Shown: piece by piece, positions 1 through 64,000 of the stretch
Layout: the number at the start of each line of letters is the position of its first letter
Numbering within the stretch: the stretch's first letter is position 1
DNA from: Methanogenium cariaci JCM 10550
GTDB lineage: Archaea; Halobacteriota; Methanomicrobia; Methanomicrobiales; Methanomicrobiaceae
NCBI RefSeq assembly: GCF_001315945.1
Contig: NZ_BBBG01000009.1
Coordinates: forward strand, 1 to 64,000
DNA: 64,000 bases
Reading direction: 5' to 3'
Position numbers and translations under genes: made by a program
The notes under the pieces: generated by a model
The model's database searches: none
What the model was told of the DNA's origin: nothing
What the model saw: the letters and a program-made list of their open reading frames with translations, nothing else

Positions 1-1
1 A

Positions 2-2609
2 TCTCTTTTCGATGACGAATTGGATGTATCGGAATCTGCTTTCAAAGATGCTGAATCTGTAGAATCCGGTGTTCTGAACTTTTCTGCCCTGGATTCTTCG
101 CTTGAGGATGATCTCTCCCTTTTCGATGAAGAATTGGATGTATCGAAATCTGCTTTGGAGGATGCCGAATCTGTAGAATCCGGTGTCCCCGACTTTTCTG
201 CCCTGGATTCTTCGCTTGAGGACGAGCTCTCTGTTTTCGATGACGAATTGGATGTATCGGAACCTGCTCTGGAGGATGCCGAATCTGTAGAATCCGGAGT
301 CCCCCCCGACCTTTCTGTCCTGGATTCTTCGCTTGAGGATGAGCTATCTCTTTTCGATGAAGAATCATACCAATCTGAAATCGGGCCTGAAGGCAATATC
401 TCCTCTGAAATTGTAACCGTTACCTCTCCAGAAACCGAAGTATCCGGTCTGGTTCCCGGTCCGGGAGAATTATATCCGGGTGAAGACGAAAAGGATTCCG
501 GCAACGAATATCTGTTACTGAAAAAGGCCGAAGAACTCTATTCGGAAGGTAACTCTATCGAGGCTTTTGAGGTTTATGATCAGGTTCTTGAGATAAATCC
601 CGGAAATAATGATGCATTATTAATGTGTGCAACTATTCTTTGCGACACAGGCAGATTTGGTGAGGCTCTGCCCGTATTTGAATATGCAGACAGCATGGTC
701 GAACTAAAACCTGAGCATCTGTTCAGGCTTGCAGATGCACAGAAAGCTTCTGACAGAAACAGTGATGCCCTTGTAACCTATGAGAGAATACTTTCGCTTT
801 CTCCGGATGATAGTAAAGCCCTTCTCCAGAAGTTCAGTCTCCAAAAAGATCTTGGAAGAACGGATGAGGCCTTATTAATCCTTGAAAGACTGATACATAC
901 AAATCCGTCCGAATACAGTTTGTGGTATGAAAAAGCCCTCTTTGATGAGGAGTCAGGCAAAACTGAAGAGGCGCTTTCTGATTATGACCGTCTTCTCTTA
1001 TTAAACAATGATTTCGTCGAGGGCTGGGTCAGAAAAGCGATTCTTCTGGTAAAACTGGATCGTCATTCCGAGGCACTTGTATGTTATGAGCATCTTGTTG
1101 CTAAAAAACCCAAGAACGCAGGACTCTGGTATTCCAAAGGTCTTGTTCAGAGAGCTATCGGCCAATATAATGAAGCACTTCAGGCATTTGAGGTAGCTCT
1201 TGCCTTATCTCCCGATGATATGGAAACACTGCATGAAAAAGCCAGTGTTCTCGCCGATTTGAACAGAAATGATGAGGCCCTGGAGGAATACCGACGTATT
1301 CTTGAAACAGAAGCAGAGAATCCAATTCTTTACTGTGAAATGGCCACTATTCTGCAAAAAGAAGGTCGTTATGATGACGCAGTCCTGAATTATGAATTGG
1401 TTCTTTCATACAATCCCAAAGATTTAAAGCTCCTTTCAGAGAAGGCGAGATGTGAAAAGAGTGCCGGAAGAACAGATGAAGCGATAGCAGACTATAGAAG
1501 GCTGGTAAGAACTGAACCCAACAATGAAGATGCGTGGTGCTCTCTCGGAGACCTTTATGAGATGACGAACCGCCCAGATGATGCACTCTCTGCATATAAT
1601 GCAGTTCTGGAAATCAATCCTGACTCAGAGGATGTAGTAAGGGGGGGAAAACTCAGAATACTGGTGGAAATGCGCCGTTACGGGGGGGAGGCGCTGCCGC
1701 TTTATGATCTGCTGATTGTCAGAAACCCGAATGACGCAGAGATCATTGCAGGCAAAGGTTTTGTCCTTGCAAAATTGGATCGTTTCGACGAGGCAGTTGT
1801 AGTATACCGTACTGCAGTCAGAATTGATCCTGAAAATGCCACGATCATTCAGGATCTGATTTCAGTATTATCCGATCTCGGTCTTTATTCTGAGACCATT
1901 CCCTATTATGACACACTTATTTCTCTTCTTCCCGGTGATTCTCATACATTCATAACGTTAAAGGGAATGGCACATTATCATGCGGGCCAGTATGGGGGGG
2001 CTGCCGTTTCGATATTTAAGGGACTTTCCGAGATGCGGCCTGATGATCCGGATCTGATACTAAAAACAGGTCTTTCATTAATTAAACTGGGAAAATCCAA
2101 AGATGCACTGATGTGCTATCTGAAATCCCTGGATATTGATCCGGAATACAGTAATGTATGGCTTAAAAATGGAATCAACGCAACATCGTTTGTTGAATGG
2201 GAGTCCGTTGTCCCTGCTGGAGTGAGGGCCCACACCAAACCAAATAATTCACCCATTAAAGAACCTGTACGGACATTTGATGCAGATTACCACATTCAAA
2301 AGTCGAATAAGAAGATGCCACGGCAGAGATCGAGAGATTATCAGCTGAACAGTCCGGAACATCTCTACAAAAAGGGATATCACTTACGAAGCACGGATAT
2401 TATGATGCCGCAATAAAATGCTTTGAGAGGGCATGTATTCTCGACCCTGAAAATACTGCCTACCTATTCCCCCCCAGGGCGTTGTGTATGGAAAAGTCGG
2501 CAACTACTACAAGGCTATAGAGTGCTTCGACAAAGTCCTTGAGATTGAACCCGGACATGAGGGTGCAATAAAAGGGAAAAATATGGCTTTAAATAATCTA
2601 TCTGAGTGA
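2..2609 (+). CDS. Large tetratricopeptide-repeat (TPR) protein, 5' end outside the window, frameshifted near its 3' end
   Basis: The reading frame is open from the left edge, so the true start lies outside. The N-terminal part is very acidic and built of tandem 38-residue repeats; from about residue 165 to the end it is a long array of TPR units with the usual pattern (Y/F at position 11, A at 8 and 20, P at 32), for example around 1150-1260 and 1740-1850. The first frame stops at 2416, but TPR sequence continues in other frames (DAAIKCFERA, then NYYKAIECFDKVLEIEPG) to a TGA at 2607-2609, with breaks near 2380 and at the C7 run at 2469. Single extra Gly residues at the G7 runs at 1641 and 1682 put TPR helices out of register. 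Role unknown; TPR arrays bind protein partners. The stop codon coincides with the tip of the neighbouring IS element. Confidence 0.85.
5..349 (+). repeat. Three tandem acidic repeats of 114-117 bp (38-39 residues)
   Basis: Units start at 5, 119 and 233, each encoding a Ser/Asp/Glu-rich segment beginning [LV]FD[DE]ELDVS and ending LDSSLED[DE]LS; a fourth partial copy begins at 350 (LFDEE). The third unit is 3 bp longer because a C4 tract (tccccg in unit 2) is C7 at 301-307, adding one Pro. More copies probably lie outside the window. The strong base identity between units suggests recent duplication. Confidence 0.9.
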
Positions 2610-2760
2610 ACTACCACGCCCTAAAGGGCGTAGCTTCCTGCTTCATTGACAACACTTGCATCACAGAAACGTGATGTAGGGGCATTGTCTCCACAGGCTC
2701 AAAGGGCTGTTCCATCCCGATGCGGTGAATATTCACCGCCGCATTGTAATCCCGATCAGC
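2607..2760 (-). ncRNA. Candidate omega RNA (reRNA) at the right end of the IS element
   Basis: In tnpB elements the guide RNA scaffold overlaps the 3' end of tnpB and runs through the right-end hairpin into flanking DNA, which becomes the guide. The hairpin at 2616-2631 and the long, poorly conserved TnpB tail fit that layout. The guide would come from the end of the TPR gene, just below 2607. The boundaries are inferred, not seen. Confidence 0.4.
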
Positions 2761-3813
2761 AACAAATCCGCAATCGGGGCATTCGTGGACTCTGACAGAT
2801 AGTGTCTTTTTAACGATTTTTCCACAATTCGAGCACATTTGGGATGTATTTCGGGGGTTGACTGTAACAAGTTTCGTACCAGCACTTTCAGCCTTGTACG
2901 AGAGATAAGAAAAAAATTTTCCCCATGAAACACTGTGGATACTCCTGTGCAGTCCCTTGTGGTTGCCTTTCTCTTTCAGACCCTTGATATCCAGATGTTC
3001 AACACAAACCGCAGCGTATGTATTGACATACTGACGGGAAAGTTTGTGCAGAAAATCATTCTTCTGGTTAAAGATATGTTCATATGCCTTATTCAGCCTG
3101 CTCTTTGCTTTCTTCCAGTTTTTTGAGAATCGTTTTTTCCTTGACACACTTTGTTGTAATTTTTTGATCCTGTCCAGAGAATGTTCATAGAATCGGGGGG
3201 GATTCTCAATCACCCTGCCGTCGCTATCGGTGACAAACGAGTTCAGCCCGACATCAAGGCCAACAGACCTGCCACATATCTTCGGCTCAGAAACTTCATG
3301 TTCAGCCTGTATGGTCACATACCATTTGTCACCCAAACGGGTGATCAGGATACCTTTCACCTTTCCGATATATGGCCGGTGCATCCTGACCCGGACTGCA
3401 CCAATCTTCGAGAACGAGATGGTGTTATGTTCTCTGTCGATTTTGAATCCTGACTGGTTGTAGTTAAGAGTCCGGTATCGGAATGCACTTTTGAACCGGA
3501 GTTTTCCGATCTTCAGTCCATTCTTCTTTGACTGTGACAGGGCAGTAATGTTGCTCCAGAGAGTATAGTTGACCATCTGGAGCACTTTAGAATAGACATC
3601 TTTCAGTGCAGGATTCTCATCCTTCAGAGAGACGATTCGTGCCTGTGTTTCCTGATTCTTCAGAGAGGTGCCACAGGCCCGGGCCTCATTGCATTCTTCC
3701 AGAAGTTTGTTGTAGAGCCACCTGCAAGTATCGAGTGCGGTATTCAGTCGCGTCTCTGCAACCGAACCTGGATATGCCCGATACTTGTAGGAAACGATCA
3801 TCCATTTCTCCAT
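2611..3813 (-). CDS. tnpB: RNA-guided endonuclease TnpB (IS605 OrfB family)
   Basis: The protein has 400 residues if started at MEKWMIVSYKYRAYP; the frame is open back to 3996, but the upstream 61 codons have no family similarity I can see and hold the left-end hairpin. An N-terminal helical region is followed by the RuvC nuclease: GLDVG (Asp187), VEHLDIKGL (Glu272) and DRDYNAA (Asp353/355), with a zinc ribbon CSNC...CPDC (Cys327, 330, 345, 348) between the last two. All catalytic residues are present, so the nuclease may be active. TnpB proteins cut DNA guided by an RNA from the element's right end and help retain the element. The extra Pro in ENPPRFYEH sits at a G7 run (3195) and is probably a run-length error. 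Confidence 0.93.
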   Translation of the reverse strand: MEKWMIVSYKYRAYPGSVAETRLNTALDTCRWLYNKLLEECNEARACGTSLKNQETQARIVSLKDENPALKDVYSKVLQMVNYTLWSNITALSQSKKNGLKIGKLRFKSAFRYRTLNYNQSGFKIDREHNTISFSKIGAVRVRMHRPYIGKVKGILITRLGDKWYVTIQAEHEVSEPKICGRSVGLDVGLNSFVTDSDGRVIENPPRFYEHSLDRIKKLQQSVSRKKRFSKNWKKAKSRLNKAYEHIFNQKNDFLHKLSRQYVNTYAAVCVEHLDIKGLKEKGNHKGLHRSIHSVSWGKFFSYLSYKAESAGTKLVTVNPRNTSQMCSNCGKIVKKTLSVRVHECPDCGFVADRDYNAAVNIHRIGMEQPFEPVETMPLHHVSVMQVLSMKQEATPFRAW

Positions 3814-4155
3814 TTGAGAATCAACGCAACCTTTCAGAACATCAGGACTAACCTGCCAGGATGTTGTAAGGAAATAGGAGGGAGACCATGACCCATCTCC
3901 CCCCCACAACAGCGTTTGGTTGCAGATACTCCTGACGCAATTTGCGTGACGACACACAATATAATTATCGCAGCGAGGAAGGGCCTCTGCTTTCATTCCC
4001 GGCCTGAAGACCGGGGGGGACTTCCCGCTCCACCCCCCCTTTACCCCCCCGCGAGTTAAAAATACGCACCATTATCTTTTTTGAAAGGAGTTGTCGACAT
4101 AATTATTTCAAAATCAGGGCAATTGGTCGATTTAAACGAAAGGGGGGGAATATAT

Positions 4156-4718
4156 TTACTTCCAGAACATCCATCTGGGCTTCCGGATCATATTAACATC
4201 ATTATCATCGCCATCGGGTGTTGATTCCGTTTTGCCATTCTCACTCTCAAGTGCAGGATTCAATGACGACTGGAGTACCCTGCTGTGGGCTGCCGCCTGT
4301 GCCTGAAGGTGCTCTATCATATGACTCAGGTCATCTATTCTGTCATCCTTGGAAGAGGCGATCTGGTCTGTTGTGGTAATACTCATCGCTTCAATTCTTG
4401 AAATGCTTTCTTTCATATCGTCAATGCGCTGATCCTTTTCAGATATCAGTTTGCTGTATGCATCCTGAAGCCCTTTTTGCGCCTCAACCTCTTTTTTCAA
4501 CTGTAATATTTCTTTATTCCGGGCTTCGATAATCTCGGTATTTTTGTTGTCAAAGGAATCCGTTTCGGTCTCTTTTGCACATCCCCCCCCGACTCCGATG
4601 TACTGAGATACTCTGTGCATGCTATCTTGACCCATTCTGACCTTTTAATATCAAGTTTTTCAGCAGCAGCTTCTATCCTTGCGCCGAATTCATCATCAAC
4701 ATAAACTGAAATTCTCAT
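4156..4718 (-). CDS. Ribbon-helix-helix N-terminus plus long coiled coil, frameshifted
   Basis: The first 40 residues (RISVYVDDEF...KRSEWVKIA...YL) look like a CopG/Arc-type ribbon-helix-helix DNA-binding fold. The second frame encodes a Lys/Glu-rich coiled coil (about residues 60-150) with heptad-like spacing, and a basic, aromatic C-terminus (RKPRWMFWK). The two parts join at a run of eight G/C (4583-4590); a run of 3 or 6 would make one protein of about 187 residues. The ATG follows the stop of the upstream TPR gene directly (taaatg), with a good ribosome site (gaggag) inside that gene, so the two are co-translated. Function unknown: a DNA-binding protein with a dimerising or partner-binding coil is a reasonable guess. 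Confidence 0.6.
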
Positions 4719-5111
4719 TTATCTCTCCTCGACTCTGTTGATTTCGGTTTGCTCCATTCCATATGAAATATTTCTGTTGATCTTAATTCCGGGATTACCG
4801 GGATTTAAATCAAGAGCTTTTTGGAAGCATTCTTCTGCATCACCAAACCGTCTCAAAACAGAAAGGCTACGCCCTTATTGTTTAAGGCTGCAGCATTATC
4901 CGGATTTATCCGAAGCGAATGGTCAAAGCTCGAGACCGCCTCATGCAGTCTATTTATATGAAAAAGGGTAATCCCCTGCCTGAACCAGATAAGGTCATTA
5001 TCTTTTTCCATCGAAAGGGCCTTGTCAAAGCAGTACAGGGCTTTCTCATGCATATTGGCATTGCTGAGAGCAACCCCCTTTGTTGTACCAGTAACTGACA
5101 CTCACTTTCAT
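4719..5111 (-). CDS. Small TPR protein, two frameshifts
   Basis: Starting at ATG 5111 the product begins MKVSVSYWYNKG and carries three TPR units (YNKGVALSNANMHEKAL, WFRQGITLFHINRLHEAV, LNNKGVA followed by GDAEECFQKALDLNPG). The frame breaks at a G5 run near 5075 (G4 expected, giving KGVAL) and near 4861, where a CCC appears to have lost a base. Repaired length is about 130 residues. It is followed with no gap by the ribbon-helix-helix/coiled-coil gene, so the two proteins probably act together. Partner and role unknown. Confidence 0.6.
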
Positions 5112-5142
5112 ACTATTTCCACCCGCACGGTCTCATGACTCA

Positions 5143-5160
5143 GGATATATTATTTTATAA
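5143..5160 (-). promoter_or_regulatory. TATA-box-like promoter of the small TPR operon
   Basis: On the minus strand the sequence ttataaaataatatat lies 32-49 bp upstream of the ATG at 5111, a usual place for an archaeal TATA element given a short leader. Confidence 0.5.
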
Positions 5161-5558
5161 TGTGTTAATCCTGATATAAACATCCATTCTTTAATACAGC
5201 CTCGGTTTGCCGGTTTGAGCCAATTCGCCTGAGGATCATGGCATTTATAGTGATCCGTGTTTTCTATGTTTTGTCAGAAAAATTTATAAATGGATTTGTA
5301 CATTGCCATCCCCCCCAGACTCACAAGAATTCCCGGTTTAATCGAAACGTCCCCCCCCTGAGTATGGTAGCGAAATAAGAGTTGGTGTGGTTTTTGATCT
5401 TTCAATTTCATATTTCCCTATCAAATTCCTTCGGGATGATACTCTCCCTATTTTGCCGTCGCAGTATCTGCTGTTCATCACGCACATTCAGCCTCTCTGC
5501 AGCCTAATCTGATAAATCATCCCGAACAGGTCACAGAGTAAAAAATAGTGGAACTGGG
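5161..5558. other. Intergenic region, no gene recognised
   Basis: About 400 bp, relatively A/T-rich, between the small TPR operon and the end of the aconitase-X gene. It has another TATA-like stretch (atttataaatgg near 5281) with no clear coding frame downstream, a C7 and a C8 run at about 5310 and 5351, and no tRNA-like fold that I could see. Confidence 0.4.
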
Positions 5559-6745
5559 TTATTCACCCAGAGCAGCGGCAATGCATTCCTCGGTAGAACC
5601 GAGAACTGCCTGCGCGCCACACATATTCGGTACATAGGCAAACGCCTTGCCTGAATTGACCATAATGGTGCCGAAGTGATCCATTCCGGGCGAGACAACA
5701 ATACAGGTGTCCTCCCATACTCGTGCCCCCTGACTGCTCAATGGTCCCCACAAGATTGGGATGCGCCTGCGCCACACCCCGTGCAGCAAAGATGTAGAGT
5801 GGTTTTGTCACCTGTTTTCCTTTCAGGAGACCGGCAATCTCCTCCAGTTCCTCTTCTGAGCAGTGCGGACATCCGATTGCCACCGCATCGACGGTCCTTT
5901 CCTCAAAGATTGCCTCAATCTCCTCCCCGGTGATGGTAATTGTTTCAAGGGCGGAAATATCTGTTCCGCGTTCCTGCAACACACGGGAATCGGGAGTGAT
6001 ACCATCGACATGATACAGCGCCACCGCACCGCTGGCAGCCATTGCAGCGCCAAGTGCCTTCAGCTGGTCGCGGTTCGGCCGCAATCCATAAAAGAACGGT
6101 ACACGGTTTCCTGCCTCCTTTCCGGCGAGATACCCAATGGCACCGTAATGACCGGCATGAAGGGTCTCATCCGCTTCAACCCGGAATGCCACCTGCGGCA
6201 TCCGGTTCTCCCAGAGGTGCAGACCATAGTAGGGGGTCTTCCCGACAATCGCAGCGGCAAGGGCAGACGGCCCTCCCTCACGGTTTGTGCGGGCACCAAT
6301 GACAGAGTTCGCATAACAGACGGCAGAGGACTCTGACCATGCGATGTGTTCTCCATAGGATGTCCGGTTGATGTAATACGGCGTGCAGGTGCACTCCAGT
6401 TTAACTCCCAGCCGGTGGTATGCCTCCAGGACAGCGTTCTGTTTCTCCGCAAAATCCGGGGGTGATGCCGCCCATCTCCTGCCAGCGTTCACGCGGCATC
6501 CCAATGGGGGGGTTGAGGACAGCGGGCACTGCCACCCGTGCATCAAGGCTCCTCAGCCATTCGAGTCCCCCCCATTTACCTATTGTCTTGTATGATGCAC
6601 CGGCCACCTGTGCACTGGTGATCGGCACAAATTTCTCTGCCCCCCCGAATACCTTTCCAAGGGCAACGAGAATCTCCATCATCTTCCTGCGGGTTTCGCC
6701 GTATTCTCCCGCAAGAACCTTTTCATCATCTGAATCAAGGTACAT
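5559..6745 (-). CDS. Aconitase X large subunit: probable phosphomevalonate dehydratase, two frameshifts
   Basis: The product (about 395 residues when repaired) matches the aconitase X / DUF521 catalytic subunit: VPITSAQVAGASYKTIG near the N-terminus, YGEHIAWSESSAVCYANSV and GARTNREGGPSA in the middle, AIGCPHCS, and a C-terminal CGAQAVLGSTEECI. Archaeal members dehydrate (R)-5-phosphomevalonate to trans-anhydromevalonate phosphate, with a separate small subunit not found here. Frame breaks at a C5 run at 6467 (C4 expected, giving TPDFAEKQ) and a G5 run at 5730 (G4 expected, giving QSGARVWEDT). The gene follows the UbiD-like gene by 6 bp, which supports the mevalonate role over proline metabolism, the other aconitase X role. 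Confidence 0.85.
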
Positions 6746-6751
6746 TATATA

Positions 6752-8007
6752 TCAGTCCCATTCTGCTCTGATAAACTTCTCTTCTTCGCCCATGACCATT
6801 GTTGCGTCAATCCCCCCCATCTTCACATTGGTACCGTCACCAATACGACAGGGGTCAAGGGAGGAGCCACGAACGCCTTCGATGATCATCACATCCCGGT
6901 CGGCACGCACACGGGTTGCAATGGCATACTCCACATCCTCCATCCGGAACGTTGATATCCTCATCAACCACGACCACATGCTTCAGGGACGTATGGGCAG
7001 CGAAGGCGGCCATAATCGCATTCTTGGCATCACCCTGCGTGCTCTTTTTGATCTGAACAATACCATGCAGATACCCGCATCCCCCGGTTGTCAAAACCAC
7101 GTTTTTCACCCGGGTCACTCCTGCAACCGCCTGGAAGATCTTTGGTTCATAGGGCATGCCCATCAGAATTTTATGTTCATTACCGGCCGGAAGAATCCCG
7201 TGATAGATGGCATCCGGCTTCATCTGCATCCCGGTAATCTCAATCACCGGGCCCTGCCGTATCGGGTCATAGGTGCCGGTGATATCCACGAACGGGCCTT
7301 CTGCTGTGGTCTCACTGCCGATGTAGCTTCCAGCACAATCTCCGCGTCCGGCACACGCACCCCCCCGTTGGAACAGGTGTTCAGTTCAATCTCACCGCCC
7401 AGGAGTTCCGCAGCATACTGCATCTCTTTTCCCTGCGGCACGCGGTGCATGAAGCAAAGGTCACTGCCGGATGAGTCCCGATGGTGATTGCAACCGGCAG
7501 ACGTTCCCCCCCATCGGCCAGGGCATCCTGAAGCAGGGAATGCGTATGCCTCCCTTCTACCAACCGGGCCGCGAGTCGTCTCTCATCCACGACCTGCATA
7601 CGGTGAATGGATGCATTTTCAACACCGCCGTACTGTGAGAAGACAACCGCTGACGTCAGATATCTTCCTGCATCAAGGGGGGGAAAGTGTTTCATCACCG
7701 GAAGCAGACCGAGATCCGGCGCGCCCATACTCAGACGGGCCCCTTCCGTAGTCACACCGTTCTGTCCGGTTGCCGCCAGACGGGGGGGCACAATGTCATG
7801 TTCCGGAATTCCCAGTGCACAGGAAAGGGACGCACGCGATGCCGTCACGTTCATCACACCCTTCCTGTCACCATCCAGGTTATGGAAGAATATCAGATCA
7901 TCGGTCTTACTGGCCAGTTTCGGGGGGGCTTCAAAGACAGTTGAACAGGGTGTTTCAATATCAATGACACGGCCTTCCTCCCGCATTTTTTCAATAAATG
8001 TTCGCAT
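6752..8007 (-). CDS. UbiD-family decarboxylase, probably anhydromevalonate phosphate decarboxylase, several frameshifts
   Basis: The repaired product (about 418 residues) is a UbiD-like prenyl-FMN-dependent decarboxylase: N-terminal [17 protein letters not shown], the central [15 protein letters not shown] segment, the [20 protein letters not shown] helix, VVDEDINV and a C-terminal [20 protein letters not shown]. In archaea this family converts trans-anhydromevalonate phosphate to isopentenyl phosphate. The gene lies between its cofactor-maturation enzyme (UbiX, overlapping TAATG) and the dehydratase that makes its substrate. Breaks occur near 7435 (CCC read as CC), 7325 and 6965. Another aromatic-acid decarboxylase is possible from sequence alone, but the context argues strongly for isoprenoid synthesis. 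Confidence 0.85.
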
Positions 8008-8562
8008 TAGTATTCACCACTCCATCGTGTACTGAGCGTATGGTCGACATGCATATGATCAAGGACGCGGGCCACCACCATATCGATTAGATCCTCAATG
8101 GTCTGCGGCCGCGTGTAAAATGCCGGGCTGATAACCATGATGGTAGCACCTGCCTCATCAAGGGAGAGCATATTCTTCAGGTGAATCCGGGAGAGGGGGG
8201 GCATCTCACGCGGCATCAGAATACATTTTCGTCCCTCTTTCAGGCAGACATCCGCGGTTCGGGTAATGAGATTATCCGAAAATCCGGATGCAATGGCGGC
8301 AAGCGTCTTCATGCTGCATGGAATGATCACCATCCCGTCATACCGGAATGACCCGCTTGCAAGATCGGCGAACATATTCCCGTTATCCGCATAGACCACG
8401 TCAAACCCGGAGAAATCCACCCCCTTCATACGCTGCAATTTCGTGTGCAATATCTGAGATGATAAGATGCACTTCTGCTTTGTCCTGGAGCACCTCCAGA
8501 AGGCGTCGTGCATACACCATCCCGCTTGCACCGGTCACTGCCACAACAAATCGTTTCTTCAT
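8007..8562 (-). CDS. ubiX: Flavin prenyltransferase UbiX, one frameshift
   Basis: From ATG 8562 the product begins MKKRFVVAVTGASGMVYARR, the FMN-binding UbiX N-terminus, and continues through SDIAHEIAAYEGVDF to IIPCSMKTLAAIASGFSDNLITRTADVCLKEGR and LMPREMP(P)LSRIHLKNM. UbiX joins dimethylallyl phosphate to FMN to make the cofactor of UbiD enzymes. The frame breaks at a G5 run at 8422 (G4 expected), which makes the first 45 residues appear missing. About 184 residues, as usual for the family. Its stop overlaps the UbiD start (taatg), so translation is coupled. Confidence 0.92.
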
Positions 8563-8578
8563 ATCGACAACTGCCTGC

Positions 8579-9804
8579 CTATAGTATTAGTTTGTCCTGC
8601 TTAGTTGGCTTTTTGATTGATAATACCCTGCCTGCTGCATCCGCAACGGCATCCTGCTGGCCGGGTGTGGTATATATTCCCAGACGCCACTGTCCTCTCC
8701 GGGCTTTATTCAGGGCGGTCAGGAGGGGGGGAGATATCTCTTCAAGGGATTTCAGGTCATAATGGTCCTCAACCCTGACACCCATCCGCATCTCGGAGGG
8801 AAAGGCAGGAATGTCCACAAGCACCGTGATTGAATCAACCCCCCCTGCCTCTGCAGCAATATCTTCTGCAATCTCCCGTGACCGGATCACTGTGATTCCC
8901 TCTCGATACCCCCCCTCTGCATTGACCTGATCCTGACCAACGTAGACGGCACGTTTGTAGAGGCGACGGTCAAGAATGCGCTGTGTCAGGCTGACCGCCT
9001 CCTCTGAAGGGGGGGATGAAAGAAGGGCGGCAATAAAGGCGAAATCATTCATCCGCACCATATCAGGGTACGGGTTCCCTCCCATTGCAGTGGCATGTGC
9101 CAGACTTGCCAACAGTATCATTGATTCTGCAATCCGTGACACATGATGGTAGTAGACAGAGGGACGCATGAGTGTTCGTGCAAGAAGCAGGGATTCTGCG
9201 GAATGGATCCCGTTCTCCCGAAGATACAGGCCGTATTCATCATGTATTGCACTGCTGTGAATCAGCCGGTCAGGATCCACTGTCCCGTAGGGCACTCCGG
9301 TGTAATGCGCATCACGCATCAGGTAGTCCATGCGGTCAACGTCAAGATCCCCCCCGTGAATGATTCCTGCATACCGGTGGCTGCCGTTCACCATCGCCGC
9401 AATCTCATCCGGGTCAACTCCCGCCCCGGAGAGGACAGGGGGGGCCATTTCCTCAATCAGCAGGGGGCGCAATGTCGTCATGCCCCCTGTTGCAGAATTC
9501 GGTAAGGAGCGGTTCTGTTGCATGCGAAAACGGCCCATGCCCGATATCATGCAGAAGACCTGCCGCTTCTGTAAGCAGACATGCATCCGCATCCAGACCC
9601 AGTTCGCGGGCCATGCTGCCCGCCAGATGCATCGTCCCGACAGAGTGTTCAAACCGGGAATGATTTGCACCGGGGTATACCAGATGGGAAAATCCAAGCT
9701 GGCGTACATACCGGAGGCGCTGCACATGGGGGAGCATCAAGAAGAGGGAGGAGGTCATCGGATACACGGACATGGCCATGTACAGGGTCTTTTATTGTCT
9801 TCAT
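8579..9804 (-). CDS. HD-domain phosphohydrolase, two frameshifts
   Basis: From ATG 9804 the product begins [19 protein letters not shown], then [31 protein letters not shown] and the HD signature [12 protein letters not shown], with [15 protein letters not shown] further on. This is the archaeal/bacterial dGTPase-like (SAMHD1-related) HD family of about 400 residues; substrates are usually dNTPs or other phosphoesters. Breaks occur at C5 runs at 9729 and 9465 (C4 expected in both). Extra residues at HG(G)DLDVDRMDY and MAP(P)VLSG lie at 7-base runs. It is first in the minus-strand operon and 16 bp before ubiX; why an HD hydrolase leads a mevalonate operon is not obvious. Confidence 0.85.
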
Positions 9805-9858
9805 ATCTGCCTTCAGTTAAGAATCAACATATATTTAGTGATAAAACTATTGTGTCAC

Positions 9859-10797
9859 ATGATAACGTTCCTTTCCGGCGGAACCGGTACCCCCCCGAAA
9901 CTGATGCGGGGGGGATTCCGGACGCTCATGGAAGACCATGAGATGACGGTCATTGTAAACACCGCAGAAGATATGTGGTTCTCCGGCAGTCACCTCTCAC
10001 CAGACCTTGATACCGTGATGTACCTCTTTGCAGACCTCCTTGACACAGAGAGATGGTGGGGGGGCATTGAGGATGACACCACCATCACCAGTACATTTCT
10101 GGAAAAGATTGGGTATCCTGAACCGCTTACTCTCGGGGGGGACAAAGACCGTGCCATCAACATTGCACGTGCAGAGCTGCTTCGCGCGGGAATGTCCCTC
10201 ACCGAGGCAACGAAACATCTCTCATCCCGTCTCCAGTGTGATGCGACCATTCTCCCGATGTGTGACACGGAAGTTACCACCTGCATCCAGAGCAGTGGTA
10301 GTGAGATGCACTTTCAGGAATACTGGGTCAAACACCGGGGACAGGTGCCTGTCGACGCCATCATCCGGAGATGCAGTGAATCACCTGTGGCAACAGAACA
10401 GGTCTTAATAGCAATCCATGATGCCGATGCAGTGATCATCGGTCCGTCAAATCCGGTCACCAGTATATCCCCCCCAATTCTGGAATGCGAGGGGGTAAAA
10501 GAGGCGCTCAGAGATCAGTTTGTAATCGTGATCAGCCCGTTTATTGGTGATGCACCGGTGAGCGGACCTGCAGCAGAACTGATGATGGCCTGGGATATGG
10601 CACCCAACGGGCAGGCAACCTATGATCTCTACCGGGATTTCACCGATGTATTTGTACAGGATATCCGTGACCCTGTCGCAATAGAAGGGGCCGTTCGTCT
10701 GGACACCCTCATGACAGACAAAGAAGTGACACTGGCACTGGCAGAAAGCATTCAGCGAATCATTGACACTGCAGCAGACCCCCCCAGGAATGCATGA
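9859..10797 (+). CDS. cofD: 2-phospho-L-lactate transferase CofD (coenzyme F420 synthesis)
   Basis: CofD transfers a lactyl-phosphate (or phosphoenolpyruvyl) group from the activated guanosine compound to the deazaflavin Fo. The product starts MITFLSGGTGTP(P)KLMRG, the nucleotide-binding motif, followed by VIVNTAEDMWFSGSHLSPDLDTV, DDTTITSTF and IIGPSNPVTSI, and ends in VQDIRDPVAIEGA; 313 residues, normal for the family. The ATG at 9859 is chosen because it starts the conserved motif and has an A/T-rich promoter upstream. No frame break, but extra Gly/Pro residues sit at each 7-base run. Its stop overlaps the start of the next gene (ATGA). F420 is the main hydride carrier of hydrogenotrophic methanogens. 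Confidence 0.95.
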   Translation: MITFLSGGTGTPPKLMRGGFRTLMEDHEMTVIVNTAEDMWFSGSHLSPDLDTVMYLFADLLDTERWWGGIEDDTTITSTFLEKIGYPEPLTLGGDKDRAINIARAELLRAGMSLTEATKHLSSRLQCDATILPMCDTEVTTCIQSSGSEMHFQEYWVKHRGQVPVDAIIRRCSESPVATEQVLIAIHDADAVIIGPSNPVTSISPPILECEGVKEALRDQFVIVISPFIGDAPVSGPAAELMMAWDMAPNGQATYDLYRDFTDVFVQDIRDPVAIEGAVRLDTLMTDKEVTLALAESIQRIIDTAADPPRNA

Positions 10798-11808
10798 CAC
10801 AGGAACACTACGCATTTCGTGAAATTGACCGTGCGGTGGCGATGACGAAATCCATTCTGATTCCGTTTGATATTGGAATCTGGCTTCGTCTGGCACTCAT
10901 CGCCCTCTTTGCAGGAGGTGCGGCAGGGGGGGCATGCAGTTTTCATCAGGCTCCCTCTCTTTCGATGATATCGGAGACGGGGAATTCCTCGGCTCGGTGA
11001 TTCCCCCCCAGAACCCTGATGCTCTTGTTTCAGCCATGCTGCTCTTCGCAGGCATTCTGCTCTGCATCGGTCTTGTCTATCTCCTGTTAAACGGGATATT
11101 CCAGTTTATCTTTATCAAGCACTCGGAGCAGGGAATATCCGGATACGGACATACTTCCGCGAAAGTACCGGGCCCGGCATCCGATACTTTGCATTCCTCT
11201 TCCTGCTCTCGTCCCTCTTCTTTGGTATCTGCCTGATACTTGCGTATCTGCTGTTTGCTCCTCTTGTGGCTACCGCCCCCCCTGTCGGCCCGGAGGTTGC
11301 AGGAGGTATCCTGACATTTGTCATACTGATGTTCATCCTCCTTGTTCCCTATCTCATCATCCTGATGCTGACAACGGATTTTGTTGTCCCCCCATCATGA
11401 ACATCGACCGGTGCGGTATCATTGCAGGATGGCGCCGGTGCTGCATCTGTTCAGCAGGGAAAAAACGGAAGCGGCCCTCTATACAATCATGAAACTCGTT
11501 CTCTCAGTCTGTGTCAGTATCATCCTCTCCCTTGTAGTGGTTGTTGCAGGGATTGGAGCCGGTATCCCCCCTGATGGGCATTTTGATTGCCGCAGGGGGG
11601 GCCGCAAAACGTATCTCTGACTTTTATGGGTCTTCTTTTTGCAGCATATTTTGCCGTGGTTACCTTCTGCGGACTGATCGCAAGTGTACCATTTATGACA
11701 TTTTTACGCACGTATTCCCTCTATGTTGTCGGGGATTTCGATGACATATATGCGCTTCTGCCAGACCTGTCATCATCTGACGCAGGGGAGGCGTCGAAAG
11801 CAGTATGA
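10794..11808 (+). CDS. Polytopic membrane protein of unknown function, several frameshifts
   Basis: Reading through breaks (near 10930, 11165, the C6 run at 11388 and the C6 run at 11566), the region encodes about 335 residues with a short cytoplasmic N-terminus (HYAFREIDRAVAMTKSILIP) and roughly six hydrophobic segments, including AMLLFAGILLCIGLVYLLLN, ILTFVILMFILLVPYLIILM and LVLSVCVSIILSLVVVVAGI, ending VGDFDDIYALLPDL. It resembles membrane proteins with DUF4013/DUF7544-like domains common in Methanomicrobiales; I assign no function. Its start overlaps the cofD stop and its stop overlaps the start of the cofD paralogue (ATGA at both junctions), so the three genes form a tight operon. Confidence 0.65.
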
Positions 11809-12705
11809 TCACCTTCATATCAGCCGGAAGAAAATCTGCCCGTCTCATTGCAGGATTTCGTTCGTTCATGGATGATTCGGCGATTACGGTCATCACATCA
11901 ACTGCAGATGCGGAGGTATCACCATGTGGGTGTTCCCTTTCCGATCTTGATACTCTGACATTTCTCTTTGCAGGCGTCCTCAACAGCAAAACATGGCGGG
12001 GGGGTATCCAGGGAGACACCTGTACAACACACCGTGCCCTCAGGCGCTTGGCACAGAAGAACCCGGCCGGTGGGAGATCAGGAACGTGCCCTGCACATAT
12101 CGCGGGCACAGAGACTGGAGGAAGAGTGCCTTACCGATGTGACCGTTGCTATCAACCGCACCTACGGAATCATGGCACACATTCTCCCGGCCACCGACAC
12201 TATCGGAGGATGGTCTGTCACCACCCCCCCGGACGGACGGATGTCCCTTGCCCGTTACCGGACTGCCTATGGTGATGACACCCATGCCTGTGCGGTACAT
12301 GCTCCGCCGGACGGTATCCCTCATGCAACCGCAGAGTCTGTTGAAGCAATCAAAAACAGTGACGTCGTGATCATCGGACCCGGGAGACCGGTCACCGGTG
12401 TCATGCCGGCACTGATGTGCACCGGCATCCCTGAAGCGCTCAGGGAGGTGCCCGTCATATCATTTGTTCCGTTTACCAGCGAGCGGGGTATGGCACCTGA
12501 GAAATGGGGGGGATATATTCCGGATACTACGGCTGAATGCCCGGCCTATGATCGGTTCACCGATCTCTATCTGATGGATATACGTGATCCTCTCGTTTTT
12601 GAAGGTGCCCTCCCCCCCGTTGACACGCGGATGGGTTCACGCAGCAGACGGGAGTCACTTGCATGGGACATTCTGGCACTCGCAGAGGGTCTGAAAAAAG
12701 AGTGA
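11805..12705 (+). CDS. CofD paralogue with altered nucleotide-binding motif, frameshifted
   Basis: The product aligns by eye with CofD along its length: MITFIS at the start, STADAE for the NTAED segment, SDLDTLTFLFAGVL, IIGPGRPVTGVMPAL, and YLMDIRDPLVFEGAL near the end. The CofD motif GGTGTPKL is replaced by SAGRKSARL, so the substrate-binding loop is changed and CofD activity is doubtful. The frame changes near 12035-12080; the repaired length is about 300 residues. The gene is two genes downstream of cofD in the same operon. It may act on another guanylylated or nucleotide substrate, or regulate CofD; both are guesses. Confidence 0.7.
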
Positions 12706-12739
12706 AATCATTGGTTTCCGATGTCAGAAAATGCAACGG

Positions 12740-13942
12740 TTACATGTTGGATGAAATCAGCCATACCCCCCCGGAACCCATCAATAATGACCTGAATAAA
12801 TGTGAGGGTTCCTTCGAGATCAATCCCCCCCTCATTCCCCCCCTCGGCTCCGGAGTATGTGAAGTCCGGCAGTGATAATAACTGGGAGATGGGGTGACAG
12901 CATTCTCCGAAGAAGGCTGAGGGTGTCCGGTTGCCCCCTGGGTATAATCCCTCATTGCCAGTCCTGCCTTGGTATACATGCCTGCAAGATATTCCATTGC
13001 ATCTGTGGCTTTTTCATATGCATCCTCTGCATACTGCCGGGCACCAGTATCATCTCCGGCAGAATTTCTGTCATGTGCCAGAACAAGAAGTGTATCCGCA
13101 TTGTCCTGATATGAAAGGACAACAAGGATGCCTTGTTCATCAGCACCGTCGGCATCTCGGTATTCTGCTATCGCAGGGTCAATCGCCGCGACCATCTCCT
13201 CAGCGTTCTGAAAATGATCCCGTGTAACAGAGCTATTCAGGGATGTGAATGATGTATGAAGAATGGAGTCCGCTTCAGAAAGTGCCGTATGGGCATCCGA
13301 TATGTTCATCCGGCGGGATGCTTCGATACGGTCACGCACATCAGCCGCAGCCCCCCCTTCTGCTGCGGATGTGTCGGTTCCGGTATGGTATGCAGTATTG
13401 ATTCCTTCTTCAAAACGCATGAGGCCACTCACTGTTTCTGTCCGCATCGTATTCACTGCCGCAAGATCAATGATGGGAATCTTTGCAGATACCGAATCCA
13501 GAATCGTTGAACCATCTCCTGCAATGTGTTCGAGAGAGAGCACTTCTGCTTCACGGGAACCCGCAAGATATTCGGGCACAATTCCTTCAAGGTGAACCTG
13601 CAGTTTTGTAACTGACGCGCCGGGATTATACAGCTCAAAACCAGTCACCGTCAGATACCGGCCGCTCCTGCTGCCAAGAGGCATTTCACGACCATCAACA
13701 ATGATGGTGGCATCCCACGACACAGACGCGAGATCCGTATAGGCCGTAATGAACTCGTTCATTGACGAAACATCGTATATCATTTCAGTATCGACCTTCA
13801 CTGTCTCTCCCAGTACCGCCTGTTCATCCGGTACAAGAGAAGGACCTGCGGTCACCGTGAACCCGGCTGCAGGTAGCATGCACAGACAGACTGCAATCAG
13901 AAACAGACCTGCACGTGTAACTCCTGAGGAGGAGGCGTGCAT
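12740..13942 (-). CDS. Secreted or surface protein of unknown function
   Basis: The N-terminus has a signal peptide (basic start, then GLFLIAVCLCMLPAAGFTV). The next ~150 residues are beta-rich (MIYDVSSMNEF, DATIIVDGREMPLGSRSGR, LQVHLEGIVPEYLAG), followed by a helical region of about 190 residues rich in Ala/Asp/Glu (residues 180-330). The C-terminal ~70 residues after TGHPQPSSENAVTPSPS, a Ser/Pro/Thr linker, look out of frame: two C7 runs at 12825-12843 and one at 12766 lie there, so a real C-terminal anchor could be hidden. No family recognised. It ends convergently with the cofD operon. Confidence 0.6.
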   Translation of the reverse strand: MHASSSGVTRAGLFLIAVCLCMLPAAGFTVTAGPSLVPDEQAVLGETVKVDTEMIYDVSSMNEFITAYTDLASVSWDATIIVDGREMPLGSRSGRYLTVTGFELYNPGASVTKLQVHLEGIVPEYLAGSREAEVLSLEHIAGDGSTILDSVSAKIPIIDLAAVNTMRTETVSGLMRFEEGINTAYHTGTDTSAAEGGAAADVRDRIEASRRMNISDAHTALSEADSILHTSFTSLNSSVTRDHFQNAEEMVAAIDPAIAEYRDADGADEQGILVVLSYQDNADTLLVLAHDRNSAGDDTGARQYAEDAYEKATDAMEYLAGMYTKAGLAMRDYTQGATGHPQPSSENAVTPSPSYYHCRTSHTPEPRGGMRGGLISKEPSHLFRSLLMGSGGVWLISSNM

Positions 13943-13963
13943 TTCTCCCCCCTTTTTCTCATA

Positions 13964-16676
13964 TTATCTCCCTTTTTCCATTTTCCGGATAATCTTTTTC
14001 AGAGACCACTTGCCGGTATCCTCGTGTGATACAGCATTTTCGGAAGTGAGGGAGGCGGCGGCATCATTATCCGGATCTGCAGATACATCCGAAAACAGAT
14101 CCGATTCCCCCCCGGATTCAGTCTGATCCGGATCAGAAGTTCCCTTCCTGCCGCCGCTGCCAGAAAACACATCCACAATCAGATTCTGCACAGGAGATGG
14201 CATCGTGTGTACCATTGCAGAAATTACCCGTGTTCTGCTGTCTTCTTCCGTTTTCAGGTCTGTTGAATTCTTTGTTGCAAGCAGATACAGTTTTTCTTCC
14301 ACTGTATTCTCAGGCGACCAGCCAATCTTTGAAAGGAGTGTGCCGGCATGCATCGCAAATTCCCGATCTTTACCCCCCCGCATTGCAGACATGAGATCAG
14401 CTTTCAGACTGCTTTGATCGTTATATAAGTCATCACGAAGAGCGGAGGAGAGAGACTCATCTCCTTCCTCAATACGAAGCACCAGTTCTTCACAGGTGCG
14501 GGAATCCAGACGGGTAGTCCCCAGAGAGACTTTATCAGATATTCCATCGGATACCGGAGTCTGTTCCGGAATTCTGCTATCTGCCGATTCTGACGTATCC
14601 TTCACAGACGACGGAGAACTGTTTGCGGTAATATCGGAATTTTTTCGTAAAACAGCTTCGTCGATGTCTCCTGCAGTCTCCGGACTGATCTCGTGTAACG
14701 CAAGAAGTGCAGCACTCTTTGCAACACCTTCAGTCTGTGCAATGAACACCTGCAGTGGTTCAATGGCCCGGTAATCATGCTGCACAATTGCTGCCCGTAT
14801 TGCCTCCCTCACCCCCCCGCAATCGGGAGCCTCAAGATGAGGCAGAAGGTACGGCAGTGACCGGACATCGCAGATCTCCCCCCCCAGTGCCATTGCCGCA
14901 GCAATCCGGATATCCGGATTCTGCACATGCAGCGACCGGATAAGAACAGGAAGTGCGGATTGCCCATACGTTGCAGATGCATGTGCGGCAGCATCACGAA
15001 CCATTGCATCTTCGTCAGAGAAGAAGTGTATGATGTGGGGGAATGCCCGCTTGTTATCCATCATCTGAAAGCTCCTGACTACGGCAAGACGCACATCAAC
15101 GGATGAATCCTTTGAAAGAAGCGAGAGCACCTTCATCATCGATGGCTGTCCGATAGACCCGATGGCATCTGCAACCGCTGTCCGTACAATCTGACTGGTA
15201 TCGTAGGCAGCTTTTACGATATATGGATAGGCACGTTCACCTTTCATGGAGAGCACATCAATTGCAGCAGCCCGAATTGCTTCGTCCTTCGATGAAAGGG
15301 CTGCAACCGACATCTCAAAGGAGATATTGTGTGCCTCCACTCCCTCGTTTATGGCTGCATAGATCTGCTCAGTTGACATCTTCTGCAGTCTCAGACACTT
15401 TAACCCTTCAAGCACCTGTTTCTGGTTTTCCCGGATGTCAGAATCGGATGGCCCGTTGATCTCTTCTGCCTCTGAAATTTTCTTTTTCTTATCTTCCTGC
15501 TTCTTTGCCTCTATTTTATGCCCGTTTTGAATATTTTCCTGTCTTATTTGATGTTTTACTACTGATTTCCTGAAGAAACCGGAAATTTCTTTTTGCTGTG
15601 GCTCCGGAAGTGACGGCAAAATCGTCTCCAGTTCCTGTGCTGCATCAGGACCCAGACCCGCCAGAGCATATACTGCGCCGGACCATCCATTATCACCGGA
15701 ACGGACAATTTGGATAAGATCCGGAATGACCTTTTTACCAAGCCGCATAACTGCATCCCAGTTTCCGCAGGCGATGGTATAACGAACTTGTTCATCCTGT
15801 GTCCCAGGGGTCCATCCTTTTCGTTTCAGTGCATGTGCTGCATCAATACGGATCTGTGAATCAGCATGGCCCAGAGCATGCACCAGACACCGCTCGGTTT
15901 CAGGGGGTATCGTAGCGCATGAGTGCAGAGACTGCTGCAATACGGACTTCGGGGTCATCGTCATCCACATGCGGCAGAATGACAGACACGAACCGGCTAT
16001 CGCCGATATCTCCCAGCGCCTGGATGGCATGCCTTCTGAGATCCGGATCATCTCCTTTCACCAGGGTGAAGAGAAGGGGGGAATGCACGTTCTTTGATCC
16101 GGACAAGTTCTTTCCAGTCGTCACATAAAAAGAAAAAATATGGTTTTTCCTCGGGATCTTCCGGCACCCATTCAAGACGCTGCAGGCAAATGGCCGCACT
16201 ACGCTGTTCCTCCCCCCCTTCTGCGCGATATAAGATATCTTTCAGTGCCGGGATGCCTGATTTTCCGATAAAACCGAGCAGACGGATGGCCCCCTGTCGT
16301 ACATCCGGGTCTTCATCGCCGGTACTTGCTACAAGAGCATCGAATGCCTCCTCATCAGCATGCATGACGGCATGACCAAGAGCGCAGCCCAGTTTGGTTC
16401 CGGCATATCCGGCCAGTGTGAGAACAGCCGGATGGTCTGATCCCCCCCAGACTGAACAATACCCTGTGCCACATCCCTCATATCCTGGACATCCAGACTG
16501 CCAAGTACATCAGCAACGGGTTGTGGATCATCTTTGCCAAAGATCAGAAGAGCACCAACGGCCGTTGTAGCATCATCACCACCCACATCTTCCAGATAAA
16601 AACGAATAACACACGGGTAATCATGTCTCTCAATGCATTGTTCCAGCGTGGGCCCGGACCGCCTGAAAAAACCCAT
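13964..16676 (-). CDS. Long HEAT-repeat protein, at least three frameshifts
   Basis: About 900 residues of PBS-lyase-type HEAT repeats, each a ~31-residue helix pair with the pattern DxDxxVRxxAAxALGxIG. Clear units are DEDPDVRQGAIRLLGFIGKS, DPDLRRHAIQALGDIGDSRF and DPEVRIAAVSALMRYD. A charged linker (KKQEDKKKKISEAEE) near the middle divides two HEAT blocks, and a low-complexity acidic tail ends the protein. Frames change near 16350, 16080 and 15910. HEAT arrays are scaffolds; in archaea the partners of such proteins are mostly unknown. It starts 5 bp after the universal stress protein stop, so the two are one operon. Confidence 0.8.
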
Positions 16677-16681
16677 TTATA

Positions 16682-17153
16682 TTATTCCATCCTGTTTGCC
16701 CGTATAATCATCGTATTTGTGCGGGCGTGGGTCACGACTGCAGAACTGACACTGCCCAGCAGGAGTGCTTCGATACCGGTCTTCCCGGTTGATCCCATGA
16801 CAATACAGTCTGCACCAATCTCTTCTGCACAGCGGAGTATCTCGTCTCTGGGGGTCTCCCCCCCACGCGGGGGGGTGTGGCGTTACAGAAACCCCCCCTA
16901 TCCGTTCGGCCTCTTTTTCTGCATTTTCAAGTGCTTTCTTTGCCTCTTCTGCCAGAAATTCGGTGATCAGTTCATAATTTATATCAATGACATCTGCCTG
17001 CTGACCTGCAAACATCGACTGCACTGCTCCCGGGTTTGTGACACAGATCGTATGGAGATCCGCATGATGTCGAAGTGCCTCCTCTGCTGCGGCACGCACG
17101 GCTTCTAACGATTCGGGTGAACCATCTGTTGCAACGAGAATTGTGGAAAACAT
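16682..17153 (-). CDS. Universal stress protein (UspA family), one frameshift
   Basis: The product begins MFSTILVATDGSPESLEAVRAA, the UspA N-terminus, and when repaired ends GADCIVMGSTGKTGIEALLL and AVVTHARTNTMIIR, carrying the ATP-binding pattern G-2x-G-9x-G-[ST]. Length about 157 residues. The break is at neighbouring 7-base runs at 16859-16876 (C5 and G4 expected). I choose ATG 17153 because family members start MF..IL; an in-frame TTG lies four codons upstream. USPs bind ATP and are linked to stress survival; the specific role is unknown. It is co-transcribed with the HEAT protein. Confidence 0.85.
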
Positions 17154-17277
17154 CTCTTTAATCAATGATTTTCTTTCATAGAGGGCTGATTAATCTTTGT
17201 ATTGTTGAATATCATAGGCTCCCGCCGGGAGAAAAATAACTTACCCTTTAAGCACAGATAGTACACCAGATTTTCCC

Positions 17278-18587
17278 ATGAGAATACCTATAAAGGACGT
17301 AACACCGGAAACTGAACAAGCAGTTGTTATCGGATGGATTAATGAAGTCCGTGACCTCGGAGGACTTGCATTCTATATCCTTCGTGACAGAACAGGATTC
17401 CTTCAGGTCACTATCGTCAAGAAGAAGGCTCCGGAAGCAGTTCTTGCTGCTGCCAAAGGGGGGGCATCACGTGAGTCGGTTGTCCGCGTAACCGGTAGCG
17501 TAAAAGCAACGGAAAAAGCACCGGGCGGTCGTGAACTGATTCCCGAAACCTTTGAGGTCATCTCACACGCAGAGAGTCCTCTGCCACTGGATGTTTCAGA
17601 AAAGGTTCCGGCAGAAATCGACACGCGTCTCGACAACCGTTACTTGGACGCACGGCGCCCTCGTGTTGCTGCAATATTCCAGATCAGGAGCACCGTCACC
17701 CATGCAATCAATAACCTTCTCTATGAAGAAGAGTTCACAAACATTACCACTTCCAAGATCGTTGCAGCGGCAACAGAAGGGGGGGGTACAGAACTCTTCC
17801 CGCTTGCATACTTCGAGAAAGAGGCATTTTTTAAACCAGAGTCCACAGCTCTATAAGCAGATGATGATGGCCGCAGGGTTTGAAAAAGTATATGAAATTG
17901 CCCCCGATATTCCGGGCTGAGGAACACAACACAACCAGGCATCTCAATGAGGCTACATCCATTGATGTGGAAGTCTCCTTTGCAGACCACAATGACATGA
18001 TGGACCTGCTGGAACGGGTCGTTGTGCGGGCATATACGTCGGTCACCGAGTCATGCGGTCCCGCGCTGGAGGCTTTAGGTATTGAGCTTGTCGTCCCGAA
18101 CACTCCCTTCCCCCCCCGCATCACCTATGCTGAGGCCATTGACATTGCTTCACTTGCCATTGAAGAGGATATCAGCTACGGCGATGATCTCTCAACCGCT
18201 GCCGAACGGGCTATCGGAGAAGAGATGGGAGAACACTACTTCATCACCGACTGGCCCACAGAAATAAAGCCGTACTATGCCATGCCCTATGAGGACAATC
18301 CCAGTGTCTGCAAGGCATTTGATCTGATGCACCCGAGAATGGAACTCTCCAGCGGGGGGGCACAGCGTATCCATGAACATGACCTGCTGACCACCCAGAT
18401 TGCAGCAAAAGGTCTTTCTCCAGATAGCTTTTCATTCTATCTCCAGCCATTCAGATATGGCATGCCTCCGCATGCAGGCTGGGGGGGTCTTGGCATGGAC
18501 CGGCTCATCATGACCATGCTTGGTCTGCAAAACATCCGGGAAGCTGTCCTCTTCCCCCCCCGTGACCGTCATCGCGTAACTCCATGA
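17278..18587 (+). CDS. aspS: Aspartyl-tRNA synthetase, archaeal non-discriminating type, two frameshifts
   Basis: An OB-fold anticodon domain at the N-terminus (residues 1-100, [21 protein letters not shown]) precedes the class II catalytic core: [12 protein letters not shown], the flipping loop with TEGG(G)[40 protein letters not shown] (motif 2) and [10 protein letters not shown]...NIREAVLFP (motif 3). About 437 residues. Breaks at a T6 at 17829 (T5 expected) and a C5 at 17901 (C4 expected). GatCAB genes in the same window make misacylation of tRNA-Asn followed by amidation likely. The stop overlaps the start of the MetE-like gene. Confidence 0.95.
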
Positions 18588-19483
18588 TGCCCGAACAGAT
18601 ACTCCCGACCACGGTTGTCGGGAGTTATCCTGCGGTCGGGTCAGGCGGCCTCGGGGGGGCCCTGCTTGACCCGCTCAAACCTGCCCGTAAGACTGCAGTA
18701 TCCGATCAGATTACCGCAGGGATTGATATCATCTCTGACGGTCAGGTCGGCAGGGATATGATTGCGCTGATTGCCGATTTTCTGCCGGGGGTAAAGGGGC
18801 AGGATGTCACCGGACAGATTCATCCGGCAGGAAAACCGATCACTCTTCCCGGCGTGAAATATGCCCTTTCCCGGCATCCGGCGGTGAAGGGGATCCTCAC
18901 CGGACCCACAACCCTTGCCCACGGACTTGCTCTGAAGACACCGGTATATCGGGACAGGAACGAACTGATTCCCGACCTGGCACGTGCACTGGCGCAGGAA
19001 GCACGATATCTGGCAGATGCGGGGGGGGTTACCATTCTCCAGCTGGACGAACCGATTCTTTCCACCGGAGCTGCGGACCTGTCCGTTGCACGCGAAGCGG
19101 TGAGTATCATCACCAAAAATGTGAACGTTCCGTCCTGTATGCATGTCTGCGGAAATATCAGAGGGTGTATCGATGAAATTCTTCAGTTCCCTGTTGATAT
19201 CCTTGACTTTGAATTCGCGAACAACCCGGACAACTTAGACGTTCTGTCCCGTTCTGACCTGAAAGGAAAGAAGATTGGATTTGGATGTGTGGATTCAGCG
19301 GACCGGGAAGTTGAGAGTGTAACAGAGATCAAAGACCGCATCACAAAAGGAATTGATATCTTTGGTGCCGAAACGATGCTTCTGGACCCGGACTGTGGTC
19401 TGCGGATGCATTCCCGCGAAGGCGCATATAATAAACTGGAACATCTGGTTCTTGCTGCACACCAGTGCAGAAAAGAACTCTGA
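18584..19483 (+). CDS. metE: Core MetE-type methionine synthase (methylcobalamin-dependent)
   Basis: The 299-residue product is the catalytic barrel only, without the N-terminal half of bacterial MetE, as in archaeal core-MetE proteins that take the methyl group from a corrinoid rather than from methyl-folate. It has [10 protein letters not shown] at the start, GPTTLA, QLDEP, and the zinc ligands His187/Cys189 (HVCGN) and Cys271 (DPDCGLR). The ATG overlaps the aspS stop. No frameshift; the extra Gly residues at G7 runs (for example 18654 and 19020) may be run-length errors. Zn activates homocysteine for methylation. Confidence is high for the family, moderate for the methyl donor. Confidence 0.88.
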
Positions 19484-19494
19484 TATTTTTTCAT

Positions 19495-20153
19495 TCAGAC
19501 AACACGCGCCGTTGTTGAAAGGTCGATTCCCTCATCAGTAATGTTATAGGGAAAAAGCCGACTTGGCACATTGGCATTTTTTATTTTTGCAATCTCCATT
19601 TTTCGTTCAATCTCATTTCCGTGACGCTCGTCAATGAGGTGGATATAGACATCCGCATACCGGATAACTGCAATCTCATCTTCCGGTGGATGCACATTAT
19701 CATACATCAAAAACAGGATGGCCCCCCCGTCCTGTGTGATCATCCCACCATGATTTTTAATCAGTGAAATTGCCGCATCAACACCTTCCTTGCGTATAAC
19801 ACTGGAGAGCGAGTCAATCACGTAGCGTTTCCCGGGCATCTCCGAGAGGGCATCACCCATTTCATCCGGTGTCACCGGCGTCATGCCGACAGACGGACTG
19901 CTGTCTGAAATCAGATACCAGCTGTCATCACTCCCGTCCCTCTCAACATCTGCTTTCCAGAACTGTTCGGCAATTTTTTCAATTCCCGAAACCGGGGGGG
20001 ATCCCTGAATAAGGATAATGGAACCCTCAGGAAACCCGCCCCCCCCAATTGATAATCCAGACCAATGATACCTGTTGATATCTTTTTATGATCAATGATT
20101 TCAACCTCTTCAATATCCACAGGCATTTGCAAAAATGTTGAGGGGGGCAGCAT
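19495..20153 (-). CDS. RecA/KaiC-superfamily ATPase with degenerate P-loop, frameshifted
   Basis: The start reads MLP(P)STFLQMPVDIEEVEIID, then KISTGIIGLDYQLGG, the entry typical of KaiC/GvpD/RadA-like ATPases. The P-loop region repairs to GSPVSGIEK, lacking the Lys-Ser/Thr of a working Walker A. A Walker-B-like YVIDSLSSVI follows, then a C-terminal half with RYADVYIHLIDERHGNEIERK. Breaks are at the C8 run at 20039, and near 19960 and 19885. About 219 residues. It converges with the metE gene. The family often has signalling or regulatory roles; this copy may bind but not hydrolyse ATP. Confidence 0.65.
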
Positions 20154-20213
20154 TATTTAAACTATGCCATATCCCCCCCGCATATTATTTATTTCACGAT
20201 AAAATGATGGCTG

Positions 20214-21754
20214 TCATTGTGGGCCGTATCTCTCACGAAGTTCCCGGCGCAGCAGTTTCCATCCTCCAACCCGGGGAAGTTCATCGACAATAATCATCTT
20301 TCGCGGCACTTTGTAGCCCGCCAGACGCTCACGGGCATATTCCTGCAGACCGGACAGAGAGAGCGATGCACCGGGTAACAGTGTCACTGCTGCATAGGGA
20401 ATTTCCCCCCCCGGTGAATGTCCGGCACTCCAAAGACGGCCACATCCTCAACCGAGGGATGCTCAATCAGCACCTTCTCGACTTCCGTCGGATATATTTT
20501 CCAGCCCGACATCACGATCATGTCCTTTTTCCGATCTGTTATCGCGAGCATACCGTCTTCTGAGAGATACCCGATATCACCCGTTAAGAACCATCCTTCC
20601 GGAAGGAAGACTGCTCGTGTCTCTTCTTCCATCCCCCAGTATCCGGATGCAACCGCAGGCCCTCTCAGGGCAATCTCACCAATCTCTCCGGTGTTGCACT
20701 CGGTAGCCGAATCCTCGGTGTCAACGATCTTTACTTCGGTAAACCCAATCGGCATACCCACACTTCTGAACTCATCTGCATATTCATAGTCTTCCGGGCG
20801 GATGGCAGTCCCTGTGCCCACTACGATCGTCTCAGAAAGACCATATGCATTGACAACCGGAATTTCAAACCGTGAGAAAAATTCTTTCCATATACTGGGG
20901 GGGTGGAGGGGGGGCCGCCACCACTGATCATTTCTCGCGCTGACTGCATCCGCTGTTCTGTTCCCGGCGGAGTTCGCAGAAGGGAATGGATGACCGGCGG
21001 CATGCCTGCAATAACCGTGGCCTGATATGTTTCCGTGAGACGGATATATTCATCAAGGGAGAAACGACCCATAATCACCCAGGTGGCACCGGCACGCAGT
21101 GCTGAAATACCCCAGGAGACACCGACATGAGCCATGGGATAAATACCCAGGTATACATCATCTTCACGATACCCAAGTACTTCCCGTTCATTATCCATCG
21201 CTGCCATCCAGTTTCCGTGGGTGAGCATGGCCCCCCTTCTGTTTTCCCGTGGTGCCGGATGTATACTGAAGCTGACAGAGATCATCAGGTCTGCAGTTAC
21301 GGGCACGGGAAATAAACGGAACCGAGCGACATTCCTCCTCAAATGACGGGGGGGTGTCCGTTATTACCACATCAGCGGTAATCCGACCGGTAGAGACATA
21401 TGTTTCAATCTCTGCATTTCCTGATGAATCGGTTACAATGCAGGCAGCGCCGGAATCTTCCAGCAGCATGGCAACTTCGTCTGCCCGGAGGACATTATTG
21501 AATGGAACTGCTACAGCGCCCATCCGCCAGATTGCAAAGTACCATATAAGATACTCGGGTGAAGGGGGGGACAGGTAAATTCCTACCCGGTCACCAGCAG
21601 CAATTCCATGGGCGATAAGACATGATGAGAGTCTGCATACCCGTTTCAGGAGAGCACAAAAGCTGTATTCAGTCCCTGATTCGGGGGGGTGAATAAGGGC
21701 AGGTTTGTCTCCCAGACGGGCATTGACGTCAAGAAATGTGGTACAGTTCGGCAT
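20214..21754 (-). CDS. AMP-forming acyl-CoA synthetase (ANL superfamily), several frameshifts
   Basis: The product is about 513 residues when repaired: LGDKPALIHPPESG near the N-terminus, the AMP motif YTSGTTGKQKGAMLTHGNW, MGTGTAIRPEDY, WFLTGDIGYLSEDGMLAITDRKKDMIV, GWKIYPTEVEK and the C-terminal catalytic Lys in GWKLLRREL. It activates a carboxylic acid to acyl-CoA through acyl-AMP; the substrate cannot be read from sequence, but the size and motifs fit medium-chain or aryl acids better than acetate. Breaks occur at the C6 at 21231 (C5 expected), near 20905 and at about 20405. It stands alone between the RecA-like ATPase and CDC48. Confidence 0.85.
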
Positions 21755-21827
21755 TCACAAAAACCTCGGATGATCTACAGTGTATTATTGTATACATCAG
21801 AGGATAATTATTCTGTTTTGAAAAAAA

Positions 21828-24401
<2,574 letters not shown>

Positions 24402-24448
24402 TGGTCACCTACCTTCATATACCCTCTCGGGGTATAAGTACTGTATCT

Positions 24449-25645
24449 ATGAAAGTGCTCTGTTTTGACCCATTTTCCGGCGCAGCGGTGATATGGTGAC
24501 AGGTGCGCTGCTTGAATGCGGCGCCGACAAGGATGCAGTCACCCATGCAATGGCATCGGTCGTCGCCCCCCCCTTCATTGACATCGGTTGACAGATGCGG
24601 CATCCGGGCACTGAAAATTGAGACCCATGCCGGACCTGCATCACGTTCATTCCATGAAGTCTGTGACATTGTTTCAGGTGCCGATGCCTCCTGCACAGCA
24701 AAGGATATGGCTGTGAGGGTGTTTACCCGCATCAAAGATGCGGAAGAAGGGATACACGGTGCTCATACCCATTTCCACGAAGTGGGGGGGCTGACGACGC
24801 CATCGCGGATGTCATCGGTGCGTGCACGGCATTTCTCTCTCTTTCCGTCGACGCGGTCAGGACTACCGCGGTCGCCCTTGGGACAGGAACAATAAAGAGT
24901 GCCCATGGTATCTACCCGCTCCCGGCCCCCCCGGCCACTCTTGCCATCCTCAGAAACGGACAAATCCCTGTCCGGTATACGAATGAAGAACGCGAACTCT
25001 GCACCCCCCCGACCGGGGCGGCACTTCTTGCTGAATTCATGGCAACCGGCAGGGATGAAATACCCCCCCTGACATGGGGTATGTCACCGCCGTGGGGTAT
25101 GGGGCGGGCACCCGCAACCCGTCACACATGCCCAATGTATTCCGGGCATCTGTCTGTGAATCCGGAACCAAAAAAGAAGCGGACACCATTGATATTCTTG
25201 AGACAAATGTGGATGACACGACCGGAGAGGTCATTGCCTACACCATCGGGCGTCTGATGGATGCCGGTGCACGGGACGCATCTGCGATACCTTTGATCAT
25301 GAAGAAAGGACGCCCCCGGCATTTTGATCCGGGTCATCTGCACTCATGCACTGTCAGGAGATCTCATCCGTATTCTGGCAGAGGAACTGGGTACCCTTGC
25401 GTCCGGTGCATCCCGTCTGTCCACCGGAGTGTTATCACCCGGTCCGTGGAACCGGTTGAAATTACTCTTGGATCAAAAACCATTTCTATACCCGTAAAGA
25501 CCGGCTGGATGGGAACAGAACCCATTTCATGCAAGGCCGAGTATGAAGTGGCCAGACAGGCAGCAGAAGCCGCGGATGTGCCACTGTGCGAAGTGACGCG
25601 CCGTGCTGAAGAGATCCGCTGGAGAGAACTCAGGGTGAGGACTGA
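24449..25645 (+). CDS. larC: LarC-family (DUF111) nickel-pincer-cofactor protein, multiple frameshifts
   Basis: The start MKVLCFDPFSGA followed, after a missing base or two, by GDMVTGALLE is the LarC N-terminus. Further conserved pieces are HTHFHEVG then ADVIGACTAFLSL, LPAPATLAIL, ELCTPTGAALL, GYGAGTRNPSHMPN, IDILETNVDDTTGEVIAYTIGRLMDAGARDA and KTGWMGTEPISCKAEYE. LarC inserts nickel into the pyridinium cofactor of lactate racemase and relatives; in methanogens its target is not established. Frames change at several places (near 24480, 24580, 24785, 25065, 25315 and 25405). The stop is uncertain: the present frame runs into radB without one, and TGA at 25643 is the most likely original end. 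Confidence 0.8.
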
Positions 25646-25649
25646 CAAC

Positions 25650-26330
25650 ATGGTGAAACTGATACAGAAGAGTACTGGCATCCCCCCCTGTCTGGACGGT
25701 CTGATCGGAGGTGGTCTTGAGACCCGGATTATTATTCAGTTTTATGGCGAACCTGCCTCAGGAAAGAGCACGGCTGCAATGGCGTCGGCCATTGCTACTC
25801 TGCGCAGGGGAGAGGATGTCATCTACATCGATACCGAGGGGTTCTCCATCGACCGGTTCTGCCAGCTTGCCGGAGTTGATGAGGCCGAGTCACTTGCCGA
25901 ACGCCTCATCCTGTATGAACCCGCAGACTTTACCGGACAGGACCATGCGGTTGCAGAATGCGCACGTCTGCTTGCTGACAGGCCGGGGATTGGCCTTATT
26001 GTTCTGGATTCTGCGACTGCACTCTACCGAACCGAGCATGGTGCCTCAGGAGAACCGCAGAAACGACTGGCACGTGAACTCATCATGCTCCTTGGGTATG
26101 CGAGACGATATGATATCCCGGTAATTGTCACCAATCAGGTATTCACCGATATAAACTCTGACAATCTCCGCGGTCTCGGTGGTACCAGCATGCATCACAT
26201 GTCCAAGGTGATTGTACGCTTTGAACGCAACGATACGACTCGGTGCGCAGTACTTGAAAAACACCGGTCACGGCCCGAAGGAACAAAAATAACATTCAAA
26301 ATTGAAGAAAAAGGATTCAGAGAGGAATAA
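25650..26330 (+). CDS. radB: DNA repair and recombination protein RadB
   Basis: The 227-residue RecA-fold protein lacks the N-terminal HhH domain of RadA, as expected of RadB. Walker A is GEPASGKST, preceded by LDGLIGGGLE; DTEGFS and LIVLDSATALYR (Walker B) follow, then VTNQVF and LGGTSMHHMSK. The ATG at 25650 is chosen for its size and position; the frame is fused upstream to larC, probably by an indel. RadB is an accessory recombinase that modulates RadA. It overlaps dapF tail to tail by 14 bp. Confidence 0.93.
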   Translation: MVKLIQKSTGIPPCLDGLIGGGLETRIIIQFYGEPASGKSTAAMASAIATLRRGEDVIYIDTEGFSIDRFCQLAGVDEAESLAERLILYEPADFTGQDHAVAECARLLADRPGIGLIVLDSATALYRTEHGASGEPQKRLARELIMLLGYARRYDIPVIVTNQVFTDINSDNLRGLGGTSMHHMSKVIVRFERNDTTRCAVLEKHRSRPEGTKITFKIEEKGFREE

Positions 26331-27141
26331 CTCCCCCGAATACGGTGACTGCTGGCCCTTCCATCGTCACCGTTTCATTTATTTTAATTGTCAGTGGTCC
26401 ACCCCGTGTCTGCACGTGAACGGTGGAAGGCATCTTACCGATATGGTGTGCCACGGCTGCGGCCGCCGTTGAACCGGTGCCGCACGAATATGTCTCATCC
26501 TCCACGCCCCGTTCAAACGTGCGTATAGTGATACTGTCCAAACTGTCACACTGGACAAAGTTTACATTCGCGCCCTCCGGAAATACCGGGTGCGAACGGA
26601 TGCCGGGTGCCACTGCATTGATATCGACTGCTGCCACATCATCAACAAAGACAACCGCGTGCGGAACACCGGTATTTGCGGCATAGACGGTGAACCCATT
26701 GTAGTCCATGCTGAATTCACCCTCTCCTGTCGCAGGTATTTCGGCTGAAATAAATTTTGCAGGACCCATGTCAATTGTTGCCGTACATTCACCCATGTCA
26801 CGGTAGGCCACCGTCACTGCCATTTCCCCCCCTGCCTGCGTCTCGACCGTGCCCTCTTCTGTTGTGTAATCAGAATCGTATGCATATTTTGCAAGGCAGC
26901 GGATACCGTTCCCGCACATCTCCGCTTCACTCTCATCTGGCTGGAAGAGGCGCATCCGTACGTCACAGGAATCAGAGGGCGACAGAAAAAGAACTCCGTC
27001 CGCACCGATACCAAAGCGCCTGTCACAATATAATCGGGCAAATTCTCCCTTCATTTCATCGGGAATTACCGGCCCGTTCATCTCATCGATAAGCACAAAA
27101 TCATTACCATTACCCTGTAATTTGACAAACGGAATTTCCAT
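26317..27141 (-). CDS. dapF: Diaminopimelate epimerase DapF
   Basis: Intact 274-residue protein with both active-site cysteines: Cys76 in EMCGNGIR and Cys220 in YSCGTGSTAAA, as well as the start FVKLQGNGNDFVLID. DapF converts LL- to meso-diaminopimelate, the last step before decarboxylation to lysine. No frame break; this gene has few long G/C runs. It stands alone, convergent with radB. The MEIPF start has an upstream A/T-rich stretch with gaga-type spacing. Confidence 0.97.
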   Translation of the reverse strand: MEIPFVKLQGNGNDFVLIDEMNGPVIPDEMKGEFARLYCDRRFGIGADGVLFLSPSDSCDVRMRLFQPDESEAEMCGNGIRCLAKYAYDSDYTTEEGTVETQAGGEMAVTVAYRDMGECTATIDMGPAKFISAEIPATGEGEFSMDYNGFTVYAANTGVPHAVVFVDDVAAVDINAVAPGIRSHPVFPEGANVNFVQCDSLDSITIRTFERGVEDETYSCGTGSTAAAAVAHHIGKMPSTVHVQTRGGPLTIKINETVTMEGPAVTVFGGVIPL

Positions 27142-27252
27142 ACTATTTTTCTCCTGATATTCTCATCTCTGTCCCGGTAGCGCAGAACCCCCCCTATCGG
27201 AGGAGTTCGGCCCTATCATGGCCAAAGAGAGACGTACATATCATTCTGTATG

Positions 27253-28518
27253 TCACCGGGGGGGGTAAAATTCCCATCGATCAAAAAAGATAAAAAAAGG
27301 ATTACGATGTGCCCAGAGTTTCAGGGCACGCTCAAGTTCGACGTGATCGGTTGCATATTCTGTGGCCGAGACCCCTTCAAGGAAGGCATCCACTGCCTGG
27401 CGCATTGCGCGGGCGCCCGCGGCGGTACCGTCCGGGTGGCCGTGAATACCTCCGCCTGCCTGTAACACAATCTCTGTGCCAAGGGTCTCCAGTTCTGCAT
27501 GCACTTTTCCGGGATGCAGCCCTCCGCTTGCCACTGGGAAGACCGGCCGGAACCCGAACCACGGGTCGGTCAGTACACGGTTGTCCAGCACAAGTTCTTC
27601 CGCGTTATGTCCCATCTTTCCGCTCACGGTTCCGGTGTGCAGCTGATCTCCACCCATCATTCTCACCAGTCGTGCGATCGGACGCATCGCGATGCCATGT
27701 TCAGGATTTCGTGTCATCGCCGCGTGCATGGTCCGGTGCACGTGAATGGGAACGGAAATTCCCGGTTCCTCTGCAAGAACTTCCAGTGCTGCATAGCCAC
27801 AGGTGATGACATCAACCATGAGGGTGTTTGCCCCCCCTCTCTCCAGTGCTTCCTCTGCCCGTTCAACGATACGGTCTGCACGATCGGAGATGTTGACTGC
27901 ATAGAGAACCTGCCGCCCGGTCTCATCCTTTGCCTCATCAAGGCGTGCCATCACTGCCTCAACGCGTTCTGTCATTGGACAGAATGCCTGATTGGTGAGT
28001 GTCTCGTCGTCCTTGATAAAATCAACCCCCCCGCCGGATGCCGCTTCATAGGCAACAAGGGCGGTATCAGCAGGGGGGGTAAGGCCCACCTTTGGCTTGA
28101 TGATGGTGCCCACATGCGGCCGGTTACGGGTTCCCAGCAGGTGCCTGACACCCTCAATCCCAAACTTCGGACCATGAAATTGGACAAGGGATTCCGGAAA
28201 TTCAATGTCCGTCAGGCGTACGGCCTCAAGTCTTCCCAGTCCAAAGAGATTGCCCGCCACAACAGACAGATACTGGGGCACATTGCCGGGTTCAAATATT
28301 TCGGCCGGATACCGGATGGCAGTGAGATACCCGCGGCCTGACTCTTCCACGCTCTCCACAATACCGTCAAGCCGTCTCACATATTCCTGCCGGGTGGTAA
28401 TGGCAGTCCAGGTACCGGTGGTCTCTTCCTCCGCAATTGCCTGTGCAGCCTCCTGCGGAGTCGTCCTTGTGTCAGGACGGAAATAATAATGCGCAATGAC
28501 GTCTTCCATCTCTTTCAT
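27253..28518 (-). CDS. rbcL: Form III ribulose-bisphosphate carboxylase (RuBisCO) large subunit
   Basis: The 421-residue protein, without a small-subunit partner, is the archaeal form III enzyme that carboxylates ribulose-1,5-bisphosphate derived from AMP. Active-site pieces are GTIIKPKVGLTP (Lys141/143), SGG(G)VDFIKDDE with the carbamylated Lys169 and metal ligands Asp171/Glu172, HVHRTMHAAMTR, SGKMG and ASGGLHPG. Its ATG overlaps the stop of the R15P isomerase gene (ATGA), so the two steps of the pathway are translationally coupled. The extra Gly before VDFIKDDE sits at the C7 run at 28025 and would disturb the active site if real. Confidence 0.96.
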   Translation of the reverse strand: MKEMEDVIAHYYFRPDTRTTPQEAAQAIAEEETTGTWTAITTRQEYVRRLDGIVESVEESGRGYLTAIRYPAEIFEPGNVPQYLSVVAGNLFGLGRLEAVRLTDIEFPESLVQFHGPKFGIEGVRHLLGTRNRPHVGTIIKPKVGLTPPADTALVAYEAASGGGVDFIKDDETLTNQAFCPMTERVEAVMARLDEAKDETGRQVLYAVNISDRADRIVERAEEALERGGANTLMVDVITCGYAALEVLAEEPGISVPIHVHRTMHAAMTRNPEHGIAMRPIARLVRMMGGDQLHTGTVSGKMGHNAEELVLDNRVLTDPWFGFRPVFPVASGGLHPGKVHAELETLGTEIVLQAGGGIHGHPDGTAAGARAMRQAVDAFLEGVSATEYATDHVELERALKLWAHRNPFFIFFDRWEFYPPR

Positions 28519-29485
28519 TCTCCATAATGGTGAGTAAATGCATAGTCCTTTTGGAATTCAATGATATCCCACCCCCCCAGATGATCACGGATGACAACCG
28601 GGGCATACGATGGGGGGGCAAATGCACCAATCTCTGTTACGATGAGATCCACATAAGCTGGTGGGGGGGTTACATCAAATGCGGGATTTTTCACCGTGAC
28701 TGTGGGGGGGGAGCTGCTTCTCACTTCCAATCACCTCTTCAGGCGGACGCCATTCAATGGGTATACGTTCGCCAAGAATCGTGCGTGGCGCAAATTTGTA
28801 GGTCTCGGCAGCAACGATAAACGGTTTTCTTGCTTCATGCGCACAGAGTGCAATCTGTGCCGTCCCGATCTTATTCACCACCGCACCGTTTGCCGTGACG
28901 GCATCGGTGCCGGTTATCACCAGATCAACCTTTGGCATAAACATCCGCGCGGCAGAATCAACGATAAAGTTCACCGGAATGCCTGCATCAGAGAGCATCT
29001 GTATGGTAATATATCCCTGATTGCGCGGGCGCACTTCCGTTGCATATACCTCACGCACCTTGCCCTGTTCATGCGCACGGATAATGCAGGCAATGGCCGC
29101 TTCAGAGTTACAGTGCGTCATAATAACCGCGTCGTTTGGAATCTGCCGTGCAGCGATCTCCGCAATCTTTTCCACGGCAGCCAAAGAATCATGGATAAAT
29201 GCTGTAGCACGGTCATGGAGTGCATGCTGTGCCTCTTCCAGTGTGGCTGCTTTTTGCACGCCCTGCATTACGTAGCGGACGGCATTCGGCAGAGAGACCG
29301 CGGTTGGACGTGTCCCGCAGAGCAGATCTGCTGCTTCTTCCATTTCATGGGTAAATGCTGCAAGTGTTTCAGAATCAAGTGATGCCCCGTGCTCCTGAAG
29401 GGCAGCGGCAGCCGTGCGGGCAATGCGCCCGGCTCCCCCGTATCCGCATGGAGGAGATATCTTCAGCAGTCTTTGTGAGAACCAT
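28515..29485 (-). CDS. Ribose-1,5-bisphosphate isomerase (eIF2B-like), two frameshifts
   Basis: From ATG 29485 the start is MVLTKTAEDISSMRIRGAGR, then TRPTAVSLPNAVRYVM, IMTHCNSEAA, ATEVRPRNQGY, FIVDSAARMFMPKVDLVITGTDAV and the C-terminal AFDVTPP(P)AYVDLIVTEIGA. It is the eIF2B-alpha-like isomerase that turns ribose-1,5-bisphosphate into ribulose-1,5-bisphosphate for RuBisCO III. Breaks are at a C5 at 29435 (C4 expected) and the G8 run at 28705 (G4 or G7 expected). About 323 residues. The related e2b2 and methylthioribose-1-phosphate isomerase are alternatives, but the coupling to rbcL settles the call. Confidence 0.92.
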
Positions 29486-29547
29486 CGTATTCATTTACTT
29501 CAATTACACCAATCAGTATTAATGCGACTGGTTGCTGGTGAACAGAG

Positions 29548-30366
29548 ATGACAACAGCGGTTGTCTTTGACAGTGCAGGCACTCTCCTGCGTACGTATCG
29601 TGTGCTGAAAGATGTCATCAATGACACGGTCCAGAATAACGTGGAGACGATTACGCTTACCGCCTCCTGTAAGGAACGTGCCCTCATTCTGCTCTATGTT
29701 CATTCCCGTGACATTATCGATGAAGACCCTTCACGCCTGCTTTCCGGCTACCTGCAGGAGAACAACATCGATTTTGGCATATCATGCACCTGCAAGGCAG
29801 TCACTGCCGATTATATCCGTGATCTCCTCTACAATGATTCCCGTGCAACAATTGGTGATCTGCAGGGATGTATCCGGACTGTCTGGGGGGGTGCATGCAA
29901 AAAAGAGACTGTGGTCGCACTGAACTCAGGGGGGGTGATGCTCAATGGCAATCACGGCGGCATAGAGTTTGTTGTAACCGCGGGAGGTCGGCCCTTTTCC
30001 CGTGCGCGTGAGACTATCCAGAACCTGCAGACGATGGGTGTCGGGACATACATCGCTTCCGGGGGGGACCGGACGAAAAAACTGATGAAGATGGCAGATT
30101 ATCTCGGCGTGCCGCAGGACAATACCCATGGTGTTGCCACGCCTGCCATCAAAGAACAGGTGGTCGAGGATTTGAAACGCCAGTATGACATGGTTGTGAT
30201 GGTTGGTGACGGTATTAATGATTTACGAGCCATGAAAAAGGCAGATTTTGCCATTCTTTCCCTTCAGCAGAACACGGATAAACCGGAACCACTGCTGAAG
30301 GCTGCAGATTTTACCATCAATTCTGTGCACGAAGTGGTGGATATTGTTGACCGGCTCCGTAATTAA
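29548..30366 (+). CDS. HAD-superfamily soluble phosphatase, P-type-ATPase-like
   Basis: Intact, 273 residues. Motif I is VVFDSAGTLLRT (nucleophile Asp8, with Ala where most phosphatases have the second Asp), and motif IV is MVGDGINDLRAMKKADFAI; the GGDRTKKLMKMADYLGV segment matches the P-domain of P-type ATPases. Such soluble P-domain-like HAD proteins are frequent in methanogens and their substrates are unknown. It is divergent from the R15P isomerase gene (62 bp between) and 74 bp upstream of atwA in the same direction. Confidence 0.8.
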   Translation: MTTAVVFDSAGTLLRTYRVLKDVINDTVQNNVETITLTASCKERALILLYVHSRDIIDEDPSRLLSGYLQENNIDFGISCTCKAVTADYIRDLLYNDSRATIGDLQGCIRTVWGGACKKETVVALNSGGVMLNGNHGGIEFVVTAGGRPFSRARETIQNLQTMGVGTYIASGGDRTKKLMKMADYLGVPQDNTHGVATPAIKEQVVEDLKRQYDMVVMVGDGINDLRAMKKADFAILSLQQNTDKPEPLLKAADFTINSVHEVVDIVDRLRN

Positions 30367-30379
30367 TTACTCCTATGCG

Positions 30380-30420
30380 CAATATTATGATAGAATAATA
30401 ACGTTTAAACCACCAAAAAA
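30380..30420 (+). promoter_or_regulatory. Probable promoter of the MCR-activation operon
   Basis: The 74-bp gap before atwA is strongly A/T-rich (aatattatgatagaataa), with TATA-like sequence 35-55 bp upstream of the ATG at 30441. No other promoter-like gap occurs inside the operon that follows, whose genes overlap or lie within 20 bp. Confidence 0.4.
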
Positions 30421-30440
30421 TGATACTGTGAACGGAAATT

Positions 30441-32057
30441 ATGGTGCCTCTACTAACAGTTGAAGACCTTTCCATGAAATTCGATGGGAATGTCGTCCTC
30501 AACAATATCAATTTTCAATTAGCAGAGGGTGAGATACTCGGCATCATCGGGCGAAGCGGTGCCGGGAAGACGGTGCTGATGCATCTCATCCGTGGCGTGG
30601 ATACGCCACCAACAACGGGCAGAATTATCTACCATATATCAACCTGCAGCACATGTGGATATGTTGACCTCAGAAGTAAAGAGGGCAGCGCATGCGCAAA
30701 GTGCGGTGGAAAGATGGTCGCCGAGGATGTCGATTTATGGGCAGATGAAAACGAGCAGAAGAAACGCAGCGTTATGGTCAGGACTGCTATCATGTTCCAG
30801 CGGACGTTTGCTCTGTATGGTGATGACCGCGTCATTGAGAACGTTCTTCATGCACTCGCAGATATTGGATATCCGGGTGAAAAGGCAGTCAACCGTGCTG
30901 CGGATCTGTTGGATGAAGTGCGTTTGTCCCACCGGATGATGCACATCGCGCGTGATCTCTCCGGTGGAGAGAAGCAGCGTGTTGTACTTGCCCGTCAGCT
31001 GGCCAAGAATCCCTTTCTCCTCTGTGCCGATGAACCGACAGGAACCCTTGACCCCCGTATTGCATCCATTGTCCATGACATGCTGCACAATTCCGCCATA
31101 AACAATAATATGGCAATGATTGTTTCCTCTCACTTCCCTGAAGTCATTGTTGATACCTGCAACCGGGCAATGCTTTTGGAAGAAGGAGAGATCAAAGTCA
31201 TTGGCGAACCCGCCCATGTTATCGATACCTTCATGGAAAATGCTCATGAAGATGGTGGATACCGGGCAACGGAACTGGGAGAACAGGTGCTCCGGGCACG
31301 GGATGTATCCAAACGATATATCTCTGTTGACAGGGGGGGTATGATCCGGGCTGTTGACGGGGGGGTCTCGTTTGGTGTCTCTGAACGGGAAATTTTTGGC
31401 ATTATCGGAACATCCGGTGCCGGGAAGACAACCCTTTCAAAGATGATTGCAGGCATTATTGAGCCGACAGGCGGCGAGATGGCCATCCGTATCGGTGATG
31501 AATACGTCGACATGACCAAGCCCGGCATTCATCAGCGTGGCCGGGCAAAAAAATACATCGGCCTTCTCCACCAGGAATACGATCTCTATCCCCCCCACCG
31601 GAATATTCTGGACAACCTGACCGATTCCATCGGTCTCGAATTCCCCCCCAAGGAACTTGCTATGCGCAAGGCAATCATCACTCTGAAGATGGCCGGGTTC
31701 ACCGAAGAAAAGGCAAAAGGGATTCTTAACCGCCGTCCGGATCAGCTTTCCGAAGGAGAAAAACACCGTGTTGCCCTTGCCCAGGTACTCATCAAGGAAC
31801 CAAGAATCGTCATTCTGGATGAGCCGACCGGAACCATGGACCCGATCACGAAGATTGATGTCAAGCACTCGATTGTGACGGCCCGTGAAGAAACAGATGA
31901 AACATTTATTGTAGTATCCCACGACATGGATTTTGTACGCGACATCTGTGACAGATGCATTCTCATGAGAGGCGGGAAGATCGTAAAGATCGGACCGACC
32001 GCTGAGGTGCTTCAGGAACTCTCAGATAAGGAGCGGCAAATTATGACAACCGTCTAA
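30441..32057 (+). CDS. atwA: Methyl-coenzyme M reductase activation ATPase, component A2
   Basis: Intact 538-residue protein with two ABC nucleotide-binding domains: Walker A GRSGAGKT (37-44) and GTSGAGKTT (near 320), signatures LSGGEKQRVV and LSEGEKHRVA, Walker B LLCADEPTGT and IVILDEPTGT. A four-Cys zinc-ribbon-like insert (Cys69, 72, 85, 88) in the first domain is characteristic of component A2, which uses ATP in the reductive activation of the nickel F430 cofactor of MCR. It heads the operon of methanogenesis-marker genes. Extra residues at G7/C7 runs (RG(G)MIRAVDG(G)VSF, YP(P)HRN) do not break the frame. Confidence 0.95.
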   Translation: MVPLLTVEDLSMKFDGNVVLNNINFQLAEGEILGIIGRSGAGKTVLMHLIRGVDTPPTTGRIIYHISTCSTCGYVDLRSKEGSACAKCGGKMVAEDVDLWADENEQKKRSVMVRTAIMFQRTFALYGDDRVIENVLHALADIGYPGEKAVNRAADLLDEVRLSHRMMHIARDLSGGEKQRVVLARQLAKNPFLLCADEPTGTLDPRIASIVHDMLHNSAINNNMAMIVSSHFPEVIVDTCNRAMLLEEGEIKVIGEPAHVIDTFMENAHEDGGYRATELGEQVLRARDVSKRYISVDRGGMIRAVDGGVSFGVSEREIFGIIGTSGAGKTTLSKMIAGIIEPTGGEMAIRIGDEYVDMTKPGIHQRGRAKKYIGLLHQEYDLYPPHRNILDNLTDSIGLEFPPKELAMRKAIITLKMAGFTEEKAKGILNRRPDQLSEGEKHRVALAQVLIKEPRIVILDEPTGTMDPITKIDVKHSIVTAREETDETFIVVSHDMDFVRDICDRCILMRGGKIVKIGPTAEVLQELSDKERQIMTTV

Positions 32058-32073
32058 GTGGAGTAGTATACAA

Positions 32074-33641
32074 ATGACAGAGATCCGCCTCGATGGCGAG
32101 AGGCTGGAGGTAGCAAAAGGAGCGGTGCTCGGGGGGGATATTATTCCCGGACATCCTCTGGAATGCAGTGTGGCAGTGATCCGTCCGGCGGACACAAAAA
32201 CTGCGGCCACACGCAATATTCGTGTCACAACAACCGCAGGAGAGGTGATCATCGAACTGAACGATGTGCTGCCTTCTGTTTTACAGGACAAAATTTCCTC
32301 CGGTGCCTCTGATACCGTTACCCATCCAGATATACTAGTATTAAAATGGGCTGACCGACAGGCAGCATCATTTGGCCTGTTTCTCACCGATATTGTTCCG
32401 GAACGATCCCCCCCCTATCGCTATGCCCGTGGTGATGTGATCCTCGGTTGTGGCGGATATGATCCGGGACAGTCATTCCTCATCTTCTCAAAGGCACCCC
32501 CCCACATCGCCGATCACGGTGCGGCAACAGGGGGGGGCATTATTGGCAGAGTTGTTTCGGGCATGTCGGTTCTGGAGGACTGGAAAGCAACAGATGCGAT
32601 CACGGTAATGGAACGCATCGTCCAGAGTGCGGATGCATCAAGTGCCTTTGCCACCACAGGTCGGGATCTCTTGCTTGAAGAAGGGATGAGTATCATCACC
32701 TATGTCCGGGCACGTGCTGCAGGATACCGGGAAGAAGACATAGACACCACACGGGCACAGAGTGTTGAACACCTGCTCCTGACCTACCGAAGCGGACGAT
32801 ACCATGTTTCACTGGACGCAAGTACCCACATTCGCGATGATCGTATGCGCGAAAGTGAAGTCTTCTACGAGGGTGAACCGCACTCCCGGTTTGAAGGCAC
32901 GGTAACCGTCCGGGTCAGTGGAAGAAACCGGGGTTCGGCATATATCTATACCGATGATATTCCCGGAAGCCCGAACCATACCGCGGTAGGCAGTGTGGAA
33001 CATGGCATTGAACTGGCACATATTGCAGGCGCCGGTGAGACATTTCTTTTCCGTGTGGAACCGGCACAGTTTGATATCCGTGGGATGGCGCTCTCTGATG
33101 CGAAAGTCTTTGCAGAAAACCGGGGGTATCATTCTGAATGTTGATGATGATACCGGGGATCGGGTTATTATTTCGCAGACACCGGAAACCACTCTGGAAA
33201 TCTTAGCGGAAAAGCAGGTTTCTGTTACGACAATACCGGTCACACAGGTCATCTCTGTTGAACTCTTTGATGCCGAGGCACCACGGAGCACATACATATT
33301 CCGTTCCATAACCGGTCTCAGGTGGCATGAGATTGGTGAGATGCCGCTGCTTATCCATTTTGAGGGTGTGTCATTATTCCAGCCGGAAATAAAAAAAGGC
33401 ACGAATATCAATAAAGAAAATACTCCGGAGGGAAGGGTGCCTGCGAATATGCTGGCCATCACCAATGACTCCCGAAAGAGTGCGGGCCTCATTGGATGCA
33501 GAACCACGGAAAATACGGAATTCGGCCCCCACATCAGAACCCTTTGAAGGCACGAATATCATCGGGCGTGTCTGTGAACCGGAGAAACTGCCTGCCCTGA
33601 AAGAAGGAAGTATTGTCTATATCCGGGAGATGACACGATGA
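32074..33641 (+). CDS. Methanogenesis marker protein 3, two frameshifts
   Basis: About 520 residues of the UPF0288 (MMP3) family: EIRLDGERLEVAKGAVLGG at the start, then ECSVAVIRPADTKTAATRNIRVTT, SFLIFSKAP and GGIIGRVVSGMSVLEDWKATDAI (a cyclophilin-like stretch), and the C-terminal NTEFGPTSEPFEGTNIIGRV. Frame changes occur at a G5 at 33122 (G4 expected, NRGIILNVDDD) and at a C5 at 33527 (C4 expected). MMP3 is one of the proteins found with McrC, Mmp7, Mmp17 and component A2 in the MCR activation assembly. Its stop overlaps the mmp6 start (ATGA). Confidence 0.92.
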
Positions 33642-34111
33642 AAGAGCGTGAGTATGTCCCCCCCACGTATGTGGGCACGGTAACCAAATATGTCTTCATT
33701 GACTCACCCAACACCACACCGCAGACCCTGTTGATACGGGCGTATGAGATATCAGATGGACTGATGATCAAAGAGACCTGTTTCGGACTGCAGGTGACCG
33801 GTGCTCCGGAGAAAGTTAAACAACTCATCAAAGAACTGCGCACGGTTGACCCGGCCCATATTTTTGTCAAAGACCGCGGGTTTCCTCCCGGAGATCCACG
33901 CCGGTGCCGGGCAAATCTGGGTGGTGCACGACCCGGCTATTATGGCCATGAATTTGAGAGCGGGCTTTTTCGCTACATCTCTCACGGTCTTGAAGAACTG
34001 GAACGGAACACCGCACCAGCGGTCACGCGGTTGGGGGGGAAGAAAAGACTGGATGAAGGGAAATTACCCCTGAACAGATTACTTGAAATCATCAAAAACG
34101 AGGAGGCATAA
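33638..34111 (+). CDS. Methanogenesis marker protein 6
   Basis: Intact, about 157 residues: YVGTVTKYVFIDSPNTTPQT, GLMIKETCFGLQVTG, then the conserved DRGFPPGDPRRCRANLGGAR and PGYYGHEFESGLFRYIS. The family is restricted to methanogens; the biochemical role is not established. The gene overlaps mmp3 by 4 bp and carries the ribosome site of mmp5 (aggagg) at its end. YVP(P)TYVG carries a suspect extra Pro at the C7 run at 33658. Confidence 0.93.
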   Translation: MKEREYVPPTYVGTVTKYVFIDSPNTTPQTLLIRAYEISDGLMIKETCFGLQVTGAPEKVKQLIKELRTVDPAHIFVKDRGFPPGDPRRCRANLGGARPGYYGHEFESGLFRYISHGLEELERNTAPAVTRLGGKKRLDEGKLPLNRLLEIIKNEEA

Positions 34112-34115
34112 CAGA

Positions 34116-34574
34116 ATGGCAAAAGTGTTTATTTTCCCTGCCACAAGTCTCATTCTCTCAGATATGGTGGAGAGATGGGGCCATGAGGCACTGGGGGCAG
34201 CGACCGGTATCCGGGAACGAATCCAGACCGCAAGTCTTGACTCACCGCCTCTCCAGATGACGCCGGAAGATCCGAAGAAGGGTCTGAAATATGCCGCTGT
34301 TGAGGTACCCTGCGGGGTCAGGGGACGAATGGCCCTCTACGGGCCAATGATTGAAGAAGCCGATGCGGCGATTATCATCAATGATGCTGACCTCTCCTTT
34401 GGGTGTATGGGATGTGCCCGCACGAATGAACTGGTGATGTTCATGATACGCCAGCAGCAGGGGGGGCTGCCGGTACTCGATATTAAATATCCGGAAACGG
34501 ATGATGAAGGGTTCGCATTTGTAAGCCAGATAAAAGAGTTCCTTACCGGACTTGAAGGTGATAGCGATGACTGA
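34116..34574 (+). CDS. Methanogenesis marker protein 5
   Basis: Intact, 152 residues: [20 protein letters not shown] at the start, [20 protein letters not shown], and a Cys pair in [15 protein letters not shown] that could bind metal or a cluster. The ATG at 34116 is chosen for a strong ribosome site 9-15 bp upstream. It overlaps mmp15 by 8 bp. Methanogen-specific, role undefined; its place between genes of MCR activation proteins suggests a related task. Confidence 0.92.
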
Positions 34575-35814
34575 TCAGCCGGTCCGTATTGCCCAGCTTT
34601 CCTGTGGTCCTGAGCACAGTGGTGTTCAAAAGGAGATCTATGATGCCGCTGCAGCAGTCAATGCCGAGATGTTCTTTCCGGATGTGACGCTCACCGATAT
34701 CCGCCGTTCATATGACAAATTCGGTCTTGAAGCACGTTCGGGCGATCTGAAACTTGCCATTGCCCGTGCGATGGCCCTGGTTGAAGGAAAAGTCGAGGCT
34801 GACGCGGTCTTTATTGCCACTTGCTTTCGCTGTGCGGAGGCGGCCATTGTCCGCAATGAGCTGCGTCGCTATATCCACGATCACTCTGACCTCCCGGTGG
34901 TGAGCTACTCCTTTACGGAACGCACCACCTCGGGAACGCTCCTCACCCGGATGGAGGCCCTCACCACCATCGCCCGGAGACGGGCGCTTCTCGCCCGTGA
35001 GGAACAGAAAGGCACGACGATGGCATTGACTCCGGGTCTGCAACAACAAAAGCCGTCATTATGCGGGATAATGAGATCATCGGCACCGGCTGGCTGCCCA
35101 CCACTGAAGTGATGGATAGTGCCCATGGGGTCATTGACGCCGCTCTGAAGGAAGCAGGTCTTGAAATGGCAGACATTGAGGCGGTTGGCACCACAGGATA
35201 TGCAGGTACCTGATTGGTGAACAGCTGGGAGCGGATCTGATTCAGGAAGAACTGACGGTCAATTCCAAAGGTGCGGTATATCTGGCTGACCGGCAGCACG
35301 GGGAAGCAACGGTAATTGACATCGGCGGAATGGATAATAAGGCGATTTCCGTTCAGGACGGTATCCCCGGCACGTTCACCATGGGGGGGGCATCTGTGCC
35401 GGTGCGTCCGGGAGGTTCCTTGAGATGACGGCCAAACGAATCGGGGGGGTGGACATCACTGAACTCGGTCCGATTGCGATGAAAGGGATATCAAAGACTG
35501 TGCCCATGAACAGTTACTGCATCGTCTTTGGTACCCAGAGTCTTGTCAATGCACTGGCAGAAGGGAGTTCGAAAGAAGACGTGGCCGCAGCGGCGTGTCG
35601 GAGTGTGGCAGAACAGGTATTTGAGCAGCAACTGCAGGAAGTTGATATTAAAGAACCGGTGATCATGGTTGGGGGGGGTACATCCCTCATCGAAGGACTG
35701 GTTCATGAGATGGGGGCACTGCTCCAGACCGAGATTCTTGTACCGCACCACTCACAGTATATCGGAGCTGTCGGCTCTGCTCTTCTTGCATCCGGATTTA
35801 TTGAGGAGAAGTGA
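34567..35814 (+). CDS. Methanogenesis marker protein 15 (ASKHA-type ATPase), several frameshifts
   Basis: An N-terminal domain ([35 protein letters not shown]) precedes an ASKHA ATPase fold like the activators of 2-hydroxyacyl-CoA dehydratases: [55 protein letters not shown] (the Cys may hold the [4Fe-4S] cluster shared between two subunits) and [14 protein letters not shown]. About 415 residues. Breaks lie near 35024 (GGG read as GG), 35207, and at the G8 run at 35383. Such ATPases drive difficult electron transfers, which fits activation of nickel(II) F430, though that role is inferred. Confidence 0.9.
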
Positions 35815-35821
35815 GGCTGCC

Positions 35822-36407
35822 ATGAAAGGCATGGAGTATTTTGAGGTGGAATGTGCGGAACCGGTGGGCGCAGAGACATACACCCAGATTGCGGATGATA
35901 TCCTCTCGGATCTCAACCTGAACCAGTCCATCGGGAGGCTGCACATCTACATTGATCCGGAAACCCCCCCCTCTTTCTCGCAGTCGGTGTGATCAAAAAG
36001 ATGCCGGGACTGGTGTATATCCGTGACTTTGCGAGTGCCTCGGGATGGAGGAAGGAGTGGTGCTGGACATTGGAACGGAGACCTATCTTTCACCGATGCT
36101 CTCCATTCTCTGGGATACCTACGGCAGGGATCTGATCACCCAGCCTGACCGGTTTACCGTAAAGATTCTGGTGCCCGGCCTGGACCCGCGGGAGATTGAG
36201 GATGTGATGGTGGTTGACCCGAGTGAAGGGATGTTCCATGATATCATCTATGCACTGCAGTGGATTGCGCCGGAAGGGTTCAAAGTCCGGCGTGAAACAA
36301 TCGGTGAAGGGTTTTTCAGTTATGTGGCGAGTGAAAACACCCTTGATGAAAAAGAAATTGACTCCCTTCTGAAAGAAAAGTTTGCCTGCGTCGGGGTGAC
36401 CGTATGA
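35822..36407 (+). CDS. Methanogenesis marker protein 17, two frameshifts
   Basis: When repaired, about 194 residues: MEYFEVECAEPVGAETYTQI, LHIYIDPETPLFLAVGVIKK, VLDIGTETYLSPMLSILWDT, VDPSEGMFHDIIYALQWIAP. Breaks are at a C8 at 35964 (C6 or C3 expected) and near 36041, where one base is missing in front of MEEGVVLD. MMP17 copurifies with the MCR activation complex in Methanothermobacter. Its stop overlaps the mmp7 start (ATGA), which matches their joint role. Confidence 0.9.
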
Positions 36408-36994
36408 CCGTTCTTGTCCCTATTACCTACAAAGGAGGAGTCTACCGCCATGATATCATCATCGACCTGATCGATGATCTCGGGGGGGATATATTGTCCA
36501 GAAACATATGATCGCCCAGGAAGTGGTGCTTCAGTCCTTAGTTCCGAAGGATGATATCGAACTGATACGAAAGATAAGTCGCCCTCTTGCAGGTGTTGTC
36601 TATGAAGCCCCGCTTGTTGGGACAGAGATTGCCGTTGTCAGTCCCAGTCTTGAAATTCACCACCTGCCCCCCCATACCTCATGTGATGTGGCAGAGTATC
36701 TCAGAAGTGCCGGGGCGAAGACCAATATGATCGGCCTTGCACGTGGATTTGGCAAGCGCATTGCCAACCTCAGTATCGAGGAACGGGACATCATCAATGA
36801 ACACGACTGTGCGGTGTTTATGCTTGGCAACTTTGAATCCTGTATCGAGTATAAATTGCCCGCTCTGCGCAGGGGGGATTACGGTGCCCATCATTCTCAC
36901 CGGACGGCCCTCCACAGAAGCCCTGCAGCGCATCATTGATCCCCCCCTGTTGACGGATATGTCGGAGGTATCGGGAGAATCGGTCACCGGATGA
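36404..36994 (+). CDS. Methanogenesis marker protein 7, two frameshifts
   Basis: Repaired product of about 196 residues: MTVLVPITYKGGVYRHDIII, IAQEVVLQSLVPKDDIEL, YEAPLVGTEIAVVSPSLEIHH, the Cys-containing LPHTSCDVAEYLR, DCAVFMLGNFESCI and ITVPIILTGRPST. Breaks are at a G7 at 36482 (G5 expected) and a G6 at 36872 (G5 expected). MMP7 is a core member of the activation complex that carries unusual iron-sulfur clusters. Its stop overlaps the start of the next gene. Confidence 0.9.
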
Positions 36995-37314
36995 AACGGC
37001 AGGAAGGCGAAATTGACCATCTGGATTCCCTGGTTGAGGAGGTTTCAGCAGTACTTTCCCGGAAACGGGAAGAAGTGGCAAAAGATACTCTTTCGGTAAA
37101 TCCTGCACGTCTGATGGCAGTTCTAGATGATGCAATGGATATCACCAAACGTTCGACCCATCCCACACCAATTGTTGTTCAGGTACGCGCACTTCGTGTC
37201 AAACTGCCGTATGATACCTATGCAGATGCAATTGCAGCAATTGAGATTGAAAACGGAGTCAAAATCGGTGATATAACGCACATCCTCCCTTCCCGTATGC
37301 GGATTATATCCTGA
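36991..37314 (+). CDS. Unrecognised 107-residue protein, last gene of the MCR-activation operon
   Basis: Intact. The N-terminal ~40 residues look helical and charged (HLDSLVEEVSAVLSRKREEV); then ARLMAVLDDAMDITKR, and a C-terminal part with IVVQVRALRVKLPYDTYADA and NGVKIGDITHILPSRMRI. There is no Cys and no membrane segment, so it is unlikely to bind a cluster. Its ATG overlaps the mmp7 stop (ATGA), so it is translated with the marker proteins. I do not recognise the family; a small accessory or assembly factor for the complex is the natural hypothesis. Confidence 0.75.
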   Translation: MKRQEGEIDHLDSLVEEVSAVLSRKREEVAKDTLSVNPARLMAVLDDAMDITKRSTHPTPIVVQVRALRVKLPYDTYADAIAAIEIENGVKIGDITHILPSRMRIIS

Positions 37315-37316
37315 TT

Positions 37317-37379
37317 CGTATCAGACCGTTTTCAGAAACAAAAATCATGGTCTGAATACGAAATTATATCCCTTTTTTC
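37317..37379 (+). terminator. Inverted repeat followed by a T-run after the mmp operon
   Basis: Arms cgtatcagacc (37317-37327) and ggtctgaatacg (37349-37360) pair over 11 bp with one bulged A, with a 21-base loop; a T6 tract follows at 37373-37379. The position directly after the last operon gene suggests a terminator or 3' end processing signal. The long loop also leaves open a regulator site for the next gene at 37404. Confidence 0.5.
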
Positions 37380-37403
37380 TGACAAATCTCTGTTGATTCA
37401 TTA

Positions 37404-37868
37404 ATGGCGCATACCGTGGATTTTGAGGACACGCTTCAGGAAATTCTGAAACGCGGAACAGAGACAGCATCAAAAGACTGGCTTGAGGGAATTGAGGAGG
37501 AATATGGGAGTGTTCCCCCCCTGATTTACCAGAAGATGTCCAAAAAACCCGAAGTGCTTCTCTCGCACCTGATGTTTAAGGATGCCATTTTTGAGACATC
37601 ATCTATTGATCCAAAGATGATAGAGCTTATTAGTATCGCTGTTGGTGCGGCACTGAAATGCAACCACTGCGTAAAATACCATATGAGTGCTGCCCTCAGA
37701 AAGGGTGCAACAAAGGATGAAATCCTAGAAGTGGTCCTCATTGCGGGTTCCATTGCACAGGCGGCCGTTCTCGCAGATGCCTACCGGGTCATTGATGTGG
37801 GAACAAACGGATGCGGCGCTTCCTGTGAAGTCAATGCTGTCAAACTGAAAAAGAACGGGGGGGACTAA
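37404..37868 (+). CDS. Carboxymuconolactone decarboxylase / AhpD-like protein
   Basis: Intact, 154 residues. The AhpD core is residues 45-135, with the redox motif Cys86-x-x-Cys89 and His93 in KCNHCVKYHMSAALRKGAT, then EVVLIAGSIAQAAVLADAYR. A second pair of Cys near the end (NGCGASCEVNAV) is unusual. Such proteins are thiol-dependent peroxidase partners or disulfide reductases; the exact role is unknown. It follows the mmp operon after a hairpin and has its own A/T-rich leader. Confidence 0.85.
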   Translation: MAHTVDFEDTLQEILKRGTETASKDWLEGIEEEYGSVPPLIYQKMSKKPEVLLSHLMFKDAIFETSSIDPKMIELISIAVGAALKCNHCVKYHMSAALRKGATKDEILEVVLIAGSIAQAAVLADAYRVIDVGTNGCGASCEVNAVKLKKNGGD

Positions 37869-37884
37869 AAAGATCCCGATAGTA

Positions 37885-38583
37885 TCATTTATTTTTCTTC
37901 CCGCCTACACAAAGCAGGAAACATGCTGCAATACCTGCGGCGTATACCCACGGATATGTGAACAGCCCCCCCGCAGTCGTGGGCAGAGGCGGTGCATCCT
38001 CTGATACATCCTGTGTCACTTCGGGTTCATCAGAGGTAGTGTTCAATCCGTTCTTATCTCCGAAAGGTTTCTCTCCTGAAATCGGAGTGCTCGTTCCGGT
38101 TGTCTCTGCAGCGTTCTCTTCGGTGCCGCCCGTCCCGTCCGTCCCGAAAATTTCTGCTACCAGCACCGGGTTTGTCAACAGGACACTTTTCGTTGCGTAT
38201 GATGTATCGCCCAGATCATAACGATTCAGGGGGGGCTGAGGCACTACCCAGATGAGATAGTGCCGGGTCCAGTGTTCCCCCCCCGGTTCTGCCAGTGTCC
38301 CATTCATATTCCCACTCCCCCCCGCTCCTGACAGGAACACGGGTGAAAGAAGCGGCGTTGCCAGATACAACCGGGCTTGTGATACTATCCAGTCTGACAC
38401 CACCGGATGCGAGATTGGGGGGGCCAGTTAAAAAGAGATACATCTCATCATATCCTCCCCCTTTCCAGAGAGATGAACGGTTTCTCCAATCACGGTAGAT
38501 GACACCGCAGATACTGGCATTACTGACCAACAGAGAAGACAGGTGCAGATGAAAGCAACAGAGATACAGCCATTTACTGTCAT
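37885..38583 (-). CDS. Membrane-anchored surface protein, frameshifted
   Basis: From ATG 38583, preceded by gaggaa, the product starts with a signal peptide (NGCISVAFICTCLLCWSVMPVSA) and then SSTVIGETVHLSGKG, a start seen in many Methanomicrobiales surface proteins of the DUF3821 type. A beta-rich domain (DEMYLFLTGP, HYLIWVVPQP), a long Thr/Ser/Glu/Asp-rich stalk and a C-terminal membrane segment (VYAAGIAACFLLCVGG) with KKNK at the end follow. Breaks at G5 (38457) and near 38400-38225. About 232 residues. It converges with the AhpD-like gene. Role unknown. Confidence 0.65.
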
Positions 38584-38690
38584 GGTATTTCCTCACGATT
38601 CTGACACTTCTTTCAATCGTTTTCCTTTAAGAAGTTTCTCCGGTTCTTTTCAATAATGATTAATGCACGAGAATTCATACATGGAAGAAT

Positions 38691-39220
38691 ATGACAGGGC
38701 CACGTGTACTCATTGCATATGCGACAAAATACGGGACAACAAAGAATATAGCAGAAGAAATTCAGGACGTTCTGACAGAGAATGGCATTGAGAGCGACCT
38801 CATTAATGTGATGGAGAGAGAATCCATTGATTCTTATGATGCAGTGATTCTCGGAAGTCCGGTATATATGGGTAAAATGCTTGCTGAAGCACGGGAATTT
38901 TGCGGACATTACCGGCCGGATCTCGCAGGCAAATGGCTGGCCATATTTGTTGACGGCGTTTCATGCTGCTCCGGGGGGAACAGGGATACATCCTCGTTGA
39001 TTGCCGCAATCGATGAAATGTATGAATATGTACGGCCAGTGATGAAAATTGGATTTGCAGGTGCATTTAATCCTGCCGGTCTCTCGGATACCGATGCCCA
39101 GATTGCCAACATGGTACACCCCCCCCTGCTGGAGACTTCCGGGATCACGAGGCAATCCGGGGGGGCTGGGCACGAGAAGTTGCATCAGCGATTCACGAAC
39201 ATAAAGAAAGCATATTATAA
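38691..39220 (+). CDS. Flavodoxin-domain protein, frameshifted near the C-terminus
   Basis: The start PRVLIAYATKYGTTKNIAEE is the FMN phosphate-binding loop; DAVILGSPVYMGKM is the second flavin loop. The family (HemG-like / flavodoxin_5) includes protoporphyrinogen oxidases and electron carriers. The frame breaks twice near 39140 and 39165 (two G/C runs); the repaired C-terminus is EVASAIHEHKESIL, stop at 39218. About 175 residues. A second flavodoxin of the same kind follows 84 bp downstream. Confidence 0.85.
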
Positions 39221-39304
39221 ACCATGTATCTTAAAAAGAAATGATATACTTTTTATTTAACACATAAGAGAACAATCGAGACAGCCACCGGAAGAGAAAA
39301 TATC

Positions 39305-39817
39305 ATGAATAATCGGATACTTGTCATATACGCCACCAGATACGGTGCAACAGAGGGGGGGATTGCCACGGCAATCGCGGAAGGTCTTCAGAAGCAGAAT
39401 CATGACGTTGATGTACGAAACGTGAAGGACGTTTTTGACATTGCAGGATATAGCGCTGTTATCATCGGGAGCCCGATCTATTATGGCAAAGTACTTCCTG
39501 AACTGGTGGCATTTGTCAGCCTTCACAAGAATATGCTGCATGAAATACCTGTGGTAGGTTTTCTCTCAGGGTATTCTCTGCTCGACATTTCGCCGGAAAA
39601 AAAGCAGGCTGCATCTGCTGCCTTTGATCAGGTAAGAGAACATATTGAAATCAGGGATATTGGATATTTTGCGGGTAAGATATCAGAAGAACAGCTTTCA
39701 TTCAAAGACAAGGCGGTAATGAAGCTCACTGGTACAAAACCGGGGGATTACCGCAACAGGGAAGCAGCCATTATCTGGGCACAGGGTCTCATTGATCTCT
39801 GCCTGCTTCAACTCTGA
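39305..39817 (+). CDS. Second flavodoxin-domain protein
   Basis: Intact, 170 residues. RILVIYATRYGATEG(G)IATAI is the FMN loop and AVIIGSPIYYGKVLPELVAFV the second loop; LSGYSLLDISPEKKQAASAAF and ISEEQLSFKDKAVMKLTGTK fill the helical part. It resembles the gene before it in layout but differs in detail, so the duplication is old. Redox partner unknown. The extra Gly after TEG sits at the G7 run at 39355. Confidence 0.88.
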   Translation: MNNRILVIYATRYGATEGGIATAIAEGLQKQNHDVDVRNVKDVFDIAGYSAVIIGSPIYYGKVLPELVAFVSLHKNMLHEIPVVGFLSGYSLLDISPEKKQAASAAFDQVREHIEIRDIGYFAGKISEEQLSFKDKAVMKLTGTKPGDYRNREAAIIWAQGLIDLCLLQL

Positions 39818-40344
39818 ATCTGTTTTCCGGGATACTGGCACTCCGTATCTTTTATGATGGTCAAACTATTTTGAAAAAGAGATCTGCCACTACCTGAATT
39901 GTTATATGGTTTCTCTGGGACTGTAATGTATCGTACAGGAGGTGAGATCCGAATTAAAGCAGATAGAAAAGACATCCTTCATGCAGTCATGCCAGATACC
40001 TTCACTCTCAGCAGGTCACAGCACAAACACATCTGTCATAAACACGGCACCTTGAACATATTTGTCTGGCATACATACAGAGACTAACTGATAACGGACC
40101 TGTTGCATATACATTATCTTAAAAAAATAGTAAAATCAAAAAAACACAATAATCCATTTATTTTGCTCATACTCTTTCCTTTCCTGCATTCCTGGAGAGA
40201 TTTTAATAATTTTAGCCGGGAATAATTTCCGGAAACAGATCCATTATGCACGGGAATAAAAGAGCAGGTTCCGGCCGGAGATTACCGTGACCTGGATCAA
40301 ATCAGGGGGTGGACAGAAGAGTTGATTTCACAAAACTCCGGAAC
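39818..40344. other. Intergenic region, no gene recognised
   Basis: 527 bp between the second flavodoxin and the 3' end of polB. The part 40110-40215 is strongly A/T-rich (A7 at about 40122, attttaataattttag near 40199). A short frame at 39899-40087 has no family likeness. No tRNA, repeat array or mobile-element end seen. Confidence 0.5.
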
Positions 40345-42763
40345 TCAGAAGAAGTCCGCGAGAGTCGTGTGTGACGGGTCCATCTCCTGCCATGTCCAGC
40401 CCACTGCTTCAATGATACGTGATATCGGTTGTTCAACCGAGCGGTTCAGCATTTTTTCCAGATCGATTTCAAATTCCGGGGGGATCTGGTCTGCGTATTC
40501 AAAGCATATGACATCCGTCTTTGGATATTTTCCGGTCACATTTCTGATGTAGACACGTTTGGGTTTACTCCCGGAGAGAAAATTCGTTCCCAGATATTTG
40601 TTGGAATATTCCGCCCCCCCTCTGATGTGTGCATCCTTGTTCTTGTAGCTGTCCAGCGATTTGTTAATCCCGCCGGGAGTCCCGATTTCATCAAGAGAAT
40701 AGGTGCCTTTCCGGTATTTTCGGATCACATCCCCCCCAAGATATGCTTTAACCGCAGCTTTGCCCGCGCCCCGGAGGATCTGCTCCATCACATGCTGCTG
40801 GACCTCTTTTGTCACCTGGGATGAATCCGACCGTTTCATCTCAAAGCCGACGATATCGATCTTATCTACCTCTTTTCCCTCTTTCCAGACCAGGTGTCCT
40901 GCATACCGTTTCTTCTTCCCTGCCTGGAAGAACCGCCGGTAAATCTTCTCGAATTTAATGGAAAAGTAATGCGTTTCGGCCCCCCCAAGCACGTCACGGG
41001 CAAAGTCCCCCCCGTAGCTCGTGTTGAGGCGTGCCTCAATCGCCCGTGCCATTGCAATGGTCTCTTCGGTCTCTGCGACAGGGAGCTCTATCATACAGGA
41101 ATCCGTGTCCCCGTAGAGAACGGTGTATCCCATGCCGGTGATCACGTCACGTGTGTGGGCAATGATCGCCCGTCCCACCGAGGTGACCGCTGATCCAATC
41201 TCCCGGTCATACAACCGGAACCGGGCATAGCCGGAGACACCATAATAGGTGTTCATGATCACCTTGAGCACGTTCTGCTGTATGTCATACAGCAGGTAAT
41301 CGGGTGAGCCGTATTCAAAGGTGTCCCTGAGTGCTTTCTTCTCGTCACGTTCGCTGAGGAGGTCTGAAATGATACTCCGCGTCAGCCCGTCCGGTGATTT
41401 TCTGAACCGGATGCCATTGGGTGCATGGAGTTCTCCTTCCGGATCCTTTGTCTCCATTGATGCATTGATGGTCATCATGCACATCGGGTACAGGGACTTC
41501 AGGTCAAGCACCACCACATTCTCCTTTATGCCCCGTGAAGTCAAAGACCGTTGCCCCCCTCAAATTCATCGCCTGCCGCAAATCCCTTTGAAGGGAGTAC
41601 ATATCTGCCAAATGCCTTGCGGAGCACGAAGATGTCGATCACGTTCGAGGAGTTGAGCGTCCGGTCCAGCGGACAGCCTACATACCGGGCAATTTCCCGG
41701 TAAAACCCGATGATGCTGTTTTTCGCATCAATGCCCACGCAGAGTTCCACATCGCGGAGATTGTAGGCCACCAGATCCTGCGGATTATCCCGCCAGAGTG
41801 CGCACAGGGTACCGGTGTAGCGGATCTTGCCTTCCCCCCCCAGTTCCTCTTCCCCCCCGATGGCGTCCAGACGGTATGACTCCTTGCGTGAACTCTGCAT
41901 CTTCCGGTATCCCATCAGAAGGTCAAAGAGGGCCCTTCCCCCCCGAAGGGGGGGGTTTCTGGCACCGGCACCGGGAATCCGGGAGAGTGAATCGGGTTCA
42001 AGACCGATGGCATCCATGCGCTTTGTGATATAGCTGATATCAAAATCGACAAAGTTCCACCCGGAAAGGATATCGGGATCTTTCTCACGGATATATGCGG
42101 CAAGACCCTTCAGGAGGTCACGTTCCGAGGTATAGGTGAAGATTTCATGGTTCGTACGGACCGGGACGGGCACCGCACTCTCCGCACGTCCCGGGGGGGG
42201 ATGCCGGTAGAGGGTCACATAGGCATCATCGAATGAATCATGGCAGGTGATGCAGACGATCGCGTCACGGTTTGGTTCCGGGAATCCACGTTCATCCTCG
42301 CACTCAATATCCATCATACAGACGCGGGCCGGTGCATCCACCTCTGCAGGCGTGATGTCGCGGTAGTCTGCCGGTGTGCCGGGGGGGACGATGGCTCCGC
42401 CGGTCAGGCCCCGGTCAATCAGGTAGCGGGTGGCAAAGGGGGGGATGTCGGCTTCATAATGCGGTTCGTAATAATCACGTACTTCGCGGACATCACCCGG
42501 TGAACGGGTGTAGACTCTGCGGAGCGTCTCCCCGCGTATGGAGGTATAGGTCGCCGTAGTATCAACCTCGGTCCTTGGATGGGGAGGGAGTGTATCCGCC
42601 TTTTCAAGAGGCGCGTAGAAGTATGGCTGAAACCCGGTCACGTCTATCCGGTGGGCGGTGCCGGTGGGGGTCGCGTCCGAAGATATAGACCACCGGCCCG
42701 TCAGGGGGTGTTTGCATACTCAACCTGGTTAATGGCAAGGCTGAGTTCACCGTTGTTACTCAT
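40345..42763 (-). CDS. polB: Family B DNA polymerase, several frameshifts
   Basis: About 806 residues when repaired. The start is MSNNGELSLAINQVEYANTP. The 3'-5' exonuclease motifs are MMDIECE, GWNFVDFDISYI and YNLRDVEL; the polymerase motifs are VVLDLKSLYP (A), KVIMNTYYGVSGY (B) and YGDTDS (C). This is the replicative-type archaeal PolB. Breaks are at C5 runs at about 42652 and 42699 (C4 expected in each), a C6 at 41555 (C5 expected) and a G4 at 41528 (G3 expected). It overlaps the mdh stop by 8 bp, so the two are co-transcribed. Confidence 0.94.
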
Positions 42764-43634
42764 CTGCCCTCCTGCAGAGTGCAGAGGATGCAACCGCTGC
42801 CTCCCTGAACCGCGCCTCTTCCCAGGTGTCAAGGTTCCATTCAATGATCTCTTCAATACCGCTCCGCCCGATGCGTGCGGGCACCCCCCCGAGAGAACAG
42901 CCGGTAACACCGTATTCACCGTTCAGGACACAGGAAACCGGCAGTACGGCATGGGAATCTTCAGCCACATTACGGATCAGGTTTACGATATGCCATGCCG
43001 GTCCGAATACAGTTCCTCCCTTTCCCCCCCGGATAACTTCCATACTCGACCGGCGCATCTTTCCCAGAATCTCATTGCGTACACTTTCCGGCACATCCTC
43101 TGGCAGGGATGAGAAGAGGGGCACTTGGTGTTCCCCATGCTCACCCAGCACCCATGCGTCACCCGGTATGCCCGATTCTTTCAGGTACCCGCCAAAGCGG
43201 GCCGCGTCAAGCTGACCCCCCCCGAATCCGACACACCGCTCACGGGGAATGTGGCAGCGGCGATGCAGGAAATAATTATTTGCATCCATCGGATTTGTTA
43301 TGGTGATCAGCACACCGGCATACCCTTCCAGAAAGCCGGCACACTCATCGACTGCAGGAAGGTTTACTGAAAGCAGGTCTGCACGGGTTTTGATATCAGG
43401 CGTCCGTGCTCTGCCTGCTGAAAATACTGCAATATCAGCTCTGCTGATATCGCCCGGGTCGGTTGAGACGGAGAGGTCAATACCGGTATGGAGAATGTCA
43501 AGCGCCTGCGCACGGGAGAGTGTAGCATCGATGTCATAGAGACAGATGTCATCTGCGATCCCCCCCAGCACCGAAGCGAGGTACGCCACCTCACCACCAA
43601 TCTTTCCGACACCCATCACCGAGAGGCTGGTCAT
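42756..43634 (-). CDS. mdh: Malate dehydrogenase (LDH/MDH superfamily)
   Basis: Intact, 292 residues. NAD(P)-binding VMGVGKIGGEVAY at the N-terminus, LYDIDATLSRAQ (Asp for the adenine ribose), GRARTPDIKTRADLL (active-site mobile loop), ITNPMDA and the catalytic His in LGEHGEHQVPLFS. It interconverts malate and oxaloacetate, part of the reductive partial citric-acid pathway of methanogens. The proposed extra Gly residues (QL.. GFG(G)GQLDAARFG) are at a 7-base run. It is divergent from pyrD and overlaps polB. Confidence 0.92.
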   Translation of the reverse strand: MTSLSVMGVGKIGGEVAYLASVLGGIADDICLYDIDATLSRAQALDILHTGIDLSVSTDPGDISRADIAVFSAGRARTPDIKTRADLLSVNLPAVDECAGFLEGYAGVLITITNPMDANNYFLHRRCHIPRERCVGFGGGQLDAARFGGYLKESGIPGDAWVLGEHGEHQVPLFSSLPEDVPESVRNEILGKMRRSSMEVIRGGKGGTVFGPAWHIVNLIRNVAEDSHAVLPVSCVLNGEYGVTGCSLGGVPARIGRSGIEEIIEWNLDTWEEARFREAAVASSALCRRADE

Positions 43635-43683
43635 GGATCAGTTATGGGTATGCTAATAATAAATAACTACAATTTCTAACCAG

Positions 43684-44594
43684 ATGGTCACGTTAATTCC
43701 GGGAGATATAACCGTAGGCGGCGTCAGGCTGCATAATCACTGCATGCTTGCAGCAGGCGTGCTGGGAACAACCGGTGCATCCCTTGCACGGATGCTCAAA
43801 TCCGGAGCAGGTGGCGTTGTAACCAAGTCAATCGGACCTGAACCGAAAGAAGGGCATAAAGGCCCCCCCTGTGTCGCCGTCTATGACGGTGCCGTGATGA
43901 ACGCGATGGGTCTCCCCAATCCTTCCCGCGAGTTTATCAGGGAACTGGACGGGCTCGTGGGAGCACCGGTCATCGCCTCCATCTTCGGCGGTACCCCCCC
44001 TGAAGAGTTCGGGGAAGTGGCGGACTGGTTTGCAGGCAAGGTGCAGGCACTTGAACTCAACCTCTCCTGTCCTCATGCGGAAGGCTACGGCGCGGCAGTG
44101 GGGGGGGCAGACCCGGACAGGGTCGAACAGTGCACACGCATGGCAAAAGAGTCCGGACTTCCGGTATGGGTGAAACTCACCCGAATGTGACCGATATAAC
44201 GGAGATCGGCCTTGCCGCAGAACGCGGCGGGGGGGCAGATGCCATTGTGGCGGTGAATACTGTGAAGGCGATGCGGATATCGACAGATTTCAGGCGCCCG
44301 GCGCTGGGGGGGAACGGCATGGGCGGTCTCTCCGGCCCTGCCATCTTCCCGGTGGCGGTCCGGTGTGTATGGGAACTCTATGAATCCTGTGAAATCCCTA
44401 TCATCGGGTGCGGCGGCATCTCGAGCGCAGACAATGTGGTGGAGATGATGATGGCCGGTGCCTCAGCGGTGGAAATCGGCAGTGCTGTTATTGAAGATGC
44501 CAGTATATTCCGGCAGATCACCGAGAACCTGTATCGCCGTGACGGCGGGGGGGAATGCCCCGAAGACATTGTGGGGGGGTGTGCCCATGCATAA
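43684..44594 (+). CDS. pyrD: Dihydroorotate dehydrogenase PyrD (class 1B), one frameshift
   Basis: About 303 residues. FMN-binding and catalytic pieces: NHCMLAAGVLGTTGASLARM, VTKSIGPEPKEGH, AMGLPNPSREF, LELNLSCPH, VWVKLTPNVTDITEIG, NTVKAMRI, and GCGGISSADNVVEMMMAGAS. It oxidises dihydroorotate to orotate. The frame breaks at 44178, where CCCC reads CCC (KLTPNVTD expected). RGG(G)ADAIVAVN and LG(G)NGMGG have one Gly too many at G7 runs. It overlaps pyrK, its electron-transfer partner, by 8 bp. Confidence 0.94.
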
Positions 44595-45360
44595 GATTCC
44601 CTCTGTCCCGGTGGTAATCACCGAGATCATTGAAGAGTCCCCGTCCCTCAGGACATTTGTCTTCTCCCGCCGGTTTCCGGCAGAACCGGGCCAGTTCTGT
44701 ATGGTCTGGGTGCCCGGCACCGATGAGATACCGATGGCGTTTTCCGCACAGAATGCGATCACCGTCCAGAAGGTGGGAGAGGCGACAGAAGCACTCTTTG
44801 CACTCAGTCCAGGGGGACGAGATAGGTATCAAAGGACCGCTCGGAAACGGATTTACCCCCCCTCCGGCAGAACCCTTGCCGTTGCAGGCGGTGTCGGGGC
44901 AGCACCCCCCCTGCGCCTTCTTGCCACATCCGGTGCGGCAGATGACTTCATACTGGGTGCACGCACGGCAGACGAACTGCTCTTCCCCCCCGGAGAACTC
45001 TCCGGCTGCACCAATCTCCAGTGCGCCACGGACGACGGGACGTCCGGGCACCACGGGTTTGTCACCGACCTGTTGCGTGCAGCAGATCCCTCATCCTATG
45101 ACACCATCTGTGTATGTGGCCCTGAGGTAATGATGAATGCGGTCCTTTCCATTCTCTGCGAGGCAGGATGTCCGGAAAAAGGGCAGTTCAGTCTGCACCG
45201 CTACATGAAATGCGGTGTTGGCATCTGCGGCTCATGCTGTATCGACCCCACGGGACTCAGAGTCTGCCGTGATGGTCCGGTATTTACCGGAGATGTCATT
45301 ATAGACAGTGAATTCGGGTCCTACGCACGGGATGCGTCAGGACGCCGGAAATCTGTCTGA
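44587..45360 (+). CDS. pyrK: Dihydroorotate dehydrogenase electron-transfer subunit PyrK, frameshifted
   Basis: About 257 residues of the ferredoxin-reductase type: PGQFCMVWVPGTDEIPMAFS (FAD), GDEIGIKGPLGNGF, AVAGGVGAAP(P)LRLLA (NAD), VCGPEVMMNAVL, and the [2Fe-2S] ligands in KCGVGICGSCCIDPTGLRVC. It carries electrons from dihydroorotate dehydrogenase to NAD or another acceptor. Breaks at a G5 at 44814 (G4 expected) and near 44857. PyrD and PyrK overlap, as is usual for this two-subunit enzyme. Confidence 0.93.
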   Translation: MHKIPSVPVVITEIIEESPSLRTFVFSRRFPAEPGQFCMVWVPGTDEIPMAFSAQNAITVQKVGEATEALFALSPGGRDRYQRTARKRIYPPSGRTLAVAGGVGAAPPLRLLATSGAADDFILGARTADELLFPPGELSGCTNLQCATDDGTSGHHGFVTDLLRAADPSSYDTICVCGPEVMMNAVLSILCEAGCPEKGQFSLHRYMKCGVGICGSCCIDPTGLRVCRDGPVFTGDVIIDSEFGSYARDASGRRKSV

Positions 45361-45428
45361 CCACATTTTTCTCCGGCAGTGGAACAGAGACCCAATCTTT
45401 TTACCCTCCGCCTGCCATTCTGGACAGC

Positions 45429-45713
45429 ATGGAAGATGAAGCATACCGCAGGGCAAAGGCGCATGTACAGGAAGTCAGGGGGGGATTTTATACTCATTTT
45501 GCCACGTATATATTTATCAATCTCCTCCTCTTCGCGGTCAATGCCGTCACCTCCTGGGGGGGCAACTGGTGGTTTTACTGGGTCACACTCTTCTGGGGGG
45601 GAATTGGCATTGTGATACATGCGGCATCGGTCTGGGGGGGCAGCAGACATTTCCTGGGAAAAGAATGGGAAGAGAAAAAAATACAGACAATACTTGAAAA
45701 AGAGAATAGGTAA
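45429..45713 (+). CDS. Small membrane protein of the 2TM-domain type
   Basis: 94 residues: a charged N-terminus (EDEAYRRAKAHVQEVRG) then two membrane segments (FATYIFINLLLFAVNAVTSW and WFYWVTLFWGGIGIVIHAA) and a charged tail. This is the 2TM domain found fused to histidine kinases or alone in many prokaryotes. Each of the extra Gly residues sits at a G7 run (four of them in this short gene). Function unknown. Confidence 0.75.
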   Translation: MEDEAYRRAKAHVQEVRGGFYTHFATYIFINLLLFAVNAVTSWGGNWWFYWVTLFWGGIGIVIHAASVWGGSRHFLGKEWEEKKIQTILEKENR

Positions 45714-45721
45714 CCGATCTT

Positions 45722-46208
45722 TTAGCGGTGATACTGCCGGCCGGCATTGATCATCGCAGCACGGTATATCTGCTCGGCAAGAATCAGCCGGGCCATCTGG
45801 TGTGGAAAGGTCATCGGTCCAAACGAGAGCCGTAGGTCAGCCCGTGACCGTACCTCCGGGGGGGCAATGCCCAGACTCCCGCCGATGACGAGGGTGATTC
45901 TGTTTTTCCCTTCCAGTATCGCATCATTCAGGTAGCGGGCGAATGCCTCGGAGGCCATCGTCCGTCCTCCGACATCAAGGACAATACACAGGTCCTGTGA
46001 ACGAACATGGGAGAGGATGCGGGATCCTTCTTTTGCAAGAATGCGTGTTTTTTCCGCAGTACCGGCATTGTCTGGCAGGCGCTCATCCGCCACCTCTGTT
46101 ACGGTAAATTCCGCCATACCGGTCAGTCGCCGGGAGTACTCTGCAACCCCCGTCCCGGTAGAACGGCTCCTTTGCCTTTCCCACGGCAATGACCTGAAAT
46201 CTGACCAT
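45722..46208 (-). CDS. rlmH: SPOUT RNA methyltransferase RlmH, one frameshift
   Basis: From ATG 46208 the start is MVRFQVIAVGKAKEPFYRDG, then VAEYSRRLTGMAEFTVTEVAD, LDVGGRTMASEAFARYL, ITLVIGGSLGIAP(P)EV and the knotted C-terminus LSFGPMTFPHQMARLILAEQ. RlmH methylates a pseudouridine in helix 69 of 23S rRNA in bacteria; archaeal members are presumed similar. About 162 residues. The break is at a C5 at 46146 (C4 expected). It is the last gene of panE-mobA-rlmH. Confidence 0.93.
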
Positions 46209-46213
46209 CCGTC

Positions 46214-46819
46214 TCAGACCTCCGGAAAGACCGCACGAAGATGGGCATAATCTTCTTCATTATTGATATTGGTGAAGGTCAGAAGATCGGGATCATACCT
46301 GCGGAGGAGGTTGCAGTCCACATAGTTTACGGAAAGGCCGCCCATGAGATCCCGCATCGAGCGGGCCTCATCAGCACCCTCAAACCGTTCAACCAGTGCC
46401 TGCCGCCGGTATACGGCATGAAGGGGGGGTTCTGTCATCCCGTTCTCCCAGCGTGGAATCGCAGCGTCAAAGCCCTCTGTGACATGGAAAAGATATTCAA
46501 TGACGGATCCGCTGACACAGGGCATATCACAGGCAACAGCAAAGAGGAGATCTCCTTCTGCTTCACATACACCGGCATGAATGCCACCGACAGGACCGCG
46601 GCCCTGACGACGGTCCGGGACAACCCTGACACCGGTGAACCCGGAAAAACGCCGGCACTGGTCATTGTCACGGGCAACAATGATGACTTCATCAACAATT
46701 TCGTTCAGGGTGGAGATCAGACGTGAGATGAAGGTCTCGCCGCAATGATTAAAGAAATATTTTTCCTTTCCTCCCGCTCTGCGAGCTTCTCCACCTGCAA
46801 GAATGATGCCCGAACGCAT
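46214..46819 (-). CDS. mobA: Molybdenum cofactor guanylyltransferase-like protein MobA
   Basis: Intact, 201 residues. IILAGGEARRAGGKEKYFF is the nucleotide-binding signature (expected LAGG...GxDK), PDRRQGRGPVGGIHAG and AVACDMPCVSG (metal-binding Asp) follow. It attaches GMP to molybdopterin, needed by the Mo/W formylmethanofuran and formate dehydrogenases. The gap to rlmH is 5 bp and to panE 7 bp. Confidence 0.9.
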   Translation of the reverse strand: MRSGIILAGGEARRAGGKEKYFFNHCGETFISRLISTLNEIVDEVIIVARDNDQCRRFSGFTGVRVVPDRRQGRGPVGGIHAGVCEAEGDLLFAVACDMPCVSGSVIEYLFHVTEGFDAAIPRWENGMTEPPLHAVYRRQALVERFEGADEARSMRDLMGGLSVNYVDCNLLRRYDPDLLTFTNINNEEDYAHLRAVFPEV

Positions 46820-46826
46820 GAAATGA

Positions 46827-47755
46827 TCACGAATCTCCCAGAGTTTCCCGGAACCGGATCAGACGGGTGATAAACATATTTGCCGGGGGGTCGGAATCCC
46901 GTGTGATGCCCCCTTTGTCACCAATGCACCGTTCATAACGTCAATTTCGGTTCGTTTCCCGGCTGAAAGTGCCTGATACATGGACGAATGATGCTGGTAT
47001 GTTGCAGGAATCTGTTTGTCGTGCAGGTAGTTGAGATACGCATCCGCAGTCGGATATTTTAGGGTGATTCCTTCCGCATCTGCAACGGCATAGGCTTCTT
47101 CTACAATGTCGGTGATCACCTCCCAGGCATATGGGTTCAGAAGAGCACCGTAGGCTACACCCATCACTGCACCAAGCGGATTTAACGCTGCATTGTAGAT
47201 GGTTTTCCCCCCCCATATCGCAGAACGTATTGCATCCGTTGCGGTGGCGACAATCCCTGCCTTTTCAAACAGTCTGACAAGAGTTGCAACCCGTTCGTCA
47301 CAACCGTCCGGAAAGAGACCAAACTGTGCCTCCCCTCCGATAACCGAGATATGGATGTCAGCATCTCCCCCCCGCCATTCAAATCCGGTGATGATCATGC
47401 CGCCAATAATATTGTCGGTATATTCGCTGATGATCTCCTCGTTTCCAATCCCGTTCTGAATGGATACCACGGCAGCATCCCCCCCGAATCGGTCATGAAA
47501 TTGCTCACAGATCTCCCGTGTCTGTGTCGCCTTGGACGTAATGAGGATATAATCATATTCAGCGTCCGGAAGGTCTGTGGTGCAGGGAAAGAAATAGGTC
47601 CCGTCACCCCCCCAGAGACCGGTAAGGCGCAGGCCAAGACGTGTGACGGCATCTGCATGCCGTGGTCGTGATACTGCATGGATATCCGCCAGTGATGAGA
47701 GGCGGGCGGCTATGGAAAGTCCGACCGCACCTGCCCCGAGTACTGCTATCTTCAT
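46827..47755 (-). CDS. panE: 2-dehydropantoate 2-reductase PanE, frameshifted at the C-terminus
   Basis: The N-terminal Rossmann motif is MKIAVLGAGAVGLSIAARL, followed by ILITSKATQT, VSIQNGIGNEEII and the catalytic region SAIWG(G)KTIYNAALNPLGAV; the C-terminal helical part has HHSSMYQALSAGKRTEIDVM. It reduces ketopantoate to pantoate for coenzyme A synthesis. The present frame ends after IPTPRQ; with the G6 run at 46885 as G4 it continues NMFITRLIRFRETLGDS to a stop at 46827. About 309 residues. First gene of the three-gene operon. Confidence 0.9.
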
Positions 47756-48118
47756 GGTCTCCCTGTAGGTGATAGATATGCCCTCCGTACATTTAAATGA
47801 TCATCATTCAGATCCAGAGGGATAATGAATCATAGTAGCTCCGATCTGAAATTTACTTATCAAAAACCAGAATTCAGATCTTTTTATTTTTTTGTTTCGG
47901 AGGGAATCCCCGAATAAAAACGGTAGCTCTTCTGTTTGGAACAGGTCAGGGCATTCTCTGGACTCATCCATTCTGTTCCATTGTAAGAAGGGCGGATTTT
48001 ATTGATACATCCTGATTAAACCCGCTGGGCCCGATCTTTGCAAACGATATGCGATGGATGTTGGTTTTTGATCCGTTTACATGCACCCATCAGAGGCCAA
48101 ACCGGCAGGCGACGGACG
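47756..48118. other. Intergenic region with likely panE promoter
   Basis: 363 bp between panE and the 3' end of the helicase gene. The minus-strand TATA-like atcatttaaatgtacgg near 47790-47806 could drive panE. A T-rich tract (tctttttatttttttg, about 47878-47895) lies in the middle. No coding frame with family likeness and no RNA gene seen. Confidence 0.45.
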
Positions 48119-50137
48119 TCAGCGCCAGCCTTTTGCCTCATCGGCAAACGAGGCGAGCGTACAGGGTATCATCTCTTCCTGCATCCAGGGGGGGGCAGAC
48201 CTCCATGTACTTCTGTCTCAAGAAACCGACTCTCTCCGATCAAAAGAACACCGTGGTCCTCAGGCGTGCGCAGCACACGGCCCAGTGCCTGCAGGACACG
48301 ATTGATGGCAGGCATGGTGTATGAAATGAATTCACCCTCTTTCCCGAACTTGTTTTTGAAATACTGATTCGTCATCCGCCGCACTTCGGTGAACGGCGCA
48401 AGTGGCAAACCGAATACCAATGCCCCGGATAGGAGTTCTCCCCCCCGGTAATCCAGTCCTTCACTCCATTTGCCGCCGCAGACACCAAAGAGAATGCCGT
48501 ATTCCCCCCCCGTGACGGAGGGACATAAACTCCCGGAGGTCGTTTGCCGCATCCGAGGACGACGACGATTCAACAAAGACCTGCTTGCGGTTCAGGCGTG
48601 ACGGGAGCCCTGCCGTGAACCGCTCCAGCAGTTCATAGGACGGGAAGTACACCGCAAGGCTTCCGTGGAGTGTTGCAAAACTGCGGATATATCCTTCAAT
48701 TCGCTCGGTGTTTCCGGCGTCCCGCCGCATCCGGTAGATGGATGTGACGTCCTGTGCGCAGAAGAGGGCACGGTTTTCCTCCGGAAATGCATTCGGAAGA
48801 CTGAGGGTATGTACCGGGAGATCTTCAAAGTAGAGGCGCCGATAACTTTCCACCGGAGAGAGTGTGCCGCTGATAAATACCGCGCAGGCATGATAGGAGG
48901 CGATGTCCTTCATGGTCGCTGACGGGTCGATATTGCGTACCTGAAGGGAGATTTCATCTCCTTTCTTCCGGTAGAGGGTGAGAAAGGCAGGGTCGTCAAG
49001 CGCCCGCATAATCCGGTAAAAAAAGGCAGTCAGGCGTTCCACCGCACTCTCTTTAAAGTCGCCCGCCTGTTTCTGTGCCTCACGATAGGTCTCTTCTGCC
49101 CGGAGGAGGTCGTCAACGATTTCATCGATACGCTGGTAGAGACTGCGACGAGCACAAACCGGACAAACGTCGCGGGGTCAAACCAGTCCTCTTCCTTGAA
49201 TGACCGTTTCAGGGAGTCCATGAACTGCCCGACGCGGGGGGGCAGCATATTCAGCAGGGCATCGGCTCCTGCGACACGGCCCCGCATTCTCCCAAGCTCG
49301 ATCATCCCCCCCTGATCAAGGGAGGTCTGAAGAAGGGTGACCGACTGGATACTCTCAACCGTATCCCCCCCGCAGTTATGCGCTTCGTCAACAAGCAGGA
49401 GTGCGTTCTCGGCTTCAATGCCCAGGGACTGATAGAGCTGGTCACGGATGTCTGTGTTAAAGAGATGGTGGAAATTCAGGAGAATGACATCCGCATCCCG
49501 TGCGGCCTGCAGGGTCACCTCATATGGACAGAGACCTTTGCAGAATTCATGGAGACGGTCCGGTGCGACGCGAGTTCGTGCCACCTGATCGCCGCGGGTC
49601 TTGAGGGTGCCCGAGGGTACCATCCGCAGGCCGTCCGCCCCCTCGACAAAGACCCGGCTCCGGATAAAATACGGGCAGAGAAGAGGATGTTCTGCATCCT
49701 GAAGCCGAACCTGATCTGCAATCACTTTGTCATTGGCCGGTACATGCGCACCTTTCCGCGCACGTTCACGCATCAATGATGAGGAGAATGCCTTTAGTCC
49801 CTCACATATACGGTAGGTGTCTCCTCCCCCCCCTCCCATCGCACATCTGGCGTTTCCCGACAAGGTACGAGTATCGCAGATTCGGATGCTTTTTTCGTAC
49901 GAGTTCCAGTTCCCGCACAAATGTATTGAGCTGGCTGACCGTCCGGACTGCGACAATGACCTTTCTGCCATTCGCCTCATCAAGGAGGGCTGAAACGACA
50001 CTTGATTTCCCACTGCCTGTCGGGGCATCAATCATCCCGATGCCGCCTTCCCGCGCACAGGCCGCCGCCATATCCAGCATATCTTCCTGGTGGGGGCGGT
50101 ATGACCCGTACGGAAAATACTCTCCTCTGACACCCAT
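48119..50137 (-). CDS. XPD/Rad3-like iron-sulfur DNA helicase, several frameshifts
   Basis: From ATG 50137: GVRGEYFPYGSYRPHQEDML, Walker A MIDAPTGSGKSS, four Cys (KRQMC, LLCPYF, EFCKGLC) in the place of the XPD [4Fe-4S] cluster, LLVDEAHNC (DEAH), FISGTLSP and, after repair, the C-terminal QALGRVLRTPEDHGV and WMQEEMIPCTLASFADE. About 672 residues; a 5'-3' helicase of repair or the DinG/ERCC2 group. Breaks lie near 49835, 49150, 48520 and at the G8 at 48188 (G6 expected, LPPWMQEE). It stands alone. Confidence 0.9.
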
Positions 50138-50251
50138 TATCACCCATGTTTGTCTGTGGGGGGGTATCATCTACTCTTGGGTATGCGCTGGCGGAGGTCA
50201 TCACCAAACACCGACTAAAAAATATATCCGGAAGGCAGAGATACATACCAT

Positions 50252-50488
50252 ATGGAATCATCACGCCGTTTCGGCCGGTCTGCTGACAACCGGATGCTGG
50301 GAGGTGTCTGCGGGGGTATTGCCGGATACCTGCATATCAGTCCCACGCTGGTAAGGATTATCTGGGTGGTGATTGCGATATTCACGTATATTCTGCCCAT
50401 GATACTTCTCTACATCGTCCTCTGGGCGCTGCTGCCGGAAGAGAGTGATCCGATGATCATCGATGCGGATTACCGCATCAGGGAATAA
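50252..50488 (+). CDS. PspC-domain membrane protein
   Basis: Intact, 78 residues. RRFGRSADNRMLGGVCGGIAGY is the PspC signature, followed by ISPTLVRIIWVVIAIFTYIL and MILLYIVLWALLPEE (two membrane segments). PspC proteins sense or respond to membrane stress; here no other psp gene is seen nearby. Divergent from the helicase gene. Confidence 0.9.
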   Translation: MESSRRFGRSADNRMLGGVCGGIAGYLHISPTLVRIIWVVIAIFTYILPMILLYIVLWALLPEESDPMIIDADYRIRE

Positions 50489-50556
50489 TATCTGCCCGTG
50501 CCCCCCCTATTTTCTGCAAACTATTTTTGCGCATCCTGCCGCATGTATAGACTACT

Positions 50557-51912
50557 ATGGCAATCCACCCCCCCATCGACTTCCGTTATGGCACTCCGGA
50601 GATGCGAGCTGTCTGGGATGAAGAGAATCGGTTTCGCTGCGTTGTATCAGCTGAAGTAGGTCTCGCGGTCGCAGAAGCAAAGGCAGGAGTTATTCCGCAG
50701 GCTGCTGCTGATGAAATCGAGGCACACGCACCTGAGGCATCCCTTGCACGCGCAAAGGTAATTGAAGAAGAGATTAACCACGACATGATGGCCATCGTGA
50801 AGGCCCTCTCTGAAGTCAGCGGCGAATCTGCACGGTGGGTTCACTACGGGGGGGCCACATCAAACGATATTCTCGACACGGCAACCGGTCTGCAGGTAAA
50901 GGATAGTCTTGATATCATCGAGCAGAAACTCCGGACACTTCTCGGCGTGCTCTTACAACGCAGTCTTGAGACAAAGACGCTGGTATGCGCCGGACGTACC
51001 CACGGGCAGATCGGTGTCCCCCCCACCACCTACGGTCTGCGGTTTGCCATCTGGGCATCCGAGGTGTCCCGCCACATTGAACGGCTGGAACAGCTTCGCC
51101 CGCGGGCGGCGGTCGGGCAGATGACAGGCGCAGTGGGCACACAGGCATCACTCGGGAGTGCCGGCACTGCGGTTATGGCACATATGATGGAGTATCTCGG
51201 ACTGACCCCCCCGGTGGACGTATCCAGTCAGGTCATTCAGCGTGACCGGTTTGCAGAGTATATCATGTTCCTTGCAAATGTGGCCACCACGCTGGACAAA
51301 ATTGCTCTTGAAGTTCGGATGATGCAGCGCTCTGAAATCGGGGGGGAGCTGGAAGAAGCATTTGGGAAAAATCAGGTGGGTTCTTCCACGATGCCGCACA
51401 AGCGCAACCCGATCAAGTCAGAACAGGTTTCAGGCCTGTCGCGTATCGTCCGCGCCATGATTGAACCGGCTCTTGCAAACAATGTCCTCTGGGATGAACG
51501 TGACCTCACAAACTCTTCCTGCGAACGGGTAACCTTCCCGGAAGCCAGCATTCTCTGTGACCACATCCTCACTGTCATGACAAAGGTGCTCACCGGACTG
51601 CGCATCCGTGAGGATAATATCCGGAGAAACCTCGACCTGCTCCATGGCGTGAACATGGCGGAATCCGTGATGATTGAACTGACGAAGCGCGGGATGGACA
51701 GGCAGGACGCCCATGAACATGTGCGTGTCGCATGCATGGTTGCCCTGGAGGAGAAGCGTCCGGTTGCAACGGTATTTTCAGAGGAAGAGAGCGTTGCCGC
51801 TCTGATCACCTATGATGAGATCGTCGCGCTCCTGAACCCGGACAATTACATCGGAACCGCGGTGTCCCAGGTTGAGGGCCTTGCCGAAAAACTGGGGCCG
51901 CTTTCCCTATAA
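50557..51912 (+). CDS. purB: Adenylosuccinate lyase PurB
   Basis: Intact frame, 451 residues. Three fumarase/ASL signatures: WVHYG(G)ATSNDILDTA, RTHGQIGVP(P)TTYGLR and GSSTMPHKRNP. It splits adenylosuccinate and SAICAR in purine synthesis. Family members have single Gly and Pro at the three bracketed or similar places (also EIG(G)ELEEAFG and LTP(P)VDVSS), so four extra residues coincide exactly with four 7-base runs (50847, 51017, 51343, 51206). A good test case for the run-length problem. Confidence 0.96.
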   Translation: MAIHPPIDFRYGTPEMRAVWDEENRFRCVVSAEVGLAVAEAKAGVIPQAAADEIEAHAPEASLARAKVIEEEINHDMMAIVKALSEVSGESARWVHYGGATSNDILDTATGLQVKDSLDIIEQKLRTLLGVLLQRSLETKTLVCAGRTHGQIGVPPTTYGLRFAIWASEVSRHIERLEQLRPRAAVGQMTGAVGTQASLGSAGTAVMAHMMEYLGLTPPVDVSSQVIQRDRFAEYIMFLANVATTLDKIALEVRMMQRSEIGGELEEAFGKNQVGSSTMPHKRNPIKSEQVSGLSRIVRAMIEPALANNVLWDERDLTNSSCERVTFPEASILCDHILTVMTKVLTGLRIREDNIRRNLDLLHGVNMAESVMIELTKRGMDRQDAHEHVRVACMVALEEKRPVATVFSEEESVAALITYDEIVALLNPDNYIGTAVSQVEGLAEKLGPLSL

Positions 51913-52031
51913 CCGGGAATAATTTTGATCTGTACCATCCATTTTTTTGGAAAATATGCGTTCTCAGATTGATAACAGCGTATACTACGTATGGCCACGA
52001 TACGGCTGAAAATACCAAGTAAAGTGAAATA

Positions 52032-52760
52032 ATGACATTTCCCGTTGTCTGGATATACTGGGCAGTAAGCCTCACCATCGTTACGTATGCGGCTGCGTGG
52101 ATGCTGAACAATAAACGCGAATACGGGTATGCCGCACTTGTCGCTATCTATGCAGTCTATCTCGCCGATCCCAGATCCTCGCTGCACGGGTGGTGGAGTT
52201 TGATATCGGCATTTATGTATTTCTCGCACCGGCGGCGGTGTTCATCTACCCGTTCATATCTCAGGCCATTGATATGATTAATGAGGTCTATGGGATAAGG
52301 CGGGCCCAGATTGCCATATTCATTGCATTCGTAACCCAGGTGCTGCTGGTCATCTTCTTTGTCATGACAAATTCCCTCACCCCCCCGGCCCCCCCTTCTT
52401 TGCCCATGAAGAGGCATGGCAGGAGATCTTCACCTTTGGCATCCGTCTGACCATCGCGTCATGGGTCTCGTTTCTCATCACCCAGACCATTGATACCCGC
52501 ATATTCGCCAGCCTCAAGAAGCGCTATGAGAACCGGATTGTCCTGCGGTCTGTGGCAAGTGATGCCGTCGGCCTGACCCTTGATTCCGTCATCTTTGTCA
52601 CCATCGCCTTTGCCGGAGTGGCCCCCCCCTGTTGCCGCTCATCATCGGACAAATTGTCGCCAAAAATATCATTGGGTTTCTTGACACCCCCCCGTGGTTT
52701 GTCTGGTACAAGAAGATGCTCGAACATAAACCGGCAGCACCAGAAGGACAGGCTGAATAA
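52032..52760 (+). CDS. Queuosine/archaeosine precursor transporter (YhhQ/VUT family), frameshifted
   Basis: About 242 residues with about six membrane segments: FPVVWIYWAVSLTIVTYAAA, GYAALVAIYAVYLA, FDIGIYVFLAPAAVFIYPFI, the family hallmark QAIDMINEVYGIRRAQIAIF, then FGIRLTIASWVSFLITQTID, FASLKKRYENRIVLR and AVGLTLDSVIFVTIAFAGV. It imports 7-deazapurine precursors, here most plausibly for archaeosine in tRNA. Breaks near 52175, at the C7 runs at 52379-52390, and 52621. Stop at 52758. Confidence 0.85.
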
Positions 52761-52863
52761 GACCATCCCGTAGCGGCATCCCCATGCTGCATAATTCACA
52801 TTCTTTTTTAGTCAGTGAAGAGATGGTACCTGAATAGCCGGATATACCGGAAACGGAACTGAG

Positions 52864-53867
52864 ATGGCAGCAGAGATAAGCCTGAAAGGCTGGATAGAAA
52901 CGGACGGCATTGTACTGACTCCTGAAGAGATCGCCGGCCGCCTCTCCCATGGGACAGAATGGCTCACTTCATGCGGAGGGGGGGAGTTCTTCCTTGCCTG
53001 GGAGGGTGGCTGTGCCCGTGATCAGATGGGGGGGATTGTTCCTGGCAGATGCGATGCAGGAGTTGTGATGGAAAAGGGAGTGGTGACTGGTTATGTGAAA
53101 CCAGATCCCCCCCTCTTCTGCCGCTTGCAGATGCAATTGAGACTGCAGTACAACTCAGAAATGCTGAAGGGGGTCGTGTCATTCTCCGGCGGTGTTGATT
53201 CCGCTCTTATTGCAGCAGTTGCAGGACTGCCCTGCGTGAGCGTGGGAACAGAAGGCTCGCACGATCTGTGCCATGCAACAGAGGTGGCGGGTGAAATTGG
53301 TCTGGACCTGATCTGTGTCACCGTCACTCCCGATGAGATTGAAGATGCCCTGAAGGCGGTGATGCAGGTCATCCCCCCCCGTGTCACCCCCCGGTCGATG
53401 CATCGATTGCGGCAACCCTCTATTTTGTCGCACGATGGGCAGGCGAGCATGGATATTCCCGTATTCTTGCAGGCCAGGGAGCAGACGAACTCTTTGGAGG
53501 ATATGCACGGTATTGTGATACTACAGATATCGAGCGTCTCTTCCAGGAGGACTTTGCGGGCCTTGCCCTGCAGAGTGCACGCGACCAGGCGGTGGCAAAC
53601 CTTTTTGGATGCCTGTTTTCCTGTCCGTTTCTCGATGTACGTGTTGTGCGCGCTGCAGAAGCAATTCCTGCGCATGAAAAGGTATTCGGGGGGGGAGTAC
53701 GGAAATATCCCCTCAGAAAGGTCGCATGCAGGTATATGCCGCGGGAAACCGCCTGTTATGATAAGAAGGCGATGCAGTATGGCAGCGGTATCTGGAAGGT
53801 CATCCAGCGGGCCGCACGCAAAAACGGTTATAAAAACTCAGTACAAGGGTACATGAATCAACTCTGA
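52864..53867 (+). CDS. Asparagine-synthase-related ATP pyrophosphatase, frameshifted
   Basis: About 335 residues. The PP-loop FSGGVDSALIAAVAG at residue ~105 and, in the repaired second half, GQGADELFGGYARY, SCPFLDVRVVRAAEAIP and YPLRKVACRYMP show the asparagine-synthetase C-terminal domain. The N-terminal 100 residues lack the Cys2 nucleophile and the glutaminase motifs, so it cannot use glutamine by the usual route. Break in the C7-rich stretch 53373-53393 and near 53450. It ends 15 bp before gatC, suggesting a link with tRNA-dependent amidation or a distinct amide ligase. Confidence 0.75.
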
Positions 53868-53881
53868 AGGGCGCGATACGT

Positions 53882-54151
53882 ATGGTTTTGGAAAACGATG
53901 TTGAAGGAATTGCAAAACTTGCAGATATCCATATACAAAAAGAAGAACTGGCAGAATTCACCTCCCGGTTCAATCATATACTTGAATATTTTGATATCCT
54001 GGATACTGTCAGTGAAGGTGAAGAAGGCGAGGCTGATCTGGTAAATGTACTGCGTGAAGATGAGGTTACTCCCTCACTAACACAGGAAGCAGCATGTGCC
54101 AACGCCCATGAGACAGAAGACGGACATATCAGGGCACCACGGGTGATGTGA
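53882..54151 (+). CDS. gatC: Asp-tRNA(Asn)/Glu-tRNA(Gln) amidotransferase subunit C
   Basis: Intact, 89 residues. [35 protein letters not shown] and [18 protein letters not shown] match GatC, the small subunit that stabilises the GatA-GatB contact. First of three consecutive gat genes; its stop lies 2 bp before the gatA ATG. Confidence 0.94.
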
Positions 54152-54153
54152 GA

Positions 54154-55471
54154 ATGGTAAAAGAGTACTTCTTTGAAGAAACAGACCGGACAAATGCATT
54201 CATCACCCGTCTGGACCTGGCGATGTACGAGGAGACCGGCGGCCCGCTTGAAGGGAAAGGGATTGCTGTTAAAGACAATATATCGACAGCAGGTATTCCC
54301 ACCACCTGTGCCTCCCGTATCCTTGCCGGATATGTCCCGCCCTATGACGCACATGTAGTAACTTGCCTCAGGGAAGCAGGTGCTGCTATCGTGGGCAAGA
54401 CCAATATGGATGAATTCGGGATGGGGGGGTCTACCACGGAAAACAGTGCGTACGGCCCTACCACCAATCCACACGACGCATCACGCGTCCCCGGAGGCTC
54501 ATCCGGTGGCAGTGCCGCAGCGGTCGGTGCAGGCATGGTTGACATGGCACTCGGCAGTGATACCGGCGGGTCAATCCGCTGTCCTGCCGCATTCTGTGGC
54601 ATTGTCGGCCTCAAACCGACCTACGGCCGTGTCTCACGCTATGGTCTCATTGCCTTCTCCAACTCTCTGGAGCAGATCGGTCCTCTGGGCAAAACCGTTG
54701 CCGATGTCAATACGCTGATGTCTGTTATCGCAGGCCCTGACCCCCGTGACACCACGGCCTATGACCGTCCCTATACTCACACCCCGTCCAACGATATCGC
54801 GGGCATGAAAATTGCTGTCCCCCGACGAATTCTTCGGAGAAGGTGTGGACCCTGCTGTTGCAGAGCGTGTGCGCACTGCTATCGGAAGACTGGAAGATGC
54901 CGGTGCCGAGACGCTGACCTGTTCCATTCCCTCCATGGCCTATGCCCTTGCTGCATACTATGTGACCTGTATGAGTGAAGCATCCTCAAACCTCTCCCGC
55001 TTTGACGGGGGGGTACGCTTCGGACCTTCCGTTGAGACAAAACGTTCCTGGCACGATGAATTCCGTGACCACCGGGGGGGCGCACTCTTTGGAAAAGAAG
55101 TGCAGAGCCGTATCATGCTGGGGGGGACGTTTGCCCTTTCCGCCGGATACTACGGGAAATACTATGCAAAGGCACAGGTCGCACGAGAGAATGTCCGCAA
55201 AGACTTCCTGAGAATATTCAGGGATGCTGATATCATTGCAGGCCCGACCATGCCGCAGATTGCATTCAAACTCGGCGAGAAGAGCGATCCGCTCTCCATG
55301 TATCTTGCCGATATCCTGACGGTGCCCGCAAACCTCGCGGGTGTGCCCGCCATATCGGTTCCCTGCGGAACCGTCGAGAAGATGCCTGTCGGCCTGCAGT
55401 TAATCGGCCGTCACTTTGAGGATGAACGTGTCGTGGATGCGGCATTTGCCTACGAGACGGAGGTGGCCTGA
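54154..55471 (+). CDS. gatA: Asp/Glu-tRNA amidotransferase subunit A, one frameshift
   Basis: About 438 residues of the amidase-signature family: [18 protein letters not shown] (catalytic Lys), [10 protein letters not shown](G)[23 protein letters not shown] and [15 protein letters not shown] (the two catalytic Ser), [13 protein letters not shown]. GatA releases ammonia from an amide donor for GatB. The break is at a C5 at 54819 (C4 expected, [12 protein letters not shown]). The start at ATG 54154 follows gatC by 2 bp; an in-frame GTG is 6 bp upstream. gatB begins directly at its stop. Confidence 0.95.
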
Positions 55472-56931
55472 ATGACTGACAAAACCGTCATCATCGGTCT
55501 GGAAATTCACTGCCAGCTCAATACGAAGACCAAACTCTTCTGCGGCTGTTCCACGGATTTCCAGGGAGAGGAACCAAACACCCATGTCTGCCCCATCTGT
55601 CTCGGACTCCCGGGTGCGATGCCCCCGCCTGAACAAACAGGCAGTGCTCTATGCCCTGAAGGTCGCAAAGGCCCTGAACCTGACCGTCCCGGAAGTCTCA
55701 GAGTTTTCCCGTAAGAATTACTTCTACCCTGATCTCCCCAAGGGTTACCAGATCTCCCAGTATGACAAGCCCATCGCAGAGAAGGGGGGGATCATGGAGG
55801 TGGATGACGACGAAGGGCACCCCAAAAATATTCGTATCACCCGTATTCATCTGGAAGAAGACCCCCCCGGGCGTCTGGTTCACAAGACCTCACGGGATCG
55901 TGCAGGCTACTCCCTTGTGGACTACAACCGGAGCTCCATACCCCCCCTGATTGAAATCGTGACCGAACCGGATCTCCGGTCCCCCCCGAAGGAGGCACGC
56001 CGCTTCCTGAACAAACTCCGCTCGACACTGGAATATCTAGAGGTCTTTGACGGTGAACGTGAGGGTTCAATCCGGGTGGATGCCAATATCTCCATCAAGG
56101 GGGGCACAACCGGGTAGAGTGCAAGAACATCTCCTCATATAAGGGAGTAGAGAAGGCACTCAACTTTGAGATCACCCGCCAGCGCAACCTCATCCGGAAG
56201 GGGGGGCAGAGGATTGAGCAGGAGACACGTCATTTTCAGGAAGGACGGGGGGGCATCACCACCTCTTCACGCAGTAAAGAGGACGAAAACGACTACCGGT
56301 ATTTCCCGGAGCCGGATCTCCGTCCCCCCCTTAGGGTATCAGGATGGGTGGACGACATTGTCCTTCCAGAACTTCCGGATGCACGGCGTGAACGGTTTAT
56401 GGCACAGTATGGCATCTCAGAAAATCATGCCCGCACCCTCACCGGCGACCTGAAGGTTGCCAATTTCTATGAATCCGTTGCGGATGCGGACCCTGCTATT
56501 GCAGCCACATGGGTGGCAGACATTCTCCTTGGTGAACTCAACTACCGTTCCATGCGCATTGATGATGTGCCCGTAATGAACATCGCAGACCTTATTGCCC
56601 TCATCCGCGATGGCACCATCACCGACAAATCCGGTGTCGAGGTGCTCAGGACAATGCTTGACCAGTGTGTTGGAGAGGATGAGGAAGCCTGCGAGATGCC
56701 TGCTGACATTGTGACCCGTCTGGGCCTGACCAAGCTGCCGGAGATGATTTCACTGCGGTAATAGGAGAAGTCATTGCCACAAACCCCGATGCCGTTGCGG
56801 ATTACCAGGCCGGGAAGAAGGGAGCAATAAACTTCCTGGTAGGTCAGGTCATGAAAGCAACACGCGGACGGGCCGACCCCAAAGAACTCAATATTGCGAT
56901 GGCCGCTGCTCTGAAAGATGTAGAGGAGTGA
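55472..56931 (+). CDS. gatB: Asp/Glu-tRNA amidotransferase subunit B, several frameshifts
   Basis: About 485 residues. [20 protein letters not shown] and the Zn ligands with [11 protein letters not shown] at the N-terminus; [25 protein letters not shown](P)[36 protein letters not shown], and the tail domain [17 protein letters not shown] after repair. Breaks: C5 at 55622 (C4 expected, GAMPRLNKQ), 56101-56115, near 56210-56230, 56290-56330 and 56729 (one A missing). The true stop is at 56929. GatB phosphorylates and amidates the misacylated tRNA. Confidence 0.94.
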
Positions 56932-56937
56932 GCTCCG

Positions 56938-59809
56938 ATGCGTCTCATCATTGCGGAAAAGAATATTGCAGCCCGGCGTATCGCTGATATTCTTTCCGGT
57001 TCAGAGAAACCGGGCAAAGGAACACCGGTTCGCACGGGAAAGGAGAACGGTGTCAATACCTACCGGTTTGAGGACACGGTCACCCTTGGGCTGCGGGGGG
57101 GCCATGTGGTGGAGATTGATTTTGAACCGGGATACAGCAACTGGCGTTCGGAGGTAAACACCCCCCCGAACTTATCGATGCGGGAACCATTAAAAAACCG
57201 ACCGAGAAAAATATCGTTTCCCTGATAAAAAAACTCTCCAAAAAGGCGACGCTCGTCACCATTGCCACAGATTTTGACCGGGAAGGAGAACTCATCGGTA
57301 AGGAGGCCTTTGAGATCGTACGTGCCGCAAATAAAGACGTGCCGGTCCAGCGGGCACGCTTCTCCGCCATCACTCCCCATGAGATCTCCACCGCCTTTCA
57401 GGACCCCCCCGCTGAGATTGATTTTGATCTCGCCGCAGCAGGTGAGGCACGTCAAATAATTGACCTCATATGGGGGTGCATCCCTCACCCGGTTCATATC
57501 AATTGCCGCAAAACGCGGCGGGAAGAGTATTCTTTCCGTCGGCAGGGTACAGAGCCCGACCCTCGCGATGATTGTCGACCGGGAGAAGGAGATAGAGGCG
57601 TTTGTGCCGAAACCCTACTGGATGCTCTCGGTGGATACCGAGAAAGACGGTACGCCGGTCACCGCACGCCATACCACCGACCGGTTCCATACCAAAAGTG
57701 AGGCGGTGAAGGCGGAGCAGAACACCTCTGCACCGCTCGTTGTCACCAGCGTCAAAGAAGGGACACGGGTCGACCGGGCACCGGCACCCTTCGACACCAC
57801 ATCGTTCATTGTTGCCGCAGGCCGTCTGCATTTCTCCGCGGCAAACGCGATGCGCATCGCAGAAGATCTCTATATGAACGGATACGTCTCTTATCCCCCC
57901 CGTACGGACAATACGATATACCCGAAATCACTGGATGTCGAGGATATTTTACAGCAACTGAGGAAGAGTCCTCTCTCTCGTGCGGTGGAATGGACACAGG
58001 CGCACCGCAGGAAGGAACCGACCCGCGGAAAAAAATCCAGCACGGACCATCCACCGATTCATCCGGCGGGGGGGCTGCGAAAAAAGAGACCCTCACCGAT
58101 GACCAGTGGAAAATATATGAACTCATTGTCCGGCGGTTTCTTGCCACACTCTCCCCCCCGGACGCACGCTGGACAACCCTGAAATACCTCTTTGACGCGG
58201 GGGGGCCGAGACCTATACTGCCACGGGGGGGTCACGCCTTGCAGAGGCGGGCTACCGGGAGGTTTATACCTACAGTGAGGCGAAAGAGACCATCCTTCCG
58301 GTGATGAACGAGGGGGGGACCGTCTCCCGATCCTCGCGGTGAACAATGAAGAGAAATTCACCACCCCCGCCGCCCCCGCTATTCCCAGTCCAAACTGATT
58401 CAGCGGATGGAGGAACTGGGTCTGGGCACCAAGTCCACCCGGCACGAAGTGATCGGCAAACTGATCTCGCGCCGGTATGTGGAGGGCACCCCCCCGGTCC
58501 GCCCCCCCACCCTTGTCGGGAGGGGCGTGGTGGAGGCGATGGAGAACCACGGTGTGCCTATCACAAACCCGGAGATGACGAGCACCATTGAACAGCACAT
58601 GGAGGAGATCAAGGAGGCAAATCTCTCCCGTGATGAGGTGATCTCCGAATCAAAGACAATGCTGCGCCGCGTCTTTGATGCACTGGAGGCAAACGAGGAA
58701 CAGATCGGCCGGGAGATCATGGACCGGAACGATGAGGAAAGGATCATCGGGAAGTGTCCGGTCTGTGAGCATGACCTCATGATACGCCAGACGAGGGGGG
58801 TATGTCTCAGTTCATCGGATGCACGGGCTACCCCGAGTGTACATTTAACATCGGCCTTCCCAGTGCCGCATGGGGTACGGCCATTCGTGAAGATAAGACC
58901 TGTGAATCACACGGTCTGAACTTCGTCCGTCTGATCCGAAAAGGGGGGGCACGGCCATGGGAGATCGGATGTCCCCCCCTCTGTAACCACATCAACTCCA
59001 ACAGTGAGGCGTTCAGGATGATGCCCTCTGCAGACGAGAAGATGGTGGCACGCCTGCATGCCGCCCATATCTACAGCGTGTATGAAGTGGCAAACGTTGA
59101 ACCGGAACGGCTGACAACGGCGCTCGCCACCGATGTGGCAACCGTGTCCCGTCTCCGCGAAGAAGCCAATGCTGTCCTCGAAATTCTCCGGAAACGCTCC
59201 GAACTGAAAAAATTCGTCCGCAAACATGTGGTGCCCCGCCGGGGGGGCCGGTCCCCCGCCAAAGTGGCTGCAGCCCTGGTGGAGGCAGGTGTCAGTGACC
59301 TCGAAGGGCTCGCCGCGATGACACCGGATGCACTCACAAAGATGCACCTCTCCGCAGCAGAGGCAGAGACGCTGCTGAATGAGACACGGGCGGTATACAA
59401 CCGTGCGAAACTCCGTGAATACGGGGGGGTGCCTGCGGTGAGCCTGAAGAAATACTTTGAGGCAGGCATTACGACACCGGCAGACTTCTGTAGTCTTCAC
59501 CCGGCATATCTCAGCGTTGTCACCGGCATAAAACCGGAGACTGTCTGGAAACATGCCACATCGGTCTGCACCGGTATGGGCGTTGCACCACCGGAAAAGG
59601 TGACTGCAAGGATGGTGGAGGCAGGGCGCAACGACCTTCTGCAGATCCCCGGTCTGGGTGAGATGATGCTGGAACGGCTCTACCGGGCAGGGGGGGTTAT
59701 TGACATGGCAGGGCTGAAGGACGCAGATGCCGGACACCTTGCAGAAGTGACCGGAGTAACGTTAGAGAAGATTCGTGCATTTCAGGATGCATGCAGAGAA
59801 AACAAATAG
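56938..59809 (+). CDS. topA: DNA topoisomerase I (type IA) with extra C-terminal helix-hairpin-helix domains, many frameshifts
   Basis: About 957 residues. Toprim: LIIAEKNIAARRIADIL and TIATDFDREGELI; active site GYVSYP(P)RTDNT with the catalytic Tyr; two zinc ribbons (CPVCEHDLMI...FIGCTGYPEC and CESHGLNF...EIGCPLCN). The C-terminal 300 residues hold repeated helix-hairpin-helix-like segments (ALVEAGVSDLEGLAAMTPDA, LQIPGLGEMMLERLYRAGG). Breaks occur near 57165, 57475, 58045-58075, 58200-58390, 58500 and 58795. The C7 run at 57894 adds a Pro right beside the active Tyr motif. It starts 6 bp after the gatB stop. Confidence 0.94.
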
Positions 59810-59815
59810 ATAGCA

Positions 59816-60503
59816 ATGGATGACAGCTGGAAAGACTGGGTTCATATCACAAAACTGGACCCGGACAAAGTAATCGGCAACGATGCCGTCGCAGATATTG
59901 CGACAAGTGGAACGGACGCTGATGCTCTCGGGGGGGACACTGAATGTAACTCAGGAGAATATGCGTGAGCTGATCGCACAGGTAAAGGAGTATGATCTCC
60001 CCATCGTTGTTGAACCCGCAGGGCCGGAAGCAGTGGTTCTGGATGAAGTGGACGGCCTCTTTGTGCCCAGTGTCCTCAATACCCCGGACATGCGCTGGAT
60101 GGTCGGGAAACACCAGTACTGGGCAAAACATAACTGCGTTGACTGGACGAACGTTGTTCCCGAGGCCTATATCGTCCTGAATCCGGCATCATCGGTGGCA
60201 AGGGTCACGGGTGCAGTCTGCGACATATCTGCAACGGATGTCGCGGCCTATGCTGAGGTGGCAGACCAGTATTTCTCATTCCCCGTGGTATATATCGAGT
60301 ATTCCGGTACCTATGGCGATCCTGCCGTAGTGGCAGCGGCAGCAGACGCGGTCTCTGACGCCCGTCTCTTCTATGGCGGCGGTATCAATAATGCACAGAA
60401 GGCTGCGGAAATGGGCAGGTATGCCGACGCCATTGTCGTCGGCAATGCCGTCTACGACGACGGTGTCTCTGCACTCAAAGAGACCGTGAAGGCAGTCCAC
60501 TGA
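59816..60503 (+). CDS. Geranylgeranylglyceryl phosphate synthase (GGGP synthase), frameshifted near the start
   Basis: About 229 residues. Starts MDDSWKDWVHITKLDPDK, then GTDALMLSGTLNVT after repair, LPIVVEPAGPEAVV, GLFVPSVLNTPDMRWMVGKHQ, PEAYIVLNPASSVARVTGA, FPVVYIEYSGTYGDPAVVAA, LFYGGGINNAQKA and DAIVVGNAVYDDGV (phosphate binding). It forms the first ether bond of archaeal membrane lipids from glycerol-1-phosphate and GGPP. Two bases are missing near 59917 and the G7 run follows at 59930. It sits in a run of core genes between topA and trmJ. Confidence 0.95.
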
Positions 60504-60524
60504 GAAGACGAGGAGATATACCAC

Positions 60525-61269
60525 ATGCCAGAGGTTGAAATTGTCCTTGTTGAACCCCCCCTGTATGAAGGGAATATCGGATTTGCCGCACGGGTGATGA
60601 AGAACTTCGGGTTTACCCGGCTTGTACTCATCAACCACCTGAGATGGGAATTGAGGCAATATCCCGTTCATCCCATGCAAAGGACGTGCTGGAATCAGCC
60701 GTCATTGCAGAGTCGCTGGACGAGGTGATTGCCGGGTCCAACATGCTTGTTGCGACAACCGGGGAACTCTCAAAGACGATATCCCATGCGATGCGCATGC
60801 CCTATTATACCCCCCCGGTGAGCTGCGAGATATTGTTGCGCCTGTTGACGGCAGAATCTCCATTCTTTTCGGTAGGGAAAACTGGGGGGGTCTGTCCAAT
60901 GAAGAGGTGCGGCAGTGTGATGTCATATGCACCATCCCGACATCACCGGAGTATCCGATCGTCAATATCTCCCATGCGGTTGGAATCGTCTGCTATGAGC
61001 TTGCCCACCTCCCGCGTGGGGATTACATCACCGCTTCCCGGCGCGAGATGGATGCCCTCTACGATCATATTGACGAGTTTCTGGACCTTGTCGATCACCA
61101 TGAATACAAGCGGGCAAATACTCTGACCATGATGCGGCGGATCTTCGGGCGCACTCTTCTTACCGGCCGGGAGGTGTCCACCCTCCATGGGCTCATACGG
61201 CGTGCCGAGTGGCACATCAATGAGGGGAAAGAGAGCGAACGTGATGATTCAGCCACCGGTCTGGAGTGA
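60525..61269 (+). CDS. trmJ: TrmJ-like SPOUT tRNA 2'-O-methyltransferase, frameshifted
   Basis: About 247 residues. [22 protein letters not shown] (family start, normally VEPxxPGNIGxxAR), [17 protein letters not shown], and the knot motifs [10 protein letters not shown](G)LSNEEV and [20 protein letters not shown]; a C-terminal extension ([20 protein letters not shown]) is typical of archaeal TrmJ, which methylates C32 of tRNAs. Breaks near 60639 (one C missing) and at the C7 at 60820 (C5 expected, YTPGELREIVAPV). Confidence 0.9.
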
Positions 61270-61354
61270 GGTGAGTCCCGGTTGGCCGTGCCACTGGGAA
61301 CATTCCGGCAAGATAAATAAATAACCGCTCACAACCCATTTTCTATCAGATATT

Positions 61355-61913
61355 ATGATTCTCGTTGACTGGCAGATACAGGACCGCATTGAGCGGGGGG
61401 GTTTTATAAAAATCGACCCGTTCGATCCGAAGTTTATTCAGCCAATTCGATTGACATCCGGCTGGGTGACCATTTTGTGTGGTATGAAGAGTCTGATGAT
61501 GTTATTGACCCCCTACGAACAGGATTCCGTTGTGTCCCACGTGAACGAAGAGCATGCAGAGTATATCGATATTCCCCCCCCGGCATGTTCCTTTTGGCAG
61601 AGACCCATGAGTGTATCACACTGCCGGACAACATCGTTGCGACCATCGAAGGAAAATCCAGCATTGCGCGTCTGGGCATTGCCCTGCACCAGACGGGAGG
61701 ATGGATTGATGCAGGATTTTGCGGAACCATCACCCTTGAGATATCAAATGCAAATCGCCGTCCGGTCCGCCTCTATGCAGGAATGCCAATCGGTCAGCTG
61801 GTTTTTTATACAACCGAACGTGCAGAGAAACCATATGGTTCAAAGGGGGGGATGCAAAATATCTCAACCAGCGGCAGGCAACCCTCTCACGCTACCATAA
61901 AAATATCCGGTAA
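61355..61913 (+). CDS. dcd: dCTP deaminase, several frameshifts
   Basis: About 183 residues: [34 protein letters not shown] after repair, [53 protein letters not shown] and [15 protein letters not shown], the trimeric dUTPase-fold pattern. It makes dUTP (or dUMP) for thymidylate synthesis. Breaks near 61445, a C5 at 61510 (C4 expected) and a C8 at 61574 (C6 expected); the C-terminus reads [18 protein letters not shown] in the repaired frame, stop at 61911. Confidence 0.93.
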
Positions 61914-61997
61914 ACCGGTTTGTACCGGGAATCCATACCCTAATTATGGAACAGATCAAAACGATATCTGCGATAAATATACCGAGGAGTATCCACC

Positions 61998-63837
61998 ATG
62001 CGAATTTTGCTGATTCATTCCGACCAGATAACATATGAGGCCCAGAAGAAGACACCGGTAGCAGAAGAGAACATTGTGCCGGCCGACGGACTTGAAGAGG
62101 CACTGACAGCATTCTGTGCTGTGGAAGCGCCGGACGAAGAGAATATCGCGGGTGTTGCGGCAAAGACCGCAGCAGAGATCCTTGAGGCGGCTGAGAAACT
62201 GGGGACAACAAATATCATGGTCTACCCGTATGCTCATCTCTCCAGTGACCTCTCCAACCCGAGGCGGCGGTTGAGGCACTGACCGCAATCGAGGAGATCT
62301 GTTCCCGAAAAGAAGGGATGACGGTCAAGCGTGCACCGTTTGGATGGTACAAGTCCTTCACCCTCTCCTGTAAGGGCCACCCCCTCTCCGAACTCTCCCG
62401 GACAATTACTCCGGAAGACACGAAAGAGAAGGCAGAGAAAAAGCAGGTCACCCACACCTTCTTTGTTCTCACCCCCGGAAGGTGCACGGGAAGATGCCAC
62501 GAAGTATGCGGATGACACTCCGTTCGGGCAACTGGTCAAAAAAGAGACCGGAATCGCTGCAGAAGCAACCGGTGACTCGGTGCACTGCGAACTGATGCGG
62601 GCAAAGGAACTCGTTGATTACGAACCTCTCTCTGATGTCGGGAACCACCGCTGGATGCCCCCCCGTGGCAAGATCGTACGCGATCTGCTTTCGGATTATG
62701 TCCTCGGGCTGGTGCTCGACTATGGCGGTATGCCGGTTGAGACACCGGTCATGTATGACCTTGACAACCCGGCCATCAATGAACACGCCGGTAAATTCGG
62801 TGAACGCCAGTACCGGTTCAAGTCAGGCAACCGGAACATGATGCTCCGGTTTGCCGCCTGCTTCGGGATGTTCTCTATCATGCACGATATGCACATCTCA
62901 CCCAACACGCTCCCGATGAAGATGTACGAACTCTCCACCTACTCCTTCCGTCACGAGCAGAAGGGTGAGTGCATCGGCCTGAAGCGTCTGCGTGCCTTTA
63001 CGATGCCGGACATGCACTCCCTCTGCCTTGACATGGACCAGACGCTCTCCTGCTTTGAAGAGCAGATGATGATCGGCTGGCAGACCGGCCGGGATCTTGA
63101 GACCCCCCCGCTTGCCGGTATCTTCCGGTGCACAGAGGCGTTCTATGAAGAGCACGAAGAATGGGTCAAAGGTCTCGTAAAGACATCCGGTGTACCAATG
63201 CTCATTGAAGTGCTCTCCGACCGGGTGCATTACTGGGTGGCAAAAGTGGATCTTGCGGCAATCGACGGGCAGGGTCGCCCGATTGAGAACCCGACCGTCC
63301 AGATCGATGTGGAATCATCAGAGCGCTTCGATATCAAATATTTCACCGACGAGGGAGAAGTCCATCCCCCCAATTATTCACTGTTCCCCAACCGGGTCCA
63401 TTGAGCGGGTCATCTGCGCCCTCTTAGAGAAGACCGCAACGCAGGATGTCCCGATGCTCCCGGTATGGCTCTCTCCGACACAGGCACGGGTTGTGCCGGT
63501 GGCCGAGCGTCACATTGCCTACGCAAAAGAGGTCTGTGACCTCCTGACAAAGGCAGGCATCCGCTGTGACGTTGATGATCGTGAAGAGTCGGTTGGCAAG
63601 AAGGTCCGGGAAGCAGGCATGGACTGGGTGCCATACGTGGCAGTCGTCGGTGACTCTGAGGCTGAGTCCGGAAAACTCACCGTGACCATCCGCAAGGATT
63701 CACAGCCAAAGAAACCCTGCAAGGAAGAGATGACACCGGAAGCACTGGCAGAGAAAATTTCCGCCGTGACCGCAGGCATGCCTGCACGGAAACTCTACAC
63801 CCCAAAGATGCTCTCCATGAAACCGCGTTTTATCTGA
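61998..63837 (+). CDS. thrS: Threonyl-tRNA synthetase, archaeal type, several frameshifts
   Basis: About 612 residues. The N-terminal domain ([20 protein letters not shown]...[14 protein letters not shown]) is the archaeal editing domain related to D-aminoacyl-tRNA deacylase, which removes serine. The class II core has [60 protein letters not shown], and the anticodon domain [20 protein letters not shown]...[21 protein letters not shown]. Breaks near 62261 (one G missing), C5 at 62471 (C4 expected) and C6 at 63366 (C5 expected). Confidence 0.95.
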
Positions 63838-63866
63838 ATTTTTCCGACATTATTTTCCTTTTTTTG
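63838..63866 (+). terminator. T-rich transcription terminator after thrS
   Basis: Directly after the thrS stop the coding strand is T-rich, with a T5 stretch at about 63839-63843 and T7 at 63859-63865, the usual form of an archaeal terminator. Confidence 0.55.
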
Positions 63867-63886
63867 ACAGAATCCTGCTGGGGGGG

Positions 63887-64000
63887 ATGCAGCAGAGAAT
63901 CGTCTATCAGGCAGTTCGTGTACACCGTCAATTGGAATCCCGCACCCGTTCACTGGCGGATGACTGCTGTGCGATATTACGACATGGAGGAGAGATATCC
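63887..64000 (+). CDS. Possible start of another gene, running off the window
   Basis: An ATG at 63887 directly follows a G7 run (a possible ribosome site if shorter in reality) and opens a frame of 38 codons without a stop to the edge (QQRIVYQAVRVHRQLESRTR...CCAILRHGGE). No family recognised. It may be the start of a gene or chance. Confidence 0.3.
   Translation, partial: MQQRIVYQAVRVHRQLESRTRSLADDCCAILRHGGEIS

Follow-up and report, generated by a model that had tools for sequence, protein, structure and literature searches.

Hydrogenotrophic methanogens rely on F420 as their central hydride carrier; to our knowledge, no control of its synthesis has been described in these organisms. For FbiA of M. 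smegmatis, the FbiA structure paper assigns the metal to Asp45 and Asp57, the enclosure of GDP to residues 239-254, and the Fo pocket to residues 69-102 together with 145-189. According to the F420 review, CofC/FbiD shows no activity unless CofD/FbiA is present. The review's passages on CofD do not mention the degenerate CofD paralogue analyzed here (hereafter PAR), and the strings 'paralog' and 'duplicat' are absent from its text. A search of open-licence papers likewise returned no description of PAR.

The window, i.e., the whole 64,000-nucleotide stretch of Methanogenium cariaci JCM 10550 that was analyzed, is contig C9 of a genome (G000) of 2.69 Mb in 52 contigs. The canonical 2-phospho-L-lactate transferase gene, cofD, lies on the plus strand at 9859-10797; its product scores 313.8 bits against TIGR01819 (equivalog cut-off 257.45) and matches the M. 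mazei CofD of structure 3c3d with an E-value of 2.3e-73 (phmmer). On the same strand follow the gene of a polytopic membrane protein of the DUF7544 family (PF24400; 10794-11808), whose frame is broken in this assembly, and PAR (11805-12705). The initial annotation had reported a second CofD-like protein beside cofD, joined to it through a membrane gene with ATGA overlaps on either side, and both observations hold: the overlaps are read directly at 10794-10797 and 11805-11808. Both are also present in G001, G003, G004 and G006, and G002 has the second only, provided that the downstream ATG is the start. The window's PAR is spread over two frames, with a break between about 12041 and 12070, and matches TIGR01819 in two pieces of 40.0 and 77.8 bits, below the cut-off. 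An intact orthologue, 85% identical to it, is found in Methanogenium sp. MK-MG (G003). Divergent from cofD, on the minus strand at 5563-9779, are genes for UbiD, a UbiX-type flavoprotein and an HD-domain protein, which are present in most loci of the family, with Pfam families read on the G006 orthologues. The HD-domain gene (8579-9779, minus strand; PF01966 and PF19276 in the G006 orthologue) is a conserved neighbor that occupies two reading frames here.

Within the window, 189 runs of G or C are exactly 7 bases long and 35 are 8 long, versus only 102 of length 4. When the window is compared pairwise with six Methanogenium loci, a procedure in which one run may be counted several times, a run of 7 here corresponds to 4 in the relatives in 48 of 50 cases, 8 to 5 in 4 of 4, 5 to 4 in 11 of 13, and 4 to 4 in 20 of 20. 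A/T runs match between the window and these loci, with few exceptions. The excess of 7-long G/C runs recurs in four stretches of contigs C1, C5, C20 and C35 of the same genome, and is not seen in five relatives. That is, this assembly often lengthens short G/C runs by three bases, and contains other shifts besides. Stretching a run in this way inserts one in-frame residue; together with the other shifts it may be a cause of the 59% completeness of the assembly. The phosphate loop of CofD (9874-9903, plus strand) appears in the assembly as SGGTGTPPKL, since a C run that is 4 long in the relatives has become 7. Since the DUF7544 and PAR frames are open in relatives, and the assembly has this run-length fault, we take the breaks in both frames of the window to be likely assembly errors.

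The phosphate loop of PAR is a different matter. At 11820-11846 (plus strand), SAGRKSARL replaces SGGTGTPKL, as the initial annotation had read it. The same nine residues are found in the PARs of G001, G002 and G003, and they sit outside long homopolymers; the corresponding loop in G004 and G006 is SGGSESARL. Sequencing error is thus ruled out by a loop common to relatives, and comparison with these genomes did not restore a normal CofD loop. An alignment of 49 CofDs shows SGGTGTPKL at these columns in 48 and AGGTGTPKL in the remaining one, with the window's extra proline as an insertion. The whole SGGTGTPKL motif occurs in none of 53 PARs (0/23 from the window's family and 0/30 from the Methanoculleus family).

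A TIGR01819 profile search covered 217 genomes of the order and 96 genomes outside it. At least two matches were found in 23 of 28 genomes of the Methanomicrobiaceae, the window's family, which includes Methanogenium and Methanomicrobium mobile (f1), and in 35 of 40 genomes of the Methanoculleus family (f4), some of the multiple matches being pieces of one gene in a few genomes, e.g., G000, G025, G095, G105 and G118. The remaining Methanomicrobiaceae are G005, which has one match and is cut by a contig end, and four genomes with none. The other 149 genomes of the order comprise 135 with one match, seven with two (f5, where the second matches are known from the count alone) and seven with none. 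None of the 96 genomes outside the order has two TIGR01819 matches (92 have one and four have none). The absence of orthologues elsewhere, which would have spoken against the initial annotation, is therefore refuted by match count in both families.

In all 22 Methanomicrobiaceae genomes whose PAR was read, a canonical CofD is present as well. The order cofD-DUF7544-PAR, on one strand, is found in 18 of the 22 genomes in which PAR was located, the window not counted. The exceptions are G010, where the locus is split across contigs; G018, where PAR lies about 0.6 Mb from cofD; and G025 and G026, where cofD and PAR are adjacent and DUF7544 is missing. In the Methanoculleus family, PAR is directly upstream of cofD, on the same strand and 73-500 bases away, in 33 of the 35 genomes in which both were matched; PAR is 2.2 kb upstream in G086 and on the other strand in G104. 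The remaining five genomes have PAR alone at a contig end (G110, G114), CofD alone (G119), a fragment (G102) or nothing (G103). PAR is conserved in two families, and is no local oddity. Among phages, one record was seen with a CofD-like sequence: MT835975.1, a 14 kb 'Bacteriophage sp.' entry from human faeces that carries no annotation, encodes at 6372-7223 a stretch with 31% identity to a Methanoculleus PAR.

The phylogeny of the paralogues that had been suggested was calculated with 79 rows. All 29 PAR rows group in a single clade (support 100/98), divided into subclades of the two families, on branches longer than those of the CofDs. A recent local duplication is ruled out, as the clade spans two families. 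The free tree groups PAR with the CofDs of families f3 and f6 (100/98); the AU test does not reject a constraint placing PAR with the CofDs of its own two families (p-AU 0.062), and long branches may affect the placement. From these trees, PAR is best explained by a single ancient event, a duplication of cofD or an acquisition, dating either late, to the ancestor of the two families, or earlier. In 15 within-genus pairs (Nei-Gojobori), some of which share genomes and so are not all independent, and some of which have dS near or above 1, dN/dS is 0.10-0.39 for PAR and 0.06-0.32 for CofD, the G001 PAR being entered three codons short. The PAR ratio is below 1 in all 15 pairs and exceeds that of CofD in 11. 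Alignment A1 contains 28 PARs, all with open frames. These ratios indicate that PAR is under purifying selection, as would be expected of a constrained protein rather than a relic.

To describe the active site, residue roles were taken from FbiA, not from the M. mazei CofD, and carried over by alignment. Asp45 of FbiA corresponds to the Glu of NTAED in CofD (column 35) and Asp57 to the first Asp of SPDxDT (column 47); SPFIGDxPVSGPA is the counterpart of the FbiA lid, and HFQEYW that of its HFQEWW. Unless a larger set is given, column counts refer to 49 CofDs, 23 PARs of the Methanomicrobiaceae and six of the Methanoculleus family, leaving out the CofD of G005, which is cut by a contig end. There are 64 columns that are near-invariant in the CofDs; 28 of them are kept in fewer than half of the 23 Methanomicrobiaceae PARs, and 16 in fewer than half of the six others. 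Across all 29 PARs, Q149 is kept in none, P232 in two, and A233 and W152 in one each, and neither D36 nor W65 is found in any of the 23. Column 35 is Asp in 19 of these 23 and never Glu, Asp being the residue found in FbiA too, and column 47 is Asp in 12. Acids occupy both metal columns in 10 of the 23 (the PARs of the window and of G003 included), in 21 of 30 Methanoculleus-family PARs and in 49 of 49 CofDs; 13 of the 23 have no acid at one of the two columns. Judging from the alignment, the metal site of PAR is eroded in many lineages and not gone, and the window's PAR has both acids.

The lid differs between the two families. It is short or unconserved in the Methanomicrobiaceae, whose loop and one metal column also differ between genera. 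In the Methanoculleus family, K13, D93, Q149, P232 and A233 are each kept in 0/30 PARs, and in place of the CofD lid stands a conserved type, SPF[SR]G..APDPKDAAL, with K232 in 30/30 and D230 and D233 in 28/30. Two residues of the last helix, S288 and W291, never vary among the 29 PAR rows, and few CofDs have them (5/49 and 4/49). TIGR01819 matches each of the 28 PARs in alignment A1 at an E-value of 0.01, and those that were scored fall below the equivalog cut-off (141.9 bits for G003 and 209.1-238.4 for six of the Methanoculleus family). The AF2 model of the G003 PAR has a pLDDT of 89.9, lowest at residues 221-240, about the lid, and aligns with 3c3d over 281 residues (Z 32.0, rmsd 2.5). PAR is thus predicted to keep the CofD fold throughout. 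As far as can be judged from the aligned columns, the phosphate loop, the Fo-pocket motif (HFQ.YW) and the GDP lid are lost or replaced, and PAR is very probably unable to carry out the CofD reaction.

The membrane protein was assigned with PF24400, which at an E-value of 0.01 matches all 18 of the cofD-locus membrane proteins scanned; the G004 orthologue scores 214.3 bits, against a gathering cut-off of 27. The gene in the window matches in six pieces on the plus strand (10794-10991, 10934-11122, 11116-11391, 11391-11444, 11438-11572 and 11587-11769). In G003 the gene (L033:5540-5986) has only 148 codons, covering model positions 1-73 and 262-316, and keeps both ATGA overlaps. No PF24400 match was found in G025 or G026, in which cofD and PAR are nevertheless adjacent, and in G018 DUF7544 stays with cofD after PAR is gone from the locus. 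The cofD/PAR pair of the Methanoculleus family is adjacent without it: DUF7544 is absent in G030 and G035, and on another contig or far away in G040, G045, G050 and G055. In other families of the order it is located away from cofD. In two f3 genomes, G044 (L154) and G034 (L156), it is divergent from a tetrapyrrole cluster with an NAD-binding protein and glutamyl-tRNA reductase, to which G044 adds ALA dehydratase and a class-III aminotransferase; the surroundings in G040 (L157) and G045 (L159), judged by position and first residues only, are alike. The DUF7544 model (pLDDT 76.7) has no PDB match at E <= 0.001, and no paper on the family was found in the open-licence literature. DUF7544 is dispensable to the cofD/PAR pair, its link with PAR is loose, and the family has no specific tie to F420; in one family of archaea, it is most readily explained as an optional companion, or a membrane tether, of cofD. 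The initial annotation had taken the membrane protein to link cofD and the paralogue, which holds weakly: the overlaps and gene order of the Methanomicrobiaceae agree with it, but the arrangements of G018, G025, G026 and the Methanoculleus family do not.

A second CofC was considered as a mark of a parallel pathway. Exactly one CofC match above the cut-off was found in 58 of 60 genomes, the exceptions being G000, where it is in pieces, and G002, which has no match. A second CofC above the cut-off was found in none of the 60; weak second matches to the model, of 18-44 bits and below the cut-off, occur in thirteen. The single CofC therefore counts against a separate pathway that would have a guanylylated donor of its own, short of excluding it. 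CofE (TIGR01916) has at least two matches in most of the 60 genomes, both with and without PAR, and one copy is often beside cofC; its copy number is thus uninformative as an indicator.

We tentatively propose that PAR is an ancient, CofD-derived and mostly non-catalytic partner or regulator of the CofC/CofD step. After its ancient origin from cofD, PAR would have been kept by purifying selection in the Methanomicrobiaceae and the Methanoculleus family; through its CofD-like surface it may pair with CofD or dock on CofC, and may tune or stabilise LPPG transfer. Because CofC is inactive without CofD, a CofD-shaped PAR that does not transfer would have a target. We infer its inactivity, its binding partner and its regulatory effect from the sequences and the predicted structure. 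In favor of a partner we count the conserved pairing with cofD, the lost CofD columns, the predicted fold, the selection and the single CofC; against it, the metal site that is not uniformly lost, the off-locus PAR of G018, the weak extra CofC matches, the higher dN/dS of PAR in 11 of 15 pairs, and the conserved Methanoculleus lid, which with K232 in 30/30 suits a working ligand site. The main rival, which we hold to be possible if somewhat doubtful, is an active transferase or hydrolase with a changed substrate, i.e., a protein that keeps the metal site, rebuilds the lid and the phosphate loop, and uses another nucleotide-activated donor and another acceptor. Its best arguments are the metal acids, both kept in 10/23 and 21/30 PARs, and the Methanoculleus lid, rebuilt (K232, D230, D233) while K13 is lost in 30/30; purifying selection suits it too, and the CofD-fold protein GlmR performs a different reaction, according to PMC10128056. 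However, the lack of a second CofC above the cut-off in 60 genomes gives no hint of another such guanylylated donor, 13/23 Methanomicrobiaceae PARs are without an acid at one metal column, D36 is lost in 23/23, and the lid in that family is short or unconserved. The initial annotation had named an inactive partner or an enzyme for another guanylylated substrate. This is partly supported and remains the right pair of alternatives; the lost loop, Fo motif and lid and the single CofC favor the former, and the kept metal acids oppose it. It is also conceivable, and in our estimate unlikely, that PAR acts as a switch, taking the place of CofD on CofC, or of one half of a CofD dimer, and so gating production of the unstable LPPG. 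This would be a layer of F420 control confined to two methanogen families, and the rebuilt Methanoculleus lid, whose lysine never varies, would together with the largely retained metal acids serve to sense a nucleotide or an F420 intermediate, or to turn it over.

Three further explanations appear weaker than any of these. That PAR and DUF7544 form a membrane complex recruiting CofD to the membrane is improbable: the ATGA overlaps in Methanogenium and the cofD-DUF7544-PAR order in 18/22 Methanomicrobiaceae genomes would fit, but G025 and G026 have no DUF7544 match, G018 has it apart from PAR, and in the six Methanoculleus-family genomes named above it is absent or distant. We think it very improbable that PAR still makes F420-0, or a variant of it (e.g., from 3-phosphoglycerate or phosphoenolpyruvate), with unusual residues. 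The TIGR01819 matches of the 28 A1 PARs, the conserved fold and the partly kept metal acids are compatible with such activity, whereas the scores below 257.45, the loss of Q149 in all 29 rows and the canonical CofD in all 22 genomes are at odds with it. A decaying duplicate without function is hardly credible: the loop and metal column that vary between Methanomicrobiaceae genera, the long branches, the frameshifted window copy and the dN/dS above that of CofD in 11/15 pairs could be read as decay, but the clade is one, is old and spans two families, the 28 A1 frames are open, dN/dS stays at 0.10-0.39, and the shifts in the window fall in an assembly whose run lengths are faulty in general.

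The presence beside cofD of a conserved and selected copy of CofD, its active site dismantled, points to an unrecognised component of the CofC/CofD step. In practice, it would be a mistake to annotate the second 'cofD' genes of the two families as 2-phospholactate transferases, or to use them as such.

Among known systems, PAR is closest to CofD itself (M. mazei 3c3d/3c3e; TIGR01819), with which it shares the fold over its whole length (Z 32.0, from the model) and columns D49, W64, D70, G90, R94 and G191-P192; unlike CofD, it has a lost or replaced phosphate loop, Fo-pocket motif and GDP lid, only partly kept metal acids, and scores below the equivalog cut-off where scored. FbiA (M. smegmatis 6uvx-6uw7) is likewise similar in fold to the PAR model (Z 27.5-29.1), and 19/23 Methanomicrobiaceae PARs have Asp at the Asp45 column; the Asp57 column, however, is Asp in only 12/23, and the FbiA lid (239-254) is not conserved in PAR. 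YvcK/GlmR (UPF0052, TIGR01826) has a related fold (Z 16.5-21.6) and offers a precedent for a CofD-like protein with another reaction, although the G003 PAR scores only 31 bits on TIGR01826, for which the cut-off is 196.
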